NCBI GenBank assembly: GCA_017451385.1
Contig: JAFSPS010000042.1
Coordinates: 62,001 to 126,000 of the forward strand
Length of the DNA stretch: 64,000 nucleotides
Reading direction: 5' to 3'
Origin: Bacteroidales bacterium
GTDB taxonomy: Bacteria > Bacteroidota > Bacteroidia > Bacteroidales > P3
Positions 1 to 64,000 of this stretch are shown piece by piece; the stretch's first letter is position 1, and the number at the start of each line of letters is the position of its first letter. The notes under the pieces are model-generated. The model made no database searches and was not told the DNA's origin. It saw only the letters and a list, made by a program, of their open reading frames with translations. Position numbers and translations under genes: made by a program.

Positions 1-519
1 GATGAGCCACGCCTGCATGGGACCGTGGGCATCGGTGCCGGGTTCGGCAACGGATGGGGCATAGACGGTGGTTTCACCACCATAGGTGCCGACCTCTCGT
101 ATCGTGTCAACGACAAGCTTACGCTGGGTGGAGGCTTCGGTGTGATGCGAGGCTTCGGCGACCGCGCCGTTCGCCTGCATGGAGGTCCTGAGCGCAGTCT
201 CGTGCCGCGCAGTGCGCGTGCCACTGCCGCAATGCACGCCGAGGGCACCTATAAGGTTAACGACAGACTGACGGTGGCGGCATCGGTGATGTATATGCAG
301 GGCAACATGATGCCTTTCCTCAGTCCCGATGGGCGCGACGGCTATGCTTTCGGTGCTTCGGCTGCTATGCGTTACCGCTTTGGCAACGACAACTATCTGT
401 CGCTCTATGTGCAGTACTTGCGCAGCGAGCGTATGCCGCTTTACCCGTATCCCTACTCGTGGGGCGGATATGGCTCGCACCTGATGTGGTATGATGCACC
501 CTATTGTGGCTTTTGGTAA
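1..519 (+). CDS. Outer-membrane barrel-like protein, 3' part
   Basis: The frame is open to the left edge, so the 5' end is missing and no start can be assigned; a GTG at 25 is internal. The visible 172 residues are Gly/Tyr-rich with alternating polar and aromatic strands (for example YRVNDKLTLGGGFGV, YKVNDRLTVAASVMY, YRFGNDNYLSLYVQYL). This beta-hairpin periodicity is typical of small outer-membrane barrels of Bacteroidetes. It stops 66 bp before the DUF4290 gene. A barrel is inferred from the pattern only; the family is not recognised. Confidence 0.6.
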   Translation, partial: DEPRLHGTVGIGAGFGNGWGIDGGFTTIGADLSYRVNDKLTLGGGFGVMRGFGDRAVRLHGGPERSLVPRSARATAAMHAEGTYKVNDRLTVAASVMYMQGNMMPFLSPDGRDGYAFGASAAMRYRFGNDNYLSLYVQYLRSERMPLYPYPYSWGGYGSHLMWYDAPYCGFW

Positions 520-585
520 ACTGACGTTACCTCAATAGCATAAAAAAACTAAACTACCTAACATCTGAAAAAAACTTACCCACTA

Positions 586-1191
586 ATGGAATATAACACA
601 CAGCGAGACAAAATAGTAATCATGGACTACGGGCGCAACGTGTATAAGCTTGTGCAGTATGCCAAAACGATAGAGGACCGCACGAAGCGCACACAGGTGG
701 CGGAGGCCATAGTGAACGTCATGGCGCAGGTAAATCCCCATGTGCGAGACCAAGCCGACTACCGGCAGAAGCTCTGGGACCACCTCTTTATCCTTGCTGG
801 TGGCGACCTTGATGTCGATACCCCTTTCGAGGTGCAGCATAACGAGTCGGTGCAGTTCGACCCCAGACAGATGACCTATAGCAACAGCAACATACGCTAT
901 CGCCACTATGGACGCTACACCGAGAAGATGCTGATGAAGATAGCTGAATATCCCGAAGGGGAGGAGCGCGAAGCCCTCACCGACGAGGTGGCGCAGGACA
1001 TGAAACGCAAATATATGGCGTGGAACAACGACAGCATAGACGACAAGGTGATAAAGGACCAGATAGAACGCATGAGCCTGGGACGTGTGGTGATGGGTGA
1101 CGAACGCGAGATAGTGCTGCCTGCCATCACTGGCGCTCAGCCGCAGGACATGATGGACCGCCGCAAGAAGAAAAAGAAGAAGAATAAGTAG
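586..1191 (+). CDS. DUF4290 domain-containing protein
   Basis: 201 residues, matching the Bacteroidetes family DUF4290, which is commonly found directly upstream of murA, as here. The N-terminus (MEYNTQRDKIVIMDYGRNVY) and the central VNPHVRDQADYRQKLWDHL region are the recognisable parts. The C-terminus ends in a Lys-rich tail (RRKKKKKKNK) that could bind nucleic acid or acidic lipid. There is no signal peptide or membrane segment, so it is probably cytoplasmic. The biochemical function is unknown. The ATG at 586 lies in an A/T-rich context without a Shine-Dalgarno site. Confidence 0.85.
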   Translation: MEYNTQRDKIVIMDYGRNVYKLVQYAKTIEDRTKRTQVAEAIVNVMAQVNPHVRDQADYRQKLWDHLFILAGGDLDVDTPFEVQHNESVQFDPRQMTYSNSNIRYRHYGRYTEKMLMKIAEYPEGEEREALTDEVAQDMKRKYMAWNNDSIDDKVIKDQIERMSLGRVVMGDEREIVLPAITGAQPQDMMDRRKKKKKKNK

Positions 1192-1276
1192 TGTGTCGCG
1201 GCAGGCAACGAAGAAAGGCAGATCACAGCACCAGACAAAAAAACATATACTCTAATCACAAAACACTACAGATGAG

Positions 1277-2638
1277 ATGGCGTCATTTGAGATAACGGGA
1301 GGTTATCCGCTGAAAGGCGAGATAATGCCGCAGGGAGCCAAGAACGAGGCATTGCAGGTGCTTTGCGCCGTGCTGCTCACGAGCGAGAAGGTGGTGATAG
1401 AGAACGTGCCAGATATACGCGATGTCAACAAGCTGATAGACTTGCTGATGCTGCTTGGGGTGCGCGTGCGAGAACTCTATTCGGAGGTGCCTACCGACGA
1501 CCAGTGGAGTCATACCTACGAGTTTCAGACAGACCAGATAAATCTTGACCAGCTGAACACGATGGCTTTTGCCAAGCAAGCCTCTGAGTTGCGTGGCAGC
1601 ATCCTGCTCGTCGGTCCGTTGTTGTCGCGCTTCGGGCGTGCCATGGTGCCGCAACCGGGGGGCGACAAGATAGGCCGTCGCCGCCTTGACACGCATTTCT
1701 TCGGCATGGAGAAGCTGGGAGCCACGGTGGAGTTTAAGGACTATGGGCGTCGCGGGCGTGGTGCGGTGCGCATGACGGGCTATGAGGTGAAGGCCTCACG
1801 CCTCGACGGATGCTATATGTTGCTGGACGAGGCCAGCGTGACGGGCACCGCCAACATCATCATGGCTGCGGTGCTGGCACATGGCACCACGACTATCATG
1901 AATGCAGCCTGCGAGCCATACGTCTATCAGCTGTGCAAGATGCTCAACTCAATGGGTGCCAAGATTAGCGGCATAGGGTCCAACCTACTCACCATAGAGG
2001 GCGTGGAGGAACTGCATGGTTGCACACACCGCCTGCTGCCGGACATGATAGAGGTGGGTAGCTTTATCGGCATGGCCGCTATGACGCAGGGCGACCTGAT
2101 TATCAAGAATGCCCATGTGGAGCATCTGGGACTCATACCGCAGGTGTTCCGCCGTCTGGGCGTAGAGGTATGGCAGAAAGGCGACGACCTGTATGTGCCT
2201 GCTTTGGAGCATTATGAGATAGAGCGTTTCATGGATGGTTCCATCATGACCATAGCCGATGCGCCGTGGCCCGGCTTCACGCCGGACCTGATAAGCATAG
2301 CCCTCGTGGTGGCGACACAGGCACGGGGCAGCGTGCTCATCCATCAGAAGATGTTTGAGAGTCGCCTGTTTTTTGTGGACAAGCTCATAGATATGGGTGC
2401 ACAGATAATACTCTGCGACCCGCACCGCGCTACGGTTATAGGACTTGACCATGCCCACCGTCTGCGTGGTCTCAACATGGTGTCGCCCGACATCCGCGCC
2501 GGTGTGGCACTACTGATTGCTGCTCTCAGTGCCGATGGCAAGAGCCGCATAGACAATATAGAGCAGATAGACCGCGGCTACCAGCACATCGACGAGCGTT
2601 TGCGTCGCTTGGGTGCAAATATTGTCAGGATAGGATGA
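1277..2638 (+). CDS. murA: UDP-N-acetylglucosamine 1-carboxyvinyltransferase
   Basis: 453 residues, full length for the EPSP-synthase-like family. MurA transfers enolpyruvate from PEP to UDP-GlcNAc in the cytoplasm, the first committed step of peptidoglycan synthesis. The N-terminal GGYPLKGEIMPQGAKNEAL motif holds the conserved Lys-Asn pair, and the active-site loop reads QPGGDKIGRRRLDTH. Residue 130 in that loop is Asp where E. coli has the fosfomycin-binding Cys115, so intrinsic fosfomycin resistance is expected (inference from the known Cys-to-Asp variants). It follows DUF4290 by 85 bp and probably shares its transcript. Confidence 0.95.
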   Translation: MASFEITGGYPLKGEIMPQGAKNEALQVLCAVLLTSEKVVIENVPDIRDVNKLIDLLMLLGVRVRELYSEVPTDDQWSHTYEFQTDQINLDQLNTMAFAKQASELRGSILLVGPLLSRFGRAMVPQPGGDKIGRRRLDTHFFGMEKLGATVEFKDYGRRGRGAVRMTGYEVKASRLDGCYMLLDEASVTGTANIIMAAVLAHGTTTIMNAACEPYVYQLCKMLNSMGAKISGIGSNLLTIEGVEELHGCTHRLLPDMIEVGSFIGMAAMTQGDLIIKNAHVEHLGLIPQVFRRLGVEVWQKGDDLYVPALEHYEIERFMDGSIMTIADAPWPGFTPDLISIALVVATQARGSVLIHQKMFESRLFFVDKLIDMGAQIILCDPHRATVIGLDHAHRLRGLNMVSPDIRAGVALLIAALSADGKSRIDNIEQIDRGYQHIDERLRRLGANIVRIG

Positions 2639-2650
2639 GAGTAGGATGAT

Positions 2651-2890
2651 AAGATTGTGGGGATATTAAGATTATAAGATTAAGATGAGAGATGATAAGA
2701 TATTAAGATTGGAGGATTTTAAGATAAGAATGAGATTTTAAGATGATAAGATATTAAGATGATGAGAGTGGGGGATTTTAAGAGATTAAGATGATAAGAT
2801 TGTGGAGATATTAAGATTATAAGATTAAGATGAGAGATGATAAGATATTAAGATTGGAAGATTTTAAGATAAGAATGAGATTTTAAGATG
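2651..2890. repeat. Purine-rich intergenic direct repeats
   Basis: The 320-bp gap after murA is filled by AAGAT/TTAAGAT/GATAAGAT words. A unit of about 95 bp beginning GATTGTGG occurs at 2653 and again at 2798 with only a few changes (period 145 bp); shorter copies lie between and after. There is no open frame of note and no clear promoter box. The strand asymmetry (purine-rich top strand) suggests slippage-generated repeat DNA; no function is assigned. Confidence 0.85.
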
Positions 2891-2958
2891 ATAGATGATA
2901 AGATGGAAGGATAATAAAATAAATGTAAAAATAAATAATGCTAATAATAGACTGAAAG

Positions 2959-3723
2959 ATGTTTGAATTTCTAAAACGGAACCAGAAACCGGAACCTATC
3001 TTTGAGACGCTTGGCATCGACTTGCACAACCACATGATACCTATGGTTGACGATGGGTCGGAGAGTGCTGAGATGACGGTAGGGTGCATACGCACCATGT
3101 GGGAATGTGGTTTTCGCAAGATGTATATTACGCCCCATTTCAGTTTTCCTCGTTATCCCAATAGAGAAGACGATATTGTTCAACGTTTTAACGAGATAAA
3201 AAAGACACTTGTCGAGAATGGGGTAGAGATGGAGATGTTGGGCATAGGAGGCGAATACCAGATAGACGATGGCTTTGCACCACGGATGGAAAACCCACAC
3301 TTCCTCACTGTAGGTGCCGATAACTACCTGCTTGTGGAGCTCTCTTTGCATCAGCTGCGCATGGGGTTCGAGCAGGTTATAGAGAATCTTCTGATGAAAG
3401 ACCAGCAGGTGATACTTGCCCATCCGGAGCGTTATCTTTATCTCAGTTCGACTCCGACGCGCTTTGAGACCTTGAAAAATCAGGGTGTCCTCTTCCAATG
3501 CAACATCTTGTCGCTGGCGGGCTTTTACGGCCACGAGGCACAGAGCCGTGCTGTGAAGATGATAGAGAACGGATGGGTGGATTTCCTCGCCACAGACCTC
3601 CACAACTACATGTATGCCGACGCATTGCGCGCTGCCACACATAACCGCACCGTGCAGAAAATCCTCGGCAAATATAAATTCATGAACAAAGAACTGGAAA
3701 TAAAACATAGAAACAAAATATGA
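2959..3723 (+). CDS. PHP-type protein-tyrosine phosphatase (CpsB/CapC family)
   Basis: 254 residues. The metal-binding signature of PHP phosphatases is visible: DLHNHMIPMVDDGS near residue 21, ITPHF near residue 57, LAHPERY near residue 153 and FLATDLHN near residue 213. The family (CpsB, CapC, YwqE) dephosphorylates tyrosine kinases that control capsule export, in the cytoplasm. No kinase or capsule gene is in the window, so the substrate is unknown here. Its stop overlaps the purB start (ATGA at 3720-3723), so the two are translationally coupled. Confidence 0.85.
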   Translation: MFEFLKRNQKPEPIFETLGIDLHNHMIPMVDDGSESAEMTVGCIRTMWECGFRKMYITPHFSFPRYPNREDDIVQRFNEIKKTLVENGVEMEMLGIGGEYQIDDGFAPRMENPHFLTVGADNYLLVELSLHQLRMGFEQVIENLLMKDQQVILAHPERYLYLSSTPTRFETLKNQGVLFQCNILSLAGFYGHEAQSRAVKMIENGWVDFLATDLHNYMYADALRAATHNRTVQKILGKYKFMNKELEIKHRNKI

Positions 3724-5066
3724 ACAGTCTCAATGCAATATCGCCCATTGATGGACGCTATCGCGGCAAGGTAGAAGCCTTGGCCGGCTATTTCTCCGAG
3801 GGTGCGCTGATTCGCTACCGTGTGCGCGTGGAGATAGAGTATTTTATAGCGCTGAACAACGAACTCGCCTTCTCAGCAGAGGTGAAAGAGCCCACGATGC
3901 AGGAGCGTCTGCGCGACATCTACCGCTCGTTCACTGATGCCGATGCCGAGGAAATCAAGGAGATTGAGAAAACTACTAACCACGATGTGAAGGCTGTGGA
4001 ATACTTCCTCAAACGCCATTTTGATGCTTTAGGACTTGCCGACTACAAGGAATTTATCCATTTCGGACTCACCTCGCAGGATATAAACAATACATCTGTG
4101 CCACTGTCGATGAAGGAATGTCACGAGCAGGTCCTTATGCCTTATTACGAGAAGATACTCGGCATCGTAGAAGCACGTGCACGCGAATGGCAGGGCATCC
4201 CCATGTTGGCTCATACCCACGGACAGCCGGCGTCGCCCACCACGTTGGGCAAGGAATTTGAGGTGTTCGCCTACCGCCTGCGTAGGCAGATGGAGCAGCT
4301 GCGTCAGATGACGTTCTCTGCCAAATTTGGCGGCGCTACGGGCAATCTCAATGCTCATCGCGTAGCCTACCCGCAGCACGACTGGCGTGCTTTCGCCAAC
4401 GACTTTGTGGCTAACCACCTCGGGTTGGAGCGTCAGCAGTTCACCACGCAGATAGAGAACTACGACAATATGGCTGCCTACTTTGACGCCTGCAAGCGCA
4501 TTGGCGTCATACTGATAGACCTCTGCCGCGATATATGGACATATATCTCGATGAACTACTTCAAGCAGAAAATCAAAGCCGGCGAGGTGGGCAGCTCGGC
4601 AATGCCGCACAAAGTCAACCCCATAGATTTTGAGAATGCCGAAGGCAACCTCGGCCTTGCCAACGCCATCTTTGAACATCTGAGCCACAAACTGCCTATA
4701 TCACGTATGCAGCGAGACTTGACAGACTCCACGGTGAGCCGCAACATCGGTGTGCCTATTGCTCACACTATCATAGCCCTCGCCTCGCTCGAGAAGGGCA
4801 TGGGCAAACTGCTACTCAATGAGCAGGCGCTTGCCGACGACCTTGAGAACAACTGGGCCGTCGTGGCAGAAGCCATACAGACCATCCTGCGCAGCATTGG
4901 CTACCCCAACCCCTACGAGGCATTGAAGGCTCTCACACGCACCAACGAGAAGGTTACCGCACAGACTATCGCCGCCTTCGTCGATGGCCTCGATGTGGCT
5001 GACGAGGTGAAGGGTCGCATCAAGCAAATCACGCCGCACAACTACGTCGGATATTACGAATTGTGA
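3720..5066 (+). CDS. purB: Adenylosuccinate lyase
   Basis: 448 residues, normal length for the fumarase/aspartase superfamily. PurB cleaves SAICAR and adenylosuccinate, releasing fumarate, in purine synthesis. The N-terminus (LNAISPIDGRYRGKVEAL), the HTHGQPASPTTLGKE segment with a catalytic His, and the GSSAMPHKVNP signature near residue 291 are all intact. The start overlaps the preceding phosphatase by 4 bp. The pairing with a capsule-type phosphatase is probably a convenience of transcription rather than a pathway link. Confidence 0.96.
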   Translation: MNSLNAISPIDGRYRGKVEALAGYFSEGALIRYRVRVEIEYFIALNNELAFSAEVKEPTMQERLRDIYRSFTDADAEEIKEIEKTTNHDVKAVEYFLKRHFDALGLADYKEFIHFGLTSQDINNTSVPLSMKECHEQVLMPYYEKILGIVEARAREWQGIPMLAHTHGQPASPTTLGKEFEVFAYRLRRQMEQLRQMTFSAKFGGATGNLNAHRVAYPQHDWRAFANDFVANHLGLERQQFTTQIENYDNMAAYFDACKRIGVILIDLCRDIWTYISMNYFKQKIKAGEVGSSAMPHKVNPIDFENAEGNLGLANAIFEHLSHKLPISRMQRDLTDSTVSRNIGVPIAHTIIALASLEKGMGKLLLNEQALADDLENNWAVVAEAIQTILRSIGYPNPYEALKALTRTNEKVTAQTIAAFVDGLDVADEVKGRIKQITPHNYVGYYEL

Positions 5067-5131
5067 TGTGGCTATAGCTGTCAGTAAGCTTAATAGTCTC
5101 TATAACACTCATCCCCCCGCCCTTCTCGCTC

Positions 5132-6937
5132 GTGCTGACTCTGCGCTACATATCCAGACACCTCTGGCGGTCGCTCTTCTTTGTCGTGACGACGGTGCTA
5201 TCGGTTGTTGCGGTGATGTGCACTGCCTTGTCGGTGTCTGACTTTCTGCGTCTGCTCTTCGGCGACGAGTCGGGCGTGGCGCTACCTGCTGCGGAGGGCA
5301 ATCTGCTGTCGCAGGGGCTCAACGAACTCTACGCGTGGCTCATCACCTTCGGGCAGATGCGTGCCATCGTCATCTTTGCCGTCATCATCTTCGTGGTCTA
5401 TGCGCTGCGTAGCGTCCTTGCCTATGTGGCCTCGACACAGATAGGCATCGTGCGTATCAAGGTGGTGCGCGACCTTCGCAACGACCTCTTTGCCAAGGCT
5501 ATGCAGCTGCCGCTCTCCTATTACGGCACCCATCGCAAAGGCGATATCCTCTCGCGCTTCAGCAGCGACATTTCAGAATATGACGAGAACGTGTTGGGCT
5601 CCCTCAAACTGCTACTCTCGGCGGTCATCAGCTCGCTGCTGTATATTACGATGCTGGTCTATATCAGCTTGAAGCTGACGCTCTTCGTGCTCTGTATGTT
5701 GCCCATCATCGTGTTCATCATTGCCGGCATCGGCCGCAGACTGAAACGGCAGTCGGCGGCGGTGCAGCAGAAGAACGCCTACCTCATGTCGCTATATGAA
5801 GAAACCATTATGGGGCTCAAGGTCATTAAGGCCTATACGGCGATAGAGTTCTCCAACCAGCGTTTCCGCGCGGGCAGCCGCGAGCTGACGCGTATGCGCA
5901 ACCGTGTGTATAGCCGTGTTATCTTGGCGTCGCCGTTGAGCGAGTTCCTGAGCAGTATCATTGTCATCTGCATCCTCGTCTTCGGATGCTATCTGATATT
6001 CAACGCTACAGGCGACCTCACCCCAGAACTTTTCATCTCGTACATCATGCTGTTTGTGCTGATGATAGAGCCGATAAAGAATATCGCCACATCCATCTCG
6101 CAGCTGAAGAAAGGTCGCCCCTGCGCTGCACGGTTGCAAGAGTTCCTTGATGAGGATGAAGGCAGCGTGGTGCTTCACCCGGGAAGCGAGCCTTTCAAAG
6201 GGTTGCAGCAATCTATAGAGTTCCGCAATGTGTGCTTCCACTATAAAGAAGGCGTAGAGGTGTTGCACGACATCTGCCTCACCATCCCCAAAGGACGTAG
6301 CGTGGCACTTGTGGGGAGTAGCGGCAGCGGCAAATCGACCATAGCAGACCTCCTGGCGCGCTTCTACGACATCAGTGCAGGGCAGCTGCTCATAGACGGA
6401 CATTCCATCAAGACCTACAATGTGGCATCGCTGCGCAAGCGGATAGGTTTTGTGTCGCAGGAGACCATATTGTTCAACGACAGTGTGAGGGCAAACATAG
6501 CCTTCTGTCGCCCCGATGCTACCGACGAGGAGGTGGAGGCGGCGGCACGTACTGCCAATGCGCACGATTTCATCATGCAGATGGCTGAAGGCTATGCTAC
6601 TAATATCGGTGACGGCGGCCAGCTGTTATCGGGCGGCCAGCGGCAGCGTCTTAGCATAGCACGCGCCGTACTTAAGGACCCCGACATACTGGTGCTTGAC
6701 GAGGCCACCAGTGCCCTCGACACCGACACTGAGCGGCAAGTGCAGCAGGCACTTGACAAAGCATGCAAGGGGCGCACCTCGCTCATCATAGCTCACCGTC
6801 TGTCAACGATAATGAATGCTGACGAAATCGTGGTGCTTGAGAAAGGCCGTATAGTGGAGCGTGGCACCCACGCCCAGTTGATAGCCGCCGCCGGCCGTTA
6901 TGCCGAGCTGGTCAGCCTCCAACAGTTGGAGAGGTGA
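5132..6937 (+). CDS. ABC exporter, MsbA-like (fused membrane and ATPase domains)
   Basis: 601 residues, the size of a half-transporter that works as a homodimer. About six membrane spans lie in residues 1-310, followed by the ATPase: Walker A GSSGSGKST near 395, signature LSGGQRQRLS near 499, Walker B ILVLDEATSALD and switch IIAHRLSTI. The best match is the MsbA/lipid exporter group, with lipid A core as a plausible substrate; substrate identity is inference. The start is a GTG at 5132; the next in-frame ATGs would remove part of the first span. Confidence 0.85.
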   Translation: MLTLRYISRHLWRSLFFVVTTVLSVVAVMCTALSVSDFLRLLFGDESGVALPAAEGNLLSQGLNELYAWLITFGQMRAIVIFAVIIFVVYALRSVLAYVASTQIGIVRIKVVRDLRNDLFAKAMQLPLSYYGTHRKGDILSRFSSDISEYDENVLGSLKLLLSAVISSLLYITMLVYISLKLTLFVLCMLPIIVFIIAGIGRRLKRQSAAVQQKNAYLMSLYEETIMGLKVIKAYTAIEFSNQRFRAGSRELTRMRNRVYSRVILASPLSEFLSSIIVICILVFGCYLIFNATGDLTPELFISYIMLFVLMIEPIKNIATSISQLKKGRPCAARLQEFLDEDEGSVVLHPGSEPFKGLQQSIEFRNVCFHYKEGVEVLHDICLTIPKGRSVALVGSSGSGKSTIADLLARFYDISAGQLLIDGHSIKTYNVASLRKRIGFVSQETILFNDSVRANIAFCRPDATDEEVEAAARTANAHDFIMQMAEGYATNIGDGGQLLSGGQRQRLSIARAVLKDPDILVLDEATSALDTDTERQVQQALDKACKGRTSLIIAHRLSTIMNADEIVVLEKGRIVERGTHAQLIAAAGRYAELVSLQQLER

Positions 6938-7001
6938 TGTATCTTTTGCAATAATGGCAGGCAACAAAGGCATGAGGAATGACGAAAAATCAAAGTGATA
7001 G

Positions 7002-8060
7002 ATGATAGGGTACACAAATATGCGGTATGATGAGCGTTTGGCTCATGTCTTTGACAATACGGCAACAACCTACAAGTTTTTTTGGTTTTTGGCATTGCTT
7101 GAAGAGGTCGTTGATAAGAGGCGTAAGCGTGTCAGGGTGTGGGACATGATGGTGGACATGGTCGTTGAGGCATGGAATTTGACAGGTATCCATAAGCTAT
7201 CCTTTGGACGTGTGGACTCGCTGCCCTCGGCGGTAGAGACACTAAAGCGTGTCTATCATTTACCAGCATCTATAGATGACGAGGCATTGCGCGGATGGTT
7301 GCACGAGCATGTCAACGATAAGGGTGTCCAGCAGTTGTTGCGCTTTTTGTCCTTAAATGTGCCGTACAGGTTCCTTAGCCCGTGGTTTGATTGCAGCGAT
7401 TACAGCAACGTTGTTCGCGCTTCTCAGCTTTATCTCAACGGCTGCCCCTATTCAATCAGGCAGGAGGAAGGCGAAATGATGATAGATGTTGATGAGCAAT
7501 GGATGATATATCTTGTTGAGAATTATGAACAGGTAGGGAAGTATATATGTGACAGTCTTGCGGCATACCTGACAAAAAACAATCCCTATTATTCTGCTAT
7601 TGATGGTTTGATGGCTCTTAGGGGTGCGAAAAAGAAGAAGAAACGCATCTTCAACTATTGGGATTTTGTCATTTCTCATTCTAATGATATGTGCAATGTC
7701 TTTACTGGCACGGTGTTGCGTGATAGAGGCTATACGGTTGAGCAGTTTATGAATGCAAGCAGTGACATCTGGCATGTATGGAACAGCCTATCGGTAGAGG
7801 CAGGGTGGCAGCGAAGTGACACGTCTGCTCGTTATCCGCTGCTCTTCTTCTCCGAATATGCGCATATGCATCAGCAGGCTGTGCGTCTTTGTATTGATAA
7901 TCACTATAATGGTTTCGTAGTGTTAGACGAATATAAGGCTTTGGGCTGTTTGCCACAGGAGATGGCAGAAATGGACAAAACGCACATCGTTGAGTCGTTT
8001 GCAGGCATCCTAATAGGAGCTCATAGCGATGACCGATACCTTATGGCGGCAGAGAATTGA
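7002..8060 (+). CDS. HNH-endonuclease family protein with degenerate catalytic segment
   Basis: 352 residues from ATG 7002; the ATG at 7020 (MRYDERLA) is an equally good start. The body resembles a Bacteroidetes HNH family: a YKFFWFLALLEEVV opening, a YRFLSPWF motif near residue 120, and an MCNVFTGTVL segment near 228. Intact relatives have an iDHFlPWsfvahD..WNL motif next, but here it reads VEQFMNASSDIWHVWNSL, so the catalytic His and Asp are missing. The nuclease is probably inactive. The family comparison is from memory, not a search. It stands alone between the ABC exporter and a - strand gene. Confidence 0.55.
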   Translation: MIGYTNMRYDERLAHVFDNTATTYKFFWFLALLEEVVDKRRKRVRVWDMMVDMVVEAWNLTGIHKLSFGRVDSLPSAVETLKRVYHLPASIDDEALRGWLHEHVNDKGVQQLLRFLSLNVPYRFLSPWFDCSDYSNVVRASQLYLNGCPYSIRQEEGEMMIDVDEQWMIYLVENYEQVGKYICDSLAAYLTKNNPYYSAIDGLMALRGAKKKKKRIFNYWDFVISHSNDMCNVFTGTVLRDRGYTVEQFMNASSDIWHVWNSLSVEAGWQRSDTSARYPLLFFSEYAHMHQQAVRLCIDNHYNGFVVLDEYKALGCLPQEMAEMDKTHIVESFAGILIGAHSDDRYLMAAEN

Positions 8061-8094
8061 CCGACAATCAGTAAGACGGCTCTTACAAAGGGGA

Positions 8095-8691
8095 CTATTC
8101 TGAAAGTATTCCGGATAATGATAGCATCTGGCGGTAGTAGGTGGCTTTCTCTTCGAGAGGCATCGGGTAGGCGCGCGATGTAGAGGGGACGCGGTGTAGG
8201 CGTATGGTGCGACCCTCGATGGTGAATGTGATGTGTTCGCCCAGTGGCGGAATATGTTGGTGGTAGGTGTCGCAGATGATAGTGGCGGATTTCTGCCCTG
8301 TGCATGCTATGTCGTGGCAGAGTGGTAGGTGGGATAGCAGTTCGGGGATGTCGGTGGGCTCCACAACATCAAGCAGCATGTCGGAGGCATTATGTTTCTG
8401 GCGACGGACGGCGGTGGCGCTGTCGAAGATGGCTATGCCGCGTTCGATGAGCATCTGCCGTATGTCGTCCTCGCGGAAGGTGCGGTGGCTGCTGTCGATA
8501 AGGCGTTGCGCATCGTGGTAGAAAATGAGCCCCATCATCTCCCACATCTGGTTGTTGCGGTTGGGGTAGAAGAAATCCATGCTCCAGCGATAGCGCGGCG
8601 GTGGGAAGCTGCCCAGCATCAGCAAGCGTGCATTGGGGGGCATAAAGGGTTGTAGCGGATGGCGCTCAATGTTGTCGTCAGTTTTGTTCAT
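8095..8691 (-). CDS. Uracil-DNA glycosylase superfamily protein (deoxyinosine/uracil type)
   Basis: 198 residues. The N-terminal third carries the hallmark of the uracil-DNA glycosylase fold: RLLMLGSFPPPRYRW followed by DFFYPNRNNQMWEMMG, as in the DNA-deoxyinosine glycosylase/family-6 group. The enzyme would remove deaminated bases in base-excision repair in the cytoplasm. The C-terminal RLHRVPSTSRAYPMPLEEK segment holds the second substrate-binding loop. It converges on the HNH-like gene with a 34-bp gap. The exact base specificity cannot be read from sequence. Confidence 0.75.
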   Translation of the reverse strand: MNKTDDNIERHPLQPFMPPNARLLMLGSFPPPRYRWSMDFFYPNRNNQMWEMMGLIFYHDAQRLIDSSHRTFREDDIRQMLIERGIAIFDSATAVRRQKHNASDMLLDVVEPTDIPELLSHLPLCHDIACTGQKSATIICDTYHQHIPPLGEHITFTIEGRTIRLHRVPSTSRAYPMPLEEKATYYRQMLSLSGILSE

Positions 8692-8824
8692 CTATTATAA
8701 AACAATAGTTTTCAATTATTATTATCTCAGAAGGACTTGAATGGTAGTTTCAACTACCAAGTGCGACAAAGTAGTGCAAATATAACAAGAATTTTGATTT
8801 CGGAGAGTCAAGGTCTAATAGTAC

Positions 8825-9202
8825 TCACGCCCCTTTGTCGATGTTCTTCTTCCTTACGGATAAGACCTTTCTATAATGCCGTATCGCCTTTGTCACCGTT
8901 ATTAGCAATCCGATTATCATAATAAGAAGAGCCGAACTTGAAATGTAGTAATCATCTATAAAACCCGTATGATTTACGAGGCATACGAGAGAGTCTGATA
9001 TAAGGATTGCATACGCTGTGTATTTTAGGTATTTGCAGTGATAGACACCTTGTTTTGAAATACATAGGCAAACGCATAACTCAAAAAGCAGGTAATAGTC
9101 TTGTCTCCATAAGTTTATGGGAAACAAAATAGCTACGACATAACATATTATCAAATATAATGCTACGAGTATAATTGCAATACGGATGACTAATTTATCC
9201 AT
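8825..9202 (-). CDS. Small membrane protein, duplicate copy A
   Basis: 125 residues, not recognised. Four hydrophobic stretches are visible: residues 5-28, 38-52, 63-78 and 91-106. The last is followed by a basic tail (RHYRKVLSVRKKNIDKGA), probably cytoplasmic. It is about 80% identical to the gene at 9346-9723; the loop around residues 78-96 is the part that differs. Both have the same start context and the same 3' flank. No neighbour suggests a role. Confidence 0.7.
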   Translation of the reverse strand: MDKLVIRIAIILVALYLIICYVVAILFPINLWRQDYYLLFELCVCLCISKQGVYHCKYLKYTAYAILISDSLVCLVNHTGFIDDYYISSSALLIMIIGLLITVTKAIRHYRKVLSVRKKNIDKGA

Positions 9203-9345
9203 GATATATTTTTTTCTCTATTTTTCCACTGCCTTTGTCACTTTTTTTGAAAAAATCTAACTACGTAGCTTCAACTACCAAGTGCGACAAAGTAGTGCAA
9301 ATATAACAAGAATTTTGATTTCGGAGAGTCAAAGTCTAATAGTAC

Positions 9346-9723
9346 TCACGCCCCTTTGTCGATGTTCTTCTTCCTTACGGATAAGACCTTTCTATAATGC
9401 CGTATCGCCTTTGTCACCGTTATTAGCAATCCGATTATGATGATAAGACTTGAAATAAGTGCTGCTGAATACATATCGACTATTTGAACATGGGTAGTTA
9501 AACATATAAACGAGTCTGACATAAGGATTGCATACGCTGTGTATTTTATGTATTTGCAATGATAGACACCCTGCTTTGAAATACATAGGCAAACACACAT
9601 TTCAAAGAGTAGATAATAATCTTGTCTCCATAAGTTTATAGGAAATACAATAGCCATGATATAGCATATTATCAAGTAAAACGCTACAAGTATAATTACA
9701 ATACGGATGACTAATTTATCCAT
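9346..9723 (-). CDS. Small membrane protein, duplicate copy B
   Basis: 125 residues, paralog of the gene at 8825-9202 created by the 521-bp tandem duplication. The N-terminal half (MDKLVIRIVIILVAFYLIIC) and the basic C-terminus are nearly unchanged. Residues 76-97 are replaced by an unrelated hydrophobic segment (TTHVQIVDMYSAALISS). Multi-span membrane location is clear; function is unknown. The upstream copy in transcription order, it may be co-transcribed with copy A. Confidence 0.7.
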   Translation of the reverse strand: MDKLVIRIVIILVAFYLIICYIMAIVFPINLWRQDYYLLFEMCVCLCISKQGVYHCKYIKYTAYAILMSDSFICLTTHVQIVDMYSAALISSLIIIIGLLITVTKAIRHYRKVLSVRKKNIDKGA

Positions 9724-9873
9724 GATATATTATTTCTCTATTTTTCCGCTGCCTTTTGTATCTCGGATAACGACATTATTTGTATTTCACCCCACAACAT
9801 TTAGTAAAGAACAATAGTGTCAGATTTCCGCTCCCTTGTATTTAGCCTAAGAGGAGAGATGCTGCGCGGTGGA

Positions 9874-11244
9874 CTACTGTTCCTGAGTTTTTTTGCGACT
9901 TACAACGAATAGTTGATAGATGATGATGAATAGTGCCGTAAGGCCTTCGGCAACGGGTATTGCCAACCATAGTCCGCGAATGCCTATGATAGATGGCAGC
10001 AGCAAGAAACTGGCAATCATCAGGAATATGCCACGCAGGGAGGTGATGATTACTGCGAGGGTGGAACGCTCAATGCTCTGGCAGTAGCCTACATAGCATA
10101 CGTTGACGGCAAGGAAGAGAAAGCCGCTGGCGTAGAGCGGCAGTCCGTTGCTTGCCAGTGCGTAGGCCTCTGCCTTGTTGTCGAGGAATATGGCGACAAT
10201 GGTATCGGCAAAGAAAATGAAGCACGACATGATGAGGATGCCGCAGAGAAGACTGACGAAGAGGGAGAATCTGAAAGTGTCGCGCGAACGTACTTTGTTG
10301 CCAGTGCCGTGGCTGAAGCTGATGATGGGCTGTGCCGACTGAGAGACGGCGAAGTAAAGCATATAAACCAGAGGAAAGAGATAGCAGATGACGCTGTAGG
10401 CCGCCACGCCGTCGTTGCCGAGGTAGTGCTGGAAAACCAGATTGCCGGTGAGCATCATCACGGAGATGGCAATCTCAGCTACGAGGCTGGGGAGCCCCAT
10501 GCGGCACATATAGCCAATGTTGCGAGACATGAGGCGCAGGCTGGTGGCGGTGGTCTTGATGGGGTAGAGGCTCAGCACACGCGTGCGGCGTGCCATATAG
10601 TATATTACCATAGCCATGCCGGCAATGCCGCCAATGTCGGTGGCAAGAGCAGCGCCGCGAAGCCCCCATTGGCAGGGGAAGATGAATACATAGTCGAGGA
10701 TGCCGTTGACCAGCGAGATGACGATGTTTATCATCATGGCATAGCGTGGTGAGCCGTCGAGGCGGATGGTGAACATGCCTATGTTGCCTACCATGGAGAA
10801 GATGCAGGAGGGCATGAACCACAGGTAGTATTCGCGTGTGATGTCGTAGAGGTCGCCTCGTGCGCCGAGGAGGTGTAGGATGGTGTTGGGGAAGATGTAG
10901 CATGCCATGCTCACGAGGACGGCAGCGAGGAGGCCTGCCGCATAAGCTTGCGAGATATTGATGCGTGCCACCTTAGTGTTGCCGCGAGAGAGGTGTATGG
11001 CGGCGACCACGCTGGCGCCACCGCCTATCATCATGCCTATGCCGTTGATGAGCATCATGATGGGGGCAATGAGGTTGACAGCTGCCAAGCCGTGGCTGCC
11101 TACTCCGTGGCCCACGAAGATGCCGTCGGTGACAATGAATGCCATACTGAACAACATCCCAAAAACTGTCGGGAAGAAAATGCTGGCAAAAAGTTTCTGT
11201 ATGTTGCTGGCACCGAAATCAATACTATCTCGATTATCGTACAT
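9874..11244 (-). CDS. MATE family multidrug/sodium antiporter
   Basis: 456 residues with about 12 hydrophobic segments, the normal size and topology of a MATE exporter in the inner membrane. Family landmarks include a VTDGIFVGHGVGSHGLAAVN segment in helix 1, GGGASVVAAIHLSRGN in helix 3 and, in the second half, PIISFSHGTGN. MATE proteins exchange Na+ or H+ for cationic drugs or metabolites; the substrate here is unknown. A TATCTTTG box on the - strand (11274-11267) lies 22 bp before the start and fits a -7 element, without a convincing -33 element. Confidence 0.9.
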   Translation of the reverse strand: MYDNRDSIDFGASNIQKLFASIFFPTVFGMLFSMAFIVTDGIFVGHGVGSHGLAAVNLIAPIMMLINGIGMMIGGGASVVAAIHLSRGNTKVARINISQAYAAGLLAAVLVSMACYIFPNTILHLLGARGDLYDITREYYLWFMPSCIFSMVGNIGMFTIRLDGSPRYAMMINIVISLVNGILDYVFIFPCQWGLRGAALATDIGGIAGMAMVIYYMARRTRVLSLYPIKTTATSLRLMSRNIGYMCRMGLPSLVAEIAISVMMLTGNLVFQHYLGNDGVAAYSVICYLFPLVYMLYFAVSQSAQPIISFSHGTGNKVRSRDTFRFSLFVSLLCGILIMSCFIFFADTIVAIFLDNKAEAYALASNGLPLYASGFLFLAVNVCYVGYCQSIERSTLAVIITSLRGIFLMIASFLLLPSIIGIRGLWLAIPVAEGLTALFIIIYQLFVVSRKKTQEQ

Positions 11245-11388
11245 TAACTTCTTTTTTTAGAAACTGCAAAGATATGAAAATATAGAGAACCTAAATAAAA
11301 CGTTGTTACACAAAAAAACCTATGAGGTTGAGGATGTGTCAATAAGGTTGAAAAACAGTAGTTTGGCTGTGCTTGCGGTTCTCAGCCC

Positions 11389-11417
11389 TTTGATATTAAA
11401 TTATTTTTGTATCTTTG
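11389..11417 (+). promoter_or_regulatory. Bacteroidetes-type promoter for the M28-like gene
   Basis: TTTG at 11389-11392 and TATCTTTG at 11410-11417, 17 bp apart, match the Bacteroidetes -33/-7 pattern (TTTG, TAnnTTTG) with slightly short spacing. It lies 80 bp before the ATG at 11498. The 253-bp gap between the MATE gene and this one holds divergent promoters and no other gene. Confidence 0.6.
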
Positions 11418-11497
11418 TTCGTTTTAGTATGCGTGTGGTGTGCTTACTAAATAGTTTATTGTCACAATGATAAAAACCGATAAGAAGTAGATAAGGC

Positions 11498-12979
11498 ATG
11501 AAAACAATAAGAGTTATAGTGTTATCGCTACTCGTGTCCTTCGCCGGAGTGATGAAGGCTCAGGAGGCTTCAGTGGATACGATAATGAAGCATATACGCT
11601 ATCTGTCGTCATCGCGTTGTGAGGGGCGTATGGCTGGCACTGATGGCTACGACCGTGCGGTGCAGTATGCCGTTGGTGTTCTTGAGTCGTATGGCGTGAA
11701 GCCGTATTATGAGGATTGGGAGAGCGATTTTTTCACGGTGGAGCGTAATGTTGTGGAGAATGCGCGCATGAGCACTTATTTCCCCAGTGACAAGGCACAG
11801 AAGGATTATGTGCTTGGCAAGGACTTTGCCTGTGCAAGCATGACGGGACGCGGATATGCCGATGCTCCTGTTGTTTTTTGTGGCTATGGTATTGACAATG
11901 CCATCTATGACGAATATGCGAAAGTGGATGCTCGGGGGAAAATAGTGCTGGTGATGACTGGTGTGCCGGACCACCTCCCGCAGAGTGTCAGCGAGCGTTA
12001 CTCTACGCTGCGTGACAAGGCGCGTGTGGCGCAGTCGCATGGTGCTGTGGCTATGGTGGCAATCAATATGTCTGACCGGTGCCGTGCTACGGAGGTACAG
12101 AATTTCGCATACGTTGGCGAGGGTCCCCAGATGCTTACTTTCCCCATCTTGCAGGCTACGCGATGGACGGGCAATGCCATCCTTGCCGATGAACGCATCA
12201 CGCTCGACTCGGTGCTTTCGATGATGGAGCTGTTTCACCGTCCTTGTTCGTTCCTGCTCGACAAGCGTATCTCGCTCGATGTCAATGCCACATACAACCC
12301 CGCCGCCGAGACAGGCAATGTCGTGGGTATTTTGGAGAGTAGCGACCCGCGTCTGCGCCGCGAGATTATTGTGGTAGGAGCCAGCATGGACCATGTGGGC
12401 ATGCAGGGGCAGACCTGCTTGTTCCCCGGAGCCGACAACACAACGGGTGTGGCAGCCCTGCTGGAAACGGCACGTCTGCTCTCGCAGGTGAAAGATTGGA
12501 TGGGACGCAGCGTTGTGTTCGTCATTTTTGGTGGCGGCGAGCATCATCATGCCGGTGCCGACGTCTTCTTGCGCAACTTCCCCAAGCTGGAATGGGTTGA
12601 CGCATTCCTGAACATAGAGAAGGTGGGTAGTGGCGACAGCATCGCCTTGATGGGGGCCAAACGATTCCCCTTGTTGCATGGCATCGCACTGCATGCTGAC
12701 AGCATCTATACGGGCTATGCCAAACACGACTTGTCGGCTATGCCGCAGGCCGAAGCGATAGACTTTACGCGCATAGGCATTCCGTCGCTCAGCTTCTGCA
12801 CCACAAATGGCCGTCGCTACAACCATGTGCCGAGCGATATGGCGGAGAACATAGACCGCCGTATGGTGGCACGTGTTGCAACACTGTTCTACCACACTCT
12901 TGCCCAGCTGTGCAATGGCGACTATCAGGGGCGTTCGGAGGACCTGCGCTACGAGAGGCCTGCGCCCAAGACGAAATAA
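11498..12979 (+). CDS. Secreted M28-family peptidase-like protein, probably inactive
   Basis: 493 residues with a Sec signal peptide (MKTIRVIVLSLLVSFAGVMKAQ), a PA-type insert around residues 85-250 and an M28 aminopeptidase fold in the C-terminal half. M28 enzymes bind two zinc ions. Here the usual GAHxD is GASMD (Ser296), GADDN is shortened to GADNT (313-315), the catalytic EE is EH (348-349) and the later Asp is Glu374. Only the C-terminal His (YNHVPSD) remains typical. This suggests a pseudopeptidase or an altered metal site. It is periplasmic or surface exposed. Confidence 0.8.
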   Translation: MKTIRVIVLSLLVSFAGVMKAQEASVDTIMKHIRYLSSSRCEGRMAGTDGYDRAVQYAVGVLESYGVKPYYEDWESDFFTVERNVVENARMSTYFPSDKAQKDYVLGKDFACASMTGRGYADAPVVFCGYGIDNAIYDEYAKVDARGKIVLVMTGVPDHLPQSVSERYSTLRDKARVAQSHGAVAMVAINMSDRCRATEVQNFAYVGEGPQMLTFPILQATRWTGNAILADERITLDSVLSMMELFHRPCSFLLDKRISLDVNATYNPAAETGNVVGILESSDPRLRREIIVVGASMDHVGMQGQTCLFPGADNTTGVAALLETARLLSQVKDWMGRSVVFVIFGGGEHHHAGADVFLRNFPKLEWVDAFLNIEKVGSGDSIALMGAKRFPLLHGIALHADSIYTGYAKHDLSAMPQAEAIDFTRIGIPSLSFCTTNGRRYNHVPSDMAENIDRRMVARVATLFYHTLAQLCNGDYQGRSEDLRYERPAPKTK

Positions 12980-13023
12980 ACAACCGCTCATCGTTCTTAC
13001 CGTTTCTTTAGAAAAACACTAAA

Positions 13024-13764
13024 ATGTTCACACTGTATAAAAAAGAGCTCTCGTCATTCTTCACCTCACTGATAGGCTACCTTACTATTGTTGTCTTTCT
13101 TGTTCTGTCGGGACTGATGATGTGGGTCTTTCGCTCCGACTTCAATATCCTCGACTATGGCTATGCCGATATGAACGGTTTCTTCCTGATTGCCCCGTTC
13201 CTATACCTTTTCCTAATCCCTGCTATCACGATGAGGATGATAGCCGAGGAGAAGAAGAATGGCACGATGGAGTTGCTGCTCACCAAGCCGATGAGTGAGA
13301 CGATGATGATATGTGCAAAGTTTCTGGCAGGAGTGACCCTTGTGCTAATCTCGCTGCTACCTACGTTGGTGACCTATTTTAGCGTCTATGCCCTTGGCGA
13401 TCCTGTGGGCAATATAGACAGTGGTAGCGTCATGGGTTCGTATGTAGGCTTGTTGCTGCTGGGAGCCTCGTTTGTTGCCATAGGCTTGTTCTCCAGTGCG
13501 TTGACCAATAATCAGATTGTGGCGTTCATCCTCGCTGCGGTTCTCTGTGCTTTCGGCTATCTGGGATTTGAGTCGCTCTATCACATGGAGATATTCGGCG
13601 GACGTGCCGACCTATTCGTTAAGTCGTTGGGAATGCGTCACCATTTCGAATCCATTAGTCGCGGCGTTATTGACTCGCGCGATGTGATATATTATCTTAG
13701 CGTGATGGTTGTCTTCGTGCTCTTCACGCGCATAGTGTTGCAGAGCCGTAAATGGCAGAAGTAG
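13024..13764 (+). CDS. gldF: ABC transporter permease, GldF-like
   Basis: 246 residues with six hydrophobic spans and the conserved MIAEEKKNGTMELLLTKPMS loop of ABC-2 permeases. GldF is the membrane partner of GldG in the Gld ABC complex known from gliding Flavobacteria; non-gliding Bacteroidales keep it for an unknown envelope function. The gldG-like gene follows by 49 bp. The ATPase partner GldA is not in the window. The symbol is given by homology; gliding should not be inferred. Confidence 0.8.
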   Translation: MFTLYKKELSSFFTSLIGYLTIVVFLVLSGLMMWVFRSDFNILDYGYADMNGFFLIAPFLYLFLIPAITMRMIAEEKKNGTMELLLTKPMSETMMICAKFLAGVTLVLISLLPTLVTYFSVYALGDPVGNIDSGSVMGSYVGLLLLGASFVAIGLFSSALTNNQIVAFILAAVLCAFGYLGFESLYHMEIFGGRADLFVKSLGMRHHFESISRGVIDSRDVIYYLSVMVVFVLFTRIVLQSRKWQK

Positions 13765-13813
13765 TGCTGAATGGTGAGAAAAGAACAGAGAAAAGTGAGA
13801 ATAGATAACATGT

Positions 13814-15592
13814 ATGAGAATGAAACTCTTGAAACTAAATAAGACTACAGGTAACCGCAAGAAGCGCAGCCAGCGACGCAGCGATTGGCTTGAGTTGGTG
13901 GCTGGCTTGCTCATTGTCGTGTTTCTTAACATTATAGGGCAATATCTGTTTGTGCGTGCCGACCTCACTGCCGAACGCCGCTACACGCTGTCGGATGCCA
14001 CCAAGCAGCTGCTCGGCACCTTGGACGAGCCGGTACTTTTCCGCGTATATCTGGAGGGTGATTTTCCTGCCGACTTCAAGCGTCTGCAGAACGAGACAAA
14101 GGAGATGCTCAACCAATTTCGTGCCTATAGCAGCTATGTTGATTACGAATTTGTTGACCCCAACAATTTCAGTAGCGACGAGGACCGTCGCACCTTCTAC
14201 GACAAGCTGATGCGCAAGGGCATACAACCCACGCAGATACAGGTGCGCAACTCCGGAGGTATCTCTACGCAGGTGCTTGTGCCTGCTGCCGATGTGATGT
14301 ACAAAGGGCGCGAAACATCCATACAGTTGTTGCAAAACCAGAAATATGTGGCAGAAGACGAACTGCTTAATAACTCTATCCAGAGCCTTGAATATGTGTT
14401 GAGTAGCTCTATCCGAGAGCTTACGCGCGGCATCAGTCCAACCATCGGTTTCGTTACAGGTCATGGCGAATTGGAAGGAGGTGTGCTGTATGATATACAG
14501 ATGGCCCTGCAGGAACGTTACAGCCTTGAGTATGTAAACATCGACGGCAATATCAACGCCCTCACGGCGCGCGAGCCCAGAAAAAGCGACAGCACGCAGT
14601 ATCGTTTTTACAACAAATATGACCTGCTCATCGTTGCCAAGCCGCGCAAGGCTTTTGACGACCGCGACCTTTATATCCTCGACCAATATGTGATGTATGG
14701 AGGCAAGGTGCTGTGGTTTATAGACAATATGGATGCCGACCTCGACAGCCTCGCCCATAGGGGGCAGATGCTCTCCACGCGCTTGCCGCTCAATCTCGAA
14801 GATATGCTTTTCAACTATGGAGTGCGCATCAATGCCGACCTTGTGCAGGACATTCGTTGTCGCCCTATCCCCATGACAGTGGGTATGGTAGGCGACAAGC
14901 CTCAGATACAGTTCTGTCCGTGGTTCTATTTCCCTGAAGTGGCACCAGCCACGCAGCACCCCATTGTCAGAAATCTTGACTTGATAAAATGTGATTTCTG
15001 CAGTAGTATAGACCTTATAGACAACGACATCAGCAAGACCGTCTTGCTTGCCACCTCGGAATATTCGCGTGTGAAGAACGCTCCAGTGCTTGTTGACCTC
15101 AACGAGGCAAAGGTAGATGTTGCCAATATTGACCAGCGTCTTTTTGGTCGTAGCAATGTGCCTGTGGCGGTCCTTTTGGAAGGAGCGTTCCGCTCTGTCT
15201 ATCGTGGCCGGCTGACGCCGCAGTTCACTGAGTTGCCTGCTATGGGCTACCGTAGTGAGGGCGAGGAGACTAAGATGATTGTGGTGTCCGATGGCGACGT
15301 CATCCGCAACAGATACAACAGTCAGGAGGGTACGGGCTTTCCGGTAGGCTACGACCACTACACACAGACCATATATGCTAATAAGTCGTTCATCCTTAAT
15401 GCTGTCGATTATCTGACGGGTGGCGAGGGTTTTATAGCCTCACGTTCGCGCGATGTCAAGATGCGAAAACTCGACGTGATGAAGGTGAAAGAACAGCGTA
15501 CGCTCTATCAGGTCTTCAATATCGTGCTACCGTCACTACTCATCCTGCTGGTGGGTGTGGTGATAGTGGTGCTGAGGAGGCGAAGATTCTAA
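13814..15592 (+). CDS. gldG: GldG-like ABC substrate-binding/auxiliary protein
   Basis: 592 residues. A membrane anchor lies near residues 25-45, then a long extracytoplasmic region with the ABC_transp_aux features (RYTLSDATKQLLGTLDEPV, DLLIVAKPRKAF), and a second span at 570-588 followed by RRRRF. This is the GldG architecture, which partners the GldF permease upstream. The start ATG (13814) is preceded by a short A-rich stretch; an ATG at 13820 is an alternative. Confidence 0.8.
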   Translation: MRMKLLKLNKTTGNRKKRSQRRSDWLELVAGLLIVVFLNIIGQYLFVRADLTAERRYTLSDATKQLLGTLDEPVLFRVYLEGDFPADFKRLQNETKEMLNQFRAYSSYVDYEFVDPNNFSSDEDRRTFYDKLMRKGIQPTQIQVRNSGGISTQVLVPAADVMYKGRETSIQLLQNQKYVAEDELLNNSIQSLEYVLSSSIRELTRGISPTIGFVTGHGELEGGVLYDIQMALQERYSLEYVNIDGNINALTAREPRKSDSTQYRFYNKYDLLIVAKPRKAFDDRDLYILDQYVMYGGKVLWFIDNMDADLDSLAHRGQMLSTRLPLNLEDMLFNYGVRINADLVQDIRCRPIPMTVGMVGDKPQIQFCPWFYFPEVAPATQHPIVRNLDLIKCDFCSSIDLIDNDISKTVLLATSEYSRVKNAPVLVDLNEAKVDVANIDQRLFGRSNVPVAVLLEGAFRSVYRGRLTPQFTELPAMGYRSEGEETKMIVVSDGDVIRNRYNSQEGTGFPVGYDHYTQTIYANKSFILNAVDYLTGGEGFIASRSRDVKMRKLDVMKVKEQRTLYQVFNIVLPSLLILLVGVVIVVLRRRRF

Positions 15593-15641
15593 AATTGATA
15601 AAAACTGATAATAGTAACTGTTGCAAAACTAAAAACTAACT

Positions 15642-16724
15642 ATGGCGTTAAGCAGAAAAACTAAAAACTGGATAATAATACTTGCGGTGCTCGTTGTGGG
15701 CGTTGTGGCACTTATGATATGGCGCAGCGGTTCGCGAGGTGCCACTTTTAAGCAGGACTTCCATGTGGAGGATATTGATGCAGTAAGCAAGATATACATG
15801 GTGGACAAGAACAACCATGAGGTGTTGCTCACGCGCAGCATCACTGAGTCAGGCGATACGATGTGGGTGGTGGATGGAGAATATGAGGCCAGTGAGCCTA
15901 TGGTTGACATGCTGCTTGATGTGGTGCACACCATGCGCATACGTAGTGCGGTGAACAAGAATGCCGTGCCCAATGTGATAAAGGATTTGGCTGGCAGCAG
16001 CGTGAAGGTAGAAGTCTATAAGACGGAGCCTTTGATAAATTGGTTTGGTGGCAGCCTGCGTCTCTTCACGCGAGAGCATCTCGCCACCACCTATTTTGTA
16101 GGCCGCGAGACGCAGGACCAGATGGCTTCCTACATGTTTCGCGAAGGCGACAAAGTGCCATACGTCATCCATATACCTCATTTCCGAGGCTACCTTACGC
16201 CGACTTTCTCCACCTCGCCCTACACATGGCGAAGCCACCGCATAGTAGCTCTCGATGTGAAGCAGATAGAACGTGTGGAGTTAAGTATCCTTGCTGCTCC
16301 CGAAGAGAGTTTTGCCGTCTATCGTGATGGCGAGACATTCTCCATGGAGCTGACTTCGCAGCATGAGGCACTTCCATATTTCGATACGGCGCGTGTAGCG
16401 CAGATGCTTATCTCTATGCGTAACCTTAACTTCGACGAGTATGCCGCCGTGGTGCCAAATTCCAATATGGACACTTCGTTTCGCGAGGGGCCACGCAACG
16501 TGTTGCGTATCACCGATACGGCGGGCAATGTCAGCGAGGTCAAGACCTACATCAAGTACACCAATCCTGACGATGCCAAGTTGATGGACAATCCAGAGAA
16601 TTTCAGTGAATTTGACATCGACAGGCTCTACGCCATTGTTAATAACCGTGACACCGTGCTGCTGCAATACTATGTGTTTGACAATATCCTGCAGCCGGCA
16701 TCCTTCTTTATTGGTAAACAATGA
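15642..16724 (+). CDS. DUF4340 domain-containing protein
   Basis: 360 residues with one N-terminal span (WIIILAVLVVGVVALMIW) and a long periplasmic beta-rich domain. DUF4340 proteins regularly follow GldG-type genes and are thought to belong to the same ABC assembly. The stop overlaps the surE start (ATGA, 16721-16724), so the genes are translationally coupled. No catalytic motif is visible; its role in the complex is inferred from position. Confidence 0.8.
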   Translation: MALSRKTKNWIIILAVLVVGVVALMIWRSGSRGATFKQDFHVEDIDAVSKIYMVDKNNHEVLLTRSITESGDTMWVVDGEYEASEPMVDMLLDVVHTMRIRSAVNKNAVPNVIKDLAGSSVKVEVYKTEPLINWFGGSLRLFTREHLATTYFVGRETQDQMASYMFREGDKVPYVIHIPHFRGYLTPTFSTSPYTWRSHRIVALDVKQIERVELSILAAPEESFAVYRDGETFSMELTSQHEALPYFDTARVAQMLISMRNLNFDEYAAVVPNSNMDTSFREGPRNVLRITDTAGNVSEVKTYIKYTNPDDAKLMDNPENFSEFDIDRLYAIVNNRDTVLLQYYVFDNILQPASFFIGKQ

Positions 16725-17488
16725 GCGAGAGACCTCTGATACTGATAACCAACGATGACGGCTATGCTGCCAAGGGGCTTCGCGTCTTGATGGAGTGTGC
16801 TGCGGACTATGGCGATGTCGTCGTGATGGCTCCGGACCGCAATGCGTCGGGGCTCAGTCATTCTTTCACTTCGGGCAGGCCGTTGCGCGTCAATGATATT
16901 GAACGACGAGAGGGCGTAGTGGCCTATTCGTGCGACGGGACTCCTGTGGATTGCGTCAAACTTGCAATAGAGCATTTCTGCAGCCGAAAGCCTGCCGTTG
17001 TCCTCTCTGGCATCAATCATGGCAGCAACAGCTCTGTCAATGTGCTGTATAGCGGCACTATGGGGGCTGTGATAGAGGCCTCCACCTACGGTTTCAATGC
17101 TATAGGCTTCTCCTTGACAGACCACGCCAAAGATGCTAACTTCGACTATTGCGTGCCGTATATCAGGCAGATACTCTCTACCACCCTCGCCAACGGGCTT
17201 CCCGAAGGGGTGTCGCTCAATGTGAATTTTCCTATAGGGCAGATAAATGGACTCAGGGTATGTCATGAAGCTAAAGCACATTGGGCTGACAGTTTTGAGC
17301 ACCGTGTGGACCCTTATGGCAGGTCATACTGGTGGCTGACAGGTCGTTTTATATGCGACGACGACAACCCCGACACCGACGAGCGTGCGCTGGCCGAGGG
17401 CTATGCTTCCGTGGTGCCCACGCAGCCTGACTATACGAGCTATGAAGCTCTGCCACTGCTGAAGAAGATTTATGGTGTGGACCGCTAA
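16721..17488 (+). CDS. surE: 5'/3'-nucleotidase SurE
   Basis: 255 residues, family length. The N-terminal ILITNDDGYAAKGLRVL holds the metal-binding Asp pair (residues 12-13), followed by VMAPDRNASGLSHSFT and SGINHGSNSSVNVLYSGTMG, the other metal and phosphate-binding loops. SurE dephosphorylates nucleoside monophosphates in the cytoplasm and is linked to stationary-phase survival. It sits between DUF4340 and a small membrane protein in an overlapping operon. Confidence 0.94.
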   Translation: MSERPLILITNDDGYAAKGLRVLMECAADYGDVVVMAPDRNASGLSHSFTSGRPLRVNDIERREGVVAYSCDGTPVDCVKLAIEHFCSRKPAVVLSGINHGSNSSVNVLYSGTMGAVIEASTYGFNAIGFSLTDHAKDANFDYCVPYIRQILSTTLANGLPEGVSLNVNFPIGQINGLRVCHEAKAHWADSFEHRVDPYGRSYWWLTGRFICDDDNPDTDERALAEGYASVVPTQPDYTSYEALPLLKKIYGVDR

Positions 17489-17495
17489 ACGAGCT

Positions 17496-17792
17496 ATGAA
17501 GATGACAGTGAAGCAGTTTTTTCAACAAGACAAGGCTATGGTTGGCGTGGTGGCGGTAGTAGCATCGGAGTTGCTGGCCGTGGTGCTGCTTACTGTTGTC
17601 TTGCTGATAGTGGGCGAGTCGCCGATGGCGCATATCCGATGGTATGCTGGCGTGGCGGTGCCTGCGCTGCTGGTGGTCCGTGCCTATGCCAAATACCGTG
17701 ACGCGTTGAGTGCTACGAAAGGAGCTATTGTAGCGCTGGCGGTAACCTTTGTATTGTTCATGTTGTTCCTCATCAAGACCAAGACGATATGA
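17496..17792 (+). CDS. Small three-span membrane protein
   Basis: 98 residues from the ATG at 17496; an upstream ATG at 17472 in the same frame would overlap surE by 17 bp. Three hydrophobic spans (around VVAVVASELLAVVLLTVVLL, YAGVAVPALLVV and IVALAVTFVLFMLFLI) and short basic loops are visible. The stop overlaps the lpxB start (ATGA at 17789). The position just before lpxB suggests an envelope function, but the family is not recognised. Confidence 0.7.
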   Translation: MKMTVKQFFQQDKAMVGVVAVVASELLAVVLLTVVLLIVGESPMAHIRWYAGVAVPALLVVRAYAKYRDALSATKGAIVALAVTFVLFMLFLIKTKTI

Positions 17793-18913
17793 AATACTAC
17801 ATCATAGCTGGCGAAGCCTCCGGCGATTTGCACGGAGCAAACTTGATGAGGGCGTTGATGGCGCGCGACCCTTCTGCCGACATACGTTTCTGGGGTGGAG
17901 ATGCAATGGCAGCCGTGGGAGGCACACAGGTACGTCATATTCGTGATTTGGCCATCATGGGTTTCGTAGAGGTTGCCATGCACCTGCGCACAGTGTTAGG
18001 CAACTTGTCGTTCTGCAAGCAAGACATACGGCAGTTTGCACCGGATGCTATAATATATATTGATTATCCAGGGTTCAACCTCAAAATAGCCGGCTGGGCG
18101 CACCAGCAAGGTTTTCGCAACTACCATTATATCTCGCCTCAGTTGTGGGCATGGAAGAAGGGACGAATAAAAACCATGCGTCGCAACCTCGACGGATTAT
18201 ACTACATTCTGCCCTTCGAGCAGCAGTTTTATGCTGCCAACGACATGCCTCAGGCCTACTATGTAGGTCATCCGTTGCTGGATGCCGTGATGCAGATTGC
18301 CGACGAGCAGGGCGAGCCGCTCTTCCACGACGAGCGGCCTATCATAGCCATGCTGCCCGGAAGCAGGCGCATGGAGTTGAAGAACATGATGCCGGTGATG
18401 CTGCGCACGGCGGCACGTCATCCGGAATACCATTTTGTCGTTGCAGGTATGAGCCTGTTGGGCGCAGCACGCTATCGCGAATACCTGTCGCATGCCAGTG
18501 CCAACGTCTCCATAGTATATGACAAGACCTATGCTTTGCTCTCGCAAGCCCATGCGGCACTGATATGTTCGGGTACTGCCACCTTGGAGACGGCGCTGTT
18601 CAATGTGCCGCAGGTGGTGTGCTATGCTGGCAATGCGCTTTCGTATGCCATAGCGCGTGCCGTGGTGGGAAAACGGATAAAATACATCTCGTTGGTCAAC
18701 TTGATAGCCGACAGACCTATCCTAGTAGAGCTACTGCAGGGCGACCTCAACGACAGCCGTTTGGAACAGGAATTTGTCAAGATAACGGCAGACGAGGGCT
18801 ATCGGGCTGAAATGTTGTCAGGATATGACGAGGTGCGTTCGCTGCTTGGCGGTGGAGGTGCGTCAGACCGTACGGCGCAGATGATAATAGACGATGTTAA
18901 TTCAAAACAATGA
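17789..18913 (+). CDS. lpxB: Lipid-A-disaccharide synthase
   Basis: 374 residues. LpxB joins UDP-2,3-diacylglucosamine with lipid X to form the lipid A disaccharide at the inner face of the membrane (GT19). The N-terminal YYIIAGEASGDLHGANLM, the central YYISPQLWAWKKGRIKTM and the LPGSRRMELKNMMPVML loop are all family signatures. Overlaps of 4 bp link it to both neighbours, so its expression is tied to surE and the SpoIID gene. Confidence 0.95.
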   Translation: MKYYIIAGEASGDLHGANLMRALMARDPSADIRFWGGDAMAAVGGTQVRHIRDLAIMGFVEVAMHLRTVLGNLSFCKQDIRQFAPDAIIYIDYPGFNLKIAGWAHQQGFRNYHYISPQLWAWKKGRIKTMRRNLDGLYYILPFEQQFYAANDMPQAYYVGHPLLDAVMQIADEQGEPLFHDERPIIAMLPGSRRMELKNMMPVMLRTAARHPEYHFVVAGMSLLGAARYREYLSHASANVSIVYDKTYALLSQAHAALICSGTATLETALFNVPQVVCYAGNALSYAIARAVVGKRIKYISLVNLIADRPILVELLQGDLNDSRLEQEFVKITADEGYRAEMLSGYDEVRSLLGGGGASDRTAQMIIDDVNSKQ

Positions 18914-20268
18914 GAGATAGGACGGTAAATAGGATGTGGTGGGGGATGCTGCTGGTTGCGGCAGTGTTGACTGTGCTATGCGATAGGGCATCGGCAGAAC
19001 GTGTCAAGGTGCGCATCTTCTCCAATGTCGCGGTGTCGCAGATAAATATCTCGTTTGATTTGGGCAGCTACACCCTGCTTGGCGATGATGGTGTAGTGAT
19101 AGATACCATGCTCGCCACAGGGCGTTCGGTCGCTGTTCAGGCATCGGGCAACAAGATGCTGCTGAGCGTTGACGGGCACAATCTCGATGCATACAGTACG
19201 CTGCAGTTCATAGCATCGGATTCTGCCGCCATTCTTTGTCTCAATCCGCGCAACGCCTCGCAGCGCACCTATGAGGGCAATCTCTCGTTTCGTAGCCGTA
19301 GCGGACGCCTTGAGATGGTCAGCGATGTGGATTTCGAGACCTATCTGGCAGGGGTGGTGCAGTCGGAAATCTATGGTGGCGAGAGCGACATCTATCGCGT
19401 TCAGGCCATTATCTCGCGTACATGGGCTATGCGTAACATGAAAAAACATGCCGCCGACGGCTACAACTTCTGTGACCATGTGCACTGCCAGGCCTATCAT
19501 AACCGCTGCATACGTCCGGAGATAATGCTTGGCACCGTTGCCAGCAGCGGCGAGACCATTGTGGACCATGATGGCAATCTGATAGAGACGCCGTTTCATG
19601 CCAACTCTGGCGGGCAGACAGCCAACTCGGAAGATGTGTGGCGTGCTGCGGTGCCGTATTTACGCTCCGTCGTGGATACATTCTCCAACGGCATGAAGCA
19701 GTCCGAATGGACCAAGACCATGAAGGCTGACAAATGGCTCGGATATTTTTCTAAGACACATCATATAGATATCAACGACAAAGCGTTGCGCGACAGCCTG
19801 CTCTCTTTCCAGCAGGAGAGGCGGCGCGCCACGCTGCTTGGCGTCAAACTTGCCAAGGTGCGTAGCGACCTCGGCTTGCGTTCGGCATATTTCAGCGTGG
19901 AATACAACGAGGCACGCGGCGAGGTGACGCTGCACGGCCGTGGCTATGGGCATGGCGTGGGCCTCAGTCAGGAGGGTACCATACGCATGGTGCGCCTCGG
20001 CATAGCCTACGACAGCATCATCCGTCATTACTATCATGGTGCTATGATTCACAATGCCAACACTATTCAAGATATCGTCAAGATGGAGGCAATGACGCAG
20101 CAGATAAGTACTATCATAGAAGAAGATAAGGTCGCTGCAACTCAAACCAAGTCAAAGAAAGAGGACTGGCTGGGGCGTCTCTTCCGCCTTCGCGACCGCG
20201 AGGACCGCGAAGAGGTCTATGACGAGAAGAAGCAGGACTTGGAGAGTGACTGGCGTTATGCGTGGTAA
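18910..20268 (+). CDS. SpoIID/LytB domain protein
   Basis: 452 residues with an N-terminal signal or anchor (MWWGMLLVAAVLTVLCDRASA). The SpoIID domain spans about residues 135-390: LAGVVQSEIYGG, HANSGGQTANSEDVW and GRGYGHGVGLSQEG are its landmarks. In Firmicutes SpoIID is a peptidoglycan lytic transglycosylase; in Bacteroidetes the domain probably also acts on cell wall in the periplasm. The C-terminus is charged (residues 415-452). It closes the operon after lpxB, with a 4-bp overlap. Confidence 0.85.
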   Translation: MRDRTVNRMWWGMLLVAAVLTVLCDRASAERVKVRIFSNVAVSQINISFDLGSYTLLGDDGVVIDTMLATGRSVAVQASGNKMLLSVDGHNLDAYSTLQFIASDSAAILCLNPRNASQRTYEGNLSFRSRSGRLEMVSDVDFETYLAGVVQSEIYGGESDIYRVQAIISRTWAMRNMKKHAADGYNFCDHVHCQAYHNRCIRPEIMLGTVASSGETIVDHDGNLIETPFHANSGGQTANSEDVWRAAVPYLRSVVDTFSNGMKQSEWTKTMKADKWLGYFSKTHHIDINDKALRDSLLSFQQERRRATLLGVKLAKVRSDLGLRSAYFSVEYNEARGEVTLHGRGYGHGVGLSQEGTIRMVRLGIAYDSIIRHYYHGAMIHNANTIQDIVKMEAMTQQISTIIEEDKVAATQTKSKKEDWLGRLFRLRDREDREEVYDEKKQDLESDWRYAW

Positions 20269-20292
20269 AACAAAAAAAACAATATAAACAAA

Positions 20293-20916
20293 ATGAAAAT
20301 AATTAGAAACCTATCGCTAATATTGATAATAGCAGCTATGTGTGGCCCACTTATGGCGCAGACTCTTACGCCACGCAGCGCATCGACGGCAATGAACAAG
20401 TCGGTAGCGGAGATGCAGCAGGAGCAAGTGCGTTGGACGACTATCTCGTCGGCAGCACAGCAAAAGAATAGTGATAAGCTGTACTTCATTGATTTCTATA
20501 CCTCATGGTGTGGATGGTGCAAACGTATGGATGTTGATGTCTTCACTGATGCTACGGTTGTCAAACTTCTTAACAAGTATTTTGTCCCTGTCAAGTTCAA
20601 TGCCGAAGGCCAGTCGGAGTTTGTGTGGGGCGGCACGCGCTATGTGGCAACACCCACTCCGCGCGGGGCACGTGCACAGGTGCACAGTTTTGCCAAGGCC
20701 GTCTTAGGCCAGCAGTTGGGGTTCCCATCGTTCGGCGTGTTTGGTAGCGACCAGCAGCTCATCACCGTCATTCAGGGCTATCAGCCTGTTCAGGATATGA
20801 CGATGATGTTGTGGTTTATAGCCTCAGGCGACTACAAGAAGTATTCGTACGACAAGTACCAGGCTATCTTCAATAAGACGATACGCCCTGTGATGGACGA
20901 AGCACTAAAGAAATAA
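20293..20916 (+). CDS. Exported thioredoxin-family protein
   Basis: 207 residues. A Sec signal peptide (MKIIRNLSLILIIAAMCGPL, cleavage after MAQ) is followed by a thioredoxin fold with an intact CGWC active site (Cys73, Cys76) in FYTSWCGWCKRMDVDVF and a cis-Pro region at GFPSFGVFG. It probably reduces or isomerises disulfides, or repairs cytochrome-type proteins, in the periplasm. It starts 24 bp after the SpoIID gene and may be the last cistron of that operon. Confidence 0.85.
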   Translation: MKIIRNLSLILIIAAMCGPLMAQTLTPRSASTAMNKSVAEMQQEQVRWTTISSAAQQKNSDKLYFIDFYTSWCGWCKRMDVDVFTDATVVKLLNKYFVPVKFNAEGQSEFVWGGTRYVATPTPRGARAQVHSFAKAVLGQQLGFPSFGVFGSDQQLITVIQGYQPVQDMTMMLWFIASGDYKKYSYDKYQAIFNKTIRPVMDEALKK

Positions 20917-20970
20917 TACTTGATATAATTAAATAATCCCCATGTCTGGAATGGCTAAAACAAAGAAAAA

Positions 20971-21723
20971 ATGAAAAAGAGAATTGTGATTGTGTTGCTG
21001 TTTGCCGCAGTGGTGAGCAGTATTGCTACTTCGTGCTATCGCGTTGATACCGAGGAAAGCGAGCTGAGCAGTGGTTTTGTGATGTTGACCGATGTTGTGC
21101 CTGATGCTATTTTGGAGATACGCTATTTTGGCACATACAATTTTGTTGGGGCTCGTATTGACGGCTACCTTCAGCCTACGGCGCTCCTCACACGTCGTGC
21201 TGCCGACAGTCTGCAGGCTGTGAGTCTTGACGTGATGAAAGAGGGCTTCCGATTGAAAATATACGATGCTTACCGTCCACAGAGCGCTGTGGACCATTTC
21301 ATCCGGTGGGCGGAAGATACCGCCGATGTAGCCATGCGCGAATACTTCTATCCTGATGTAGATAAAAGCGAGCTCTTTGAACGAGAGTATATTATGTCTA
21401 AGAGCGGACACTCGCGTGGTTCTACTGTTGATTTGACACTCTTCGACATGTCCACAGAGAAGGAGGTGGATATGGGAGGCACCTTCGACTGGTTTGGCAA
21501 AGAAAGTCATCCAGATACAGGCGGAGACCCTGAGAGCGGCACCTACAGACAGAATGACACCATCACCAGCGAGCAATTTGCTAACCGTATGATACTTCGT
21601 AATGCTATGATGCGTCATGGTTTCAAGCCGTTAGATACCGAGTGGTGGCATTTCACCCTTGACGACGAGCCTTTTCCGAAGACCTACTTCACTTTCCCTG
21701 TCGCACAGCTGGAGAAGAAATGA
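20971..21723 (+). CDS. M15D D-Ala-D-Ala dipeptidase, VanX/DdpX-like lipoprotein
   Basis: 250 residues with a lipoprotein signal (SSIATSC, Cys23 or nearby) and a complete VanX-type zinc site: SGHSRGSTVDLTL (His147, Asp154) and EWWHFTL (Glu224, His227). The enzyme hydrolyses D-Ala-D-Ala dipeptides. As a periplasmic lipoprotein without van genes nearby, it is more likely to recycle cell-wall dipeptide than to confer vancomycin resistance. It is separated from the thioredoxin gene by 54 bp. Confidence 0.88.
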   Translation: MKKRIVIVLLFAAVVSSIATSCYRVDTEESELSSGFVMLTDVVPDAILEIRYFGTYNFVGARIDGYLQPTALLTRRAADSLQAVSLDVMKEGFRLKIYDAYRPQSAVDHFIRWAEDTADVAMREYFYPDVDKSELFEREYIMSKSGHSRGSTVDLTLFDMSTEKEVDMGGTFDWFGKESHPDTGGDPESGTYRQNDTITSEQFANRMILRNAMMRHGFKPLDTEWWHFTLDDEPFPKTYFTFPVAQLEKK

Positions 21724-21808
21724 TGTTATCTCGGCGATTGGAATGAGAAAATGCTGTTGCCGTAGCGGCATTATTATGATGTCTTGACCGATAAATAAAC
21801 GAATAAAG

Positions 21809-22765
21809 ATGGGATTATTCAGTCGTAATAAGAAGGAAGATAAAGCAACCCTTGACCAAGGTTTGGCAAAAACCAAAGAGAGTTTTCTCGCTAAACTGAC
21901 GCGAAGCGTCTTTGGGCGTAGCACCGTTGACGAGAGTGTCCTTGACAACCTTGAGGAGACGCTCATCACCAGCGATGTGGGGGTAGAGACCTCGCTGAAG
22001 ATAATAGACAAGATACAGGCGCGCATAAAGCGTGATAAATATATCAGTACCTCAGAACTCAACAATGTGTTGCGTGCCGAGATAGCGCAACTGTTGCGGC
22101 AGGATGTGAGTCAATTCCCTGCATCCTTTGATGCCACAATGCCCAAAACGCCTTATGTAGTGCTGGTGGTGGGTGTCAACGGTGTGGGGAAGACTACCAC
22201 TATTGCCAAACTTGCCTATCGCTACAAGCAGGCTGGCAAGAGCGTGGTGCTGGGTGCTGCCGACACCTTCCGCGCTGCTGCTGTGGAACAGCTGACGTTG
22301 TGGGCAGAGCGCGTGGGTGTGCCTATCGTCAGCCAAGGTATGAATGCCGACCCTGCATCGGTGGCTTACGACACTCTTCAATCGGCCATAGCGCGCAAGG
22401 CGGACGTGGTGCTGATAGATACAGCAGGACGACTGCACAACAAGATAGGTCTGATGAATGAACTCACCAAGATACGCAAGGTGATGCAGAAACTTGTCCC
22501 CGATGCGCCACACGAGGTGCTGCTGGTGCTGGATGCCTCTACAGGGCAGAACGCTGTAGAGCAGGCACGCCAGTTTACTGCTGCTACCGAGGTCAACGCC
22601 TTGGCTCTCACCAAGCTTGACGGTACCGCCAAAGGAGGTGTCATCATTGGCATCAGCGACCAATTCCAGATACCTGTGCGTTATATAGGCCTTGGCGAGA
22701 AGATGACGGACTTGCAGATGTTTGACCCTGACGATTTCGTGGCATCGCTTTTTGATGAGAAATAA
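21809..22765 (+). CDS. ftsY: Signal recognition particle receptor FtsY
   Basis: 318 residues, the short form lacking the long acidic A domain. The N-terminal helical domain is followed by the G domain: GVNGVGKTTTIAKLA, DTFRAAAVEQL, DTAGRLHNK and TKLDGTAKGG. FtsY docks ribosome-SRP complexes at the membrane through GTP hydrolysis paired with Ffh. It precedes rimO by 13 bp, a common Bacteroidetes arrangement. Confidence 0.96.
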   Translation: MGLFSRNKKEDKATLDQGLAKTKESFLAKLTRSVFGRSTVDESVLDNLEETLITSDVGVETSLKIIDKIQARIKRDKYISTSELNNVLRAEIAQLLRQDVSQFPASFDATMPKTPYVVLVVGVNGVGKTTTIAKLAYRYKQAGKSVVLGAADTFRAAAVEQLTLWAERVGVPIVSQGMNADPASVAYDTLQSAIARKADVVLIDTAGRLHNKIGLMNELTKIRKVMQKLVPDAPHEVLLVLDASTGQNAVEQARQFTAATEVNALALTKLDGTAKGGVIIGISDQFQIPVRYIGLGEKMTDLQMFDPDDFVASLFDEK

Positions 22766-22778
22766 GGACGTTCGGACA

Positions 22779-24110
22779 ATGAAAATCAATATTATCACGC
22801 TCGGATGCTCCAAGAATACCGTCGATTCTGAGAACATGGCGGGCCATGCCGAGAAGGCTGGGCATACAGTATATTTTGACCGCGAAGAGAACGATTGCGA
22901 CCTCGTGATTGTCAATACGTGCGGTTTTATCAATGACGCCAAAGAGGAGAGCGTCAACACGTTGGTGCTGCAGGCTTCGGCCAAGCGCAATTTTAACCGC
23001 CGCCATGCGCGCGATGGCAGGCGTCGTCGCCTTGTGGCCGTGGGCTGCTTGGTGGAGCGCTATCGCAAGGAACTGCAGGAAGAGATTCCTGAGGTTGACG
23101 CATGGTATGGTGCCCATCAGTGGCAGTCTATCGTGGAGAAAGAGTGCCAGCATGGACGCAACCCCTTCACCGACGAGCGTGAGGTAAGTACTCCGCACCA
23201 CTATGCCTATCTAAAGATTTCCGAAGGTTGTAATCGCCAGTGTTCCTACTGCGCCATACCGCTAATACGAGGCAAGCATGTATCGCGTCCTATAGACGAG
23301 CTTGTGGAGGAGGCAAAACGCCTTGTGTCTGATGGCGTGAAGGAATTGATTGTCATAGCGCAGGATACGACTTACTATGGTGTGGACCTCTATGGTGAGA
23401 GGCGTCTGGGCGAGTTGCTCAACCGGCTGGCAGAGGAGAGTGGTGCGCAGTGGATTCGTCTCCACTACACATATCCGTCATCCTTCCCCGAGGATGCCAT
23501 AGAGGCCATTCGTCGTCATCCTAATATCTGCAAATATATTGACATCCCGTTGCAGCATATCAATAGTCGTATTCTCGGTTCTATGCAGCGTGGCATAGAC
23601 CGTGAGGGCACGCTGAGGCTGTTGCGACGGTTCCGTGAGCGCATACCCGATGTAAGCATACGCACCACGCTGATAGTGGGCTATCCGGGCGAGACGGAAC
23701 AGGAGTTTGCCGAACTGAAAGAGTTTGTGCGCGAGGCTCGTTTTGACCGCATGGGATGCTTCACTTACTCGCCAGAGGAAGGCACTCCTGCAATGGCGTT
23801 GGGCGACACGGTGAGTGATGATGAGAAGCAGCGTCGCCGCGATGAGCTGATGGATATTCAGGAGCGTATATCACTCGAGAACAATGAGAGGCGTGTCGGT
23901 AAGACCTACAAGGTGCTGATTGACCGGCGCGAAGGTGACTTTTATGTCGGTCGTACGGAGTTTGACAGCCCCGAAGTCGATGACGAAGTGCTGATAGACA
24001 TCGAGCAAAGTAAAGCACGCAATAAAAAAGTATCTATCGGCGAATTCTATCAAGTATGCATCGTCGATGCGATGGAGAACGACCTGATGGGCGAGATTAT
24101 AGATGATTAG
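22779..24110 (+). CDS. rimO: Ribosomal protein S12 methylthiotransferase RimO
   Basis: 443 residues from ATG 22779 (MKINIITLGCSKNTVDSENM). A longer frame begins inside ftsY but the family N-terminus fixes this start. Domains: UPF0004 with three Cys for the auxiliary cluster (residues about 1-130), radical-SAM with CNRQCSYC (Cys151, 155, 158), and a C-terminal TRAM domain. RimO methylthiolates Asp88 of ribosomal protein S12. hydE follows after 6 bp, so one transcript carries two radical-SAM enzymes. Confidence 0.95.
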   Translation: MKINIITLGCSKNTVDSENMAGHAEKAGHTVYFDREENDCDLVIVNTCGFINDAKEESVNTLVLQASAKRNFNRRHARDGRRRRLVAVGCLVERYRKELQEEIPEVDAWYGAHQWQSIVEKECQHGRNPFTDEREVSTPHHYAYLKISEGCNRQCSYCAIPLIRGKHVSRPIDELVEEAKRLVSDGVKELIVIAQDTTYYGVDLYGERRLGELLNRLAEESGAQWIRLHYTYPSSFPEDAIEAIRRHPNICKYIDIPLQHINSRILGSMQRGIDREGTLRLLRRFRERIPDVSIRTTLIVGYPGETEQEFAELKEFVREARFDRMGCFTYSPEEGTPAMALGDTVSDDEKQRRRDELMDIQERISLENNERRVGKTYKVLIDRREGDFYVGRTEFDSPEVDDEVLIDIEQSKARNKKVSIGEFYQVCIVDAMENDLMGEIIDD

Positions 24111-24116
24111 TGCGAG

Positions 24117-25172
24117 ATGTCGATAATATCTGATATTCGCCAATCACAGCAGATTGACAGCATATCTTTTCGTCATATTCTGGAGGCGGAAGATGACGAA
24201 TTGCTTGCCGAGTTGCGTGCCGCCGCACAGCAGGTTGCGATTGCGGAATATGGGCACGAGATATATGTGCGCGGGCTTATAGAGATTAGCAATATCTGCA
24301 AGAATAACTGCTACTACTGCGGCATACGTCGTGGCAATAAGAACGCGACACGTTATAGGCTCTCGCGTGAGCAGATACTCGACTGCTGTTCTATGGGTCA
24401 TGCGTTGGGCTTCCGCACCTTTGTGCTGCAGGGTGGGGAAGATGCCTACTATAGCGACACCGTGATGTGCGACATCGTGAGTGCTATTAAGGCGGCGCAT
24501 CCCGATTGTGCGGTGACGCTCTCTCTTGGCGAGCGAAGCAGGGCGAGTTATGCGGCGTTGCGCGAGGCTGGCGCCGACCGCTACCTGCTGCGGCATGAGA
24601 CTGCCAATGCAGAGCATTACGCCAAACTACATCCAGCCGAGATGAACCTTGCCAATCGTAAGCAGTGTCTCTTCGCCTTGCGCGAGTTGGGCTATCAGGT
24701 AGGCTCGGGCTTCATGGTCGGCAGCCCATATCAGACGGTGGAGCACCTCTATGAGGACCTGCTCTTCCTGCAGCAGCTGCAGCCAGCCATGATAGGCATC
24801 GGCCCGTTTCTTCACCACCACGACACCCCCTTTGCCAATGAGGCCGACGGCAGCGTGGAGCGTTGTCTGCGCATGATAGCCATATTGCGCTTGCTCTTTC
24901 CGAAAGCCCTCATACCAGCCACTACAGCTCTTGGCACAGCCGCGGCGAGAGGACGGGAGAGAGGCATACAGCATGGTGCCAACGTGCTGATGCCAAATCT
25001 GTCGCCTGTTGCTGTGCGCCGCCAATACGAGCTCTATGACAACAAAATATGCACTGGCGAGGAGGCTGCCGAATGTCGTGTGTGTCTTGCTCGACGTATC
25101 GAGTCAATAGGCTATCATATTGTAGTGGACCGCGGCGATTCAAAAATGGTCGTGTATGCTCAGGCTACTTGA
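24117..25172 (+). CDS. hydE: [FeFe]-hydrogenase H-cluster maturase HydE
   Basis: 351 residues, normal length. The radical-SAM motif is CKNNCYYC (about Cys61, 65, 68) in EISNICKNNCYYCGIRRGN, the pattern that separates HydE from biotin synthase. HydE acts on the HydG product in building the 2Fe subcluster of [FeFe] hydrogenase. No hydrogenase, hydF or hydG is in the window. Its last 8 bp overlap the 3' end of the opposite-strand lipoprotein gene. Confidence 0.9.
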   Translation: MSIISDIRQSQQIDSISFRHILEAEDDELLAELRAAAQQVAIAEYGHEIYVRGLIEISNICKNNCYYCGIRRGNKNATRYRLSREQILDCCSMGHALGFRTFVLQGGEDAYYSDTVMCDIVSAIKAAHPDCAVTLSLGERSRASYAALREAGADRYLLRHETANAEHYAKLHPAEMNLANRKQCLFALRELGYQVGSGFMVGSPYQTVEHLYEDLLFLQQLQPAMIGIGPFLHHHDTPFANEADGSVERCLRMIAILRLLFPKALIPATTALGTAAARGRERGIQHGANVLMPNLSPVAVRRQYELYDNKICTGEEAAECRVCLARRIESIGYHIVVDRGDSKMVVYAQAT

Positions 25173-25707
25173 TTTTATGCCATTGGTACCGTGTTCCATA
25201 GGAGTCTTCGTATATTAACGCCTTGTCAGAGAGATAGACTATAGTGTAGTCGCGAGGTACGATGCCATTGGGAGAAATCTTGTGTACTATCATCAGTCGG
25301 TTTTGTATCATCCTCCAATGAAAGGTCTGGGCTTCGGATTCCAAGACGTCGTCTTGGGTATCCCAAGTATGGCCTGTGCTGTCTGTATCATAACATTCGT
25401 GTAGCGTTCCTTGTGCCCAATGTCCAAGTAGCTGTTCTGGAGTGTATTCTCGTATTGTGTCCCGCTTCCGCAATGAAAATGCCTCTGTGGCCTCTGCCGT
25501 GTCGAAACAAACGGGTATCAATGTGTCGTGCTTAGATATAGGTCGAGGTATGTTCATGGGGACAGGCACGGTGGTGTCTGATGGTATGCAATTGGTGGTA
25601 TCTATAGATTCGTATAGCTCATTGTTGCTGCCACTACTATTGCAGGCAAATATAATTACAGAAAGCGATATCGTGCTAATGACCTTTATCCAATACTTTA
25701 ACCTCAT
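25165..25707 (-). CDS. Lipoprotein of unknown function
   Basis: 180 residues with a lipoprotein signal peptide (SVIIFACNSS, Cys near residue 22). The mature part is acidic with a beta-rich C-terminal half (WRMIQNRLMIVHKISPNG, DYTIVYLSDKALIYED) that resembles the lipocalin-like small lipoproteins of Bacteroidales, though no family is recognised. It is the last gene of the leftward exported-protein block and converges on hydE. Confidence 0.7.
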   Translation of the reverse strand: MRLKYWIKVISTISLSVIIFACNSSGSNNELYESIDTTNCIPSDTTVPVPMNIPRPISKHDTLIPVCFDTAEATEAFSLRKRDTIREYTPEQLLGHWAQGTLHECYDTDSTGHTWDTQDDVLESEAQTFHWRMIQNRLMIVHKISPNGIVPRDYTIVYLSDKALIYEDSYGTRYQWHKIK

Positions 25708-25745
25708 GATTTATGGAATGAAGGTTATCCAATGTGTTTTAGTCG

Positions 25746-26627
25746 TTAGAATCTTAAAACAGATATTTCTCGACATCTAATATTGTGCACTACTGGCCTT
25801 TTCTTTATTTTGCCGTTAGAAAAGTCCATTGTATAATATTTGTCATGGCTCCAGTCTCCCCATCCATTCTTTGCGCTTGATGCCTTTTCGCACGACCAAT
25901 ACTCTTCATTAAGTCCGAGTATCTCTTTGTTTTGATATAGCAAATCAAGTTCAGCACGAGTTGGACCACAGTCATAGTCGGGAGTGCTTGAGAGTTCTCC
26001 TAAATAAAACACTATACCATGTTTTCTTGTATTATCAAGATATCCTATTCGGCAGTTTGGAAAGTAGCAGATACCTGTTTTTAGTTTTTTTACATCAAAA
26101 CTATCCCCTACTCTTAATACCACCAAAGCCTCTGCTTGAGAGGAGGATAAAACACCTAATTGCTTTGATAGGTGTAGGGCAATACGTTGCGACGATGCAA
26201 TTCCTAAATCGTTTACCCGTTCATTATTTGTGGGATATGTGGCTTTTTTTTCGATTTTACGCTCTTTTATGTCGAGTATTTTGCACTCTATAAAATAACC
26301 TTCTTCGGGGTAACGAGTGATAACGACACCGCATATCTTGTTCGCACCCATTTGTTCGCCGGCAGCAATCAGTTGGTTGTCGCTGACATATCCCTCTCCC
26401 TGATAGTTATATTCCTTGTTCATGAATTCATGAAATTCGTCCGTGCGGTCTAAAACGATATACGATTGTCCTACACTGTTTATCAATGCCGTCTCAATGT
26501 TGGACCGCAATGCGTTGGTAGGCTCATTCAGATTGTTGTTAGAATAGACGAACACTACGACCTTCTGTTGTGCCATCACCAATGTGGAGAAAGCCAGCAG
26601 CAATGATGCAAAAAATATTTTTTTCAT
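25746..26627 (-). CDS. Exported protein with CsgG/FlgO-like domain and variable C-terminus (copy 1)
   Basis: 293 residues with a signal peptide cleaved near MAQQ. Residues 22-160 form a CsgG/LpoB/FlgO/TolB-N-like fold: a strand KVVVFVYSNN, a helix, YIVLDRTDEFHEFM, and MGANKICGVVITRY. They align throughout with the next gene (26722-27834). The C-terminal 130 residues are different, with a GWGDWSHDKYYTMDFSNG segment resembling Bacteroidales surface-lectin-like modules. Location is periplasm or outer membrane. Fold assignment is by motif pattern only. Confidence 0.65.
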   Translation of the reverse strand: MKKIFFASLLLAFSTLVMAQQKVVVFVYSNNNLNEPTNALRSNIETALINSVGQSYIVLDRTDEFHEFMNKEYNYQGEGYVSDNQLIAAGEQMGANKICGVVITRYPEEGYFIECKILDIKERKIEKKATYPTNNERVNDLGIASSQRIALHLSKQLGVLSSSQAEALVVLRVGDSFDVKKLKTGICYFPNCRIGYLDNTRKHGIVFYLGELSSTPDYDCGPTRAELDLLYQNKEILGLNEEYWSCEKASSAKNGWGDWSHDKYYTMDFSNGKIKKRPVVHNIRCREISVLRF

Positions 26628-26721
26628 AGTACTTCGATATTAACAAATTATGTTTTCTTGACTGGATGTTGCTAATTTGTTTGAAATCGTAGCCGATGTT
26701 TTTTCACTTTATGACTTAATC

Positions 26722-27834
26722 TTAAATTTTAGTGAAAAAACCGATTGCAAAAATAGGGCTATTTAATTGTTTGACCTCTGGACAGATATTGTATCCAGCC
26801 GTAAGTGATAGTCCATTAAACAGCCAGAATGTAATAGTCGGACGATAAAAAGGAACCATTTTCATAGACTGTTTTATTGTCGCATAATAAAGTTCATCGT
26901 TGGAGTATTCTTCACCAGCAGGGTTAATCGTAACATTAATTTGTTGGGTACCATATATACCGATACCACATTCAAAAGAGACATTGCGTATCCTTAATCC
27001 TGGTTGAATCGCTATTTGAAAACGCGGACATAAATATTCACTAATATTTTCATTCCCGTTAACTTCTGTTGATGTCAAAAACATGGTTTCGAGAAATTCC
27101 TTTGCAGGACTATAAGCATAAGAACTTTCAAAATCGTGTTGACTACCATAACTATTTTTTAATCTTGAAAACGGCGCAACCATACGTGCAAAGGTAAAGT
27201 CTCCTCCGATTACGAAATATCCCGTGCATCCATAGAATCCGAGCCCGAACCAACCACGTGAATTAGCACATGAGATGAATCTGAAATTGAGTGATTTTTC
27301 CGGTTTCGTCCACGTAATAACATTCTTTATTATATTTGGCTTTGCATGCGCACGCAAACCTAACTGAGAGGCTATTGATTGTGCTGCTTTTTTTGAGGAC
27401 AAAGGGTCTAATCTATCTATTCTTTCATCCTCACTAACAGGATAGCTGGCCTTGCGTTCTACTTTGCGACTCTCAACATCGAGAATCTTGCACTCAATAA
27501 AATAATCACTCGAAAATTTGGATACAACCACACCACATACTTTATTTGCTCCTAATCCTGAACCATCGGACAACACTTGGTCGTCACTAACATGACCATC
27601 GGCTTGATATCTAATCTCGTTAGTTACAATATTATGAAAGTTTTTGGAACGCTCCAAGACGATGTAATTTTTTTCTGTACTATTTATTATCTCTTCCTCA
27701 ATCATAGACCCTAACATATTGAGAGTCTCATTATTTATATTTGCGTTAGAATAGACAAATACAACTATCTTCTCCTGAGCACAAAGAACTGTGCAAGATA
27801 GTGTCAGTAAAAGTAAAAAGGCTATTCTTTTCAT
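26722..27834 (-). CDS. Exported protein with CsgG/FlgO-like domain and barrel-like C-terminus (copy 2)
   Basis: 370 residues, signal peptide ending near LCAQ. Residues 22-165 parallel copy 1 (KIVVFVYSNANINNET, YIVLERSKNFHNIV, LGANKVCGVVVSKF, ECKILDVESRKVERKASYP). The C-terminal 200 residues are aromatic with alternating strands and end in AIGFFTKI, as in outer-membrane barrels whose last residues are hydrophobic. This could tether the CsgG-like part to the outer membrane. Copies 1 and 2 are separated by 94 bp. Confidence 0.65.
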   Translation of the reverse strand: MKRIAFLLLLTLSCTVLCAQEKIVVFVYSNANINNETLNMLGSMIEEEIINSTEKNYIVLERSKNFHNIVTNEIRYQADGHVSDDQVLSDGSGLGANKVCGVVVSKFSSDYFIECKILDVESRKVERKASYPVSEDERIDRLDPLSSKKAAQSIASQLGLRAHAKPNIIKNVITWTKPEKSLNFRFISCANSRGWFGLGFYGCTGYFVIGGDFTFARMVAPFSRLKNSYGSQHDFESSYAYSPAKEFLETMFLTSTEVNGNENISEYLCPRFQIAIQPGLRIRNVSFECGIGIYGTQQINVTINPAGEEYSNDELYYATIKQSMKMVPFYRPTITFWLFNGLSLTAGYNICPEVKQLNSPIFAIGFFTKI

Positions 27835-27862
27835 TTTTTATAATTTTTTTAATTATATCTAT

Positions 27863-29394
27863 TTATATTTCAATCAGCGTGGCTGGCGTGCGTTCAAAGT
27901 CAGACATGGCCATGCCTGCCGAGGCTCCTATATAGGTGGGGTCGCATACCACATATTGTTTCCCTTTGTAGTTGAAATAGTTCCCAACGACATTCTCGTT
28001 GAAACGTACCGCTGCGGCCAGATGCCCGGGATAGTGTACCAGCACGACATCGAGTCCCACCAACTCACGCACAAGAATGGAGAACAATATGGCACGGTCT
28101 TCGCAGTCACTATATGGATAATAGAATGTCTCGTCGCCAAAAAGTGGACGTTCGCATCCGAATTGCACTTGGTCGGTGGCATAATTGAAAGCGTGCTGCA
28201 CAAAATCGAGCAACAGGTCTATCTTTTCCTTCTCTCCCTTTCCGCTTAACTGTGTTTCGAGTATGGGATAGAGAACCTGCTTTACTTCGGGGCTTAACGA
28301 TGCCGCAGAATACTGGTCCCATTGGGCAGAAATAGGATAATTGTTGAGGAAATTGATAAGATTCTTGTTTTGCGATAATGTCACCTGCAAGGATTTGTTA
28401 TACAATGCCGAAAATGTTCGTGCGTCGGTTTGCTGCATGTTTAGTTTAGGCAATCGTCGCATACGAAGCGTAGGGATATGCTCTTTTGGATAATTGAAAT
28501 CGCAAATCTTGACACTTCCTTGCTTTTTTTGTCAAGGATGAAGTATTTTGTTCCTTTAATGGGTACATATGTGTAGTTGTAAACATCTTCGGCAAAAGGT
28601 ATCATGAGAGCAAAAAGGTCATCCTGCAAACAGAGTCGTAGTTGCATGCCCGACTGAACCAGTAGCCACATCTGCATCAGTGTGGCCTCATTGCTTTCAT
28701 GTCCTTGAAGAGTGATGGATACAATCCTTGTCAGTTCAATCATCCCCCAGTCGTCCAATTCCATGCGTTTCTTTAGTTCGAGGCAGTCGTGTAGTAATCC
28801 ATCGTAACGTTCTGTGGAGAGTTGTCGCCACGCTTTTGCAGCTTCTTTTTCTGTGGGTTTGGCAAGAGCGACACGCATGCTGTTGTCGGCATGGACATAG
28901 CATTGCGTACCGTAGAATGTGAATGCCATAGAGGGTTCGTTCTCGGCAGGTTTTGGAATATCAGGGAGCTCAGGTATGGGGACAGGCTTTGGCTTAGGAA
29001 TCACCTCTTCAAAAGGCATCGGTTTGGGTGTAGGACTTGGCGTAGGATTGGGTTGAGGCGTGGGCGTAGGTGTCGGCTTGGGAGGAGTTACTGTTGGAGG
29101 CATCTTAGGCTTAGGCTCTTTGGGTGGGGTCTGAGCTTTTTCACGGTTCATCTGTTCCCACGCATTCTCCATAAACTTGGCGTAATCTTCGTTTGCCTTC
29201 TTTCTGAAGTCGGCATAGTCCTGCTGCGCCTTAGAGAGGTGCTGTTGGTAGGTCTGCTGGTTTTTCTGACGTGCTGCATTGTAGCGGTTTCGCATACTGT
29301 TGCGTGTGTTGTCGTAGTCATTGTTGACCTGTGCAACGGTGGTGAGAGCCACCGACAGCATGCCTATAAACAATATCGGTCTGATGTTTTTCAT
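27863..29394 (-). pseudogene. Proline-rich exported transglutaminase-like protein, frameshifted at an A7 run
   Basis: Two overlapping frames make one protein of about 510 residues if one base is added at the A7 run (28524-28530, T7 on the + strand). Part 1 (28441-29394) has a signal peptide, a coiled-coil-like Gln/Lys region, a Pro-Thr linker (TPTPTPQPNPTPSPTPKP) and a globular domain. Part 2 (27863-28462) holds the transglutaminase-like triad YPYSDCEDRA (Cys), YPGHLAA (His) and VVCDPTY (Asp). In the restored frame the junction reads DKKKQGSVKICDFNYPKEH, which fits better than the frame-1 ending. The shift may be a mutation, an assembly error, or slippage. Confidence 0.7.
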
Positions 29395-29479
29395 ATTTTA
29401 TACATGTTGTTTTACGACTGTGGGCATAAGTCATCTATACGTGGTATTGGATATTATCTATATGACGAGTCCAAGTCCA

Positions 29480-30541
29480 CTACTGGATGATTTCGATGAT
29501 TTTGTCGGATACAATGGTGGCGGTTTTCTTATAGGCTTCGCGTATGGCTTCGTTGAGTCCATGCGTATGAACTCCTTTTATCCCGTTTTGATATTGTGTG
29601 GACATTCCGGATAGAGCTTCGCTATACACGGTCTGTCCAGTGGAGTTTGTTACTGTTAGTTTCCCATCAATCCATGCAAATGAATTGCCGTCGTTGGCTT
29701 CGTTTTTTCTTGCCAAATAGGTGTCTATCGTTATTGTCCAATCGGCATTGGTTGGGAAGTCAACAAAGTTTATGCCCAGTTTAGATAACCTGCCTTTCAC
29801 GTTATCGCATAGTGCTGGATAGTGTCCGCCTTCTATGTTGTTGTAACAGGCTACATATATTGACGTCCCGTTCTTCAGCATGGTAAGTGTTCTAACTAAG
29901 CGTTTGGATAGTTGCATCGCCTTGTCCGTAGAAATGGTGCTGTTTTTGTCCACGGCAAGCATCACACGCATGGCGTTCTCCAATGCTGCCATCTTTTCTA
30001 CAGCTGTCTTGGCCATCTCGCGTGCACGTATCTTTTGCCCCTGAGCTACCATCAGTTCTGAATTGTCAAGGATTGTCTCAATCTGAGTCAGTAGTGCTGG
30101 TATCTGCTTGTTGTAGTAGTTCGACAGGTCGTTTTTCCGTACGTAGGCAAAGGCTGTTATGATGCTGCCATCTACATAGTGTTCGCACCGCAGGTCTGGC
30201 ACATCTTTAAACACAGCCTCTATGCGTGTCTGTTGGCTGAACGTGCTGGTGTATTCTTCATCAATGCCTGTGGCGGTGGAGAACTCGTGACTGATGGCAG
30301 TTGATTGAGCCGTGTGTTCCATATTGGTCAGAATTGTCGATAGGACGTCGGCGCGGGCATTATCCATAGTGCGTTTTATGGCATCGGTTCCATCGGACGT
30401 TGAGCCGTATGCTATGCCGGTATAATAAGTCTGTGCGGGATACTGAGTATTACGGGTGGTTTGGTCAAGCCATGCAGGACGTCCTTGCCCCATCAGTGAT
30501 AATGGTATCAGCATAATCAAAGATAATAATGTACGTTTCAT
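29480..30541 (-). CDS. Exported LPP20/FlgT-like two-domain protein
   Basis: 353 residues from ATG 30541 (an ATG two codons earlier is possible). A signal peptide is followed by an LPP20-like domain (residues about 20-140: AWLDQTTRNTQYP, YYTGIAYGSTSDGTDAIKR, ALENAMRVML later). The C-terminal part (about 215-350) looks CsgG/TolB-N-like (TSIYVACYNNIEG, GINFVDFPTNADWTITIDTY). This LPP20 plus TolB-N order is that of FlgT. No flagellar genes are present. It starts 2 bp after the next upstream gene ends. Confidence 0.6.
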   Translation of the reverse strand: MKRTLLSLIMLIPLSLMGQGRPAWLDQTTRNTQYPAQTYYTGIAYGSTSDGTDAIKRTMDNARADVLSTILTNMEHTAQSTAISHEFSTATGIDEEYTSTFSQQTRIEAVFKDVPDLRCEHYVDGSIITAFAYVRKNDLSNYYNKQIPALLTQIETILDNSELMVAQGQKIRAREMAKTAVEKMAALENAMRVMLAVDKNSTISTDKAMQLSKRLVRTLTMLKNGTSIYVACYNNIEGGHYPALCDNVKGRLSKLGINFVDFPTNADWTITIDTYLARKNEANDGNSFAWIDGKLTVTNSTGQTVYSEALSGMSTQYQNGIKGVHTHGLNEAIREAYKKTATIVSDKIIEIIQ

Positions 30542-30543
30542 AA

Positions 30544-31056
30544 TCATTTTTGTTTTGTTATTGTCATTTGTTCGTAGTCGCGTAGGAATTGGAAGAAACC
30601 ATAGGAGTCACTTGTGTCTATCTGTCCGTATTTCTGCTCGAGCAAAGGTTGCAAAGGCACGGCAATAGTCAGATAGCATCGATACATACGTTTGCCTCGT
30701 TCATTATGGAAGGTCGTAAAACGCTGATTTATGGTGTGATATCCTTTTATCGTCAGATGTGAGGAGGTGTCGCTGGCAATTCCGCGGTATGATGCAATGC
30801 TGTGAACTGTTTTGTCCAAGCTGTCGCATACCAATTTCAGTGCGTTTGCTCTTGCCTTGTTGGCAGCCATCTGCTGGTTACTGCTTGTACCAACGCTCTC
30901 GATGAGGAGAGTGTCGGAGTGCAAAAGATAAGGGCTATTGTCATTTTCATGATAGTTGTCCATGTCCGATGCATCACTCGTTCGTTCTGTTGATTTACAG
31001 CTCATAGCAAGGCATAGAATGGATAAAAATGTCAATAAAAACGTTTTTTTATACAT
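30544..31056 (-). CDS. LPP20/FlgP-like lipoprotein
   Basis: 170 residues. A lipoprotein signal peptide (LCLAMSCKS, Cys20) precedes a short acidic linker and an LPP20-like domain with ESVGTSSNQQMAANKARANA and KRMYRCYLTIAVPLQ. That core recurs in the gene at 31749-32342. FlgP, the LPP20 lipoprotein of polar flagella, is the best-known relative. The gene is followed directly by the FlgT-like one, suggesting co-translation. Confidence 0.65.
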   Translation of the reverse strand: MYKKTFLLTFLSILCLAMSCKSTERTSDASDMDNYHENDNSPYLLHSDTLLIESVGTSSNQQMAANKARANALKLVCDSLDKTVHSIASYRGIASDTSSHLTIKGYHTINQRFTTFHNERGKRMYRCYLTIAVPLQPLLEQKYGQIDTSDSYGFFQFLRDYEQMTITKQK

Positions 31057-31071
31057 GGAGTTAGATTTTTA

Positions 31072-31689
31072 TTATTTTCGTTTGGTACTATTGGTAACAG
31101 AATCAAATATTTTCCAGAAAGAGGCGGAATCGCAATCAATACATGTTGTGCCATCAAAAATCAACTCCTCCATTGTTGATACTCCACCGAACCAAATATC
31201 ATGCAAATCGTTCGTGTCCATATCTAATTTTTGTAATTCTTCTACAATGGTTGATGAGTATTTCTTCATAAAAACACTATATAAAGAATCTTTATTCGCT
31301 GTGGTATCGTGAAAAACCATATTTGCGATACCACCCTCATCTTCAAGGTCATACCAAATAGGTTCGATTATTCTACTTTGTTCATATATATGAATACCAT
31401 TGACAATGGGGGTGACTCTTGAAAAAAAATATACATCCTTACCTTGTAAAAAATAAAACCAATGGTATCGGATAGTGTCATAAATAGTGTCTGTCATTGT
31501 ACTCTGTCTAAATACAGAGTCATATTTTTTCCTGAATTTTTCAAAAGTGGTATAATCACACTTCTTGTACTGCTTGTCTGTTTTGTCGTTCTCGTCATAC
31601 ATATCAATTCCATGGCCTATGCTGGAGCATTGGAGAACGATAGGCAAAAAACAGATAGAGAATACAATGATAATAAATAATCTTTTCAT
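31072..31689 (-). CDS. Lipoprotein of unknown function
   Basis: 205 residues; signal peptide with a lipobox-like end (LPIVLQCSS, Cys21). The mature part is acidic and aromatic, with no recognised family (motifs such as YHWFYFLQGKDVYFFS and DLHDIWFGGVSTMEEL). AT-rich codon use matches its neighbours in this block. It lies 15 bp before the LPP20/FlgP-like lipoprotein, so both are probably on the same transcript. Confidence 0.65.
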   Translation of the reverse strand: MKRLFIIIVFSICFLPIVLQCSSIGHGIDMYDENDKTDKQYKKCDYTTFEKFRKKYDSVFRQSTMTDTIYDTIRYHWFYFLQGKDVYFFSRVTPIVNGIHIYEQSRIIEPIWYDLEDEGGIANMVFHDTTANKDSLYSVFMKKYSSTIVEELQKLDMDTNDLHDIWFGGVSTMEELIFDGTTCIDCDSASFWKIFDSVTNSTKRK

Positions 31690-31748
31690 ATTGTTCTACA
31701 TAGTTTGAGCGTTGGCAGGACTCTCGTCCGGCCAACGCTTGAGTTGTT

Positions 31749-32342
31749 TTACTCGGCAGACTCGGCAGGCGTGTCTACCGACCCTGCACCTTCTTTGAAG
31801 GTTTTGCCATATTTATTTCTGAACTTGTCGAAGGTCTCGCCAGCAGCGAGTTTACCCTCTGACTTCAGAACATCAAAGGCTCCTTTTTCAACCTGCTCAA
31901 GGGAGAATTCTAATGCCATGTAGCATTTGTATATTTTCTTACCCTTCTCATTCTGATAAGCGGTGAACTTCTCGCAGATGGTTTTGAAATTCTTGATGGA
32001 CTGTTTGACAATCTGGGTGCTGGCACTTGTTGCCAATGTTACCACATCGTCATCTTCATCAAGTCCAAAAGCTTCCATATTATTTTCCATCACATAAGCC
32101 AGTTCCGTTTGAATTTTGCCACCGAGTTCCTCAAGAGCAGCTGCGCGAGCCTTATTGCGCGACATCTGCTGGTTGCTACTGGTTCCAATGCCTCGTCCGC
32201 GTAGGCCAGAGGCGTCGCTCTCGAACTCTTGGCAGTAGCTTTGAATTTCGACTTCAGGTGAGGCCTGAGCAAATGCACAATCGGTGCCAAAAGAGAACGT
32301 CATGGCGAATACCGCCATTGCAATTAAAAATGTTTTTTTCAT
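31749..32342 (-). CDS. Exported LPP20-like protein
   Basis: 197 residues from ATG 32342 (MKKTFLIAMAV); a longer in-frame start at 32372 lies inside the shared leader repeat and is less likely. Signal peptide ends near CAFAQA. The core GRGIGTSSNQQMSRNKARAA and KKIYKCYMALEF match the LPP20-like lipoprotein at 30544-31056, so the two are paralogs. The C-terminus is acidic (GSVDTPAESAE). Periplasmic, since there is no lipobox. Confidence 0.65.
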   Translation of the reverse strand: MKKTFLIAMAVFAMTFSFGTDCAFAQASPEVEIQSYCQEFESDASGLRGRGIGTSSNQQMSRNKARAAALEELGGKIQTELAYVMENNMEAFGLDEDDDVVTLATSASTQIVKQSIKNFKTICEKFTAYQNEKGKKIYKCYMALEFSLEQVEKGAFDVLKSEGKLAAGETFDKFRNKYGKTFKEGAGSVDTPAESAE

Positions 32343-32350
32343 TTCTTTTC

Positions 32351-32379
32351 GCCAGTTATATACCATCGGCACATCGGTT
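32351..32379 (-). repeat. Leader repeat, copy 1 (5' of LPP20-like gene)
   Basis: On the + strand GCCAGTTATATACCATCGG followed by CACATCGG. The same 28 bp with one change occur at 33232-33259, each time ending 8-10 bp from a - strand start codon. A shared 5' untranslated segment suggests common regulation or a common origin of the two transcription units. Confidence 0.75.
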
Positions 32380-32408
32380 TTTAGATTGCTAAAAGGGAAA
32401 ATACCGTC

Positions 32409-32436
32409 GTAGTCATAGGTAGCAACAGATGACTAC
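32409..32436 (-). terminator. Hairpin between two exported-protein genes
   Basis: GTAGTCAT (32409-32416) and ATGACTAC (32429-32436) form a perfect 8-bp stem with a 12-nt loop, 19 bp past the stop of the 147-residue gene. On the - strand the next bases are GACGGTATTTTCCC, a weak T-rich tail. It may be a weak terminator or an RNA-processing hairpin. Confidence 0.5.
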
Positions 32437-32454
32437 TGAGCATTGCCCGAACTA

Positions 32455-32898
32455 TTAGAAAGATGGAGGAGTGATTTTTGCATCGATTGAATACGTATAT
32501 CGTCTATCTGAATATTCCGGTCCACCTAACACAGGTCCTTTGTTACTTTTATACTGTTTGTAGGTGCCTGCAGGGATTACAAAATTATCATCGCATAGGA
32601 CCAGTGTTTTATTTTTTTTAGGTATTGTCAATGATTGTGTTTCATTCAACTTTATTTCTGTGCCACGTCCAGATATTTCAACCGCTACATAAATATGAGC
32701 ATTTTGTATGGTTTGCCCAGTTGTGTTTTCTATAGTCAGATGTCCAGTATTTGTATTTCCACCTGCAACTCGGTCGTTAAAATACATGATTGTAATCGAA
32801 CCAGAGAGCCCTGGCACGGTGTATTCTGCGACAGCCTGTTGAGCATAGGAATAAAGAGAGCAAAACAATATTGCAACAAATAAAATGCTTTTTTTCAT
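32455..32898 (-). CDS. Small exported protein
   Basis: 147 residues with a clear signal peptide (MKKSILFVAILFCSLYSYAQ). The mature part is beta-rich (LSGSITIMYFNDRV, GHLTIENTTGQTIQNAHIYV) with the look of an immunoglobulin-like or C2-like sandwich; no family is recognised. It has its own flanking hairpins (32409-32436 downstream, 32925-32977 upstream), so it may be transcribed alone. Confidence 0.65.
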   Translation of the reverse strand: MKKSILFVAILFCSLYSYAQQAVAEYTVPGLSGSITIMYFNDRVAGGNTNTGHLTIENTTGQTIQNAHIYVAVEISGRGTEIKLNETQSLTIPKKNKTLVLCDDNFVIPAGTYKQYKSNKGPVLGGPEYSDRRYTYSIDAKITPPSF

Positions 32899-32924
32899 TT
32901 TGATATTGGTTTATTGAAATATAA

Positions 32925-32977
32925 GGCCTTCGCCTGATTATTGTATGTCAATCAGAATATCCTAATCGGGCAAGGCC
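32925..32977 (-). terminator. Intrinsic terminator after the 64-residue lipoprotein gene
   Basis: On the - strand GGCCTTGCCCGATTA pairs with TAATCAGGCGAAGGCC (one mismatch and one bulge) and is followed by TTATATTT. It lies 50 bp past the stop of the lipoprotein gene at 33027-33221. Confidence 0.75.
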
Positions 32978-33026
32978 ATTTTTAAGGATTGAAAATAAAT
33001 GATTAAATAATTTAGTGTGATAGATT

Positions 33027-33221
33027 CTACAAGATGGATTTATCACTATAGTTCAATGTGGAAGGCTGGTTTACTTCATCTATTGCACCACCTTTTCTCC
33101 AATCGTTGTCGCTGGAGCTACCTTTGTAACCGCCATCATCATCGTCTTTTCCACAGGAAGTGAGGAACAGAGGGGTGAGCATGATGCTAAAAAACATGAA
33201 ATACTTTAACATTTTTTTCAT
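33027..33221 (-). CDS. Small lipoprotein
   Basis: 64 residues. The signal peptide MKKMLKYFMFFSIMLTPLFL ends at the lipobox FLTSC, leaving a mature peptide of about 40 residues rich in Asp and Gly (GKDDDDGGYKGSSSD). The family is unknown. It carries the same 28-bp leader as the LPP20-like gene and sits below a long hairpin (33322-33482), with a terminator behind it: a compact, separately controlled unit. Confidence 0.65.
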   Translation of the reverse strand: MKKMLKYFMFFSIMLTPLFLTSCGKDDDDGGYKGSSSDNDWRKGGAIDEVNQPSTLNYSDKSIL

Positions 33222-33231
33222 TTTCGTTTTT

Positions 33232-33259
33232 GCCAGTTATATCCCATCGGCACATCGGT
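33232..33259 (-). repeat. Leader repeat, copy 2 (5' of small lipoprotein gene)
   Basis: Second copy of the 28-bp segment at 32351-32379, ending 10 bp from the ATG at 33221. In this copy the central bases are TATCCC in place of TATACC. Confidence 0.75.
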
Positions 33260-33321
33260 AAAAAAAATAGATGTTGTTTTTGGGTGAGCCTTACAGAAAT
33301 CATTGCAGAGATAGATATACA

Positions 33322-33482
33322 CAAAAAAAGCGTGGCTCTATTTCGCGTTCTTGGATGCTTTGCGGTCTTCCACAACCGGTCTTCCCAATAACAACGTATA
33401 AGCCCACGCCTTTATAGACGGGAGCGACGCTGCTCAACACTGGGAAGATGTTCGAAAAAATGTGGAAGATTCAAAGCATCCA
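33322..33482 (-). other. Long imperfect hairpin ending in a T7 run
   Basis: Inverted arms at 33353-33387 and 33441-33482 share GGATGCTTTG, TCTTCCACA and TCTTCCCA blocks in matching order, separated by short mismatched bubbles. On the - strand the arm is followed by GAGCCACGC and T7 (33329-33323). The 576-bp gap 33222-33797 holds this element, the leader repeat and a + strand promoter, but no gene. It could be a 6S-like small RNA, an attenuator for the lipoprotein gene, or a small invertible segment. Confidence 0.5.
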
Positions 33483-33672
33483 GAGTTTCGCTACTTCGCT
33501 TTTCTATTATAATGCATATATCAAAATATGCTTATTTCCTCATAGGCAATTCTTTTGGTTACTAAATCCTTTTTTTACGCTTACAAAAATACTATTTTTT
33601 TAATTGTTGTAAAATTTTTCTTTCATGAGTTCCGTAAGGAATCATAGGGCTATAGATTACAACATGTATTTT

Positions 33673-33706
33673 TTTGCTCATAATTCAGCAAAAAGGTGTA
33701 CTTTTG
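33673..33706 (+). promoter_or_regulatory. Bacteroidetes-type promoter for the redoxin-like gene
   Basis: TTTG at 33673-33676 and TACTTTTG at 33699-33706 (22-bp spacing) match the -33/-7 pattern; the ATG follows 91 bp later at 33798. Confidence 0.55.
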
Positions 33707-33797
33707 AAAATCGAATTTACGGTTGGATTATGGAGTGGCAAGGTGTCATCTCGCTATTCAGGATACTTGTTTATGAAACCAAAATAATAGATATACT

Positions 33798-34217
33798 ATG
33801 AAGAAAAATATTATCCTTTTGTTTTTACTATGTGTGGGATTCGTTTCCATGGCGGATAACAATGAGCCGGAAGAGTGGATAAAATACAAGATTAACAATG
33901 CCGTTTTTACGGACTACAATGGCGAGAGTTTGGATGTCTCGGAAATCTTTGCTTCGGGCAAGTGCATCCTGATGGATGTGGCAACAGTGGAGGACTATGC
34001 CAGCTGGAGAAGGCATGAGGCGGGAATACTTGAGGCACTACAAGAACGTTTCGCCGATGAGCTGGTGGTTATGTGGATAGAGAACCGCGATAATATTCCT
34101 CCAATATATTTATCCAACGCCATCCCTGATGGTTATTTACGGTTATATAAAACGATGGGCGATTGGACAAAAAGTGTGTACGGTACGCCGGTGAATTATC
34201 GTATCCTTCTGAGATAG
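33798..34217 (+). CDS. Exported thioredoxin-fold protein lacking the CXXC motif
   Basis: 139 residues, signal peptide MKKNIILLFLLCVGFVSMAD. The KINNAVFTDYNGESLDVSEI opening, GKCILMDVATVEDYASWRRHE and GILEALQERF resemble the redoxin/Omp28-type thioredoxin fold of Bacteroidales, in which the middle segment normally reads like DVTATWCGPCxxH. Here both active-site cysteines are gone, so it cannot act as a dithiol oxidoreductase. It may be a binding protein. It is the last chromosomal gene before the phage. Confidence 0.6.
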   Translation: MKKNIILLFLLCVGFVSMADNNEPEEWIKYKINNAVFTDYNGESLDVSEIFASGKCILMDVATVEDYASWRRHEAGILEALQERFADELVVMWIENRDNIPPIYLSNAIPDGYLRLYKTMGDWTKSVYGTPVNYRILLR

Positions 34218-34262
34218 AATTTAATATTGTAGATTAAATAGTTACAAGGATGCGACACGAAA

Positions 34263-34298
34263 ACGACACGAAAAGAATATTTTCGTGTCGTTTTTTTT
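34263..34298 (+). terminator. Strong intrinsic terminator at the chromosome/phage boundary
   Basis: ACGACACGAAAA (34263-34274) pairs perfectly with TTTTCGTGTCGT (34280-34291) across a 5-nt loop and is followed by T7. The A-rich 5' arm also makes it work in the opposite direction, so it can end both the + strand gene and the leftward phage transcript. Confidence 0.85.
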
Positions 34299-34317
34299 GT
34301 TTTATTGGATGCTATCA

Positions 34318-34725
34318 TCAATCATTGCAGGTGGGGCACATCAGGCGAGCGGCCACAGGGTGCATCGCCATAGCAAGGTCACCACCAATATACGCCATTG
34401 TCTCCCCTTGCAAGTCTAAGCCCGTCGCCATAGCAATATGAATGGCGCAGTGTATGAGTTCGTGGAACCACGTGTTTGCAAACTCCTCCCTTGTTGTCGT
34501 CTTAGACAGCACTATGACGCTCTCCCGCTTCTTGTCATTAGTGTACGTCAGGCCGCTGTTCCTATCTCCGCGTAAAAGACTTTCTTCTGCTCGGAAGTAG
34601 GTCTCGTCGTCACACCCTACGTCTTCAAGAGTACGGAGTATCTCATCAGCATGCTTCCTTTCGCTGTCATAGTATATTGTGACTTCCCAGTCCAGCTCTG
34701 GTATGTATTCACTTTGCCGTATCAT
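34318..34725 (-). CDS. Putative zinc metallopeptidase-like phage protein
   Basis: 135 residues. The segment NTWFHELIHCAIHIAM contains HELIH, the zincin HExxH motif, and a Glu (GETMAY) follows about 17 residues later, as in gluzincins and ImmA-like peptidases. It has no signal peptide. The C-terminus ends with MCPTCND. It is the last gene of the leftward transcript. Peptidase activity is inferred from the motif; the target is unknown. Confidence 0.6.
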   Translation of the reverse strand: MIRQSEYIPELDWEVTIYYDSERKHADEILRTLEDVGCDDETYFRAEESLLRGDRNSGLTYTNDKKRESVIVLSKTTTREEFANTWFHELIHCAIHIAMATGLDLQGETMAYIGGDLAMAMHPVAARLMCPTCND

Positions 34726-34737
34726 TTTTGCAAAAGA

Positions 34738-35160
34738 TTAGTCTAAAAAATCTTCAAACGGCACACCGACACCGCTACCTACGGCTTTTATGTAAAAACA
34801 GCGGAAAGCGGCCTCGTCGGTCGTGTCGGCATCGTTCATCATGCGTTTTACATACAAGGCGTGATGTTTAGCATCTTCAATGGCATCGGGCATGAGGTCT
34901 GCCTTGCACTGCATAGCCCAATACACATAGTCGTAGGTGCCGTTGTTATCGATGACAACGTTGTTAGCCCGAAGTAAGGCATCCACCTCTTCTCTACTCA
35001 TCATTGGCACTCGCTGACGTTTGCCAGAGGCATCCTCCTTCCACATCATAGAAGCGGCAAATTCGTAGGCGGCCTTGTTAAAATGCCAGCCATAGTATTT
35101 CAGATAACGACGCATGGCTGTCGGCATATCATCCATGTAGTCTAATGGCATACTGTTCAT
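34738..35160 (-). CDS. Hypothetical phage protein
   Basis: 140 residues, mostly helical and acidic, no recognised family. Motifs: MRRYLKYYGWHFNKAAYEFA and a C-terminal VGSGVGVPFEDFLD. A hairpin (35181-35216) separates it from the gene before it. It is likely part of the same late or accessory transcript as the zincin-like gene 12 bp downstream. Confidence 0.6.
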   Translation of the reverse strand: MNSMPLDYMDDMPTAMRRYLKYYGWHFNKAAYEFAASMMWKEDASGKRQRVPMMSREEVDALLRANNVVIDNNGTYDYVYWAMQCKADLMPDAIEDAKHHALYVKRMMNDADTTDEAAFRCFYIKAVGSGVGVPFEDFLD

Positions 35161-35180
35161 CTTTCATTTTTTTTATTATT

Positions 35181-35216
35181 CAACAAAAGAAGGGTGGTTT
35201 TGTCCCACCCTTGTTG
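35181..35216 (-). terminator. Terminator-like hairpin
   Basis: AAGGGTGG (35190-35197) and CCACCCTT (35205-35212) form a perfect stem with a 7-nt loop, extended by CAAC/GTTG. On the - strand it is followed by CTTTTGTTG. It probably ends or attenuates the transcript from 35233. Confidence 0.65.
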
Positions 35217-35232
35217 CTAATCAGCATTTTGA

Positions 35233-35496
35233 CTAACGTCTGTTTCTACGACGCTCGTTCATTTCGTCGTCTGCCCAATCGTTGTCGCGCTCGCCCATCT
35301 CGATTCTGCGTCCCATAGTGCCACGGTTGCTTATTGAACGCATACCATAGCGACCACCGTCACGCAGTCCCATCTCACCATCCTCTTCTGTGAGTTCCTC
35401 GATGCAGGACATCAGGCGACCACCTGTATAGAGCATATCTTCTACAAGTTCGGCCAACTTGTTTTTTTTGCTCTTAGTTAAGATAATGTAGCCCAT
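35233..35496 (-). CDS. Hypothetical phage protein with Arg/Gly-rich tail
   Basis: 87 residues. The N-terminus (YIILTKSKKNKLAELVEDML) is helical; the C-terminal half is rich in Gly, Arg and Asp (RDGGRYGMRSISNRGTMGRR) and ends NERRRNRR, a likely disordered nucleic-acid or protein-binding tail. No family is recognised. It is separated by 2 bp from the gene at 35499, so the two are co-translated. Confidence 0.6.
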   Translation of the reverse strand: MGYIILTKSKKNKLAELVEDMLYTGGRLMSCIEELTEEDGEMGLRDGGRYGMRSISNRGTMGRRIEMGERDNDWADDEMNERRRNRR

Positions 35497-35498
35497 AT

Positions 35499-36035
35499 TT
35501 ACTCCTTTCCTTTTTTTGTAATTGGATTAGCACTTCCGCCGAAAACACCTTTAAGCAGGTTGGTCATTTCACCCATTGCGGCTCGCATTTCCGCCATCTC
35601 GTTGCGCATGGTCGTCATTTCTTGGTCTCTCTCCGCCTCCTTCTGCAGGTTGGGGTTGAGGTCGAGCATCATCTGCTTGCACGACGCTACTACCTTCTGG
35701 TGGTACGGCATGCTGTTGAGTGCGTTCTGGCTCATTGTCCCGAAGGCTTCTACGGCGGCGACGATGGCTGCCTTGTCCTCCGAGATAGTATATCCGCCAG
35801 CTCCCGTATCGACGGTAGAAAGATTGGCATTGACGTTGCTGAAGGTCTTGACATCATCGCCTACCTTGACGCTTATGTCCATGACTTGCTCCTGCTGCAT
35901 GGGCATAGGCATGAAGTTGTTCTGCATCTTGGGATGCGGTGGCGTTACTGCTGTGACTTGTCCTACAGCGAGTGACGGGTTGTCGCCTTTGTTGAGGATG
36001 TATATGAGCGAACCTGCTCTGAGTGTTCCAAACAT
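35499..36035 (-). CDS. Hypothetical phage protein, probably structural
   Basis: 178 residues. The N-terminal half is beta-rich (GTLRAGSLIYILNKGDNPSL, VGQVTAVTPPHPK). A predicted coiled coil follows near residues 135-160 (EMTTMRNEMAEMRAAMGEMT). It belongs to a four-gene group (36426, 36072, 35499, 35233) that looks like a phage assembly or decoration module, but none is recognised by name. Confidence 0.6.
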   Translation of the reverse strand: MFGTLRAGSLIYILNKGDNPSLAVGQVTAVTPPHPKMQNNFMPMPMQQEQVMDISVKVGDDVKTFSNVNANLSTVDTGAGGYTISEDKAAIVAAVEAFGTMSQNALNSMPYHQKVVASCKQMMLDLNPNLQKEAERDQEMTTMRNEMAEMRAAMGEMTNLLKGVFGGSANPITKKGKE

Positions 36036-36071
36036 TTCTGTGCTATTTTTTTGTTAAACTTGGTTGAATTG

Positions 36072-36407
36072 CTATACCGTGAGAGGCGACGCCAGCTGCA
36101 AGATTCCGTTGAAGCGGTCGTTGAACACGGTTATCACGCCCGTGCCTGCAAGGTCGGCGGCTGTCACCGGCGTTCCGTTGAAGAGCGTCAGTGGGCGACT
36201 TACGCCGTTGAGGCTGAGCGTCACGGGCAACGTGCCGGTAGTACCTTCGGGGATAGCCGTTGCAAGGCGGATGGTCATATAGCCCACGGGCTGCACACGA
36301 CGGAAAGCCAGTGCAATATCTACGGCTGTAGCCGTCACCGTGATATTGGTACTTGTGAGGTACGGGGTGCCGTTCACGTTGGTTGTGATATTACTGCAAC
36401 AGTTCAT
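36072..36407 (-). CDS. Hypothetical phage protein, beta-rich
   Basis: 111 residues with almost no charged helices and many Thr/Val/Asn: VNGTPYLTSTNITVTATAVD and VTLSNGVSRPLTLFNGTPVT-like strands. This fits a small capsid-decoration or fibre-type protein. It starts right after the 314-residue glycine-rich protein gene, with an 18-bp gap. Confidence 0.6.
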   Translation of the reverse strand: MNCCSNITTNVNGTPYLTSTNITVTATAVDIALAFRRVQPVGYMTIRLATAIPEGTTGTLPVTLSLNGVSRPLTLFNGTPVTAADLAGTGVITVFNDRFNGILQLASPLTV

Positions 36408-36425
36408 TCCTGACTCCTTTCTTGT

Positions 36426-37370
36426 TTAGAAGAGTATGTTGTTGCCTCCAACGAAACCTCCGTTGCCGTAGAAACCTCCGTTCATGAACGGGGTGGTATT
36501 TACGGCGGTGATGTTGGGATATTGCACGGGGACGGTATTGGGTATCTTGCACTTGATGTCGTCCACCTCGCGGTTGAGGGCGGCGAGCTGAGCGTTGACG
36601 GGAGCCATAGCCTGCCCTATGAGGTTGGCGAAATACTGGTTCTGGCTGCTCTGCGAAATCTCGCCACGGAGGACGGTGTTCTCGGCACGTGCCGCGTCGA
36701 GTTTGTCCTGCAAGGCTTGCGTGGTCATCTGGTCGAGTTTGGCGAGGATGGCCTGCGTGTTGCGGTTGTTAGCGTCCGTCAGTGTGTAGGTCTGCTTGCA
36801 GTCGGAGAGTTCCTGTGCGGCCTTGGTAGCGGCGATGTTGGTATTGACGCCTGCAAAGCCGTTCTGCATGGCTGCCGTCTGCTCCATAGTGCGCATCTGG
36901 CCTTGGTAGCCCTGCTCGGTCACCAGCAGCTTGTTCTGGCAGCAGCAGTTGGCGAACTCTGCGGCGAGGTCCTTGTTGCCGGACACGATGGCATTGACAA
37001 TCTGCAATGGCGTGGTGGCGTTCTGGACGGCCATATTGTTGAGGATGCCGTTGATTGCTCCGAACTGCGAGCTCACCGTGGCGAAGTCTTGTCCGAGCAT
37101 GGTGCTGATGGTCTGTATGGCTTGACGGCTCTGCTCGCCGTTGGAGCTGATGGCGGCACGCAGCAGTTCGGTGTTGCTGTTTGCCGTAGCCTGTGCGCCG
37201 AGAGCGGCCGCGGCACCGTTGCCGTTACCACCAAGACCGCCATTGTTGCCAATCCAGTTGCCCAGCGCGCTGCCGAGGAAGCCGCCGATGCCAGCGCCCC
37301 AGAAATTGCCGCCGCCGAGACCGCCAAAACCGCTGTTGCCTGCAAGCAGCCACGGCCATGCGTTGTTCAT
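36426..37370 (-). CDS. Glycine/asparagine-rich phage protein with coiled coil
   Basis: 314 residues. Residues 10-55 are dominated by Gly and Asn (GNSGFGGLGGGNFWGAGIGG), residues 60-240 are helical with Gln/Asn repeats and a CCCQNK cluster, residues 215-260 form a likely coiled coil, and the C-terminus is Gly/Phe-rich (FMNGGFYGNGGFVGGNNILF). The layout recurs in Bacteroidales phages, but the role is unknown; a virion or membrane-associated assembly protein is plausible. Confidence 0.6.
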   Translation of the reverse strand: MNNAWPWLLAGNSGFGGLGGGNFWGAGIGGFLGSALGNWIGNNGGLGGNGNGAAAALGAQATANSNTELLRAAISSNGEQSRQAIQTISTMLGQDFATVSSQFGAINGILNNMAVQNATTPLQIVNAIVSGNKDLAAEFANCCCQNKLLVTEQGYQGQMRTMEQTAAMQNGFAGVNTNIAATKAAQELSDCKQTYTLTDANNRNTQAILAKLDQMTTQALQDKLDAARAENTVLRGEISQSSQNQYFANLIGQAMAPVNAQLAALNREVDDIKCKIPNTVPVQYPNITAVNTTPFMNGGFYGNGGFVGGNNILF

Positions 37371-37442
37371 ATTTCCTAATGACGAAAACAGATTGGCGCT
37401 ATCTCGTTATGATATATGGTGTTGGGGGCTTTCGTCTAAACG

Positions 37443-37466
37443 AAAAAAGCCGCTGAAAGGCGGCTT
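37443..37466 (-). terminator. Intrinsic terminator of the cargo gene
   Basis: On the - strand AAGCCGC, a 6-nt loop and GCGGCTT are followed by a T run. A second hairpin (CCCTGC/GCAGGG, 37471-37488) lies just before it. Both are within 75 bp of the stop at 37517. Confidence 0.8.
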
Positions 37467-37516
37467 GTGTCCCTGCAAGAAAGCAGGGCGGGCGGGACTT
37501 TTATTTCTCGCCGTAC

Positions 37517-38368
37517 CTATACCAAGTTAGGTTGTTTTGGCGGAATTATGTGTTCATAAAACTCCACAATCTTATAGTTGCTGTTTTCATAGCAGTGGTA
37601 TTCTGGATTCCAAGTTTTTGTAATTCTCATTTTCACCTTTATGGCATCGCCCTTCCCGAATCTTTCTCCTTGGTCAATCTGCTTCATAAGGGCATCATCT
37701 TTTACCGTCATCGGTATGCGAATGCCATTCCAGTTAAACAGCCATTTCCCTCCACTCTCGAATCGTAGTGCTATTATGGCAAGTATTGCGTCCACCTCCT
37801 CTTCTCTACTCTGCGGAGGAGTGTCCTCGCTCGAAAAATCTTCATAAATCAGCTCGTCAAACTCATCTCGCCTTATCTCTACATCAACACCATTGTCGCT
37901 CGTAATGTTCATGCTCTCTACATTCGCATCATTTTCTGCCGCCTCGATAGATTTGCTTATCGACTCTCTTACTATCTTTGTATTATAAATATTGGTTACT
38001 TGCTGTATTGTTATATTGTCGCCGATTTTCAGTCCTTTTGTGTCCTCCTCTTTGGCCTTTCTTCCTTTACATTTCTTATATAGCTCATATACGAAGCCGA
38101 CCAATGTAACTATTGCCGCAGCGTATTCTATACTTGAACGAGAAAAAATCGTGCCGAGACTTTCAGCAAGACTTAGGTCTATGACGAAGGAGCCTTCCTT
38201 AAGAGCATTAACCTTTATGTTTAACTTCCGTACGCCTTGTCCGTATTCGTCATTTGTCGCATTGATAACCGTCGTAACATGGATTAGTTCGCTTATCAGG
38301 GTATTTGCATCTACCTGATGCGACCCTCCACCAAGTGTGATTTGCAGGCTCTGCTCTTGTTTTTTCAT
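37517..38368 (-). CDS. Single-gene cargo protein with one membrane span
   Basis: 283 residues, family not recognised. An N-terminal domain (residues 1-75: ITLGGGSHQVDANTLISELI, VNALKEGSFVIDLSL) precedes a hydrophobic span near 83-96 (AAIVTLVGFVYELY) with a Lys-rich cytoplasmic side. A central Asp/Glu-rich region and a C-terminal domain (WNGIRIPMTVKDDALMKQID) follow. Its own promoter (38395-38423) and own terminator (37443-37466) isolate it from neighbours, the layout of a prophage moron such as a superinfection-exclusion or defence gene. The function is inference. Confidence 0.65.
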   Translation of the reverse strand: MKKQEQSLQITLGGGSHQVDANTLISELIHVTTVINATNDEYGQGVRKLNIKVNALKEGSFVIDLSLAESLGTIFSRSSIEYAAAIVTLVGFVYELYKKCKGRKAKEEDTKGLKIGDNITIQQVTNIYNTKIVRESISKSIEAAENDANVESMNITSDNGVDVEIRRDEFDELIYEDFSSEDTPPQSREEEVDAILAIIALRFESGGKWLFNWNGIRIPMTVKDDALMKQIDQGERFGKGDAIKVKMRITKTWNPEYHCYENSNYKIVEFYEHIIPPKQPNLV

Positions 38369-38394
38369 GGTTTTGTGGCAAATAAATTTCCCTG

Positions 38395-38423
38395 CAAAAT
38401 TACAAACATTTTCCGACTTGCAA
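38395..38423 (-). promoter_or_regulatory. Promoter of the cargo gene
   Basis: On the - strand TTG (38423-38421) and TAATTTTG (38402-38395), 18 bp apart, match the Bacteroidetes -33/-7 pattern, 27 bp before the ATG at 38368. Confidence 0.65.
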
Positions 38424-38468
38424 CACGGCGACGAAAGCCGTTACAAACACCGCCTTGTTCAGAGCGTC

Positions 38469-38693
38469 CTATTTCCCGTTCTTCCTCGCATACTCCTCGA
38501 TGTTCTCTTTGTTCCATATCCGCTCTCTTATGCCTGCTATCTTGCGACCCTGCGGCAGTTCGCCTTGTTTCACAAGCTTGCGGAAGGTGGGCTGGCTGAT
38601 GCCGAGGTAGCGGCAGGCCTGACTGATGCTGCAGAGTCGCAGCCTGCGCTCCCTCTCGCCCTCGGCAGGGGAATAGCAATTTTTTTGTATCAA
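38469..38693 (-). CDS. AlpA/MerR-type helix-turn-helix protein
   Basis: 74 residues. The core LCSISQACRYLGISQPTFRK followed by LPQGRKIAGIRERIWNKENI is the helix-turn-helix with wing found in excisionase and AlpA-type regulators. Upstream residues 1-18 may not be translated. Directly after it comes the cargo gene's promoter. It could act as an excisionase or a regulator of the cargo gene. Confidence 0.7.
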   Translation of the reverse strand: MIQKNCYSPAEGERERRLRLCSISQACRYLGISQPTFRKLVKQGELPQGRKIAGIRERIWNKENIEEYARKNGK

Positions 38694-38723
38694 AAAAAAA
38701 CAATTTTCTTAACGTTTGCGTGA

Positions 38724-39107
38724 TTAAATGATAACAACTAAATTCACGCAACGACCGAAAGTCTTATCCTCTACGATTTCGCCCATGCTACAACGTACAT
38801 GGTGATTAGCATGGTAGCGCTGGAATACATAGCGTGCCATGTTAATAGAGTTGCAACGCAGAGAGCATTGTCCGACATGTTGATTGAACAACGTAGCCTC
38901 GTGGCGTGCGAAGTGGCACTCATGGGCAGAGAGGTGTCGGTAGATAAGCACGTTGTTGTCATCGTCAAACGCCATGCCGAGGGTGTCGCCAGCATAGAGC
39001 GCGAGTTGTCTAACGATACGTGTGCCGACATCAATACGTCCATTACGATAGAAAGTTATATCGGCGCGGCGTGATTGCTTTAAGAGTGGATGCAAAGATA
39101 ATGACAT
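38724..39107 (-). CDS. Phage protein with a bacterial-regulator-like N-terminal segment
   Basis: 127 residues. The core SRRADITFYRNGRIDVGTRI and LALYAGDTLGMAFDDDNN resembles a Bacteroidetes family in which a short beta segment binds or senses. The C-terminal half is His/Cys-rich (SAHECHFARHEATLFNQHVG). The start region contains TTATCTTTGC, a promoter-like box lying inside codons 3-5, so a downstream start is possible. Function unknown. Confidence 0.55.
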   Translation of the reverse strand: MSLSLHPLLKQSRRADITFYRNGRIDVGTRIVRQLALYAGDTLGMAFDDDNNVLIYRHLSAHECHFARHEATLFNQHVGQCSLRCNSINMARYVFQRYHANHHVRCSMGEIVEDKTFGRCVNLVVII

Positions 39108-39118
39108 GGCGGAAAAAT

Positions 39119-40582
39119 TTAATTGTGATGATTAAATAATCTCAATTGCTCGCCTCCTGCTGGGGCGGTATCCACGAGAAGGGTACGGAAGATGTGGTAC
39201 AGCACGCCTACTACTATGCTGTTGCCTGCGAGCTTGGTGAGCTGGGTGTTGGCAATGCCTGCATCTATGAGCTTGTCGATGTCGCAGTCTTCCACGTCCA
39301 TGAGGCGCAGACACTCTCTTGGCGTTAGGCGGCGTATGCGGACATACAAGCCATAGTCCTCCTTTACGGCGTTGTTGTACTCCCATGCGCTTGCCTTGAC
39401 GGTAGGAGATACTTCCTTACTCTCGTGCGGGGTGCCAAAGCCCTCCGTGTTGGCGAGGATGCTCTTTTCTACTATTTTTGGCTCTCGCCCGCCACCTTGA
39501 CAAGTGTTGATTGTCGGCAATATGCCGTCTGGCGAGTACACTCTATCCGTAGTGTCGTAGCCATTGTTGAGGTTCGCGACTTCGATGCAGCGTGGGTCTC
39601 CACCTGTGGACTTCAGCATCTCAATCCTCTCCTTTGTAAGCCCCTCAATGACCTTAGGTTCTCTTGATTCGAGAACGCATGGAGAGATAGCGTCTGGTGA
39701 TATATATTGCTCTTCGCTAATATTATGCGTTCGGGACATCTTGCCCTTATACGTCGCCTTGATACTCCCATCATCCATTAGTGTGTATTGCTTTGACGCC
39801 TGCCGGTCGCTTTGCGGCTCGGCGATAAAATTATCTGTCTTGCGGCTGCCTGCGTGAGTGGTAATGCTGTTGGCATAGCACTCATCGCCAGTCTTGGGTG
39901 CGAACTTGTAGCCTCTGCCGGCTTCTCGCTCTCGCATGGTAGATATGAGTAATCCCCGCACACGCTCCTCCGAGAGGTAATACCTCTCGTCTACGCTGTC
40001 CTCCAAAACGTCACGTAGGCGCTTGTCGAGCCTGAACGGCTGTGGAAAATAATAAGGGGTCTCGTCTTGGTACTTGCTGACGAGGAAGACGCGCTCCCTA
40101 TTCTGCGGCACGCCGTAATGCTTGGCGTTAAGCACCTGCCATGTGTTGTGATAGCCTTTATTTTCAAGCAGGCGGCACCAGCGTCCGAAGAGCGGCATAA
40201 ACTTCTCGCCAACAAGAGCGGCGACATTTTCAAGGAGTAGGTAGCGTGGGTGGAGTGCATCAATAGCGCGCTCTACCTCCCAGAGGAGGCTGGAGCGAGT
40301 GCCGCTGCCTGCATCACCACCCCGTTGGAGGCCGGCAATTGAGAAGTCCTGACAAGGACTGCTATACGTTAGTAGGTCTATTGGCTCGTGTATCTGCGAC
40401 CAATCTGCTTTAGCGACATCGCCGAGGTTGCGTTCTGCGAACTCAGGGAAGAGGACGTTGTGCGCCTTGATGGCGTTGCGGTCTATCTCGCTCCACGCCA
40501 CGAGGTTGAAGTCAATGCCCAGCCGGCGGAGGGCGAGACACTGGCTGTCGTAGCCGCTAAAAAGAGTTATAACGTTTAACAT
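39119..40582 (-). CDS. DNA (cytosine-5-)-methyltransferase
   Basis: 487 residues with all main C5 motifs: I (FSGYDSQCLALRRLG), IV with catalytic Cys77 (YSSPCQDFS), VI (LLLENV, 118-120), VIII (QNRERVFLVS) and X (GNSIVVGVLYHIF). Residues about 200-400 form the target-recognition region. It is an orphan: no restriction endonuclease lies alongside, so it probably protects phage DNA from host restriction or regulates transcription. The target sequence is unknown. Confidence 0.92.
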   Translation of the reverse strand: MLNVITLFSGYDSQCLALRRLGIDFNLVAWSEIDRNAIKAHNVLFPEFAERNLGDVAKADWSQIHEPIDLLTYSSPCQDFSIAGLQRGGDAGSGTRSSLLWEVERAIDALHPRYLLLENVAALVGEKFMPLFGRWCRLLENKGYHNTWQVLNAKHYGVPQNRERVFLVSKYQDETPYYFPQPFRLDKRLRDVLEDSVDERYYLSEERVRGLLISTMREREAGRGYKFAPKTGDECYANSITTHAGSRKTDNFIAEPQSDRQASKQYTLMDDGSIKATYKGKMSRTHNISEEQYISPDAISPCVLESREPKVIEGLTKERIEMLKSTGGDPRCIEVANLNNGYDTTDRVYSPDGILPTINTCQGGGREPKIVEKSILANTEGFGTPHESKEVSPTVKASAWEYNNAVKEDYGLYVRIRRLTPRECLRLMDVEDCDIDKLIDAGIANTQLTKLAGNSIVVGVLYHIFRTLLVDTAPAGGEQLRLFNHHN

Positions 40583-40662
40583 AAGTTGTAAGGTTTGTAG
40601 GCTTCAAAATCAATTTGTCGTTCTGTTATATCGATGGAGCGTTTGCGGTAAAGCTTTTTCAT
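40576..40662 (-). CDS. Very small gene overlapping the methyltransferase start
   Basis: 28 residues, MKKLYRKRSIDITERQIDFE and a short tail. Its stop overlaps the methyltransferase ATG by 7 bp (TTATGTTAA), a typical coupling. The peptide is basic at its N-terminus. It may be a leader peptide controlling methyltransferase translation. Support is the start context and the overlap only. Confidence 0.45.
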   Translation of the reverse strand: MKKLYRKRSIDITERQIDFEAYKPYNLC

Positions 40663-40694
40663 ATTCCAGTACTACCCCATCCTCTTGATGTATA

Positions 40695-41185
40695 TCAAAG
40701 TTCATCAACCTCCTCAAACTCTATTTTCCCATTAGAAAACAGCCATTTTATTCTCTGCCAAATGGTAGCTTTTTGAGAGAGCTGAATTTTGAACTGAACA
40801 ATTCTTGCCCCCTTAGGAATGACCCCATTCTTAAAGGGAATAACTTTTAATCCCCAAACATAGTGGTCTCCGCAATAATTATTATCTATAACCACTTGGG
40901 AAGGAGATATTAAAATGCCCCATCTCTCAAAAGTACCTATTTTTGGATTTATGATGGCTTCATAACCATCGGGAAGTTTCATCTCTATACAAGAGAGATA
41001 TAGTTAGGGTAGAACTCAACTCTTCTTGCTCGGTCTGCCTCTCCATCTCTAATTTTCCACTTAAAAGGAATAGTTACTGGGCCGAAAAGAGTTTCATTTT
41101 TAGGAATAGCGAGGTCAAACCAAGCTTTGTCATTGGAGATAATCGGAAGCCGGCCTCCGTCATACAGTTTTACTTTGATTTTCAT
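40695..41185 (-). pseudogene. Decayed dUTPase-like protein, frameshifted
   Basis: Two fragments (40985-41185 and 40695-40982) join to about 163 residues if one T is added near 40991 (ISL-CIEMKLPDGYEAI). The trimeric dUTPase scaffold is visible: MKLPDGYEAIINPK, GTFERWGI, VVIDNNYCGD and IPKGARIVQFKI. Catalytic motif 3 normally reads RSST but is KIGT, and the N-terminal Asp loop is AWFDLAI. Even with the frame repaired it is unlikely to hydrolyse dUTP. The C-terminal 30 residues (WQRIKWLFSNGKIEF) match phage dUTPase-like tails. Confidence 0.65.
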
Positions 41186-41207
41186 TTGTTTTTTTTATTT
41201 AATAAGT

Positions 41208-41825
41208 TCAAAACTGTAGGCATACACCCACGGATAAATATCCGTGCTTTTCTTTTCTTCTTTCTTTCCATGTTCCATATCTCATATTGTATTGTCTGTT
41301 GCACCATTCAAGGTTTTCAACATTGTTGTTTCTTTTATTCTCATCTTTGTGATTTACTTCTGTATAATTGTTCGGATTGGGAATGAATGTCATAGCAACA
41401 AGCCTATGTATACGATATGTCTTTTTGTTCAAACGAACTTGCAGATAACCTTTTTCGCTTTGACCATATTTTAATAAAACTTCTTTATTCCACTTATGCG
41501 ATTTTACACGACCCATAGTTGATATAAAATAACATTCTTCAAAAGGTATGGATTTCCATATTTCTCCATCAAGATTGTGAACAATATATCGATCTTTCCT
41601 TTCTTCCCTTATTCGTCTCATATATAACTTATTGGTTTCTCTTGCATGGTCTTTATCTCTTGTCAGTACGTTTGTTTTTGTGTGGCATTGTTTGCATGAT
41701 GATGTTATGCCGATAGAACGCCGTTTGTCTTTATAAAAACCATCTTTAGGGAGCCACGCCTTGCATTTATTGCATTGGTAGTATATTATACCATTTATAT
41801 TTTTTGTCGGTTTGTATCTTGGCAT
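41208..41825 (-). CDS. HNH homing endonuclease with NUMOD4
   Basis: 205 residues. A zinc-ribbon-like Cys pair (CNKCKAWLPKDGFYK, CKQCH) is followed by the NUMOD4 motif (EIWKSIPFEECYFISTMGRV) and an HNH core (HRLVAMTFIPNP, EVNHKDENKRNNNVENLEWC). This is a mobile nicking or cleaving endonuclease that spreads by homing. It lies between the ruined dUTPase and the ASCH gene, as expected for an invader. AT-rich codons set it apart from its neighbours. Confidence 0.88.
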   Translation of the reverse strand: MPRYKPTKNINGIIYYQCNKCKAWLPKDGFYKDKRRSIGITSSCKQCHTKTNVLTRDKDHARETNKLYMRRIREERKDRYIVHNLDGEIWKSIPFEECYFISTMGRVKSHKWNKEVLLKYGQSEKGYLQVRLNKKTYRIHRLVAMTFIPNPNNYTEVNHKDENKRNNNVENLEWCNRQYNMRYGTWKERRKEKHGYLSVGVCLQF

Positions 41826-41827
41826 AA

Positions 41828-42352
41828 TTATTTCACTATTTCAAATTCGTAACAAAAACAGAATGGGTTCTTTTCCCATGTGCCTTTGCCACTCACCTTG
41901 TCGATGAGGGCTGCAAAGGCTTCTCGTGGCGAGTTACCAAGTCTTATGTTATTAACGCCATGACCGAAATAGTAACTATCACTATAACCTCCGATGTAGT
42001 CAATGCCCTCCTTCATGCAGTCCTCGTCGCTGATGTCTTGTAGCCGCTCCACCTTAATATCGGTGATGCGTATCTTGATGGGCATGTATTCGGCTCTGAC
42101 GAACATCTTGTTCAACCAGCCGGCGGTAGTGGTCATCAAGAAGTCATATTTAGGAATATCTTTGTACGCCTGCGCCACGGCGACAACCTCGCCTATTTCA
42201 AAGCGTGCAGCATCTATCATTGTCGGGTCTTCTGCCTCGTATGTATAATAATCTACAACAGATTGTGGCACAATTCTTCTCGTCATGGTCTTTCGACCTT
42301 CAAGGACGGCTTGCGTTAAGCCGTATTTGTCGTTAAACATTATCTTTTTCAT
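41828..42352 (-). CDS. ASCH-superfamily phage protein
   Basis: 174 residues. The opening FNDKYGLTQAVLEGRKTMTR, the strand IKIRITDIKVERLQDISDED and the closing NPFCFCYEFEIVK match phage ASCH domains, a PUA-like fold that binds RNA or modified bases. It probably acts in the cytoplasm on nucleic acid. A 2-bp gap separates it from the HNH gene. Confidence 0.75.
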   Translation of the reverse strand: MKKIMFNDKYGLTQAVLEGRKTMTRRIVPQSVVDYYTYEAEDPTMIDAARFEIGEVVAVAQAYKDIPKYDFLMTTTAGWLNKMFVRAEYMPIKIRITDIKVERLQDISDEDCMKEGIDYIGGYSDSYYFGHGVNNIRLGNSPREAFAALIDKVSGKGTWEKNPFCFCYEFEIVK

Positions 42353-42353
42353 A

Positions 42354-42855
42354 TCATTCTTTGTTTTTGTTTGTTCCTAATAAATGTTCATTGCCTTCAA
42401 ATGGAATACATTGTCGCCAAATCCCACCTCCTGATGTGCAATACTTATAAACATCATCTTCCAGATAATTTGAGAAAAAATCTGCAAACCAATATCCATT
42501 AACACCATCCCTTACAATGACTTTATCAAAAGGTTGAAAATTGTATTGTGATTCATTTCTGTTGAAATGAACCCCAATCGCGATTCTCCTTTGATGGGAA
42601 CAAGACGCATTCAGCATCAGCGGATGCAAGATAAGTATATTTCCCTTCTTTTGTGAAGATTTCTCTAAACACTGCACATCCTGCATCTGATATAGCATCT
42701 TCTCTATTCGCATGGGAAAATCTGACAAGAATTGGATATGTGTATTTTTCGTCTATAATATCATTAGACGTAGATACTACTATTCCATACCCAAAGACAG
42801 GGCTATAAACTTCTTGCCCTACTTTAAGGATTTTTGTTAAATCAAGATTTTTCAT
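42354..42855 (-). pseudogene. Hypothetical phage protein, apparently frameshifted
   Basis: Frames 42553-42855 (100 residues) and 42354-42728 overlap. Joined by removing one A at the A3 run (42556-42558) they make about 166 residues: KVGQEVYSPVFGYGIVV at the start, ECVLFPSKENRDWGSFQQ before the join, and QPFDKVIVRDGVNGYWFADF after it, all of which occur together in related phage proteins as far as I recall. It could instead be two genes. Confidence 0.5.
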
Positions 42856-42857
42856 AA

Positions 42858-43301
42858 TTATTTCATTTTCTTGATTGTGATAAGTTCTTCGGTTCCGTGC
42901 TGCATAGCAGGATAAGCGTCCACGGTGCCTATGCTCCGCTCGTCTTCTGGGCGGTCAAGCCATAGTTGGTGACGGAGGACTTGGTAGATGTCGAAGAGGA
43001 CATCTGCCGTTTCGTCATAATAGATGCCGTGCATGGCGTTGGGTGCGAGACCCCAGAAACGACTCTTTATCTGCTTGCATAGTGCTTCTGCGTCAGCACG
43101 CATATTATGCCATCCGCCCTCGAACTGCTTGTCCATTATTTTGCCCGTTGCTTCTTTGCAACGTTTCTCCCACGCCTCCTCAAAGAGGTTCTGATATGAC
43201 CAATCTTGCCCGCAGATTAAGCGTGAGAACTCATTGCATGCATAGGACAATGCTTTCAGTTGTCGCTCGTTAAGCGTTATTTGGTATTTCTTTGATTCCA
43301 T
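42858..43301 (-). CDS. Hypothetical phage protein
   Basis: 147 residues, helical, acidic C-terminus. Opening KYQITLNERQLKALSYACNE and a central WHNMRADAEALCKQIKSRFW segment. This type is common in Bacteroidales phage early regions; the function is unknown. It ends 2 bp before the split gene upstream of ASCH, so it is part of the same early transcript. Confidence 0.65.
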   Translation of the reverse strand: MESKKYQITLNERQLKALSYACNEFSRLICGQDWSYQNLFEEAWEKRCKEATGKIMDKQFEGGWHNMRADAEALCKQIKSRFWGLAPNAMHGIYYDETADVLFDIYQVLRHQLWLDRPEDERSIGTVDAYPAMQHGTEELITIKKMK

Positions 43302-43316
43302 AATTTTGATTTGTTA

Positions 43317-43562
43317 TTACATAAAATTGAACATATCACGCAATGCGTTTTCGGATACTCTGATGAATCCGAAGAACCTCATGAAGTCGTTGTAGTGCAT
43401 TATATTGTAGAGCATTGTTTCACTTGAAAATTTAGTGAGATAAGTATGGAAACGCTTATCTTTTCGTCCAAAGAACAAGTTAAACGTATAGCATTTGCTA
43501 CCAAGGCAGAGATAATACTGGTGATAGTGTTTCGTGATGCCGTATAATTTAGTAGTTTTCAT
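43317..43562 (-). CDS. Small hypothetical phage protein
   Basis: 81 residues, basic and aromatic-rich (YGITKHYHQYYLCLGSKCYT, HYNDFMRFFGFIRVSENAL). No family recognised. It overlaps the previous gene's stop by 4 bp (43559-43562), which supports the start. Confidence 0.6.
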   Translation of the reverse strand: MKTTKLYGITKHYHQYYLCLGSKCYTFNLFFGRKDKRFHTYLTKFSSETMLYNIMHYNDFMRFFGFIRVSENALRDMFNFM

Positions 43563-44107
43563 AGCAGAGGTTTTGCTTGTTCGATTAGATACTTGAAGTT
43601 TTTTTTGAACTCGTGTAGCAATTCCTCCGTTTTGAATGTCAAAACGTGTGATATTCTATAACTTGATATTATAGTAATTTCATTCTCAACAAATATTATA
43701 GCATATTTGATTTGATTTCCGTTTTCCCAGTCGGGCTGCCAACCATTATTGTAGCAGTCCCTTAGTTGTATTAGCTGACACAACGCCAACAATGCATCAG
43801 CACAATCTTTATTCGGAAGTACATTCTTGTCTTCATCTACCTTTCTATAATGCTCCTTATTAAATGTATTTATGTTTGAAGACAGGTCTATATACCCTTC
43901 TTCCTCTTTTATAGGATGTGTCTCACAGAAATCTATCCATGTTGCAGGAAGATGCTTCTCAGGCTTAACACGGTAATCATTGTATGCCCAATCCCAAGAT
44001 GGACTCTTTAGCTCATGCCATTCCTTGTGGTCTGGAACATAAATTTCAATAGTTTTGCCTTCTGCAAACGCCTGCATAACGGCAATCATTTCTTCTGTTG
44101 TTTTCAT
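43559..44107 (-). CDS. Hypothetical phage protein
   Basis: 182 residues. N-terminal MKTTEEMIAVMQAFAEGKTI and DHKEWHELKSPSWDWAYNDY resemble phage proteins that bind small molecules or nucleic acids; the centre (KDCADALLALCQLIQLRDCY) is helical. Function unknown. It overlaps the following gene by 4 bp. Confidence 0.65.
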   Translation of the reverse strand: MKTTEEMIAVMQAFAEGKTIEIYVPDHKEWHELKSPSWDWAYNDYRVKPEKHLPATWIDFCETHPIKEEEGYIDLSSNINTFNKEHYRKVDEDKNVLPNKDCADALLALCQLIQLRDCYNNGWQPDWENGNQIKYAIIFVENEITIISSYRISHVLTFKTEELLHEFKKNFKYLIEQAKPLL

Positions 44108-44142
44108 GGAAATTTGGTTTAATTGATTTTTTGTAATTTGGA

Positions 44143-44241
44143 TTAGTCTTTACCATTGCCGGCATCGTTGAGGACGAAGAATGCGCTGATGATGAGCAGC
44201 ACGCAGGCTGCCACGAGAATTATTGCTGTAAGCTCGCTCAT
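44143..44241 (-). CDS. 32-residue single-span membrane peptide
   Basis: MSELTAIILVAACVLLIISA and a short polar tail: one hydrophobic span of about 20 residues. Its ATG overlaps the preceding gene's TGA (ATGA at 44238-44241), which is strong support for a real small gene. It could be a phage holin-like or membrane-targeting peptide; function is not known. Confidence 0.7.
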   Translation of the reverse strand: MSELTAIILVAACVLLIISAFFVLNDAGNGKD

Positions 44242-44627
44242 AGTTCTACCTCCTTTTCCCCGCCGAAGAGGCGGATAGCGTGCTGCAGCTCGTGCAGGTA
44301 GCGGATGCCGTCAAGTCTGTTGGTGGTGGCTGCTCCCTCGCTGAGGACGCGCCAGTAGCAGTTGTCAGTATCGGCAGGCTGTACCACGATGCCGCCGAGG
44401 AAGTAGGCGTTGCCGTGGCGTGTGGCGTTGCTGATTGTGACATCGCCAAGCAATATTGGGCTTATGGCGTGGTCGGCTATACGCCGGTAGATATAGCCGT
44501 CGGTGGTGACGAGGTCGAAGAAGTGGTGGCCGCGCTCGTCGCTGTCGGAGATTGACAAGACGCGTGCCGCCTTATTGTTGACATTGAGGCGCACATAGTC
44601 GCCCAGCATTAGTTTGTTTCCTTCCAT
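44238..44627 (-). CDS. Hypothetical phage protein
   Basis: 129 residues from ATG 44627 (MEGNKLMLGDYVRLNVNNKA); an earlier ATG at 44660 is possible but the Lys-rich extension looks untranslated. The fold is beta-rich early on (ARVLSISDSDERGHHFFDLV) and helical later (RYLHELQHAIRLFGGE). Similar proteins occur in many Bacteroidales phages; function unknown. Confidence 0.65.
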   Translation of the reverse strand: MEGNKLMLGDYVRLNVNNKAARVLSISDSDERGHHFFDLVTTDGYIYRRIADHAISPILLGDVTISNATRHGNAYFLGGIVVQPADTDNCYWRVLSEGAATTNRLDGIRYLHELQHAIRLFGGEKEVEL

Positions 44628-44643
44628 GATTTTTTTGTTTTTT

Positions 44644-45039
44644 TTATTCGCCATCCGCATCGGTGCTGATGGTCATGTTTTCGATGAATTGGTCAAGTTG
44701 CTTGTGGAAGTCTGCCCAGAGGTTAGTGAAGAGCTGCGCGCTTCCCTGCTCGAAGCAGGTCTCGAACTCGCGAACCACGCGGGAGAATTGGTTGTCCTCG
44801 AGGCTGGCGGCATGTTTGAGGCCGTGATTGACGAGGCCGTAACGCCGCGCCAGCGTGAGAGCGTCGTCGAGGTAGTTGTGGCCTTCGGTGTAGAGGAGAT
44901 ATGCCACCGCAATGCTCTTGTTGATGCGCTCGTAGTCGCCATTGCTAATCATAGCGTCGAGGCGAGCGGAGACCTGAGGTCCAATGCCTTTTCGCTCGAC
45001 AAAGGCGTCTTTTTTTGCTTGTTTTTCTTGTTGTGTCAT
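44644..45039 (-). CDS. Hypothetical phage protein
   Basis: 131 residues, strongly helical, Lys-rich N-terminus (MTQQEKQAKKDAFVERKGIG) and an acidic C-terminus. ARLDAMISNGDYERINKSIA and LARRYGLVNHGLKHAASLED are the longest ordered parts. No family recognised. It is 16 bp upstream of the previous gene's start in transcription order. Confidence 0.6.
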   Translation of the reverse strand: MTQQEKQAKKDAFVERKGIGPQVSARLDAMISNGDYERINKSIAVAYLLYTEGHNYLDDALTLARRYGLVNHGLKHAASLEDNQFSRVVREFETCFEQGSAQLFTNLWADFHKQLDQFIENMTISTDADGE

Positions 45040-45074
45040 AATGATTAGATTTTAAGCTTCATGTTTTTATTGTG

Positions 45075-45320
45075 TTAATTATTGATTTCATGAAAATTTA
45101 CATCTATAAATTCGTCGGGAAATTGTTCATAATACCAATCATTATACTTGAGGTGTATTTTGCTCCAGAAAGAAGAACCTTCTGGAGAGTCTTCCCATAC
45201 AAAGTGTTCTGTTATCAAAAATTCATTTAGGGTTAATTTTTGGTTTGGAGTGTTTTTACAAAAACTCTCAAAAACACCGTTATCTCTGAGCCATTTAATT
45301 ATTTTTTCTTTTTTTTCCAT
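45075..45320 (-). CDS. Small hypothetical phage protein
   Basis: 81 residues, MEKKEKIIKWLRDNGVFESF at the start and a Trp/Tyr/Asp-rich second half (KYNDWYYEQFPDEFIDVNF). Not recognised. AT-rich codons like its neighbours. It lies between YopX and the helical protein at 44644-45039. Confidence 0.6.
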   Translation of the reverse strand: MEKKEKIIKWLRDNGVFESFCKNTPNQKLTLNEFLITEHFVWEDSPEGSSFWSKIHLKYNDWYYEQFPDEFIDVNFHEINN

Positions 45321-45361
45321 GATTATTATTTTAAGTTGTTATTATAATTTGATATAACTAT

Positions 45362-45760
45362 TCATCTTGGTTGATTTAACAATTCTGGTTTGTCATGGAT
45401 GTTGCCGACGACCTCAATTTCTGCTTCTCCACATTTGACAAAATCGTATTCTATATCATTATCTTGTGTTTTAATACAGAATGATGGATTAACATCATCC
45501 CATCTAACTACACCAATGCGCTCTCGTCCCCGACTCAGCATACGCACAATATCTCCCTCAAAAATATCTTTTCCATTCATGTCCGTCAGTCCTGTAAATT
45601 CCCCTACGGTGTCAGACATGACAACGGTTTGACATTTATAATTTAACTCTTCGTCATACGAGTGTATTCGGGCAATATCTCTTTTCCTGTTATACTCAAA
45701 GTCTCCGTACACCCACTCTCCATCAATCTTGCGTTTGCCGCGGAATTCTATTTTTCTCAT
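45362..45760 (-). CDS. YopX family protein
   Basis: 132 residues. The YopX signature is clear: KIEFRGKRKIDGEWVYGD at the start and FTGLTDMNGKDIFEGDIVRM in the middle, then GVVRWDDVNPSFCI. YopX proteins are common in phages of Firmicutes and Bacteroidetes and have no established function. A structured element (45791-45873) lies 30 nt before its start codon. Confidence 0.88.
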   Translation of the reverse strand: MRKIEFRGKRKIDGEWVYGDFEYNRKRDIARIHSYDEELNYKCQTVVMSDTVGEFTGLTDMNGKDIFEGDIVRMLSRGRERIGVVRWDDVNPSFCIKTQDNDIEYDFVKCGEAEIEVVGNIHDKPELLNQPR

Positions 45761-45790
45761 TGTCTTCCTTTTTTTTGCTTTTTGAAAAAG

Positions 45791-45873
45791 GCGGCGGCGT
45801 TGGAGTGTTGCAAAACGTGGACTGCGGATGTCCTGACTATGGAATTATAAAGACCTCTCTCCGCAGCCGCCGC
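45791..45873 (-). promoter_or_regulatory. Nested-hairpin leader of the YopX gene
   Basis: Outer stem GCGGCGGC (45791-45798) with GCCGCCGC (45866-45873), inner stem CTGCGGA (45822-45828) with TCCGCAG (45860-45866), and an alternative GGAC/GTCC hairpin (45819-45822, 45830-45833) that competes with it. The outer 3' arm is followed by TTTTTC on the - strand, so it may also terminate. It is 30 nt before the YopX ATG. Confidence 0.55.
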
Positions 45874-45888
45874 ATGTGATGATTTTGA

Positions 45889-46185
45889 TTATTGCAGTAG
45901 GTTGAGAACGCCGTCGTTGGGGTTGGGGTTCGGCACGCCTTGCATATCCTCGGCCATGTCGGTGTCGCGGATAGCGGACTCGCCATGTGCCATGATGATG
46001 TCCTCTTTCATGCGCACTACCGCCATACACTCTAAATCCTGATGGGCGGCTTTCCATGTGGCGATTGCGTCCTCGATGCAGGAGGCCACAACGATTTTGC
46101 GGTGTTGTTCTGCGTCCTCCACGAAGTAGCCGTGGAGCTTGCGGCTAATCTTCATGCCGCTGCTGATTCTGTTGTTTGTTTCCAT
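45889..46185 (-). CDS. Hypothetical phage protein
   Basis: 98 residues from ATG 46185 (METNNRISSGMKISRKLHGY). A longer frame from 46230 begins earlier but has a weaker start. Middle segment HRKIVVASCIEDAIATWKAA is alpha/beta. It ends with PNPNPNDGVLNLLQ. No family recognised. Confidence 0.6.
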   Translation of the reverse strand: METNNRISSGMKISRKLHGYFVEDAEQHRKIVVASCIEDAIATWKAAHQDLECMAVVRMKEDIIMAHGESAIRDTDMAEDMQGVPNPNPNDGVLNLLQ

Positions 46186-46241
46186 GATTGATTGTTTTTG
46201 GGTTAAAAATATTTCTTGCATATTTTTCAATGGCTTATTAG

Positions 46242-46622
46242 CTATTCATAATGCGATAAGAACCACTCCTTATCTGCCATGCTTGAAGTAATCTGCCTTA
46301 CGCTTACCTTGTTAAACCGATATTTCGCGGCTTGCTTTCTTGCGGCGCTCTCATTCTCAAAAATCATCGCATAGAATGAATCTGGGGACCACCAAAAGCG
46401 CTTGGTTAAATTTCGGTCCACAAGATACAAGATATTCACAACACCTTTATTGCGTCTTGGATTTTGCGTTATAACCCACTTGCCAACTTTAGACGTTGGG
46501 AATGTTGATGACTTCGCATCTACATAGTCGCGGCGGTCACTTTTTGAGTATGGCTTAAAATCACTCTCAAAGCCGTCATAAATTTCAGACAATGCTTCTG
46601 CTTCACTAATGTAATCTGTCAT
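46242..46622 (-). CDS. Hypothetical phage protein
   Basis: 126 residues, alpha/beta: YISEAEALSEIYDGFESDFK, then SKVGKWVITQNPRRNKGVVN and RFWWSPDSFYAMIFENESAA. No family recognised. It may be soluble. Start ATG at 46622 lies in an A/T-rich context. Confidence 0.65.
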   Translation of the reverse strand: MTDYISEAEALSEIYDGFESDFKPYSKSDRRDYVDAKSSTFPTSKVGKWVITQNPRRNKGVVNILYLVDRNLTKRFWWSPDSFYAMIFENESAARKQAAKYRFNKVSVRQITSSMADKEWFLSHYE

Positions 46623-46657
46623 AGTTATGCATTTATTTTTGCTGAGTTTATTTGATA

Positions 46658-46825
46658 TTATTTTTCTTGCACCATGACATCTTTCTCCAATACTTCGATG
46701 TTGACTATCCAGCGTCTGTCATGCTCAGTCTCGAATACATCGAGCATCTGAGTAAAGTCTTTTGCTACAACATAGGTTGTGGCATGTGATGCACTAGTCA
46801 CATAGGTTACAATATAAATATTCAT
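46658..46825 (-). CDS. Small hypothetical phage protein
   Basis: 55 residues: MNIYIVTYVTSASHATTYVV, then DFTQMLDVFETEHDRRWIVN and IEVLEKDVMVQEK. Alternating strands and a helix suggest a compact domain. The gap between the two flanking genes would otherwise be 221 bp, and the coding quality (no stops, balanced composition) supports it. Confidence 0.6.
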   Translation of the reverse strand: MNIYIVTYVTSASHATTYVVAKDFTQMLDVFETEHDRRWIVNIEVLEKDVMVQEK

Positions 46826-46843
46826 GATTTGTTGTATTTAAGG

Positions 46844-47191
46844 TTAAAAGTTTAATAGGTTGTTGTCAAATAACTCGCCCATTTCATCGGGTGAGATTGT
46901 GGCTGGGTGTATCTCACGCATCACGCCCAAATTAGGCAGACTCTTGCGCTGCTCTAATGTCAGTGCCTTGTATTCGTCCTTCTTCATCGTCTGACGGAGG
47001 ACATGAGTCCAATCCTGTATGACTGCATACTCTGTTGCGTTGAGGAGCAGATACAGACCTCGTGGTCCTTCGACAAGTCCTGCATCCTCTATTGGGATGA
47101 CGAGACATTTTTTCGTGCTGTGCCTGCCCCGGATAGGGCAGATAGTAGCCCCTTTAAGGGAGGTTAGGTTTACTTTGATAGCGTAACTCAT
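46844..47191 (-). CDS. Hypothetical phage protein
   Basis: 115 residues: KVNLTSLKGATICPIRGRHS, then GPRGLYLLLNATEYAVIQDW and LGVMREIHPATISPDEMGEL. No family recognised. Starts 6 bp after the gene before it (47198-47458) ends, so it belongs to the same transcript. Confidence 0.65.
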   Translation of the reverse strand: MSYAIKVNLTSLKGATICPIRGRHSTKKCLVIPIEDAGLVEGPRGLYLLLNATEYAVIQDWTHVLRQTMKKDEYKALTLEQRKSLPNLGVMREIHPATISPDEMGELFDNNLLNF

Positions 47192-47197
47192 TGTTAG

Positions 47198-47458
47198 TTA
47201 GATAGTAGATATTGGTTTGAAAATGATATTGCTTTTGTCTGCCCTCGTCCACCACTTGCAGGCTGGTATCTGATGGCATTTCACTGTGCCGTCCTTGCAG
47301 AGGTAGTGACAGCCGTTGCAGGCAAGGATGCCTACTCTCTGTGCAGGGACGACGACGCAGACGGTGCCGTCCAGAGCCGTCCAGCGGCTTCCGACGGGTA
47401 TTAAATGCCCGTTCCGGACCGTCTTCTCATTGTATTTGAATCGCGGCTCGTTGCTCAT
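47198..47458 (-). CDS. Small phage protein with Cys pairs
   Basis: 86 residues starting MSNEPRFKYNEKTVRNGHLI. Cys residues in ILACNGCHYLCKDGTVKCH may form a zinc knuckle. Its ATG overlaps the loader's TGA (ATGA, 47455-47458); a longer frame starting in the loader gene is therefore rejected. Function unknown. Confidence 0.65.
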   Translation of the reverse strand: MSNEPRFKYNEKTVRNGHLIPVGSRWTALDGTVCVVVPAQRVGILACNGCHYLCKDGTVKCHQIPACKWWTRADKSNIIFKPISTI

Positions 47459-48396
47459 TGTCTGTAAGATTTTTGGCTGCCGGAGTACGACAGCGTGTTG
47501 CACAATTCGCGCAGGCGGTCGGCGATGCGTTCGCCGTAGCGTTCGGCTATCTCGTCCACCCTTGCACCATCGTTGAGAAGGATGGTGAGGTTGGTAGTGA
47601 TGATGGTCGGCCGCCGCTGCGCATAGCGTTCCGTCAGCAGTTCGATGAGCGGCATCGTGTCGTTGCCGTAGTCCTTGACGGAGAGAGCCTCGGTGCCGAG
47701 GTCGTCGATGCCGAGCAAGGGCAGGCGGCACAGCTCGTCGAGCTTTGCCTGTCCTTCCGCACCCTTGGCGAGGGGTGCTATGCGGCGAGCATCCCAGATG
47801 ATGAGGTTCTGCTTGCCTCCGGAGCGGATGCCTATCGTGCTACGCATGGCGTAGAGCAACGTTGTCTTGCCCACGCCGACGTTGCCACGTAGCATGAGGC
47901 CTGGCTTGCTGTGTTGCAGGAGCCAGCGTGCTGCATCGGCGAGTATGCGCTGCGTATTGTCGTCTGCGACATAGGTGCGTCCCATGCGCTCCACCTCGTG
48001 CTTGTAGGCAGCGGCGAGGTAGGCTGCCACCTGCTCTGCCGTGCCGCCGAGCTGGAACTGTTCGGCACGCTGGTTGTAGCGTGCCTGCAGCTGGCTGACG
48101 AAGTACTGCATGGAGTCCTTCTGCGCATTGCGCAGCTCCTCCATCTGCTGCAGCTGGCGACGGTACTCCGCCTCAGCGCGTCTGCCCTCCTCCTGCTGCT
48201 GGCGCTTGCGCTCCTCGGCTGCCCTCATGGCAGCCTCGTGACGGCTGTTGAGGGCATCGAACTGCTCCTGCTCCTCCTGCGTGAGGTCGGCATCGAAGCC
48301 TTTCTCGATGAGCGCGGCGAGGATGCGCTGCTCACTCATAGAGAGCTCACGCACGTCAGAAGTCGGTGTAGTAGTCTGTGTTTGTATTGCTAACAT
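47455..48396 (-). CDS. DnaC/IstB-like helicase loader ATPase
   Basis: 313 residues from ATG 48396 (MLAIQTQTTT); a longer start at 48501 would overlap the replication protein by 146 bp. Residues 20-100 are a long charged coiled coil (AAMRAAEERKRQQQEEGRRA), then an AAA+ domain with Walker A GNVGVGKTTLL near residue 171 and Walker B LPLLGIDDLGTE. DnaC-type proteins load the replicative helicase onto DNA. It overlaps the DUF4373 gene by 41 bp, as often in phage replication modules. Confidence 0.8.
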   Translation of the reverse strand: MLAIQTQTTTPTSDVRELSMSEQRILAALIEKGFDADLTQEEQEQFDALNSRHEAAMRAAEERKRQQQEEGRRAEAEYRRQLQQMEELRNAQKDSMQYFVSQLQARYNQRAEQFQLGGTAEQVAAYLAAAYKHEVERMGRTYVADDNTQRILADAARWLLQHSKPGLMLRGNVGVGKTTLLYAMRSTIGIRSGGKQNLIIWDARRIAPLAKGAEGQAKLDELCRLPLLGIDDLGTEALSVKDYGNDTMPLIELLTERYAQRRPTIITTNLTILLNDGARVDEIAERYGERIADRLRELCNTLSYSGSQKSYRQ

Positions 48397-49186
48397 GGAT
48401 TTGGCTTTGGCTTTGTGTTTGTGTTTTCTTTGTTTGCATTTTCTGGGCTTGGATTGCGGCCCAGTTGGAGAAATGGCGTCGGTAGTCAGAGCGTTTTTCA
48501 AGCATTTGCCCCTCTAATGCTATCTTTGCTTGGAAGTCATCGAGAAGGGATAGTATCTGTTCTCGTGGCAGTTTCAGGAGGCGCATCGCATTTGCGGCAT
48601 TCTGCGTTTCCGCAGATAATTCGGCGCGCAACTCTTCATATAGCTTTGGGGTCTCTACGAGCATGTAGTCCGGTAATGCACTTTCCTGCTCCTGCATCGG
48701 CTCGCTCTCTTTTTTTTGCTCTTTAGAGTTTTTTTTATTTTTATTTTTATTTCCTTTTATTTTATTAGCATCAATTTCTTGATGCATTTGCATCGTTTTG
48801 CATTCGCTTTCGGATGCATTTGCATAGTTTTGCATTTTTGACCACCTTTTCTTCGCCGCATCGCTTCTCTTCTGTCGCAAGTCGTCGATGCCAGCCATCC
48901 GCTCTATCAGGCTTTCGGAGTAGAACCGCTCACCATCCTCGGTGAATTGAAATAGCCCAAAATCCTCCACGATAGAGCGCACAATGTCTGACCCCACACG
49001 CAATTCAAAGGCTATAAGGTTATAATCTTTGAGGAGAGTGTGTGACGGCTCTTCAGCCATCATTTCGACGAGCATGAAAAACACACCATATCCCTCCGCC
49101 TTGTGCCTCATCCGCACGGCGAGCAGCTTCTCATCGCTACGGGCGTTGCAATCATGGCTGAAATATGTTGTTTTATTTTTCGACAT
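48356..49186 (-). CDS. DUF4373 (Lin1244/Lin1753-type) replication protein
   Basis: 276 residues. The N-terminal 110 residues match the DUF4373 type (TTYFSHDCNARSDEKLLAVR, RMRHKAEGYGVFFMLVEMM, LRQKRSDAAKKRWSK). The C-terminal half is Glu/Lys/Gln-rich with a coiled coil (LPREQILSLLDDFQAKIALE). This family is usually a replication initiator, paired with a DnaC-like loader, as here. A hairpin (49206-49252) lies 20 nt before the ATG. Confidence 0.82.
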   Translation of the reverse strand: MSKNKTTYFSHDCNARSDEKLLAVRMRHKAEGYGVFFMLVEMMAEEPSHTLLKDYNLIAFELRVGSDIVRSIVEDFGLFQFTEDGERFYSESLIERMAGIDDLRQKRSDAAKKRWSKMQNYANASESECKTMQMHQEIDANKIKGNKNKNKKNSKEQKKESEPMQEQESALPDYMLVETPKLYEELRAELSAETQNAANAMRLLKLPREQILSLLDDFQAKIALEGQMLEKRSDYRRHFSNWAAIQAQKMQTKKTQTQSQSQIHVSNTNTDYYTDF

Positions 49187-49205
49187 CGTTTCCGCTTTTA
49201 GTTAT

Positions 49206-49252
49206 GGGTGCCGAGCGTCAGATGCTTCGTTTAACCGTTGCGCCCGACACCC
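49206..49252 (-). promoter_or_regulatory. 12-bp hairpin leader of the DUF4373 gene
   Basis: On the - strand GGGTGTCGGGCG (49252-49241) and CGCTCGGCACCC (49217-49206) form 12 bp with two G-U wobbles. The 23-nt loop contains GGTTAAACG. The stem ends 19 nt before the start codon at 49186, so it can influence translation. Confidence 0.5.
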
Positions 49253-49265
49253 CGCTGGTTGGTTG

Positions 49266-49535
49266 TTATTGCTTGTTATCCTCGCCATGCTTAAAGGCGG
49301 CTAATAAGGCAGCCTGCATGACCATTGATTTGAAGTCTTCTTTTGTCAATGCCCCCGCAAGACTCATAATGATATTTTTTTTCTCACCGACACATAAGAG
49401 GTTGGTGGTATTTTCGTCCTTATTATAAAAAATCGCGACGCAGGCTCTCTTTTCTCTCTTATTTTCAACCCATCTTGTAATGTTTTTTATTAGGGAATCA
49501 GCCGTTATGATTTTTTTTAATATGCTTTCTAACAT
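49266..49535 (-). CDS. Small hypothetical phage protein
   Basis: 89 residues from ATG 49535 (MLESILKKIITADSLIKNIT). A longer frame from 49682 spans the neighbouring small gene and is rejected. Strands and helices alternate (RACVAIFYNKDENTTNLLCV, then NIIMSLAGALTKEDFKSMV). No family recognised. Confidence 0.6.
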   Translation of the reverse strand: MLESILKKIITADSLIKNITRWVENKREKRACVAIFYNKDENTTNLLCVGEKKNIIMSLAGALTKEDFKSMVMQAALLAAFKHGEDNKQ

Positions 49536-49551
49536 GATTATCTTTTTTAGG

Positions 49552-49710
49552 TTATGCTTGAGTTTGTGTTTTGATGTATTGTTCAATAGACTTCCACTTC
49601 TTGCTGCCTGCGTGGTGCAGTCCCAAGCGTTTGGCGAGCTGCACGTGAGTGTTGTGCAACTGCTCTTTTGCGGTCCCATCATAGGGGAAAAGTCGTTTTT
49701 TTTTTTTCAT
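49552..49710 (-). CDS. 52-residue basic protein starting in a 12-A tract
   Basis: MKKKKRLFPYDGTAKEQLHN, then THVQLAKRLGLHHAGSKKWK. The ATG at 49710 is followed by twelve A (49707-49696), giving four Lys codons; a one-base change in that run would shift the frame, so the gene may be phase-variable or slippage-prone. The peptide looks like a small helix-turn-helix or DNA-binding protein; not recognised. Confidence 0.55.
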   Translation of the reverse strand: MKKKKRLFPYDGTAKEQLHNTHVQLAKRLGLHHAGSKKWKSIEQYIKTQTQA

Positions 49711-49718
49711 AGGTTATA

Positions 49719-50675
49719 TTATTTAATGAGGAAGCGGCGTGCGCCCTGTGAGGGCTCTGCATACTGTTTCCACAGTTGTTCGTTCTCCGCTTTGAAAAGC
49801 TTTTCATTAAATTTGACTCCCGCCTTGGGGGCTTTCCATGTAGCCACCGTCTGGCCTTGGTAGGTGATGGCCTCTGCATCACCCATAGCGAGCTTCACCT
49901 GCTCTTCGAGAGCTGCCTTGCGTTCGTCGAGTGCTGCGATTTCTTTCTTGACCTCTTTGAGGTCGAGAACCGACTGCATCACCTCATCGCTAATCTCTAT
50001 GGATTTGCCCTCAGTGTGCTTAGCGTACTTCGCCAGAACATCCTGAACGTTGATAGCCTCAGGTTCTTTCTTGCCGAGTACGTTGTCAGTCCAGAAGCGT
50101 TCCACCTCGCTGATGAGCCATGAGGCGAAGTCTGGAACCACATCAATATCTATGTGTCCGAACTGGAATCCGGCCATCATCCATGCGAGGGAGCCATGCT
50201 GGTAGCCTGCGACTGCGAGTTGGTATTGCACTTGGCAGAACCAATGCTTTGGGATGTCGTTAGGGTCGATAACGAGGTTGGTGGTCTTGCATTCAAGTAT
50301 TCCTTTATTCTGCTCAGCGTTCTTGCCATGTTTTAGTCCGTCGCCGTCCACCCAGAAGGTGCGGTCGGGGGACACTTGTAGGAAGGGCCTTTCGTCGTCA
50401 CGGATGAGCCAGTCGCCTGCGCTGCGGGCAATAACCTGTCGGCCGGTAGTGTCGCTCCAATACTGTGCGACAGCGTCCTCGCACCAATGGCCACGCTTCA
50501 TGGCTTGGTTCTCTTCTGTCGGTTCGTCCATACCCAGTTTCTTGCGCCAAAGCTGGTATGGTGTCTGCCACGGGTTGAGCCCCACGATGCTGGCCACCTC
50601 GGAGCTTCCCATTCCGCTTTTGCGGAGTTCCAACCACTCTTCGCGAGTGGCTGGTCTGATGATTGTTGTACTCAT
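49719..50675 (-). CDS. YqaJ/lambda-exonuclease-type recombinase
   Basis: 318 residues. The RecB-like nuclease motifs are present: GMGSSEVASIVGLNPWQTPY (start), MKRGHWCEDAVAQYW (Glu), LQVSPDRTFW (Asp) and GILECKTTN (Glu-x-Lys) near residue 128. It degrades one DNA strand to give 3' single strands for annealing, working with RecT (51576-52559). The C-terminal third is helical. It starts 13 bp after the previous gene in the early operon. Confidence 0.88.
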   Translation of the reverse strand: MSTTIIRPATREEWLELRKSGMGSSEVASIVGLNPWQTPYQLWRKKLGMDEPTEENQAMKRGHWCEDAVAQYWSDTTGRQVIARSAGDWLIRDDERPFLQVSPDRTFWVDGDGLKHGKNAEQNKGILECKTTNLVIDPNDIPKHWFCQVQYQLAVAGYQHGSLAWMMAGFQFGHIDIDVVPDFASWLISEVERFWTDNVLGKKEPEAINVQDVLAKYAKHTEGKSIEISDEVMQSVLDLKEVKKEIAALDERKAALEEQVKLAMGDAEAITYQGQTVATWKAPKAGVKFNEKLFKAENEQLWKQYAEPSQGARRFLIK

Positions 50676-50687
50676 AGATTATTTGTT

Positions 50688-50906
50688 TTAAGATTTGAAA
50701 AATGATTTTGAATAATAATTGCATTCTCTCGGCTTGTTCAAGAAGATGTGAGGCTTAAGGTCGCCGCAGTCGCTCGTGCCTCTCGCGCACGTCCCCATGA
50801 AATACTCGCCTGTGTCGTTGCTGAACGACAGTCCGCTGGTGTCGCGCGTGCAGTGACGGCAGTCGCAGCAGAACACTCGTTGGATAGGTCTTTCAGTCTT
50901 TGACAT
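50688..50906 (-). CDS. Small Cys-rich phage protein
   Basis: 72 residues from ATG 50906 (MSKTERPIQRVFCCDCRHCT). Six Cys in VFCCDCRHCTRD and MGTCARGTSDCGD suggest a zinc ribbon. A longer frame starting at 50960 overlaps the previous gene and is less likely. It is next to the exonuclease, so a role in recombination is possible. Confidence 0.6.
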   Translation of the reverse strand: MSKTERPIQRVFCCDCRHCTRDTSGLSFSNDTGEYFMGTCARGTSDCGDLKPHIFLNKPRECNYYSKSFFKS

Positions 50907-51162
50907 TGCTTGATTTCTCTGATGAGTTATCAGGGATAAGTTCTTCTGCGACGATAGCATTATATAACATTCGTTTGAATGATTCGTTTTCCCTTATACC
51001 AGCGACAATAGCGGATAATAAATCGAGTTTAGACCCACCTATCATAAGGTGCGTTTCTCCATTATCCGTAAGCACACTAAGTACAGCACGCCCCGAACCC
51101 TCATGAGACCATTCTTGAAGAAGCTCCTCGGCCTGCATCAATTTGTTTTCTTTTGTTTCCAT
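50893..51162 (-). CDS. Small hypothetical phage protein
   Basis: 89 residues: METKENKLMQAEELLQEWSH, RAVLSVLTDNGETHLMIGGS, then IRENESFKRMLYNAIVAEEL. A mixed alpha/beta domain, not recognised. It overlaps the Cys-rich gene by 14 bp, a translational-coupling arrangement. Confidence 0.65.
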   Translation of the reverse strand: METKENKLMQAEELLQEWSHEGSGRAVLSVLTDNGETHLMIGGSKLDLLSAIVAGIRENESFKRMLYNAIVAEELIPDNSSEKSSNVKD

Positions 51163-51208
51163 GTGTTTTAATTTTTTTAGATTGTTTTACTTTTGTCCTG
51201 CTTTTTTA

Positions 51209-51400
51209 TTAGAGAAGCCCTTTTCTTTTGAGGACGTTCAAGACCGTGCCCACAGAGCAGTGGGCAGCAACGGCTATGTGATAGTAGAGTGCCGTGATGT
51301 TCACGGCATCTTTTTTCTTTCTCCTATACAAGGAGATAATTTTTCTATCCCTTGTATTTCGAGCCATCTGTGATGGTGTCAGGATTTCATTATTCTTCAT
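51209..51400 (-). CDS. Small helix-turn-helix-like protein
   Basis: 63 residues: MKNNEILTPSQMARNTRDRK, then YYHIAVAAHCSVGTVLNVLK, where VAAHCSVGTVLNVLKRK looks like a helix-turn-helix recognition pair. It may be a regulator of the operon. A multi-branched RNA-like element (51421-51530) lies 20 nt before its ATG. Confidence 0.6.
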   Translation of the reverse strand: MKNNEILTPSQMARNTRDRKIISLYRRKKKDAVNITALYYHIAVAAHCSVGTVLNVLKRKGLL

Positions 51401-51420
51401 TCTTTTCTCTCTTTTGTTAG

Positions 51421-51530
51421 AGCCGTGGCAGGGTTCGGTACCTGCTCACCCAGGCTTTAAGGACGTACCATGCTGATGTCCAGCAATGGTGTGAGTAAAG
51501 TTCCAGCATTCTCCTGCTGGTGGCACGGCT
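51421..51530 (-). ncRNA. Multi-branched structured leader
   Basis: A closing stem AGCCGTG (51421-51427) with CACGGCT (51524-51530) encloses three hairpins: CCAGCA/TGCTGG (51503-51508 with 51515-51520, 6-nt loop), TGCTG/CAGCA (51471-51475 with 51481-51485, extended by CCA/TGG around one bulge) and CCTG/CAGG (51441-51444 with 51451-51454). The same stretch could instead encode a 41-residue peptide (51417-51542). It lies 20 nt before the gene at 51400. Confidence 0.55.
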
Positions 51531-51575
51531 TCCACCCCTCATATACCTTGTTATAATGGAGGAGGGGTTGGTGGG

Positions 51576-52559
51576 TTATTGTTGTTCAAAGAGCGTGTTG
51601 GGTTTTATTGCATTGTCCGATTCGGATTTTCCGATGGGTTCAGGAGTAATCTGAATCTGATGTTCATCAACCTCAGTAAAAGAAGCATCAATGGTTCGGT
51701 CCTCGGGTGCAGTAAGAGTGCTGTCGCCCTCTATATCCTTGGCCATGCTGTCGGCCATCTCGATGGACAGGTAGCCGTATTTGGACAGCATTAGACGCAC
51801 TACCGTCTTTAATGCCATAGAGTGGAAGTTTCCCAGCCACCCGACCTGCTTACTATTGGGGTCAAACGGCTGAGCTGCCAGCTGTTCAAGTTTCTCTGCG
51901 GTAGTGGTGTGGCTGATGCCCTTGGAGTAGCGCTTGGCGTGAGCTGCCATTTCAGACACGCTCATATAGAGCGTTTTTCTGAACCCGTTAATGAGTTCCT
52001 CATAGCAGAAGTAGCCAATGATTTTATCGGATTTTTTTTCTCCGGAGAAATCCACCTCGCCCGTGAGCTTGTTCACGAGCTTTAACTCACCCTCATATAC
52101 CACGTCGGAGTTCAAGACTTTATATTGCCCTGAACGCATTGCGAGTTGGATGTAGCCCTTATAGCCTATCTGGAACGTGGGCTCCGGCACCTTTATCCAG
52201 TTTCCATTGATATCTTGCTTACTATTATTGTAAACAATTATATATGCGAACCCTAACTGTTTATTGATGGGGAGGCGGAGTGTTGCCGCCTTCAGTGCCT
52301 CTGCCACCACTTGCGATGGGTTGCACTGTTGCAAAGACGAATCGCTGTTATACAGGTCGATTATGGAGGCGACAAATGTATCGCTGTATTTACCCAGAGC
52401 GTTTCGGAACTGCTCGGTTACACTGTCAGCGCGGAGCATATTTTTAAGGCTTGCCTTGCGGTCCTTGACCGTGGTGGCTACCGCCGTGGTGGCGGTGTTC
52501 TGTGTGGCCTGCGCCATGACGGCGGCGGCCATCTTTTGAGATTGAGATTGTGTTTCCAT
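51576..52559 (-). CDS. recT: RecT-family single-strand annealing protein
   Basis: 327 residues from ATG 52559 (METQSQSQKMAAAVMAQATQ); a start at 52625 is unlikely as it precedes the normal family N-terminus. The core SLKNMLRADSVTEQFRNALG, CNPSQVVAEALKAATLRLPI and GFAYIIVYNN is diagnostic of RecT. It coats single strands and anneals homologous DNA, working with the YqaJ exonuclease. The C-terminus is acidic. It is the second gene of the early operon to carry a recognised function. Confidence 0.93.
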   Translation of the reverse strand: METQSQSQKMAAAVMAQATQNTATTAVATTVKDRKASLKNMLRADSVTEQFRNALGKYSDTFVASIIDLYNSDSSLQQCNPSQVVAEALKAATLRLPINKQLGFAYIIVYNNSKQDINGNWIKVPEPTFQIGYKGYIQLAMRSGQYKVLNSDVVYEGELKLVNKLTGEVDFSGEKKSDKIIGYFCYEELINGFRKTLYMSVSEMAAHAKRYSKGISHTTTAEKLEQLAAQPFDPNSKQVGWLGNFHSMALKTVVRLMLSKYGYLSIEMADSMAKDIEGDSTLTAPEDRTIDASFTEVDEHQIQITPEPIGKSESDNAIKPNTLFEQQ

Positions 52560-52560
52560 T

Positions 52561-52857
52561 TTAATAATTGTATTTAGATTTATAAATTTTGAGGGCCTTG
52601 TCGGTATCGATGACACGCTTTGCACCGACTTGGGAGATAGCCGCGTCGATGATGCCGCTCTTGATGATGCGGTTAGCGGTTGAGCGGGAGCAGTTGAATA
52701 ACTGCATTACGCCCGGTATGCCGTATAGGTAGCGCGGCAAATCGGCGCGCGTTACCTCGGCTGCATCGCGCTCCGCCAGCACCTGCTGCACGGCGGAGCG
52801 GACAACAGACTGCAGGTCGGCAAGCGTGATGTCTATTATTCTCGTAGATGTTTCCAT
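52561..52857 (-). CDS. DUF3853 family protein
   Basis: 98 residues. An N-terminal coiled segment (LADLQSVVRSAVQQVLAERD) is followed by an excisionase-like helix-turn-helix (GIPGVMQLFNCSRSTANRII, then AISQVGAKRVIDTDKALKIY), which is the DUF3853 layout. Members are common in Bacteroidales phages and transposons and probably bind DNA. It overlaps the next gene's stop by 1 bp (TAATG). Confidence 0.85.
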   Translation of the reverse strand: METSTRIIDITLADLQSVVRSAVQQVLAERDAAEVTRADLPRYLYGIPGVMQLFNCSRSTANRIIKSGIIDAAISQVGAKRVIDTDKALKIYKSKYNY

Positions 52858-53003
52858 TAGACAACCTCCACGTCTTCGATTAATACTTCAATGCCGTTGT
52901 TACGGCAGAAATTCACGAGACTACTCATAGTCTCAAATTCATAATTGATACCCTCGTGGGTCATGCGGATAACATCATCCGCAATTTTTACTTTTGGTTT
53001 CAT
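52857..53003 (-). CDS. 48-residue phage protein at the start of the early operon
   Basis: MKPKVKIADDVIRMTHEGIN, then TMSSLVNFCRNNGIEVLIED and VEVV. A balanced alpha/beta small domain. Its TAA overlaps the ATG of DUF3853. A tRNA-like element (53039-53106) lies 36 nt before its ATG. Confidence 0.65.
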   Translation of the reverse strand: MKPKVKIADDVIRMTHEGINYEFETMSSLVNFCRNNGIEVLIEDVEVV

Positions 53004-53038
53004 GACTTTTTGTGTTTTGGGTTAGTAATATTAATTGG

Positions 53039-53106
53039 GAGCAGGAGAGGGAGTCGAACCCTGATGGTGGGAGGTATGGGAGGACACCAGCGACCGCGCC
53101 CTGCTC
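53039..53106 (-). ncRNA. tRNA-like structured element
   Basis: A 7-bp acceptor-like stem GAGCAGG (53106-53100) with CCTGCTC (53045-53039) encloses a T-arm-like hairpin on the + strand AGGGAGTCGAACCCT (53048-53062; loop contains the reverse of TTCGA) and a TGGTG/CACCA stem (53065-53069 with 53085-53089) with a 15-nt loop. No normal D-arm or anticodon stem is present, so it is not a canonical tRNA. It lies 36 nt before the 48-residue gene. Confidence 0.5.
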
Positions 53107-53113
53107 GTGGTGA

Positions 53114-53554
53114 TTATTCTTCCTCTTTGACAAGGGAGAATTTTATGTCGTCTTCGTTGGAAGCATCGACGAGGATGCAGTACTCGTCGTCTATGGGGTA
53201 GCCCTCATCGAGGAAAAATGCCCAATCGTGGAGGAAGTAGGTGGCCAAGCTGTCGTTCATGGCCACGGGGATTGTGGATATAGTATTTATGGACTCGTGG
53301 TCGAACTGGTCTCCCTCGTTGGCGTAGAGCATCACCCACTGGTTGTTGGTAGCGGGCGAGGGGGCCACAACGCCCTCGATAAGTTCTGGGGCGAGATAGG
53401 CACGGTATGACCGTGGCGCGGTCATAGCCGTTACGGCTTGTGCCACCTCGGCAGTGGTCTTGGTGTCGTTGTCGTTGTCGGGGGTCTGGCTGTTGCCGCA
53501 TCCGCAGATGAGGGCGGCGATGGCGATTGTCATAAATGTTTTTTTTATATCCAT
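53114..53554 (-). CDS. Phage-encoded lipoprotein beside the repressor
   Basis: 146 residues from ATG 53554 (MDIKKTFMTIAIAALICGCG). The lipobox LICGC gives Cys at residue 18 or nearby; a longer frame from 53632 is rejected. The mature part is acidic (WVMLYANEGDQFDHESINTI). Its own promoter (53603-53633) diverges from the repressor, so it is expressed in lysogens. Candidate for superinfection exclusion or surface change; function unknown. Confidence 0.7.
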   Translation of the reverse strand: MDIKKTFMTIAIAALICGCGNSQTPDNDNDTKTTAEVAQAVTAMTAPRSYRAYLAPELIEGVVAPSPATNNQWVMLYANEGDQFDHESINTISTIPVAMNDSLATYFLHDWAFFLDEGYPIDDEYCILVDASNEDDIKFSLVKEEE

Positions 53555-53602
53555 AAATTTTATTTGTGTATATTTGTATAAGTTTTTGAATGAAATTTGA
53601 TG

Positions 53603-53633
53603 CAAAGATAATACATTTTGGTAAACTGACAAA
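53603..53633 (-). promoter_or_regulatory. Leftward promoter between lipoprotein gene and repressor
   Basis: On the - strand TTTG (53633-53630) and TATCTTTG (53610-53603), spaced exactly 19 bp, an ideal Bacteroidetes promoter, 49 bp before the lipoprotein ATG. It probably drives the lipoprotein and possibly the early operon. Confidence 0.75.
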
Positions 53634-53660
53634 ATAAAATTTACCTTTTTAGTAAAAATA
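53619..53660. promoter_or_regulatory. Candidate repressor operator with three half-sites
   Basis: GGTAAA (53620-53625), TTTACC (53639-53644) and AGTAAA (53651-53656) form two overlapping inverted repeats (GGTAAA/TTTACC; TTTAC/GTAAA). They overlap the -33 region of the leftward promoter and lie before the repressor gene. Binding is inferred. Confidence 0.45.
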
Positions 53661-53693
53661 TTTATAAAGCTTTAATAATCAATTTCAAAAAAA

Positions 53694-54314
53694 ATGAAAA
53701 AAAAAGAAGAAACAAATAAAGTAGATAAGGAATTATCCTATCGCTTATCCCAAATTAGGAGATTTTTGTGCAACGATAGCAATGGTGTTTTTGCTGATAG
53801 GCTAAAAAAAAATAAGACCTATGTTAGTCAGATATGCAATGGAAGTAAAAGTGTGGGAAAAAAAATATTAGAAGAAATTTTAGCAGCATTCCCCGAGGTG
53901 TCGCGTACATGGCTAATGGTTGGAGAGGGAGAAATGTGTATTGAACAGGGAAAAACTGGAGGTGGTAATTTGTTGACAAAAGAGACGAAAGACCATTTGC
54001 TGGAAAATTATTTATCCCATTACCCTGACGCAAATCATCCATACGACTACAAGAGATTTTTGCTATATGCAATAAAGTGTATTGAAGATGAGTGTTATAT
54101 GGATTATGATACAATAAGAAATAAGGTAAGTGCTACGACTTTAAAGCGTTTGGAAATTGCTTACATATGGATAGAACTGACTTATCATTATATGTTGGAG
54201 GAGTATTCTATGGGGGCTGATTCTGAGCGCATCAACGAGCTGAAAGGATATAATGACCTGCTGCGTGAAAAGGTGGCGAACCTTGAAGCAGAGTTGCAAC
54301 GTGAAAGGGAATAA
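53694..54314 (+). CDS. CI-like phage repressor (XRE helix-turn-helix)
   Basis: 206 residues. LSQIRRFLCNDSNGVFADRL and KKNKTYVSQICNGSKSVGKK form a Cro/CI helix-turn-helix; RTWLMVGEGEMC follows. The C-terminal half ends in a helical dimerisation-like segment (RINELKGYNDLLREKVANLE). No LexA/CI peptidase Ser-Lys pair is apparent, so RecA-driven cleavage is uncertain. It diverges from the lipoprotein gene across the operator. Confidence 0.85.
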   Translation: MKKKEETNKVDKELSYRLSQIRRFLCNDSNGVFADRLKKNKTYVSQICNGSKSVGKKILEEILAAFPEVSRTWLMVGEGEMCIEQGKTGGGNLLTKETKDHLLENYLSHYPDANHPYDYKRFLLYAIKCIEDECYMDYDTIRNKVSATTLKRLEIAYIWIELTYHYMLEEYSMGADSERINELKGYNDLLREKVANLEAELQRERE

Positions 54315-54469
54315 GTGTCATCGTTGCAGGCGAGGACGAGCACGGAAGTTATATCTCTGTAAAATGCTATATTTGATATTCAAAAAAATCTAAAATAGAA
54401 AAAAATAGAAAATGATTTTTTTAGAAAAAGAAACAACTTATTGTAATTTAAGCAAATAAAATTTTTCAA

Positions 54470-54688
54470 ATGGATACATTAAAACTTTTCCCTTTTGAAA
54501 TGGATGATTACGTCAGATGGATGACGGAGGACGAGCAGCGGCGACTTGCAGAGAGCATTGGGAGTGGCATGCTGTATGAGATAAGTGCCTATCGGCTGGC
54601 GGTGTTGCGGGCGCACAAGGAGAGGGAGAGCCGGAGCGAGGCTGATGAGCAAGTGGAAGAGGCGATGCGAAAAGCAGTGAGACGATAA
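54470..54688 (+). CDS. Small hypothetical phage protein upstream of integrase
   Basis: 72 residues: MDTLKLFPFEMDDYVRWMTE, helical and charged, ending EEAMRKAVRR. No family recognised. It lies 7 bp before the integrase gene, so it may act with it, for example as an accessory DNA-binding factor. The 155-bp gap before it is AT-rich and holds TATATTTG (54368-54375) without a good partner box. Confidence 0.6.
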   Translation: MDTLKLFPFEMDDYVRWMTEDEQRRLAESIGSGMLYEISAYRLAVLRAHKERESRSEADEQVEEAMRKAVRR

Positions 54689-54695
54689 GCATGCG

Positions 54696-55964
54696 ATGAT
54701 AGTAGCCTACAGATACAAGTTCGTCCTGCATAAGGGCAGGGGCGATGCGTGCAGCGTTTATCTGCGAGTGACGTTGAGGGGACAGTCTCCGGTAGATTGT
54801 GCCACGGGCGTGATGGTGCAGAGAGAAGCGTGGGATGGAGAGCGGCAGAGGATAATAGGGAGGGACGCTCAGGCGCAAAGAGACAACGGCCATCTACGGC
54901 GTGTGGAGCAGTCCATTTTGGGGCTTTTCGAGCGGTACGAGTACGTTGATAAGGCTGTGCCGACGATAAGCGATTTACGGGCAGATATTGCGGTGGCACT
55001 GGGGAGGTATGATAAGACAGATGCGGAGCGTAAGACTGCGGCGGACGACCTGTATGCGGTGATGGATGAGTTCAGGAGCAAGTCGCGCATACAAAATAAT
55101 TGGAGCAAAGGGACCGATGGTTTTTTTGGCGTGCTGCGCAACCACCTGTCGGCGTATAGTCCGGTAATACATCTGTCGCACATTGACGAGGAGATGGTGC
55201 AGGGATTCTTACTGTACCTTACCGCTAAGGGCTATCATAATACTTATATTGCCAAGTTAATATCCCTGCTGCGTTGGTTTCTGCGCTGGGCGGCGCAACA
55301 TGGGTATTATCATGGCAGCCTGCATGAGACGTACAAGCCAAGGCTTAAAGGGTCGCACTATGAGACGAAAGAGGTCATATATCTAACCCTTAACGAGCTA
55401 AAAGCGATAGAATCCTATCAATTTGATAGCAACCAAGGCACTATGGAGGCAGTGCGAGACGTGTTCATTTTCTGCTGCTACACTGGGTTGCGCTACTCTG
55501 ACGCTGCCAAGTTGCAGCGTAGCGACATAGTGGATGGACACATCAACGTCATCACACGCAAGACATCAGACCGCCTGACCATCGAACTTAACAAGCACTC
55601 GCAGGCCGTGCTGGACAAGTATAAGGATGCGGATTGGCTAAAAGGCCGCGCCCTGCCGGCCATCAGCATCCAGGAGAGCAACGCCTACCTCAAGTGGATT
55701 GGTCGGCTGGCAGGCATAGAGGAGCCTATACGCATTGTGTTTTACAATGGTGCTGAGCGCCATGAGGAGGTGCATCCCAAGTATGAGTTGCTGACGACGC
55801 ATTGTGCGAGGCGCACGTTCGTCGTCACGGCGTTGCAGCTGGGCATCCCTGCGGAGGTCATTATCAAGTGGACCGGCCACAGTGACTTTGCGGCCATGAA
55901 GCCGTACATCAAGATAGTGGATGAGCTGAAGGCGCGCAATATGGCCAAGTTTGATGCGATTTAA
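54696..55964 (+). CDS. Tyrosine recombinase (phage integrase)
   Basis: 422 residues. An N-terminal arm-binding domain (residues 1-95), a SAM-like core-binding domain (about 110-215) and a catalytic domain. The catalytic residues are Arg266 (GLRYSDAAKL), His369-x-x-Arg372 (HCARRTF), His395 (GHSDF) and Tyr404 (MKPYIKIVDEL). It inserts and excises the phage. Its 3' end overlaps the opposite-strand gene by 4 bp. No att site was located near it. Confidence 0.93.
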   Translation: MIVAYRYKFVLHKGRGDACSVYLRVTLRGQSPVDCATGVMVQREAWDGERQRIIGRDAQAQRDNGHLRRVEQSILGLFERYEYVDKAVPTISDLRADIAVALGRYDKTDAERKTAADDLYAVMDEFRSKSRIQNNWSKGTDGFFGVLRNHLSAYSPVIHLSHIDEEMVQGFLLYLTAKGYHNTYIAKLISLLRWFLRWAAQHGYYHGSLHETYKPRLKGSHYETKEVIYLTLNELKAIESYQFDSNQGTMEAVRDVFIFCCYTGLRYSDAAKLQRSDIVDGHINVITRKTSDRLTIELNKHSQAVLDKYKDADWLKGRALPAISIQESNAYLKWIGRLAGIEEPIRIVFYNGAERHEEVHPKYELLTTHCARRTFVVTALQLGIPAEVIIKWTGHSDFAAMKPYIKIVDELKARNMAKFDAI

Positions 55965-56146
55965 CCATGCCGCAGGATGAGCAGTGCGAGCTCGATGGCG
56001 TGGAGACAGCGTGCTGTCTTGATGGCTGCATACTGCTCTTGTGGTGATGCTGCGTTGTCAATATTCCATTCGCTGTCGTTGTACTTGCGCCACGTTGCAT
56101 CAAGACTGTCGATGATTTCTTTTTTTTCTTTTTCAATATTTGTCAT
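55961..56146 (-). CDS. 61-residue protein under a switch-like leader
   Basis: MTNIEKEKKEIIDSLDATWR, then NDSEWNIDNAASPQEQYAAI and KTARCLHAIELALLILRHG. A helical, acidic protein, not recognised. The start at 56146 is chosen because a longer frame (56257) runs through the structured leader and has no support. It overlaps the end of the integrase gene. It may tune integration or lysogeny. Confidence 0.6.
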   Translation of the reverse strand: MTNIEKEKKEIIDSLDATWRKYNDSEWNIDNAASPQEQYAAIKTARCLHAIELALLILRHG

Positions 56147-56148
56147 CT

Positions 56149-56281
56149 TCTTACATTGAGGAAATAAATAAGCCTTTGGGCAGGTGTTCCTCGGCTGTAA
56201 GATACCGTGCAGGCGTTTCCGTTGCTGCCACCACCAAAGGCAATAGACAAATATCAACCGAGTTGCCTCGGCTGTCTTACA
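56149..56281 (-). ncRNA. Structured leader with three mutually exclusive pairing partners
   Basis: On the - strand TGTAAGA occurs at 56281-56275 and 56155-56149, and TCTTACA at 56202-56196; the middle copy can pair with either outer one. The last copy is 2 nt from the ATG at 56146. Inside are CCGAG-GCAA-CTCGG (56271-56258, GNRA tetraloop) and GCCTTTGG/CCAAAGGC (56241-56234 with 56179-56172). A TATCTTTG box (56300-56293) places a start site near 56286. Pairing was not computed. Confidence 0.6.
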
Positions 56282-56311
56282 TTTAGGAGTTGCAAAGATA
56301 CGAAAAAAGGA

Positions 56312-56620
56312 CTAATCTTCGCCAGAGAGTTGGCGGAGGCGGTTCTCGATGGTGATACGGGTGTCCTCGGCTTGCAGGTCTATCTGCTGGCTCTGCATCT
56401 TGGGCATGATGTAGTTCATTAACTTTTCGGCGACGATAAGACGCTCTTTGGGTTCGAGGGCGGCGAAGTCGTCAGCCATGCTGCCGCTTTTACTGTATTG
56501 GTCTAAGAGGGTAGCAATGACTTCTTTTGTTGTCGCCGTAGTCCTATTGGGTGTTCCTTTTTGTCTGCCACCAGTCTTAGGTCGCTTGGCGGCGGGCTTG
56601 TTCTTTTCATCAGCTTTCAT
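56312..56620 (-). CDS. Small-terminase-like or DNA-binding phage protein
   Basis: 102 residues. Opening MKADEKNKPAAKRPKTGGRQ and KGTPNRTTATTKEVIATLLD resembles the N-terminal helical part of terminase small subunits and DUF5681-type proteins; EPKERLIVAEKLMNYIMPKM is helical. The identification is weak, as no large terminase is in the window. The start diverges from the rightward module. Confidence 0.5.
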   Translation of the reverse strand: MKADEKNKPAAKRPKTGGRQKGTPNRTTATTKEVIATLLDQYSKSGSMADDFAALEPKERLIVAEKLMNYIMPKMQSQQIDLQAEDTRITIENRLRQLSGED

Positions 56621-56632
56621 AATTAACAGATA

Positions 56633-56664
56633 TTGTGTACGGGCAAAGATAGGATATTACCTTT
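56633..56664 (+). promoter_or_regulatory. Candidate promoter of the rightward virion module
   Basis: TTG (56633-56635) and TACCTTTG (56657-56664), 21 bp apart, fit the Bacteroidetes pattern, 41 bp before the ATG at 56705. A TATCTTTG on the other strand (56651-56644) overlaps it. Confidence 0.5.
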
Positions 56665-56704
56665 GCAAATAGCATTATATCTATTAACAATAAAAAAAAA
56701 CAAT

Positions 56705-57226
56705 ATGGGTATTATAGGGTCAGCCATAGGGGCAGCCGGAAGCGTCATAGGAGGAGCGATGGCAGCCAAAGCGCAGAAAGAAAATCTTGAGACGCTGAGC
56801 GGCATGCGTGATGCTGTGGCAGCACGCCAGCAGCAGAACCAAGACTGGTTTGACAAAGAGTATAACGCTGATGCCACGCAGCGTGCCGATGCGCAGAATA
56901 TGATACGGAGGACCGAGGAGGCCATCAAGACGCGTGCCAAGCAGGCGGCTGGTACTGCGGCAGTGATGGGCGGCAGTGAGGAGAGTATGGCTGCTGACAA
57001 GGCCGCCAACGCCAAAGCTCTCACGGAGACTGCGAGCAATATCACAGCAGCGGCAGACGCGCGCAAAGACAAGGTGCAGACTCAATTTATGTCACGTCAG
57101 GATGCTCTCGACGGCACCATGCGAGATTTGCAAGATAAGGAGATGGCGGCTAACAACGCCAAAGCCCAGGCCATATCAAGTGCGATAAAGGGCGTGACTG
57201 ATGCGGCAGGAGTTCTGCCATTCTAA
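56705..57226 (+). CDS. Small phage virion-type protein
   Basis: 173 residues from ATG 56705 (MGIIGSAIGAAGSVIGGAMA); a frame from 56633 is an extension. The N-terminus is Gly/Ala-rich and hydrophobic, followed by Gln/Ala/Asp-rich helices (AARQQQNQDWFDKEYNADAT). This pattern occurs in internal or ejected virion proteins of tailed phages. It starts the rightward virion module. Role is inferred. Confidence 0.65.
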   Translation: MGIIGSAIGAAGSVIGGAMAAKAQKENLETLSGMRDAVAARQQQNQDWFDKEYNADATQRADAQNMIRRTEEAIKTRAKQAAGTAAVMGGSEESMAADKAANAKALTETASNITAAADARKDKVQTQFMSRQDALDGTMRDLQDKEMAANNAKAQAISSAIKGVTDAAGVLPF

Positions 57227-57245
57227 CGTAAAAAAATACAATACT

Positions 57246-58439
57246 ATGGGATGGTTGAAGAATATGTTTGCAAAGCAGCAGACAAATGCGCCCGATGAGC
57301 CAGAAAAGTCAAAAAAAGATGATAGCACGGTACAGCAGACAATGCAGACTGCCAGCGGAGAGAGTAGTGCTACTGCTACCCAGCAGGGACAACCCCAGGT
57401 CTCAACTGATACCGATGATACATATCCGTCGGCTAACAAGTCAGCAATACCTACAAGTTATAAAGAGGTGCAAGGACAGCCGAGTATAACTGATATTGAG
57501 ATAGACCGTAGTATCTATCCCCAGCCACAGGGGATGATACAGCGAGGCAGCGGGCAGCATGATGATACAGCGGACAAGGATGCAACAGATATAAGTTCAC
57601 CTCATGCAAGCACACGACATAGGGACGCATTTAAGGCGATGTACGGAGAGACAGAGCCAGAGAAGATGGGTAATCTTGGATATACGTCGTGGCAGGAGTT
57701 TGTAGAGGATGGCAAGAGGCGCAAGACCGATGAGGCGGCACGCCTGCGCCGTGACCACCTATGGAATCAGATAGGTGATGCCATCAGTGCTGCTGCCAAC
57801 CTCTACTGGACTACGCAAGGAGCGCCCAACGCCTACGACCCCACCAAGGGTATGAGTGCCAAGACTAAGGAGCGTTGGGACAAGCTTAAGGCAGAGCGCG
57901 ACAAGCAGATAGACGAGTACCGCAAAGGCGCATTGAGAGCGGCAGAACAAGATGCGGCTGCTGATGTCAAAGCTGAGGACCAGAGGATAGCGCGCGAAAA
58001 TAATAGGCAGATTAGGGAACGAAACGCCTCAGAATCAAGAGCAAGAATAGATAATTATTATTCACAGATAGAAACACGAAAAAAAGAACAGGAATTAAAA
58101 CAAAAAAAATATGAGTTCCAACAACAAAATGCTGAAAATTTGCAAAAATTAAAAGAAGGTAGATTATCAATCGAACAAGCAAGATTGGCGATTGAAAAAG
58201 CGTATAAAGAAGGCCTAATAGATATTAGAGAGCGAGAACTGCTACTAAAACAATCCGATGAGTTTTCAACAACGACCAAGACGGATGAGAAAGGTCGCAC
58301 CACGACAACGACAACAACCAAGAGCAAGGCAGGCAGTGAAGGCACTGCCGCGCCGTCGGGAGGAGGAGCGAGCGGAGGAGGCAAGAAGTCAAGTCCGACA
58401 GGCGGAGGCAAGAAAAAAGCAAGTCCGACCGCAAAATAA
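57246..58439 (+). CDS. Phage protein with coiled coil and Gly/Ser-rich tail
   Basis: 397 residues from ATG 57246 (MGWLKNMFAKQQTNAPDEPE). Residues 1-130 are disordered and Gln/Thr-rich, 150-230 globular (GYTSWQEFVEDGKRRKTDEA), 240-340 a long charged coiled coil (QNAENLQKLKEGRLSIEQAR) and the end is Gly/Ser/Lys-rich (SGGGKKSSPTGGGKKK). The coiled-coil codons (58000-58260) are markedly AT-rich compared with the rest. It lies 19 bp after the previous gene. Probably a virion component. Confidence 0.65.
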   Translation: MGWLKNMFAKQQTNAPDEPEKSKKDDSTVQQTMQTASGESSATATQQGQPQVSTDTDDTYPSANKSAIPTSYKEVQGQPSITDIEIDRSIYPQPQGMIQRGSGQHDDTADKDATDISSPHASTRHRDAFKAMYGETEPEKMGNLGYTSWQEFVEDGKRRKTDEAARLRRDHLWNQIGDAISAAANLYWTTQGAPNAYDPTKGMSAKTKERWDKLKAERDKQIDEYRKGALRAAEQDAAADVKAEDQRIARENNRQIRERNASESRARIDNYYSQIETRKKEQELKQKKYEFQQQNAENLQKLKEGRLSIEQARLAIEKAYKEGLIDIRERELLLKQSDEFSTTTKTDEKGRTTTTTTTKSKAGSEGTAAPSGGGASGGGKKSSPTGGGKKKASPTAK

Positions 58440-58473
58440 AACATCCAAAGTCAAACAATAAAAAGCAATAAAC

Positions 58474-61400
58474 ATGCCCACACCACAAAAAGATAAAATC
58501 CGCAAAGTATATGACGCTCTCTTGGAGTCTTATGACATGGAGTCCTATGATGAGTTCGAGAGGAAGATGATAAACGATACCGACGGAGCGCGTCGCAAGG
58601 TGTATGATGCTCTTGCAGAGGATTACGACATGGAGCCGTATGCCGAGTATCTTGCTAATATGGGGATGAGCGAGACTGCTACCGCCGCGCAGCCACAGAA
58701 TGCGCAGCCATCGGCGCAGACGAAACAAACGTATGTGTCGCCCTATATAGCGGCACCAAGCGGGACGACAGACGGAGAGCCGACAATGTATCGGACTAAT
58801 GAGTTCGGCATTATCCAAGAGAGCAAGCAGGAGAAGGCAGAACGTGAGCAGGCGGCTGCAAGGCGGAGACAGGCGGCTGCACCGACAGTGCGGCAAGGCG
58901 AGGGCAAACCACAGACCCAAGCACAGCCAGAGGGCGAGAACGACACTTTGACTGAGACTGTCGGCAAGGTTATGGACATCGTGATAGACCGCAAGATAGC
59001 CAACGGCGAGGTGCTGACGCCAGAGGAGCAGCAGCGGCTGGCGAGCAGGGAGTTTGACACCATGCCGCTCACGACGCAGTGGGCTGTAAACTATGGCGGC
59101 GTTAAGACATCCGCGATTTCCGACTTTACGCCTGTCGGCGGCAACGGGGCAACACCTAACCCTTACATGGTGACGCTGCCTTCTGACCCGATGCAGGGCG
59201 AGTATGACAAGAACATAAAGGCGTTCTACGAGCGATTGAGAAAGGCTGGCTATGAGCTGGCGGACTATAACGAGTTTGCCGAGGCGTTGCGAGGCGGCGC
59301 GTTAGGGCAGCTTTACGAGCAACTGACGAGTGACGGCGTGGTGAAGGGGCTTGAGAGCATGGAGGCACTGACGAAGAGCATGGGTCTTGACACGCCGTAT
59401 ATGCAGGAGAAGCGCGACAATCTGGACTTCGGCTTTGAGCGCAGCGCGATGTATATGAGTATGCCGGCGGCTATAAAGACGAAGATGGCGAGAGGCGAGG
59501 ACCTGAACGACGAGGAGAGAGCCATCGTGGTGGCGGCACGCGGCAGATACCGCGCAGCGAGAAAGGCGAAGATAGACGAGGAAGAGAACATCAAGCTTGC
59601 AAGAGAGGCTACGAGGGAAAATGTAAAGACTAAATTAGAAGAGATAGAGGGACGCAAGGGCTTGGTGCGTTCGCAGATAAAGGAAGTAGAGGACAGGCAG
59701 AAGCAGGAGTTAGCAGCGCAATATGAGAAGGAGGGTTACCATAGCGATGAGTATGGCCATTATGATAATTATACAGAAGATTCCCGCGAAATGGCGCAGC
59801 TGCGTGGCAAGCATTATAACGAGACTGCTGCGATGCGTGGCGAAATATCCTTATACAATGCCGCCCAGCGCAAGCTGAGCGATGCGCAGCATCTTATAGA
59901 CGAGGCAGACCACAACGCACGAGGCGGCTTTGGCAGCAAGTTCGTGGCTGGAGCGGCGCGAGGATTCGGGCAGAAGCTGATAGACATCCGCACATGGTCG
60001 TTCGGTATTGTCGATATGGTAGAGGGCGGCATGCTGAGGACCGCCTTGGAAAAGTACGAGGCTGGCAAGGAACTGACCGAGGCAGAACAGACGTATCTTG
60101 ACGCATTAGCCATAGAGACGGCGACGCAGATGTATTTCAAGGAGTTTGTGGGGAGAGGCTACACGGCAGGGCAGGTTACGGCGGAGTCGCTGCCGTTCAT
60201 GCTGGAAATGATGATAAACCCTGCTTCGGCGATAGGGAAAAGCACGCAGGCAATGTTCGCCCGTTATGCTTTGCGACGCTTCGCGGTAAAGAAAGGTGCT
60301 GATACTGCCAAGCGTCAGGCGGCGATAGCGACATTAAGAGGCTTGGAGCAGTCGGGGCTGAGAAACGCATCGAAAGAGGCGTTGAAGGCAGGGTTTAAGA
60401 CTGCAGGAACAGGCGGCAAGGTCGCACAGGTATTAGGACGAGTGTTAGGCGATGCGGCTGGTGCCGGCGTGATGGCTGGCACGACGGGCGCGGCACGTGT
60501 GGCTGCTGACGCAGGCGAGAGAATGGTAGGCGACATTATGCCTACCTTTGACCGAGACGGCAATATACACTACGGCGGCCGCAAGGACTATGAGAAAGAC
60601 GAGGGTAAGGCCTATCTGAAAGCCTTTGCCGCTACGGCTATAGGGTATTTCTCCGAGATGATGGGCGCGTACAACGGTCTTGTGCCTGATGCCGCCAAGG
60701 CTATGATGGCGAAGGGTGCAGCCCGCTTTGCCGAGAGATACGGCAAGGCGGCAGGCTATAAGCGCGTCATGGCGATGATGGGCAAGATAAAGCAGAGCGA
60801 TGCGGCGCAGGTGCTTGGCAATTTTGCTGATAAGACGCAGTGGCATGGTGCTTTTGGCGAGTTTGTGGAAGAGGTAGAGGACGGATTTCTCAACGCCATC
60901 ATCGTTGGTGACCAGACGCTTGACGACGACCCCGACACGGGACTGTTCAATAAGAGCAACCTCATAGATACGGGATTGGGTGTTAGCATAATGTCGTTTG
61001 TCATGGGTGCCGCCAAAGGTGGCGTATATAGTTATCAGCTTGCCAAAGCCAAGAGGCTTCAAGGCAGGGCTGCCGAGATTGCCGAGCAGGCTTTTGGCGA
61101 CGATGACCGCTGGAATGGTATTGCCACGCAGATTGACAATGCCGTCCCCGACGAGCTGGCCGAAGTGATAGAGAAGCAGCTGGAAGACCCGAATCTTACT
61201 ATGGCGCAGCGCAAGGCTATATTTGAGTATGGCAGGGCGCGCGGCATAATGATGGCCGTGGACGAGGTGGCGCAGCATGAATATACGGAGGATGACGAGT
61301 ACGGCATGGCGTACAGGGCTCTCAGCACTAACATAGGCGCGATGCAGGAGCAAGGCTACGGCACGACAGACGCGGAGGGCAGGGCACGCGCATATAAGGC

Positions 61401-64000
61401 GTTGAGCGAGATATACCCGAAGTTTGTAGAGCAGTACGGCAAGGAAGAGGCGCAGAAACTAATATATGCAATAAATAACAGTGAATTGCCGCTGATAGAC
61501 GTAAGCCAGTACGAGCAGGGCGGCACATATAGGGAGTTTGTTGATGCTGTGGCGACATCTACGGCAGCGGCAGACCGTTATGATGACGACCTCAACGATA
61601 GGTTTAAGGAGGTGCGCGAGAGGCTTGACGGGATGAAGAACAAGCAGAGCGGGCGTATTATCCCCGTGCGTATGAAAGACAATCCCGACAAGCGGGTGTA
61701 TGTGATAGACGGGCATGTGGAGCGAGCAGAGGACGGCACCGTAGTGAAAGATGCGAGCGATGCCGACCTGGTAGTGTTCGACCCAGCCACAGGGGAGCAG
61801 AGCATGCGTTCTGTTGCCGATGTGGTGTCGGCAGAAGAGGAGATAGATGCCGAGGCGGCATACTCTATAGAGACTGGCGAGATACAAGCCGCTATGGAAG
61901 AGGCGGAGCGTGCTGCCGAGCGCGGCATAGAAGCGATAGACCATGCCGCAAGTCTTGACAAGACGAAGCCGATAGATATAGCGACCAGCGACGGGGGGGT
62001 GATTCAGGTAGAGGTTATAGGCGAAGAGCAGGGCGATGACGGGCTGACTTACGTGAGAGTGCGTGAGGTAGGCGGCAAGGAGGAGATGAGCCTGAGAGAG
62101 GACGTGCTGAGCGAGCTGGCGTTGCAGGCCAACGAGCAGCAGGCTGCCAACGAGCAGGAGGAAGAGGGCAAGGGAGAGTACCGAGGTGTGTTTGCCGCGG
62201 GCAGCAGACGGCGTATGATGGATGCCTTCGGCACGTTCCACGATATAGAGATAGTGAGCGACAACAATGACGGCAGTGTGATGGTGCGTGAGGAAGGCGT
62301 AGAGTACCCATTGGCGAAAGCCAAGATACTTGACGGCATAGAGCGTGCCGGACGTTATGACGCTACACATAGGACGAGCCGTTATAATCAGGGCGACGAA
62401 CTATGGCTTGACGACGGAGAGGGCGAGCATCGTGTGCAGGTGTTAAGTGTGCAGGCCGACGGCACTGTCAGTGTTTACGACCCAGAGACGGGCGAGATTG
62501 TGGATATTGACGAAAAGAGTCTTGACGAGGCGGTAGAGGCGACGAGAGCGAAGTACAAGGTATCGCTTGATGCTGACAGCAGTTATGATGGGCTGAACGA
62601 CGAGGGCGAGAGTGTTAAGATGACCATACAAGGAGAGAGTGTTAATGAAGGTGGAGAGACGATGTATGATGTGGTGCTTACCGATGGCGACGGGAAGGAA
62701 AGTCTGGTAACTCTCAGCGAAGCCGACATACAGCATTATGTAGATAACGAGCGTCATGCGCGGATGGGAGCCGACAAGGCGGCAAAGGCTACGGCTGACG
62801 CTATGCCGCTGACGGAGGAGGGGAAGCCTGACTACGAGGCGGCGGATGTGGCGCGGACGGTGCGTTATGTGTATGAGGAGAGCGGGCTTGACGAGGAGGT
62901 GGCGGACCAGTTTGTGGAGAACAAGGGCAAGGAGGCGCAGGGCGCGCTGGAGAAGGTGATGAGGAAAGAACCTAAGATAGGCACTGACATAGACGAGTAC
63001 AAGGCGGCACACGAGCGGTGGGCGGCAGAGGTTGAGGCGGCGCGGAAGAGCAAGGAGTACTGGGATGCCGTAAAGGCCGAGCGAGAGAGGGTGAAGACGG
63101 AGAAGGTGCGTGTGGCTGACGATAACGCATATAAAGCCGCCGTGGCTCAAGGACGTACAGAGGCTTTCGAGGAATATCTGAACAGCTACCCCGACGGCAT
63201 CCACGCCGAGGAGGCGAAGCAGATGATAGCGTTTGCCAAGCGCAAGGGACACAAGCAGATTATGGCAGCAAAGAAGAAGTTGCAAGAGGCTGGCGACGTG
63301 ATGGAGAAAGCGCAGGCCATCAGTGACTTCATATACAATGTCTATCATGGTGCTGAGGCCACGGAGGAGGAGAATGCGATGTTTGACGAGGCGCGGCGAG
63401 AGCTTGCCTCACAAGGCTACGAGATAGTGGATGTGTTAGGCCAGCCGTATCATGAAGGCATGAAGGCGCAGGCGCAATTCGTTACTGATACGAGTCTGCC
63501 TGTAGGCACGGCGGTTATCACGGGAGTGCGCAAGCCGCAGGTGAACAAGGACGGCAGGATGGTGCAGGCGGCAGAGGTCACTGTGACGCAGGCGGCGTTT
63601 GGCGACCAAGGAGAAGTGGACGAGGCTATCAGGAAGGCGAGGGCAGGCGACAAGGATGCGCAGGCGCTGCTTGACGAGTGTGGCATAGAGTGGGTAGATA
63701 AGGATGTGCCGGACTGGAAGGCGGATAAGGCATCCGATGCGCGAGCAAGGGGCTACCGCATGGCTGACGGCGTGCGCTATGACCGACAGCAGCCCACGGA
63801 GGGCGTGTATGGTGATGAGGTGGATATAGACTTCACAACGCAAGAGAAGCCAGTGAGAGGGCGCTACAAGGTAGTAGAAGCATCGAGTGTGCAGCCGTCA
63901 CACACGTCAGGACATAGAAATGTGTATCACTTCATCAGCGAGGCACAACCTAAGGAACGTACCGATAAGACCTCAGAGGCAGAGAGTACGAGGATAGCGT
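58474..64000 (+). CDS. Giant virion-injected/polyvalent-type protein, 5' part
   Basis: Open for at least 1842 residues and past the window edge; no stop in frame. The N-terminus has two copies of a 25-30-residue repeat (RKVYDAL, YDMESYDEF / YDMEPYAEY). Residues about 500-850 are hydrophobic and helical (GAARGFGQKLIDIRTWSFGI, SLPFMLEMMINPASAIGKST), with large Asp/Glu-rich regions later. Near the edge VEASSVQPSHTSGHRNVYHF and ISEAQPKERTDKTS match the DdrB-like ParB type found in polyvalent proteins. Ejection with phage DNA is inferred. Confidence 0.7.
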   Translation, partial: MPTPQKDKIRKVYDALLESYDMESYDEFERKMINDTDGARRKVYDALAEDYDMEPYAEYLANMGMSETATAAQPQNAQPSAQTKQTYVSPYIAAPSGTTDGEPTMYRTNEFGIIQESKQEKAEREQAAARRRQAAAPTVRQGEGKPQTQAQPEGENDTLTETVGKVMDIVIDRKIANGEVLTPEEQQRLASREFDTMPLTTQWAVNYGGVKTSAISDFTPVGGNGATPNPYMVTLPSDPMQGEYDKNIKAFYERLRKAGYELADYNEFAEALRGGALGQLYEQLTSDGVVKGLESMEALTKSMGLDTPYMQEKRDNLDFGFERSAMYMSMPAAIKTKMARGEDLNDEERAIVVAARGRYRAARKAKIDEEENIKLAREATRENVKTKLEEIEGRKGLVRSQIKEVEDRQKQELAAQYEKEGYHSDEYGHYDNYTEDSREMAQLRGKHYNETAAMRGEISLYNAAQRKLSDAQHLIDEADHNARGGFGSKFVAGAARGFGQKLIDIRTWSFGIVDMVEGGMLRTALEKYEAGKELTEAEQTYLDALAIETATQMYFKEFVGRGYTAGQVTAESLPFMLEMMINPASAIGKSTQAMFARYALRRFAVKKGADTAKRQAAIATLRGLEQSGLRNASKEALKAGFKTAGTGGKVAQVLGRVLGDAAGAGVMAGTTGAARVAADAGERMVGDIMPTFDRDGNIHYGGRKDYEKDEGKAYLKAFAATAIGYFSEMMGAYNGLVPDAAKAMMAKGAARFAERYGKAAGYKRVMAMMGKIKQSDAAQVLGNFADKTQWHGAFGEFVEEVEDGFLNAIIVGDQTLDDDPDTGLFNKSNLIDTGLGVSIMSFVMGAAKGGVYSYQLAKAKRLQGRAAEIAEQAFGDDDRWNGIATQIDNAVPDELAEVIEKQLEDPNLTMAQRKAIFEYGRARGIMMAVDEVAQHEYTEDDEYGMAYRALSTNIGAMQEQGYGTTDAEGRARAYKALSEIYPKFVEQYGKEEAQKLIYAINNSELPLIDVSQYEQGGTYREFVDAVATSTAAADRYDDDLNDRFKEVRERLDGMKNKQSGRIIPVRMKDNPDKRVYVIDGHVERAEDGTVVKDASDADLVVFDPATGEQSMRSVADVVSAEEEIDAEAAYSIETGEIQAAMEEAERAAERGIEAIDHAASLDKTKPIDIATSDGGVIQVEVIGEEQGDDGLTYVRVREVGGKEEMSLREDVLSELALQANEQQAANEQEEEGKGEYRGVFAAGSRRRMMDAFGTFHDIEIVSDNNDGSVMVREEGVEYPLAKAKILDGIERAGRYDATHRTSRYNQGDELWLDDGEGEHRVQVLSVQADGTVSVYDPETGEIVDIDEKSLDEAVEATRAKYKVSLDADSSYDGLNDEGESVKMTIQGESVNEGGETMYDVVLTDGDGKESLVTLSEADIQHYVDNERHARMGADKAAKATADAMPLTEEGKPDYEAADVARTVRYVYEESGLDEEVADQFVENKGKEAQGALEKVMRKEPKIGTDIDEYKAAHERWAAEVEAARKSKEYWDAVKAERERVKTEKVRVADDNAYKAAVAQGRTEAFEEYLNSYPDGIHAEEAKQMIAFAKRKGHKQIMAAKKKLQEAGDVMEKAQAISDFIYNVYHGAEATEEENAMFDEARRELASQGYEIVDVLGQPYHEGMKAQAQFVTDTSLPVGTAVITGVRKPQVNKDGRMVQAAEVTVTQAAFGDQGEVDEAIRKARAGDKDAQALLDECGIEWVDKDVPDWKADKASDARARGYRMADGVRYDRQQPTEGVYGDEVDIDFTTQEKPVRGRYKVVEASSVQPSHTSGHRNVYHFISEAQPKERTDKTSEAESTRIA

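Follow-up and report, generated by a model that had tools for sequence, protein, structure and literature searches.

A c4-2 RNA with two complementary target sites in the leader of a small open reading frame in a Bacteroidales prophage

The leader of a 61-aa ORF in a Bacteroidales prophage very probably encodes a C4-type antisense RNA, c4-2, that would control this ORF, with a second copy of its target at the start of the transcript. The elements of the leader span 56300 to 56146 on the minus strand of the window, by which we mean the whole stretch of 64,000 nucleotides that was analysed. Judged by its sequence, the leader is a conserved regulatory RNA and a member of the known c4-2 family, and by analogy it most likely works like C4. 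Sequence shows the match to the family, the pair of complementary segments, both copies of the target, the promoter-like box and, in relatives, the joint change of loop and targets. We infer that one promoter gives one transcript, that c4-2 is released from it and that it acts in trans.

Results

Elements of the leader

The first-pass annotation of this DNA had described three heptamers, the middle one of which could pair with the first or with the last. All three were found on the minus strand, at 56281-56275, 56202-56196 (TCTTACA on this strand) and 56155-56149, and the other elements that it had listed, namely a GNRA hairpin, a long helix, two CAGCCGAGG repeats, a -7 box and the ATG at 56146, were all in place. 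A second pairing piece had been overlooked: AGGA at 56191-56188 pairs with TCCT at 56288-56285 and with TCCT at 56162-56159, and TCCT precedes the first and the last heptamer. The features are listed below in the order of the minus strand, each with the evidence on which it rests.

56293..56300, minus: -7 promoter box TATCTTTG of the TAnnTTTG type (sequence; box counts in relatives)
56275..56288, minus: upstream target copy TCCT-AAA-TGTAAGA, a1b1-like (sequence; covaries with the c4-2 loop in relatives)
56274-56266 and 56197-56189, minus: two copies of CAGCCGAGG (sequence)
56255..56274, minus: GNRA-capped 8-bp hairpin with a T-rich tail, weakly terminator-like (pattern scan against shuffles)
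56170..56241, minus: c4-2 RNA (RF02944) with P1 helix, inner stem, GAAA hairpin and specificity hairpin (Rfam model and MFE fold)
56241-56234 and 56179-56172, minus: P1 helix strands GCCTTTGG and CCAAAGGC (sequence)
56196..56203, minus: specificity loop AUCUUACA, an 8-nt apical loop that contains the middle heptamer (MFE fold of c4-2 alone); the loop region at 56203-56196, read directly, is ATCTTACA
56188..56191, minus: AGGA next to the loop, left unpaired when c4-2 folds and complementary to the TCCT of both targets (sequence and fold)
56149..56162, minus: downstream target copy TCCT-CAA-TGTAAGA, a2b2-like (sequence; covariation in relatives)
55961..56146, minus: target ORF of 61 aa, its ATG 24 nt past the end of the c4-2 match (position; ORF list)

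The downstream target copy stops 2 nt short of the ATG at 56146. The -7 box at 56300-56293 is real, and it would place the start of the transcript at or just before the TCCT of the upstream copy. TGTAAGA alone is not rare in the window, where it occurs 5 times versus 6.7 expected. The bipartite pattern TCCT-N3-TGTAAGA without mismatch has exactly two sites in the 2,573,548-base genome, both in the leader and 126 nt apart; once one mismatch is allowed, the pattern is no more frequent in the genome than its reversed control (7 + 16 versus 28 + 18). The 161 nt from 56130 to 56290 were more stable than all 200 shuffles (z = -3.4).

The leader contains a c4-2 RNA

The first-pass annotation had seen no known riboswitch class in the leader and had suggested a search against Rfam, and this search placed the leader in a known family. 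RF02944 (c4-2, clan CL00128) matches at 56241-56170 on the minus strand over model positions 1-79 with 48 bits, the curated cut-off being 41. Among 4227 Rfam families it is the sole one over its cut-off in the 64-kb window, and the match is the only one to RF02944 in the whole genome. Riboswitch aptamer classes were considered and set aside, as none of them reaches its cut-off among these families, although an unknown ligand may yet play a part; a match to the 'drum' RNA (18.6 bits versus a cut-off of 43) was dismissed as chance.

The 72-nt c4-2 folded alone has an MFE of -27.8 kcal/mol and forms the helices of the family: P1, the inner stem, the GAAA hairpin and the specificity hairpin. In this fold the middle heptamer is exposed in a loop and AGGA is unpaired beside it. 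The full-length match, the helices, both hairpins and the AGGA stretch are shared with c4-2, and no structural difference from the family was found. What the window adds beyond the model is the two target copies, the position of the promoter and the small target ORF. Searched at E ≤ 10, with 150 of 178 first-look candidates scored, the genome of the window had no match to RF01695, the canonical C4 model of P1/P7.

Loop and target sites change in concert in relatives

With the genome of the window counted each time, RF02944 matched in 11 of 190 genomes of the family (8 over the cut-off), 16 of 393 of the order (15 over) and 11 of 395 of the phylum (10 over). The locus set held 56 loci including the window, and removal of the low-complexity locus L011 and of 14 near-duplicate arms left 41; 7 further matches from the phylum search came without a locus and lie outside the 56-locus counts. 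An exact complement of at least 7 nt to the address half was present in the locus's own upstream 100 nt in 31 of the 41 loci, versus 154 of 1640 swapped combinations; for the 60 nt downstream in the same locus the figures are 21 of 41 and 96 of 1640. Neither the upstream nor the downstream mean was reached in any of 5000 permutations. Duplex energies over 55 loci agree with the preference for the own site (0 of 2000 permutations).

Individual pairs were read in the 14 of the 41 loci that could be parsed, by a rule that is blind to the heptamer itself and takes the better of two offsets for own and swapped sites alike. At each site 96 of 98 cells pair, versus 57.8% and 58.5% when sites are swapped, and all seven heptamer positions show at least three Watson-Crick types. 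The unparsed loci comprise 18 without the expected loop/AGG pattern and 9 in which at least one of the two sites could not be recognised. The middle element can pair with either outer copy, as had been claimed, and the alignment of relatives proposed by the first-pass annotation does reveal compensatory change at the heptamers that keeps both pairings. It had also named heptamer change without compensation as evidence against its reading. Compensation is common and yet not universal: the match is shorter than 6 nt upstream in 4 of 41 loci and downstream in 13 of 41; hence a start-codon target is not found in every locus. Matches of at least 6 nt are present upstream in 37 loci and downstream in 28; since the upstream copy is the better conserved, it probably matters. 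In L016 and L027 the loop pairs well with the upstream copy but not with the stretch ahead of the ORF start; in these two loci function may lie with the upstream site.

The surroundings of the pairing sites are also shared. In 32 of the 37 loci with an upstream match of at least 6 nt, TAnnTT[T/C]G lies within 28 nt on the 5' side of that match, versus 32 of 1728 control windows. In 33 of 41 loci an ORF of at least 25 aa has its ATG 18-31 nt past c4-2, and the +24 of the window is the commonest distance. Relatives do not in general share the CAGCCGAGG repeats or the GNRA hairpin, as judged by eye and uncounted. In four loci of the same genus (L005, L006, L008 and L009) the address is a variant in which GTTCAA or GTCAA replaces TCCT, also by eye.

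A different helix was considered as a conserved feature and rejected. The leader stretch GATATTTGTC (56255-56246) can form a duplex with the opening codons of the 61-aa ORF (56144-56135), which is strong in the window (-12.0 kcal/mol) but not kept in relatives: over 34 loci own sequences average -4.98 versus -4.74 when swapped, a value reached in 1135 of 5000 permutations.

The target ORF and its surroundings

No relatives of the 61-aa protein were found in the 188 other genomes of the family or in viral contigs; that it is coding is suggested by position and analogy. Family searches with the 61-aa ORF and ten target ORFs of relatives gave nothing above any curated cut-off. Where target ORFs were found in relatives, 33 of 36 measure 51 to 105 aa and the others 29, 39 and 315 aa. 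The stop of the 61-aa ORF overlaps that of a convergent integrase, which adjoins it; an antirepressor is not next in line, and there is no icd/ant operon. The window otherwise has a prophage context, with a helicase loader, a replication initiator, RecE-like and RecT-like proteins, a repressor-like regulator and the integrase. A comparison with phages had also been suggested, and here window positions 50000-62000 gave no match in phage DNA records. From 58474 to 63999 the window is a single open frame of at least 1842 codons that runs past its end, part of the prophage and encoding a giant protein.

An upstream gene of 102 aa was examined as a fixed partner of c4-2 and was discarded, as a covariance-model search of 97 loci came back nearly empty. 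Of these loci 95 were from searches with the 102-aa gene or the integrase, including the best 80 of 250 viral relatives, and 2 were from a c4-2 pattern. Strong hits were confined to the 2 pattern loci and to L176, a locus at the same place as L002; L101 matched weakly, at 20.9 bits. In the pattern locus L058 the loop matches both sites by eye, and in L059 there is no clear downstream site by eye; both were excluded from the counts.

Chromosomal c4-2 modules in Flavobacterium

In genomes attributed to Flavobacterium, chromosomal c4-2 modules reach up to six per genome, and in 25 of the 28 c4-2 loci taken an ORF of at least 25 aa begins within 75 nt downstream. One such target is a 77-aa protein, whose family was used as the only query for a separate, protein-found set. 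The best 80 of its 324 relatives, which were kept, come from Flavobacterium, '[Flexibacter] sp. ATCC 35103' and a Flavobacteriaceae bacterium. A c4-2 was found directly upstream at E ≤ 0.01 in 71 of these 80 loci, with a search model drawn partly from Flavobacterium c4-2 copies. Among the remaining 9, one has a c4-2 at E 0.0036 in a smaller search, some have apparently decayed leaders and others have none that is recognisable. A model, R1, that came from an imperfect MAFFT alignment lacks the specificity hairpin and served only for finding copies.

Of the 80 protein-found loci, 60 were parsed and contain 26 distinct loops. When each loop is represented by a single locus, 24 of 26 pair over at least 6 nt at each site, versus 9.2% and 4.8% when swapped (0 of 5000 permutations). 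The 77-aa protein has a median dN/dS of 0.20, which indicates purifying selection; the value is from the 104 of 150 sampled pairs with dS of 0.1 to 1.5, drawn from 75 ungapped ORFs. Its predicted fold has three helices (pLDDT 81). This model had no match in the PDB at E ≤ 0.001, the best rows being uninformative, and the protein had no match in phage DNA records.

Seven putative Flavobacterium genomes have the module next to the same upstream neighbour (L029, L030, L033, L036, L040, L043 and L048), and in three genomes it lies between the same two neighbours (L032, L035 and L045). The seven same-site loci carry five addresses, TTCAAGA, TGCAAA, CTTCAAA, TGCAAGA and CTTCGAGA, some of which are one base apart. 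In each of them the loop, the upstream site and the downstream site agree over at least 6 nt, with a G-U pair in the downstream site of L043.

Within a genome, addresses are kept apart only in part. When sites were ranked by longest exact complement for 35 copies in 9 genomes, the copy's own site stood alone at the top for 25 copies downstream and 24 upstream; it was tied for 6 and 8, and exceeded for 4 and 3, respectively. Included among the 35 are L034, L051 and L053, which have a c4-2 with no target ORF downstream, L034 and L051 being in tandem; these could be orphan antisense RNAs or decayed copies. Nine Flavobacterium loci have a second c4-2 match, either just after the main one (L210, L213, L217 and L231, at about 1759-1850) or just before it (L222, L227, L228, L238 and L247, at about 1220-1307).

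Alternative readings of the leader

The first-pass annotation had picked out the correct elements and half of how they work together; its cis switch, with a start exposed by pairing to the first copy, and its statement that no known class matches are not supported. In a switch that acts only in cis, the middle heptamer would pair within its own transcript with the last copy, hiding the start, or with the first, exposing it, and a ligand or translation would be the trigger. The best fold of the full leader (-48.2 kcal/mol) does pair the middle with the last heptamer and covers the start region of the ORF. It nearly equals the fold in which c4-2 is intact (-47.4), a close competitor, so a bistable transcript is plausible and pairing in cis is conceivable as well. 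The exposing state fares worse: the fold with first and middle paired (-42.6) lies 5.6 kcal/mol above the best one, and the actual competitor is the self-contained c4-2 fold. As the conserved unit is a self-contained RNA that presents its address in a loop, and no riboswitch family reaches its Rfam cut-off, we consider a switch acting in cis only to be improbable. That the heptamers are chance repeats, or that a coding frame accounts for their conservation, is hardly credible. The lack of enrichment of TGTAAGA alone would suit chance, but the mismatch-free bipartite site is confined to the leader in this genome and the covariation contradicts this reading, with 0 of 5000 permutations. A coding frame, which the first-pass annotation had named as something that would tell against it, is not the source either, as the frames that enter the c4 region from the leader differ between relatives.

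Control of transcription deserves more weight, although it too is rather unlikely. Here c4-2 binding to the first target, or folding of the leader, would decide whether polymerase stops at the hairpin or at P1, and the short leader would serve as a sponge. The better conservation of the upstream copy (37 versus 28 of 41 loci) and its place shortly behind the -7 box are consistent with this, as are the terminator-like hairpin between the first target and c4-2 in the window, the GC stem with a T run at the same place in L005, L006, L008 and L009 (by eye), and, in 31 of 34 loci, four consecutive T within the stretch made up of the last 4 nt of c4-2 and the 8 nt that follow. However, the window is one of the 3 loci of 34 without such a T run, so that release by termination is less clear there, and its count of terminator-like hairpins is near the shuffle mean, the flag on the GNRA hairpin being 1 found versus 0.6 expected in the window scan. 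The pattern scan did not flag the hairpin of L006 on the plus strand, its loop of 9 nt being over the limit of 8. Flavobacterium leaders mostly have a short A-rich stretch between the first target and c4-2, as judged by eye and uncounted.

Discussion

We propose that the leader works as a C4-type antisense system in the following way. Transcription from the -7 box would yield, in order, the first target (TCCT-AAA-TGTAAGA), the small hairpin, c4-2, the second target and the ATG. The c4-2 segment is predicted to fold by itself and to present AUCUUACA in its loop beside AGGA. It may be released by processing, conceivably by RNase P as in P1/P7, or by termination at the P1 helix. Its AGGA and loop would then pair with the TCCT and TGTAAGA next to the ATG, in trans and possibly in cis, and this pairing would block translation of the 61-aa ORF during the quiet state of the prophage. 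The copy at the start of the transcript may be a second binding site that tunes the level of c4-2 or the fate of the leader; it may serve in attenuation, as a sponge or in control of release.

The closest parallel is C4 of phages P1 and P7. P1 has a second copy of the target upstream (a1b1). C4 is described in passages of PMC5320573 and PMC12197685 as an antisense RNA that is cut from a longer transcript and that binds its target message, through the a' and b' loops, at the ribosome-binding site and upstream of it. The leader in the window resembles it in anatomy, with two short segments complementary to the start region of the downstream gene. It differs in its target, which is a lone 61-aa ORF rather than the icd/ant operon, and in the RF01695 result given above. 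The name c4-a1b1 appears in a table of PMC2864571, and a passage of PMC8201110 has C4 and Icd take part in the control of Ant. According to a passage of PMC11897509, Icd of P1 is a cell-division inhibitor of 73 aa that acts on FtsZ; the c4-2 target ORFs recall it by size alone, which we take as a lead only.

A second parallel is found in Acinetobacter baumannii, where many copies of the C4 fold with variable address loops occur per chromosome, as stated in part of PMC5320573. The Flavobacterium c4-2 copies resemble these sRNAs in being multiple on the chromosome with varying addresses. The targets of the A. baumannii sRNAs are left open in that part of PMC5320573, whereas an ORF lies downstream of c4-2 in most Flavobacterium loci and, in the protein-found set, the loops covary with the sites.

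The c4-2 family was reportedly first described by Weinberg et al. in 2017. In the open-access literature that was searched, the scope of which does not include that defining paper, no described target for c4-2 was found. The name occurred there only in a Rfam release paper and in papers on prostate cancer, and no text joined 'c4-2' and 'c4 antisense'. The kind of RNA was already known; what appears to be new is the target rule of c4-2, shown by covariation, and the stand-alone modules of Flavobacterium.

Tentatively, c4-2 and its small protein might be a portable, antisense-controlled module of Bacteroidota prophages that in Flavobacterium has turned into a stand-alone, vertically kept chromosomal module. 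There, mostly different addresses would be rewritten in concert at the transcript start, the loop and the start codon, even at the same site across species, with the 77-aa protein held under purifying selection; the whole could be a toxin/antidote-like or immunity system with the small protein as effector. Since the many copies differ in address and their addresses change in a coordinated way, the system could also be a natural set of separate RNA regulators. The present results give a testable target rule for c4-2, in which the loop and AGGA face TCCT-N3 and the loop complement near the promoter and the start codon. They would extend C4-type control to the prophages of Bacteroidota, and they point to small proteins that may be under antisense control on Flavobacterium chromosomes.
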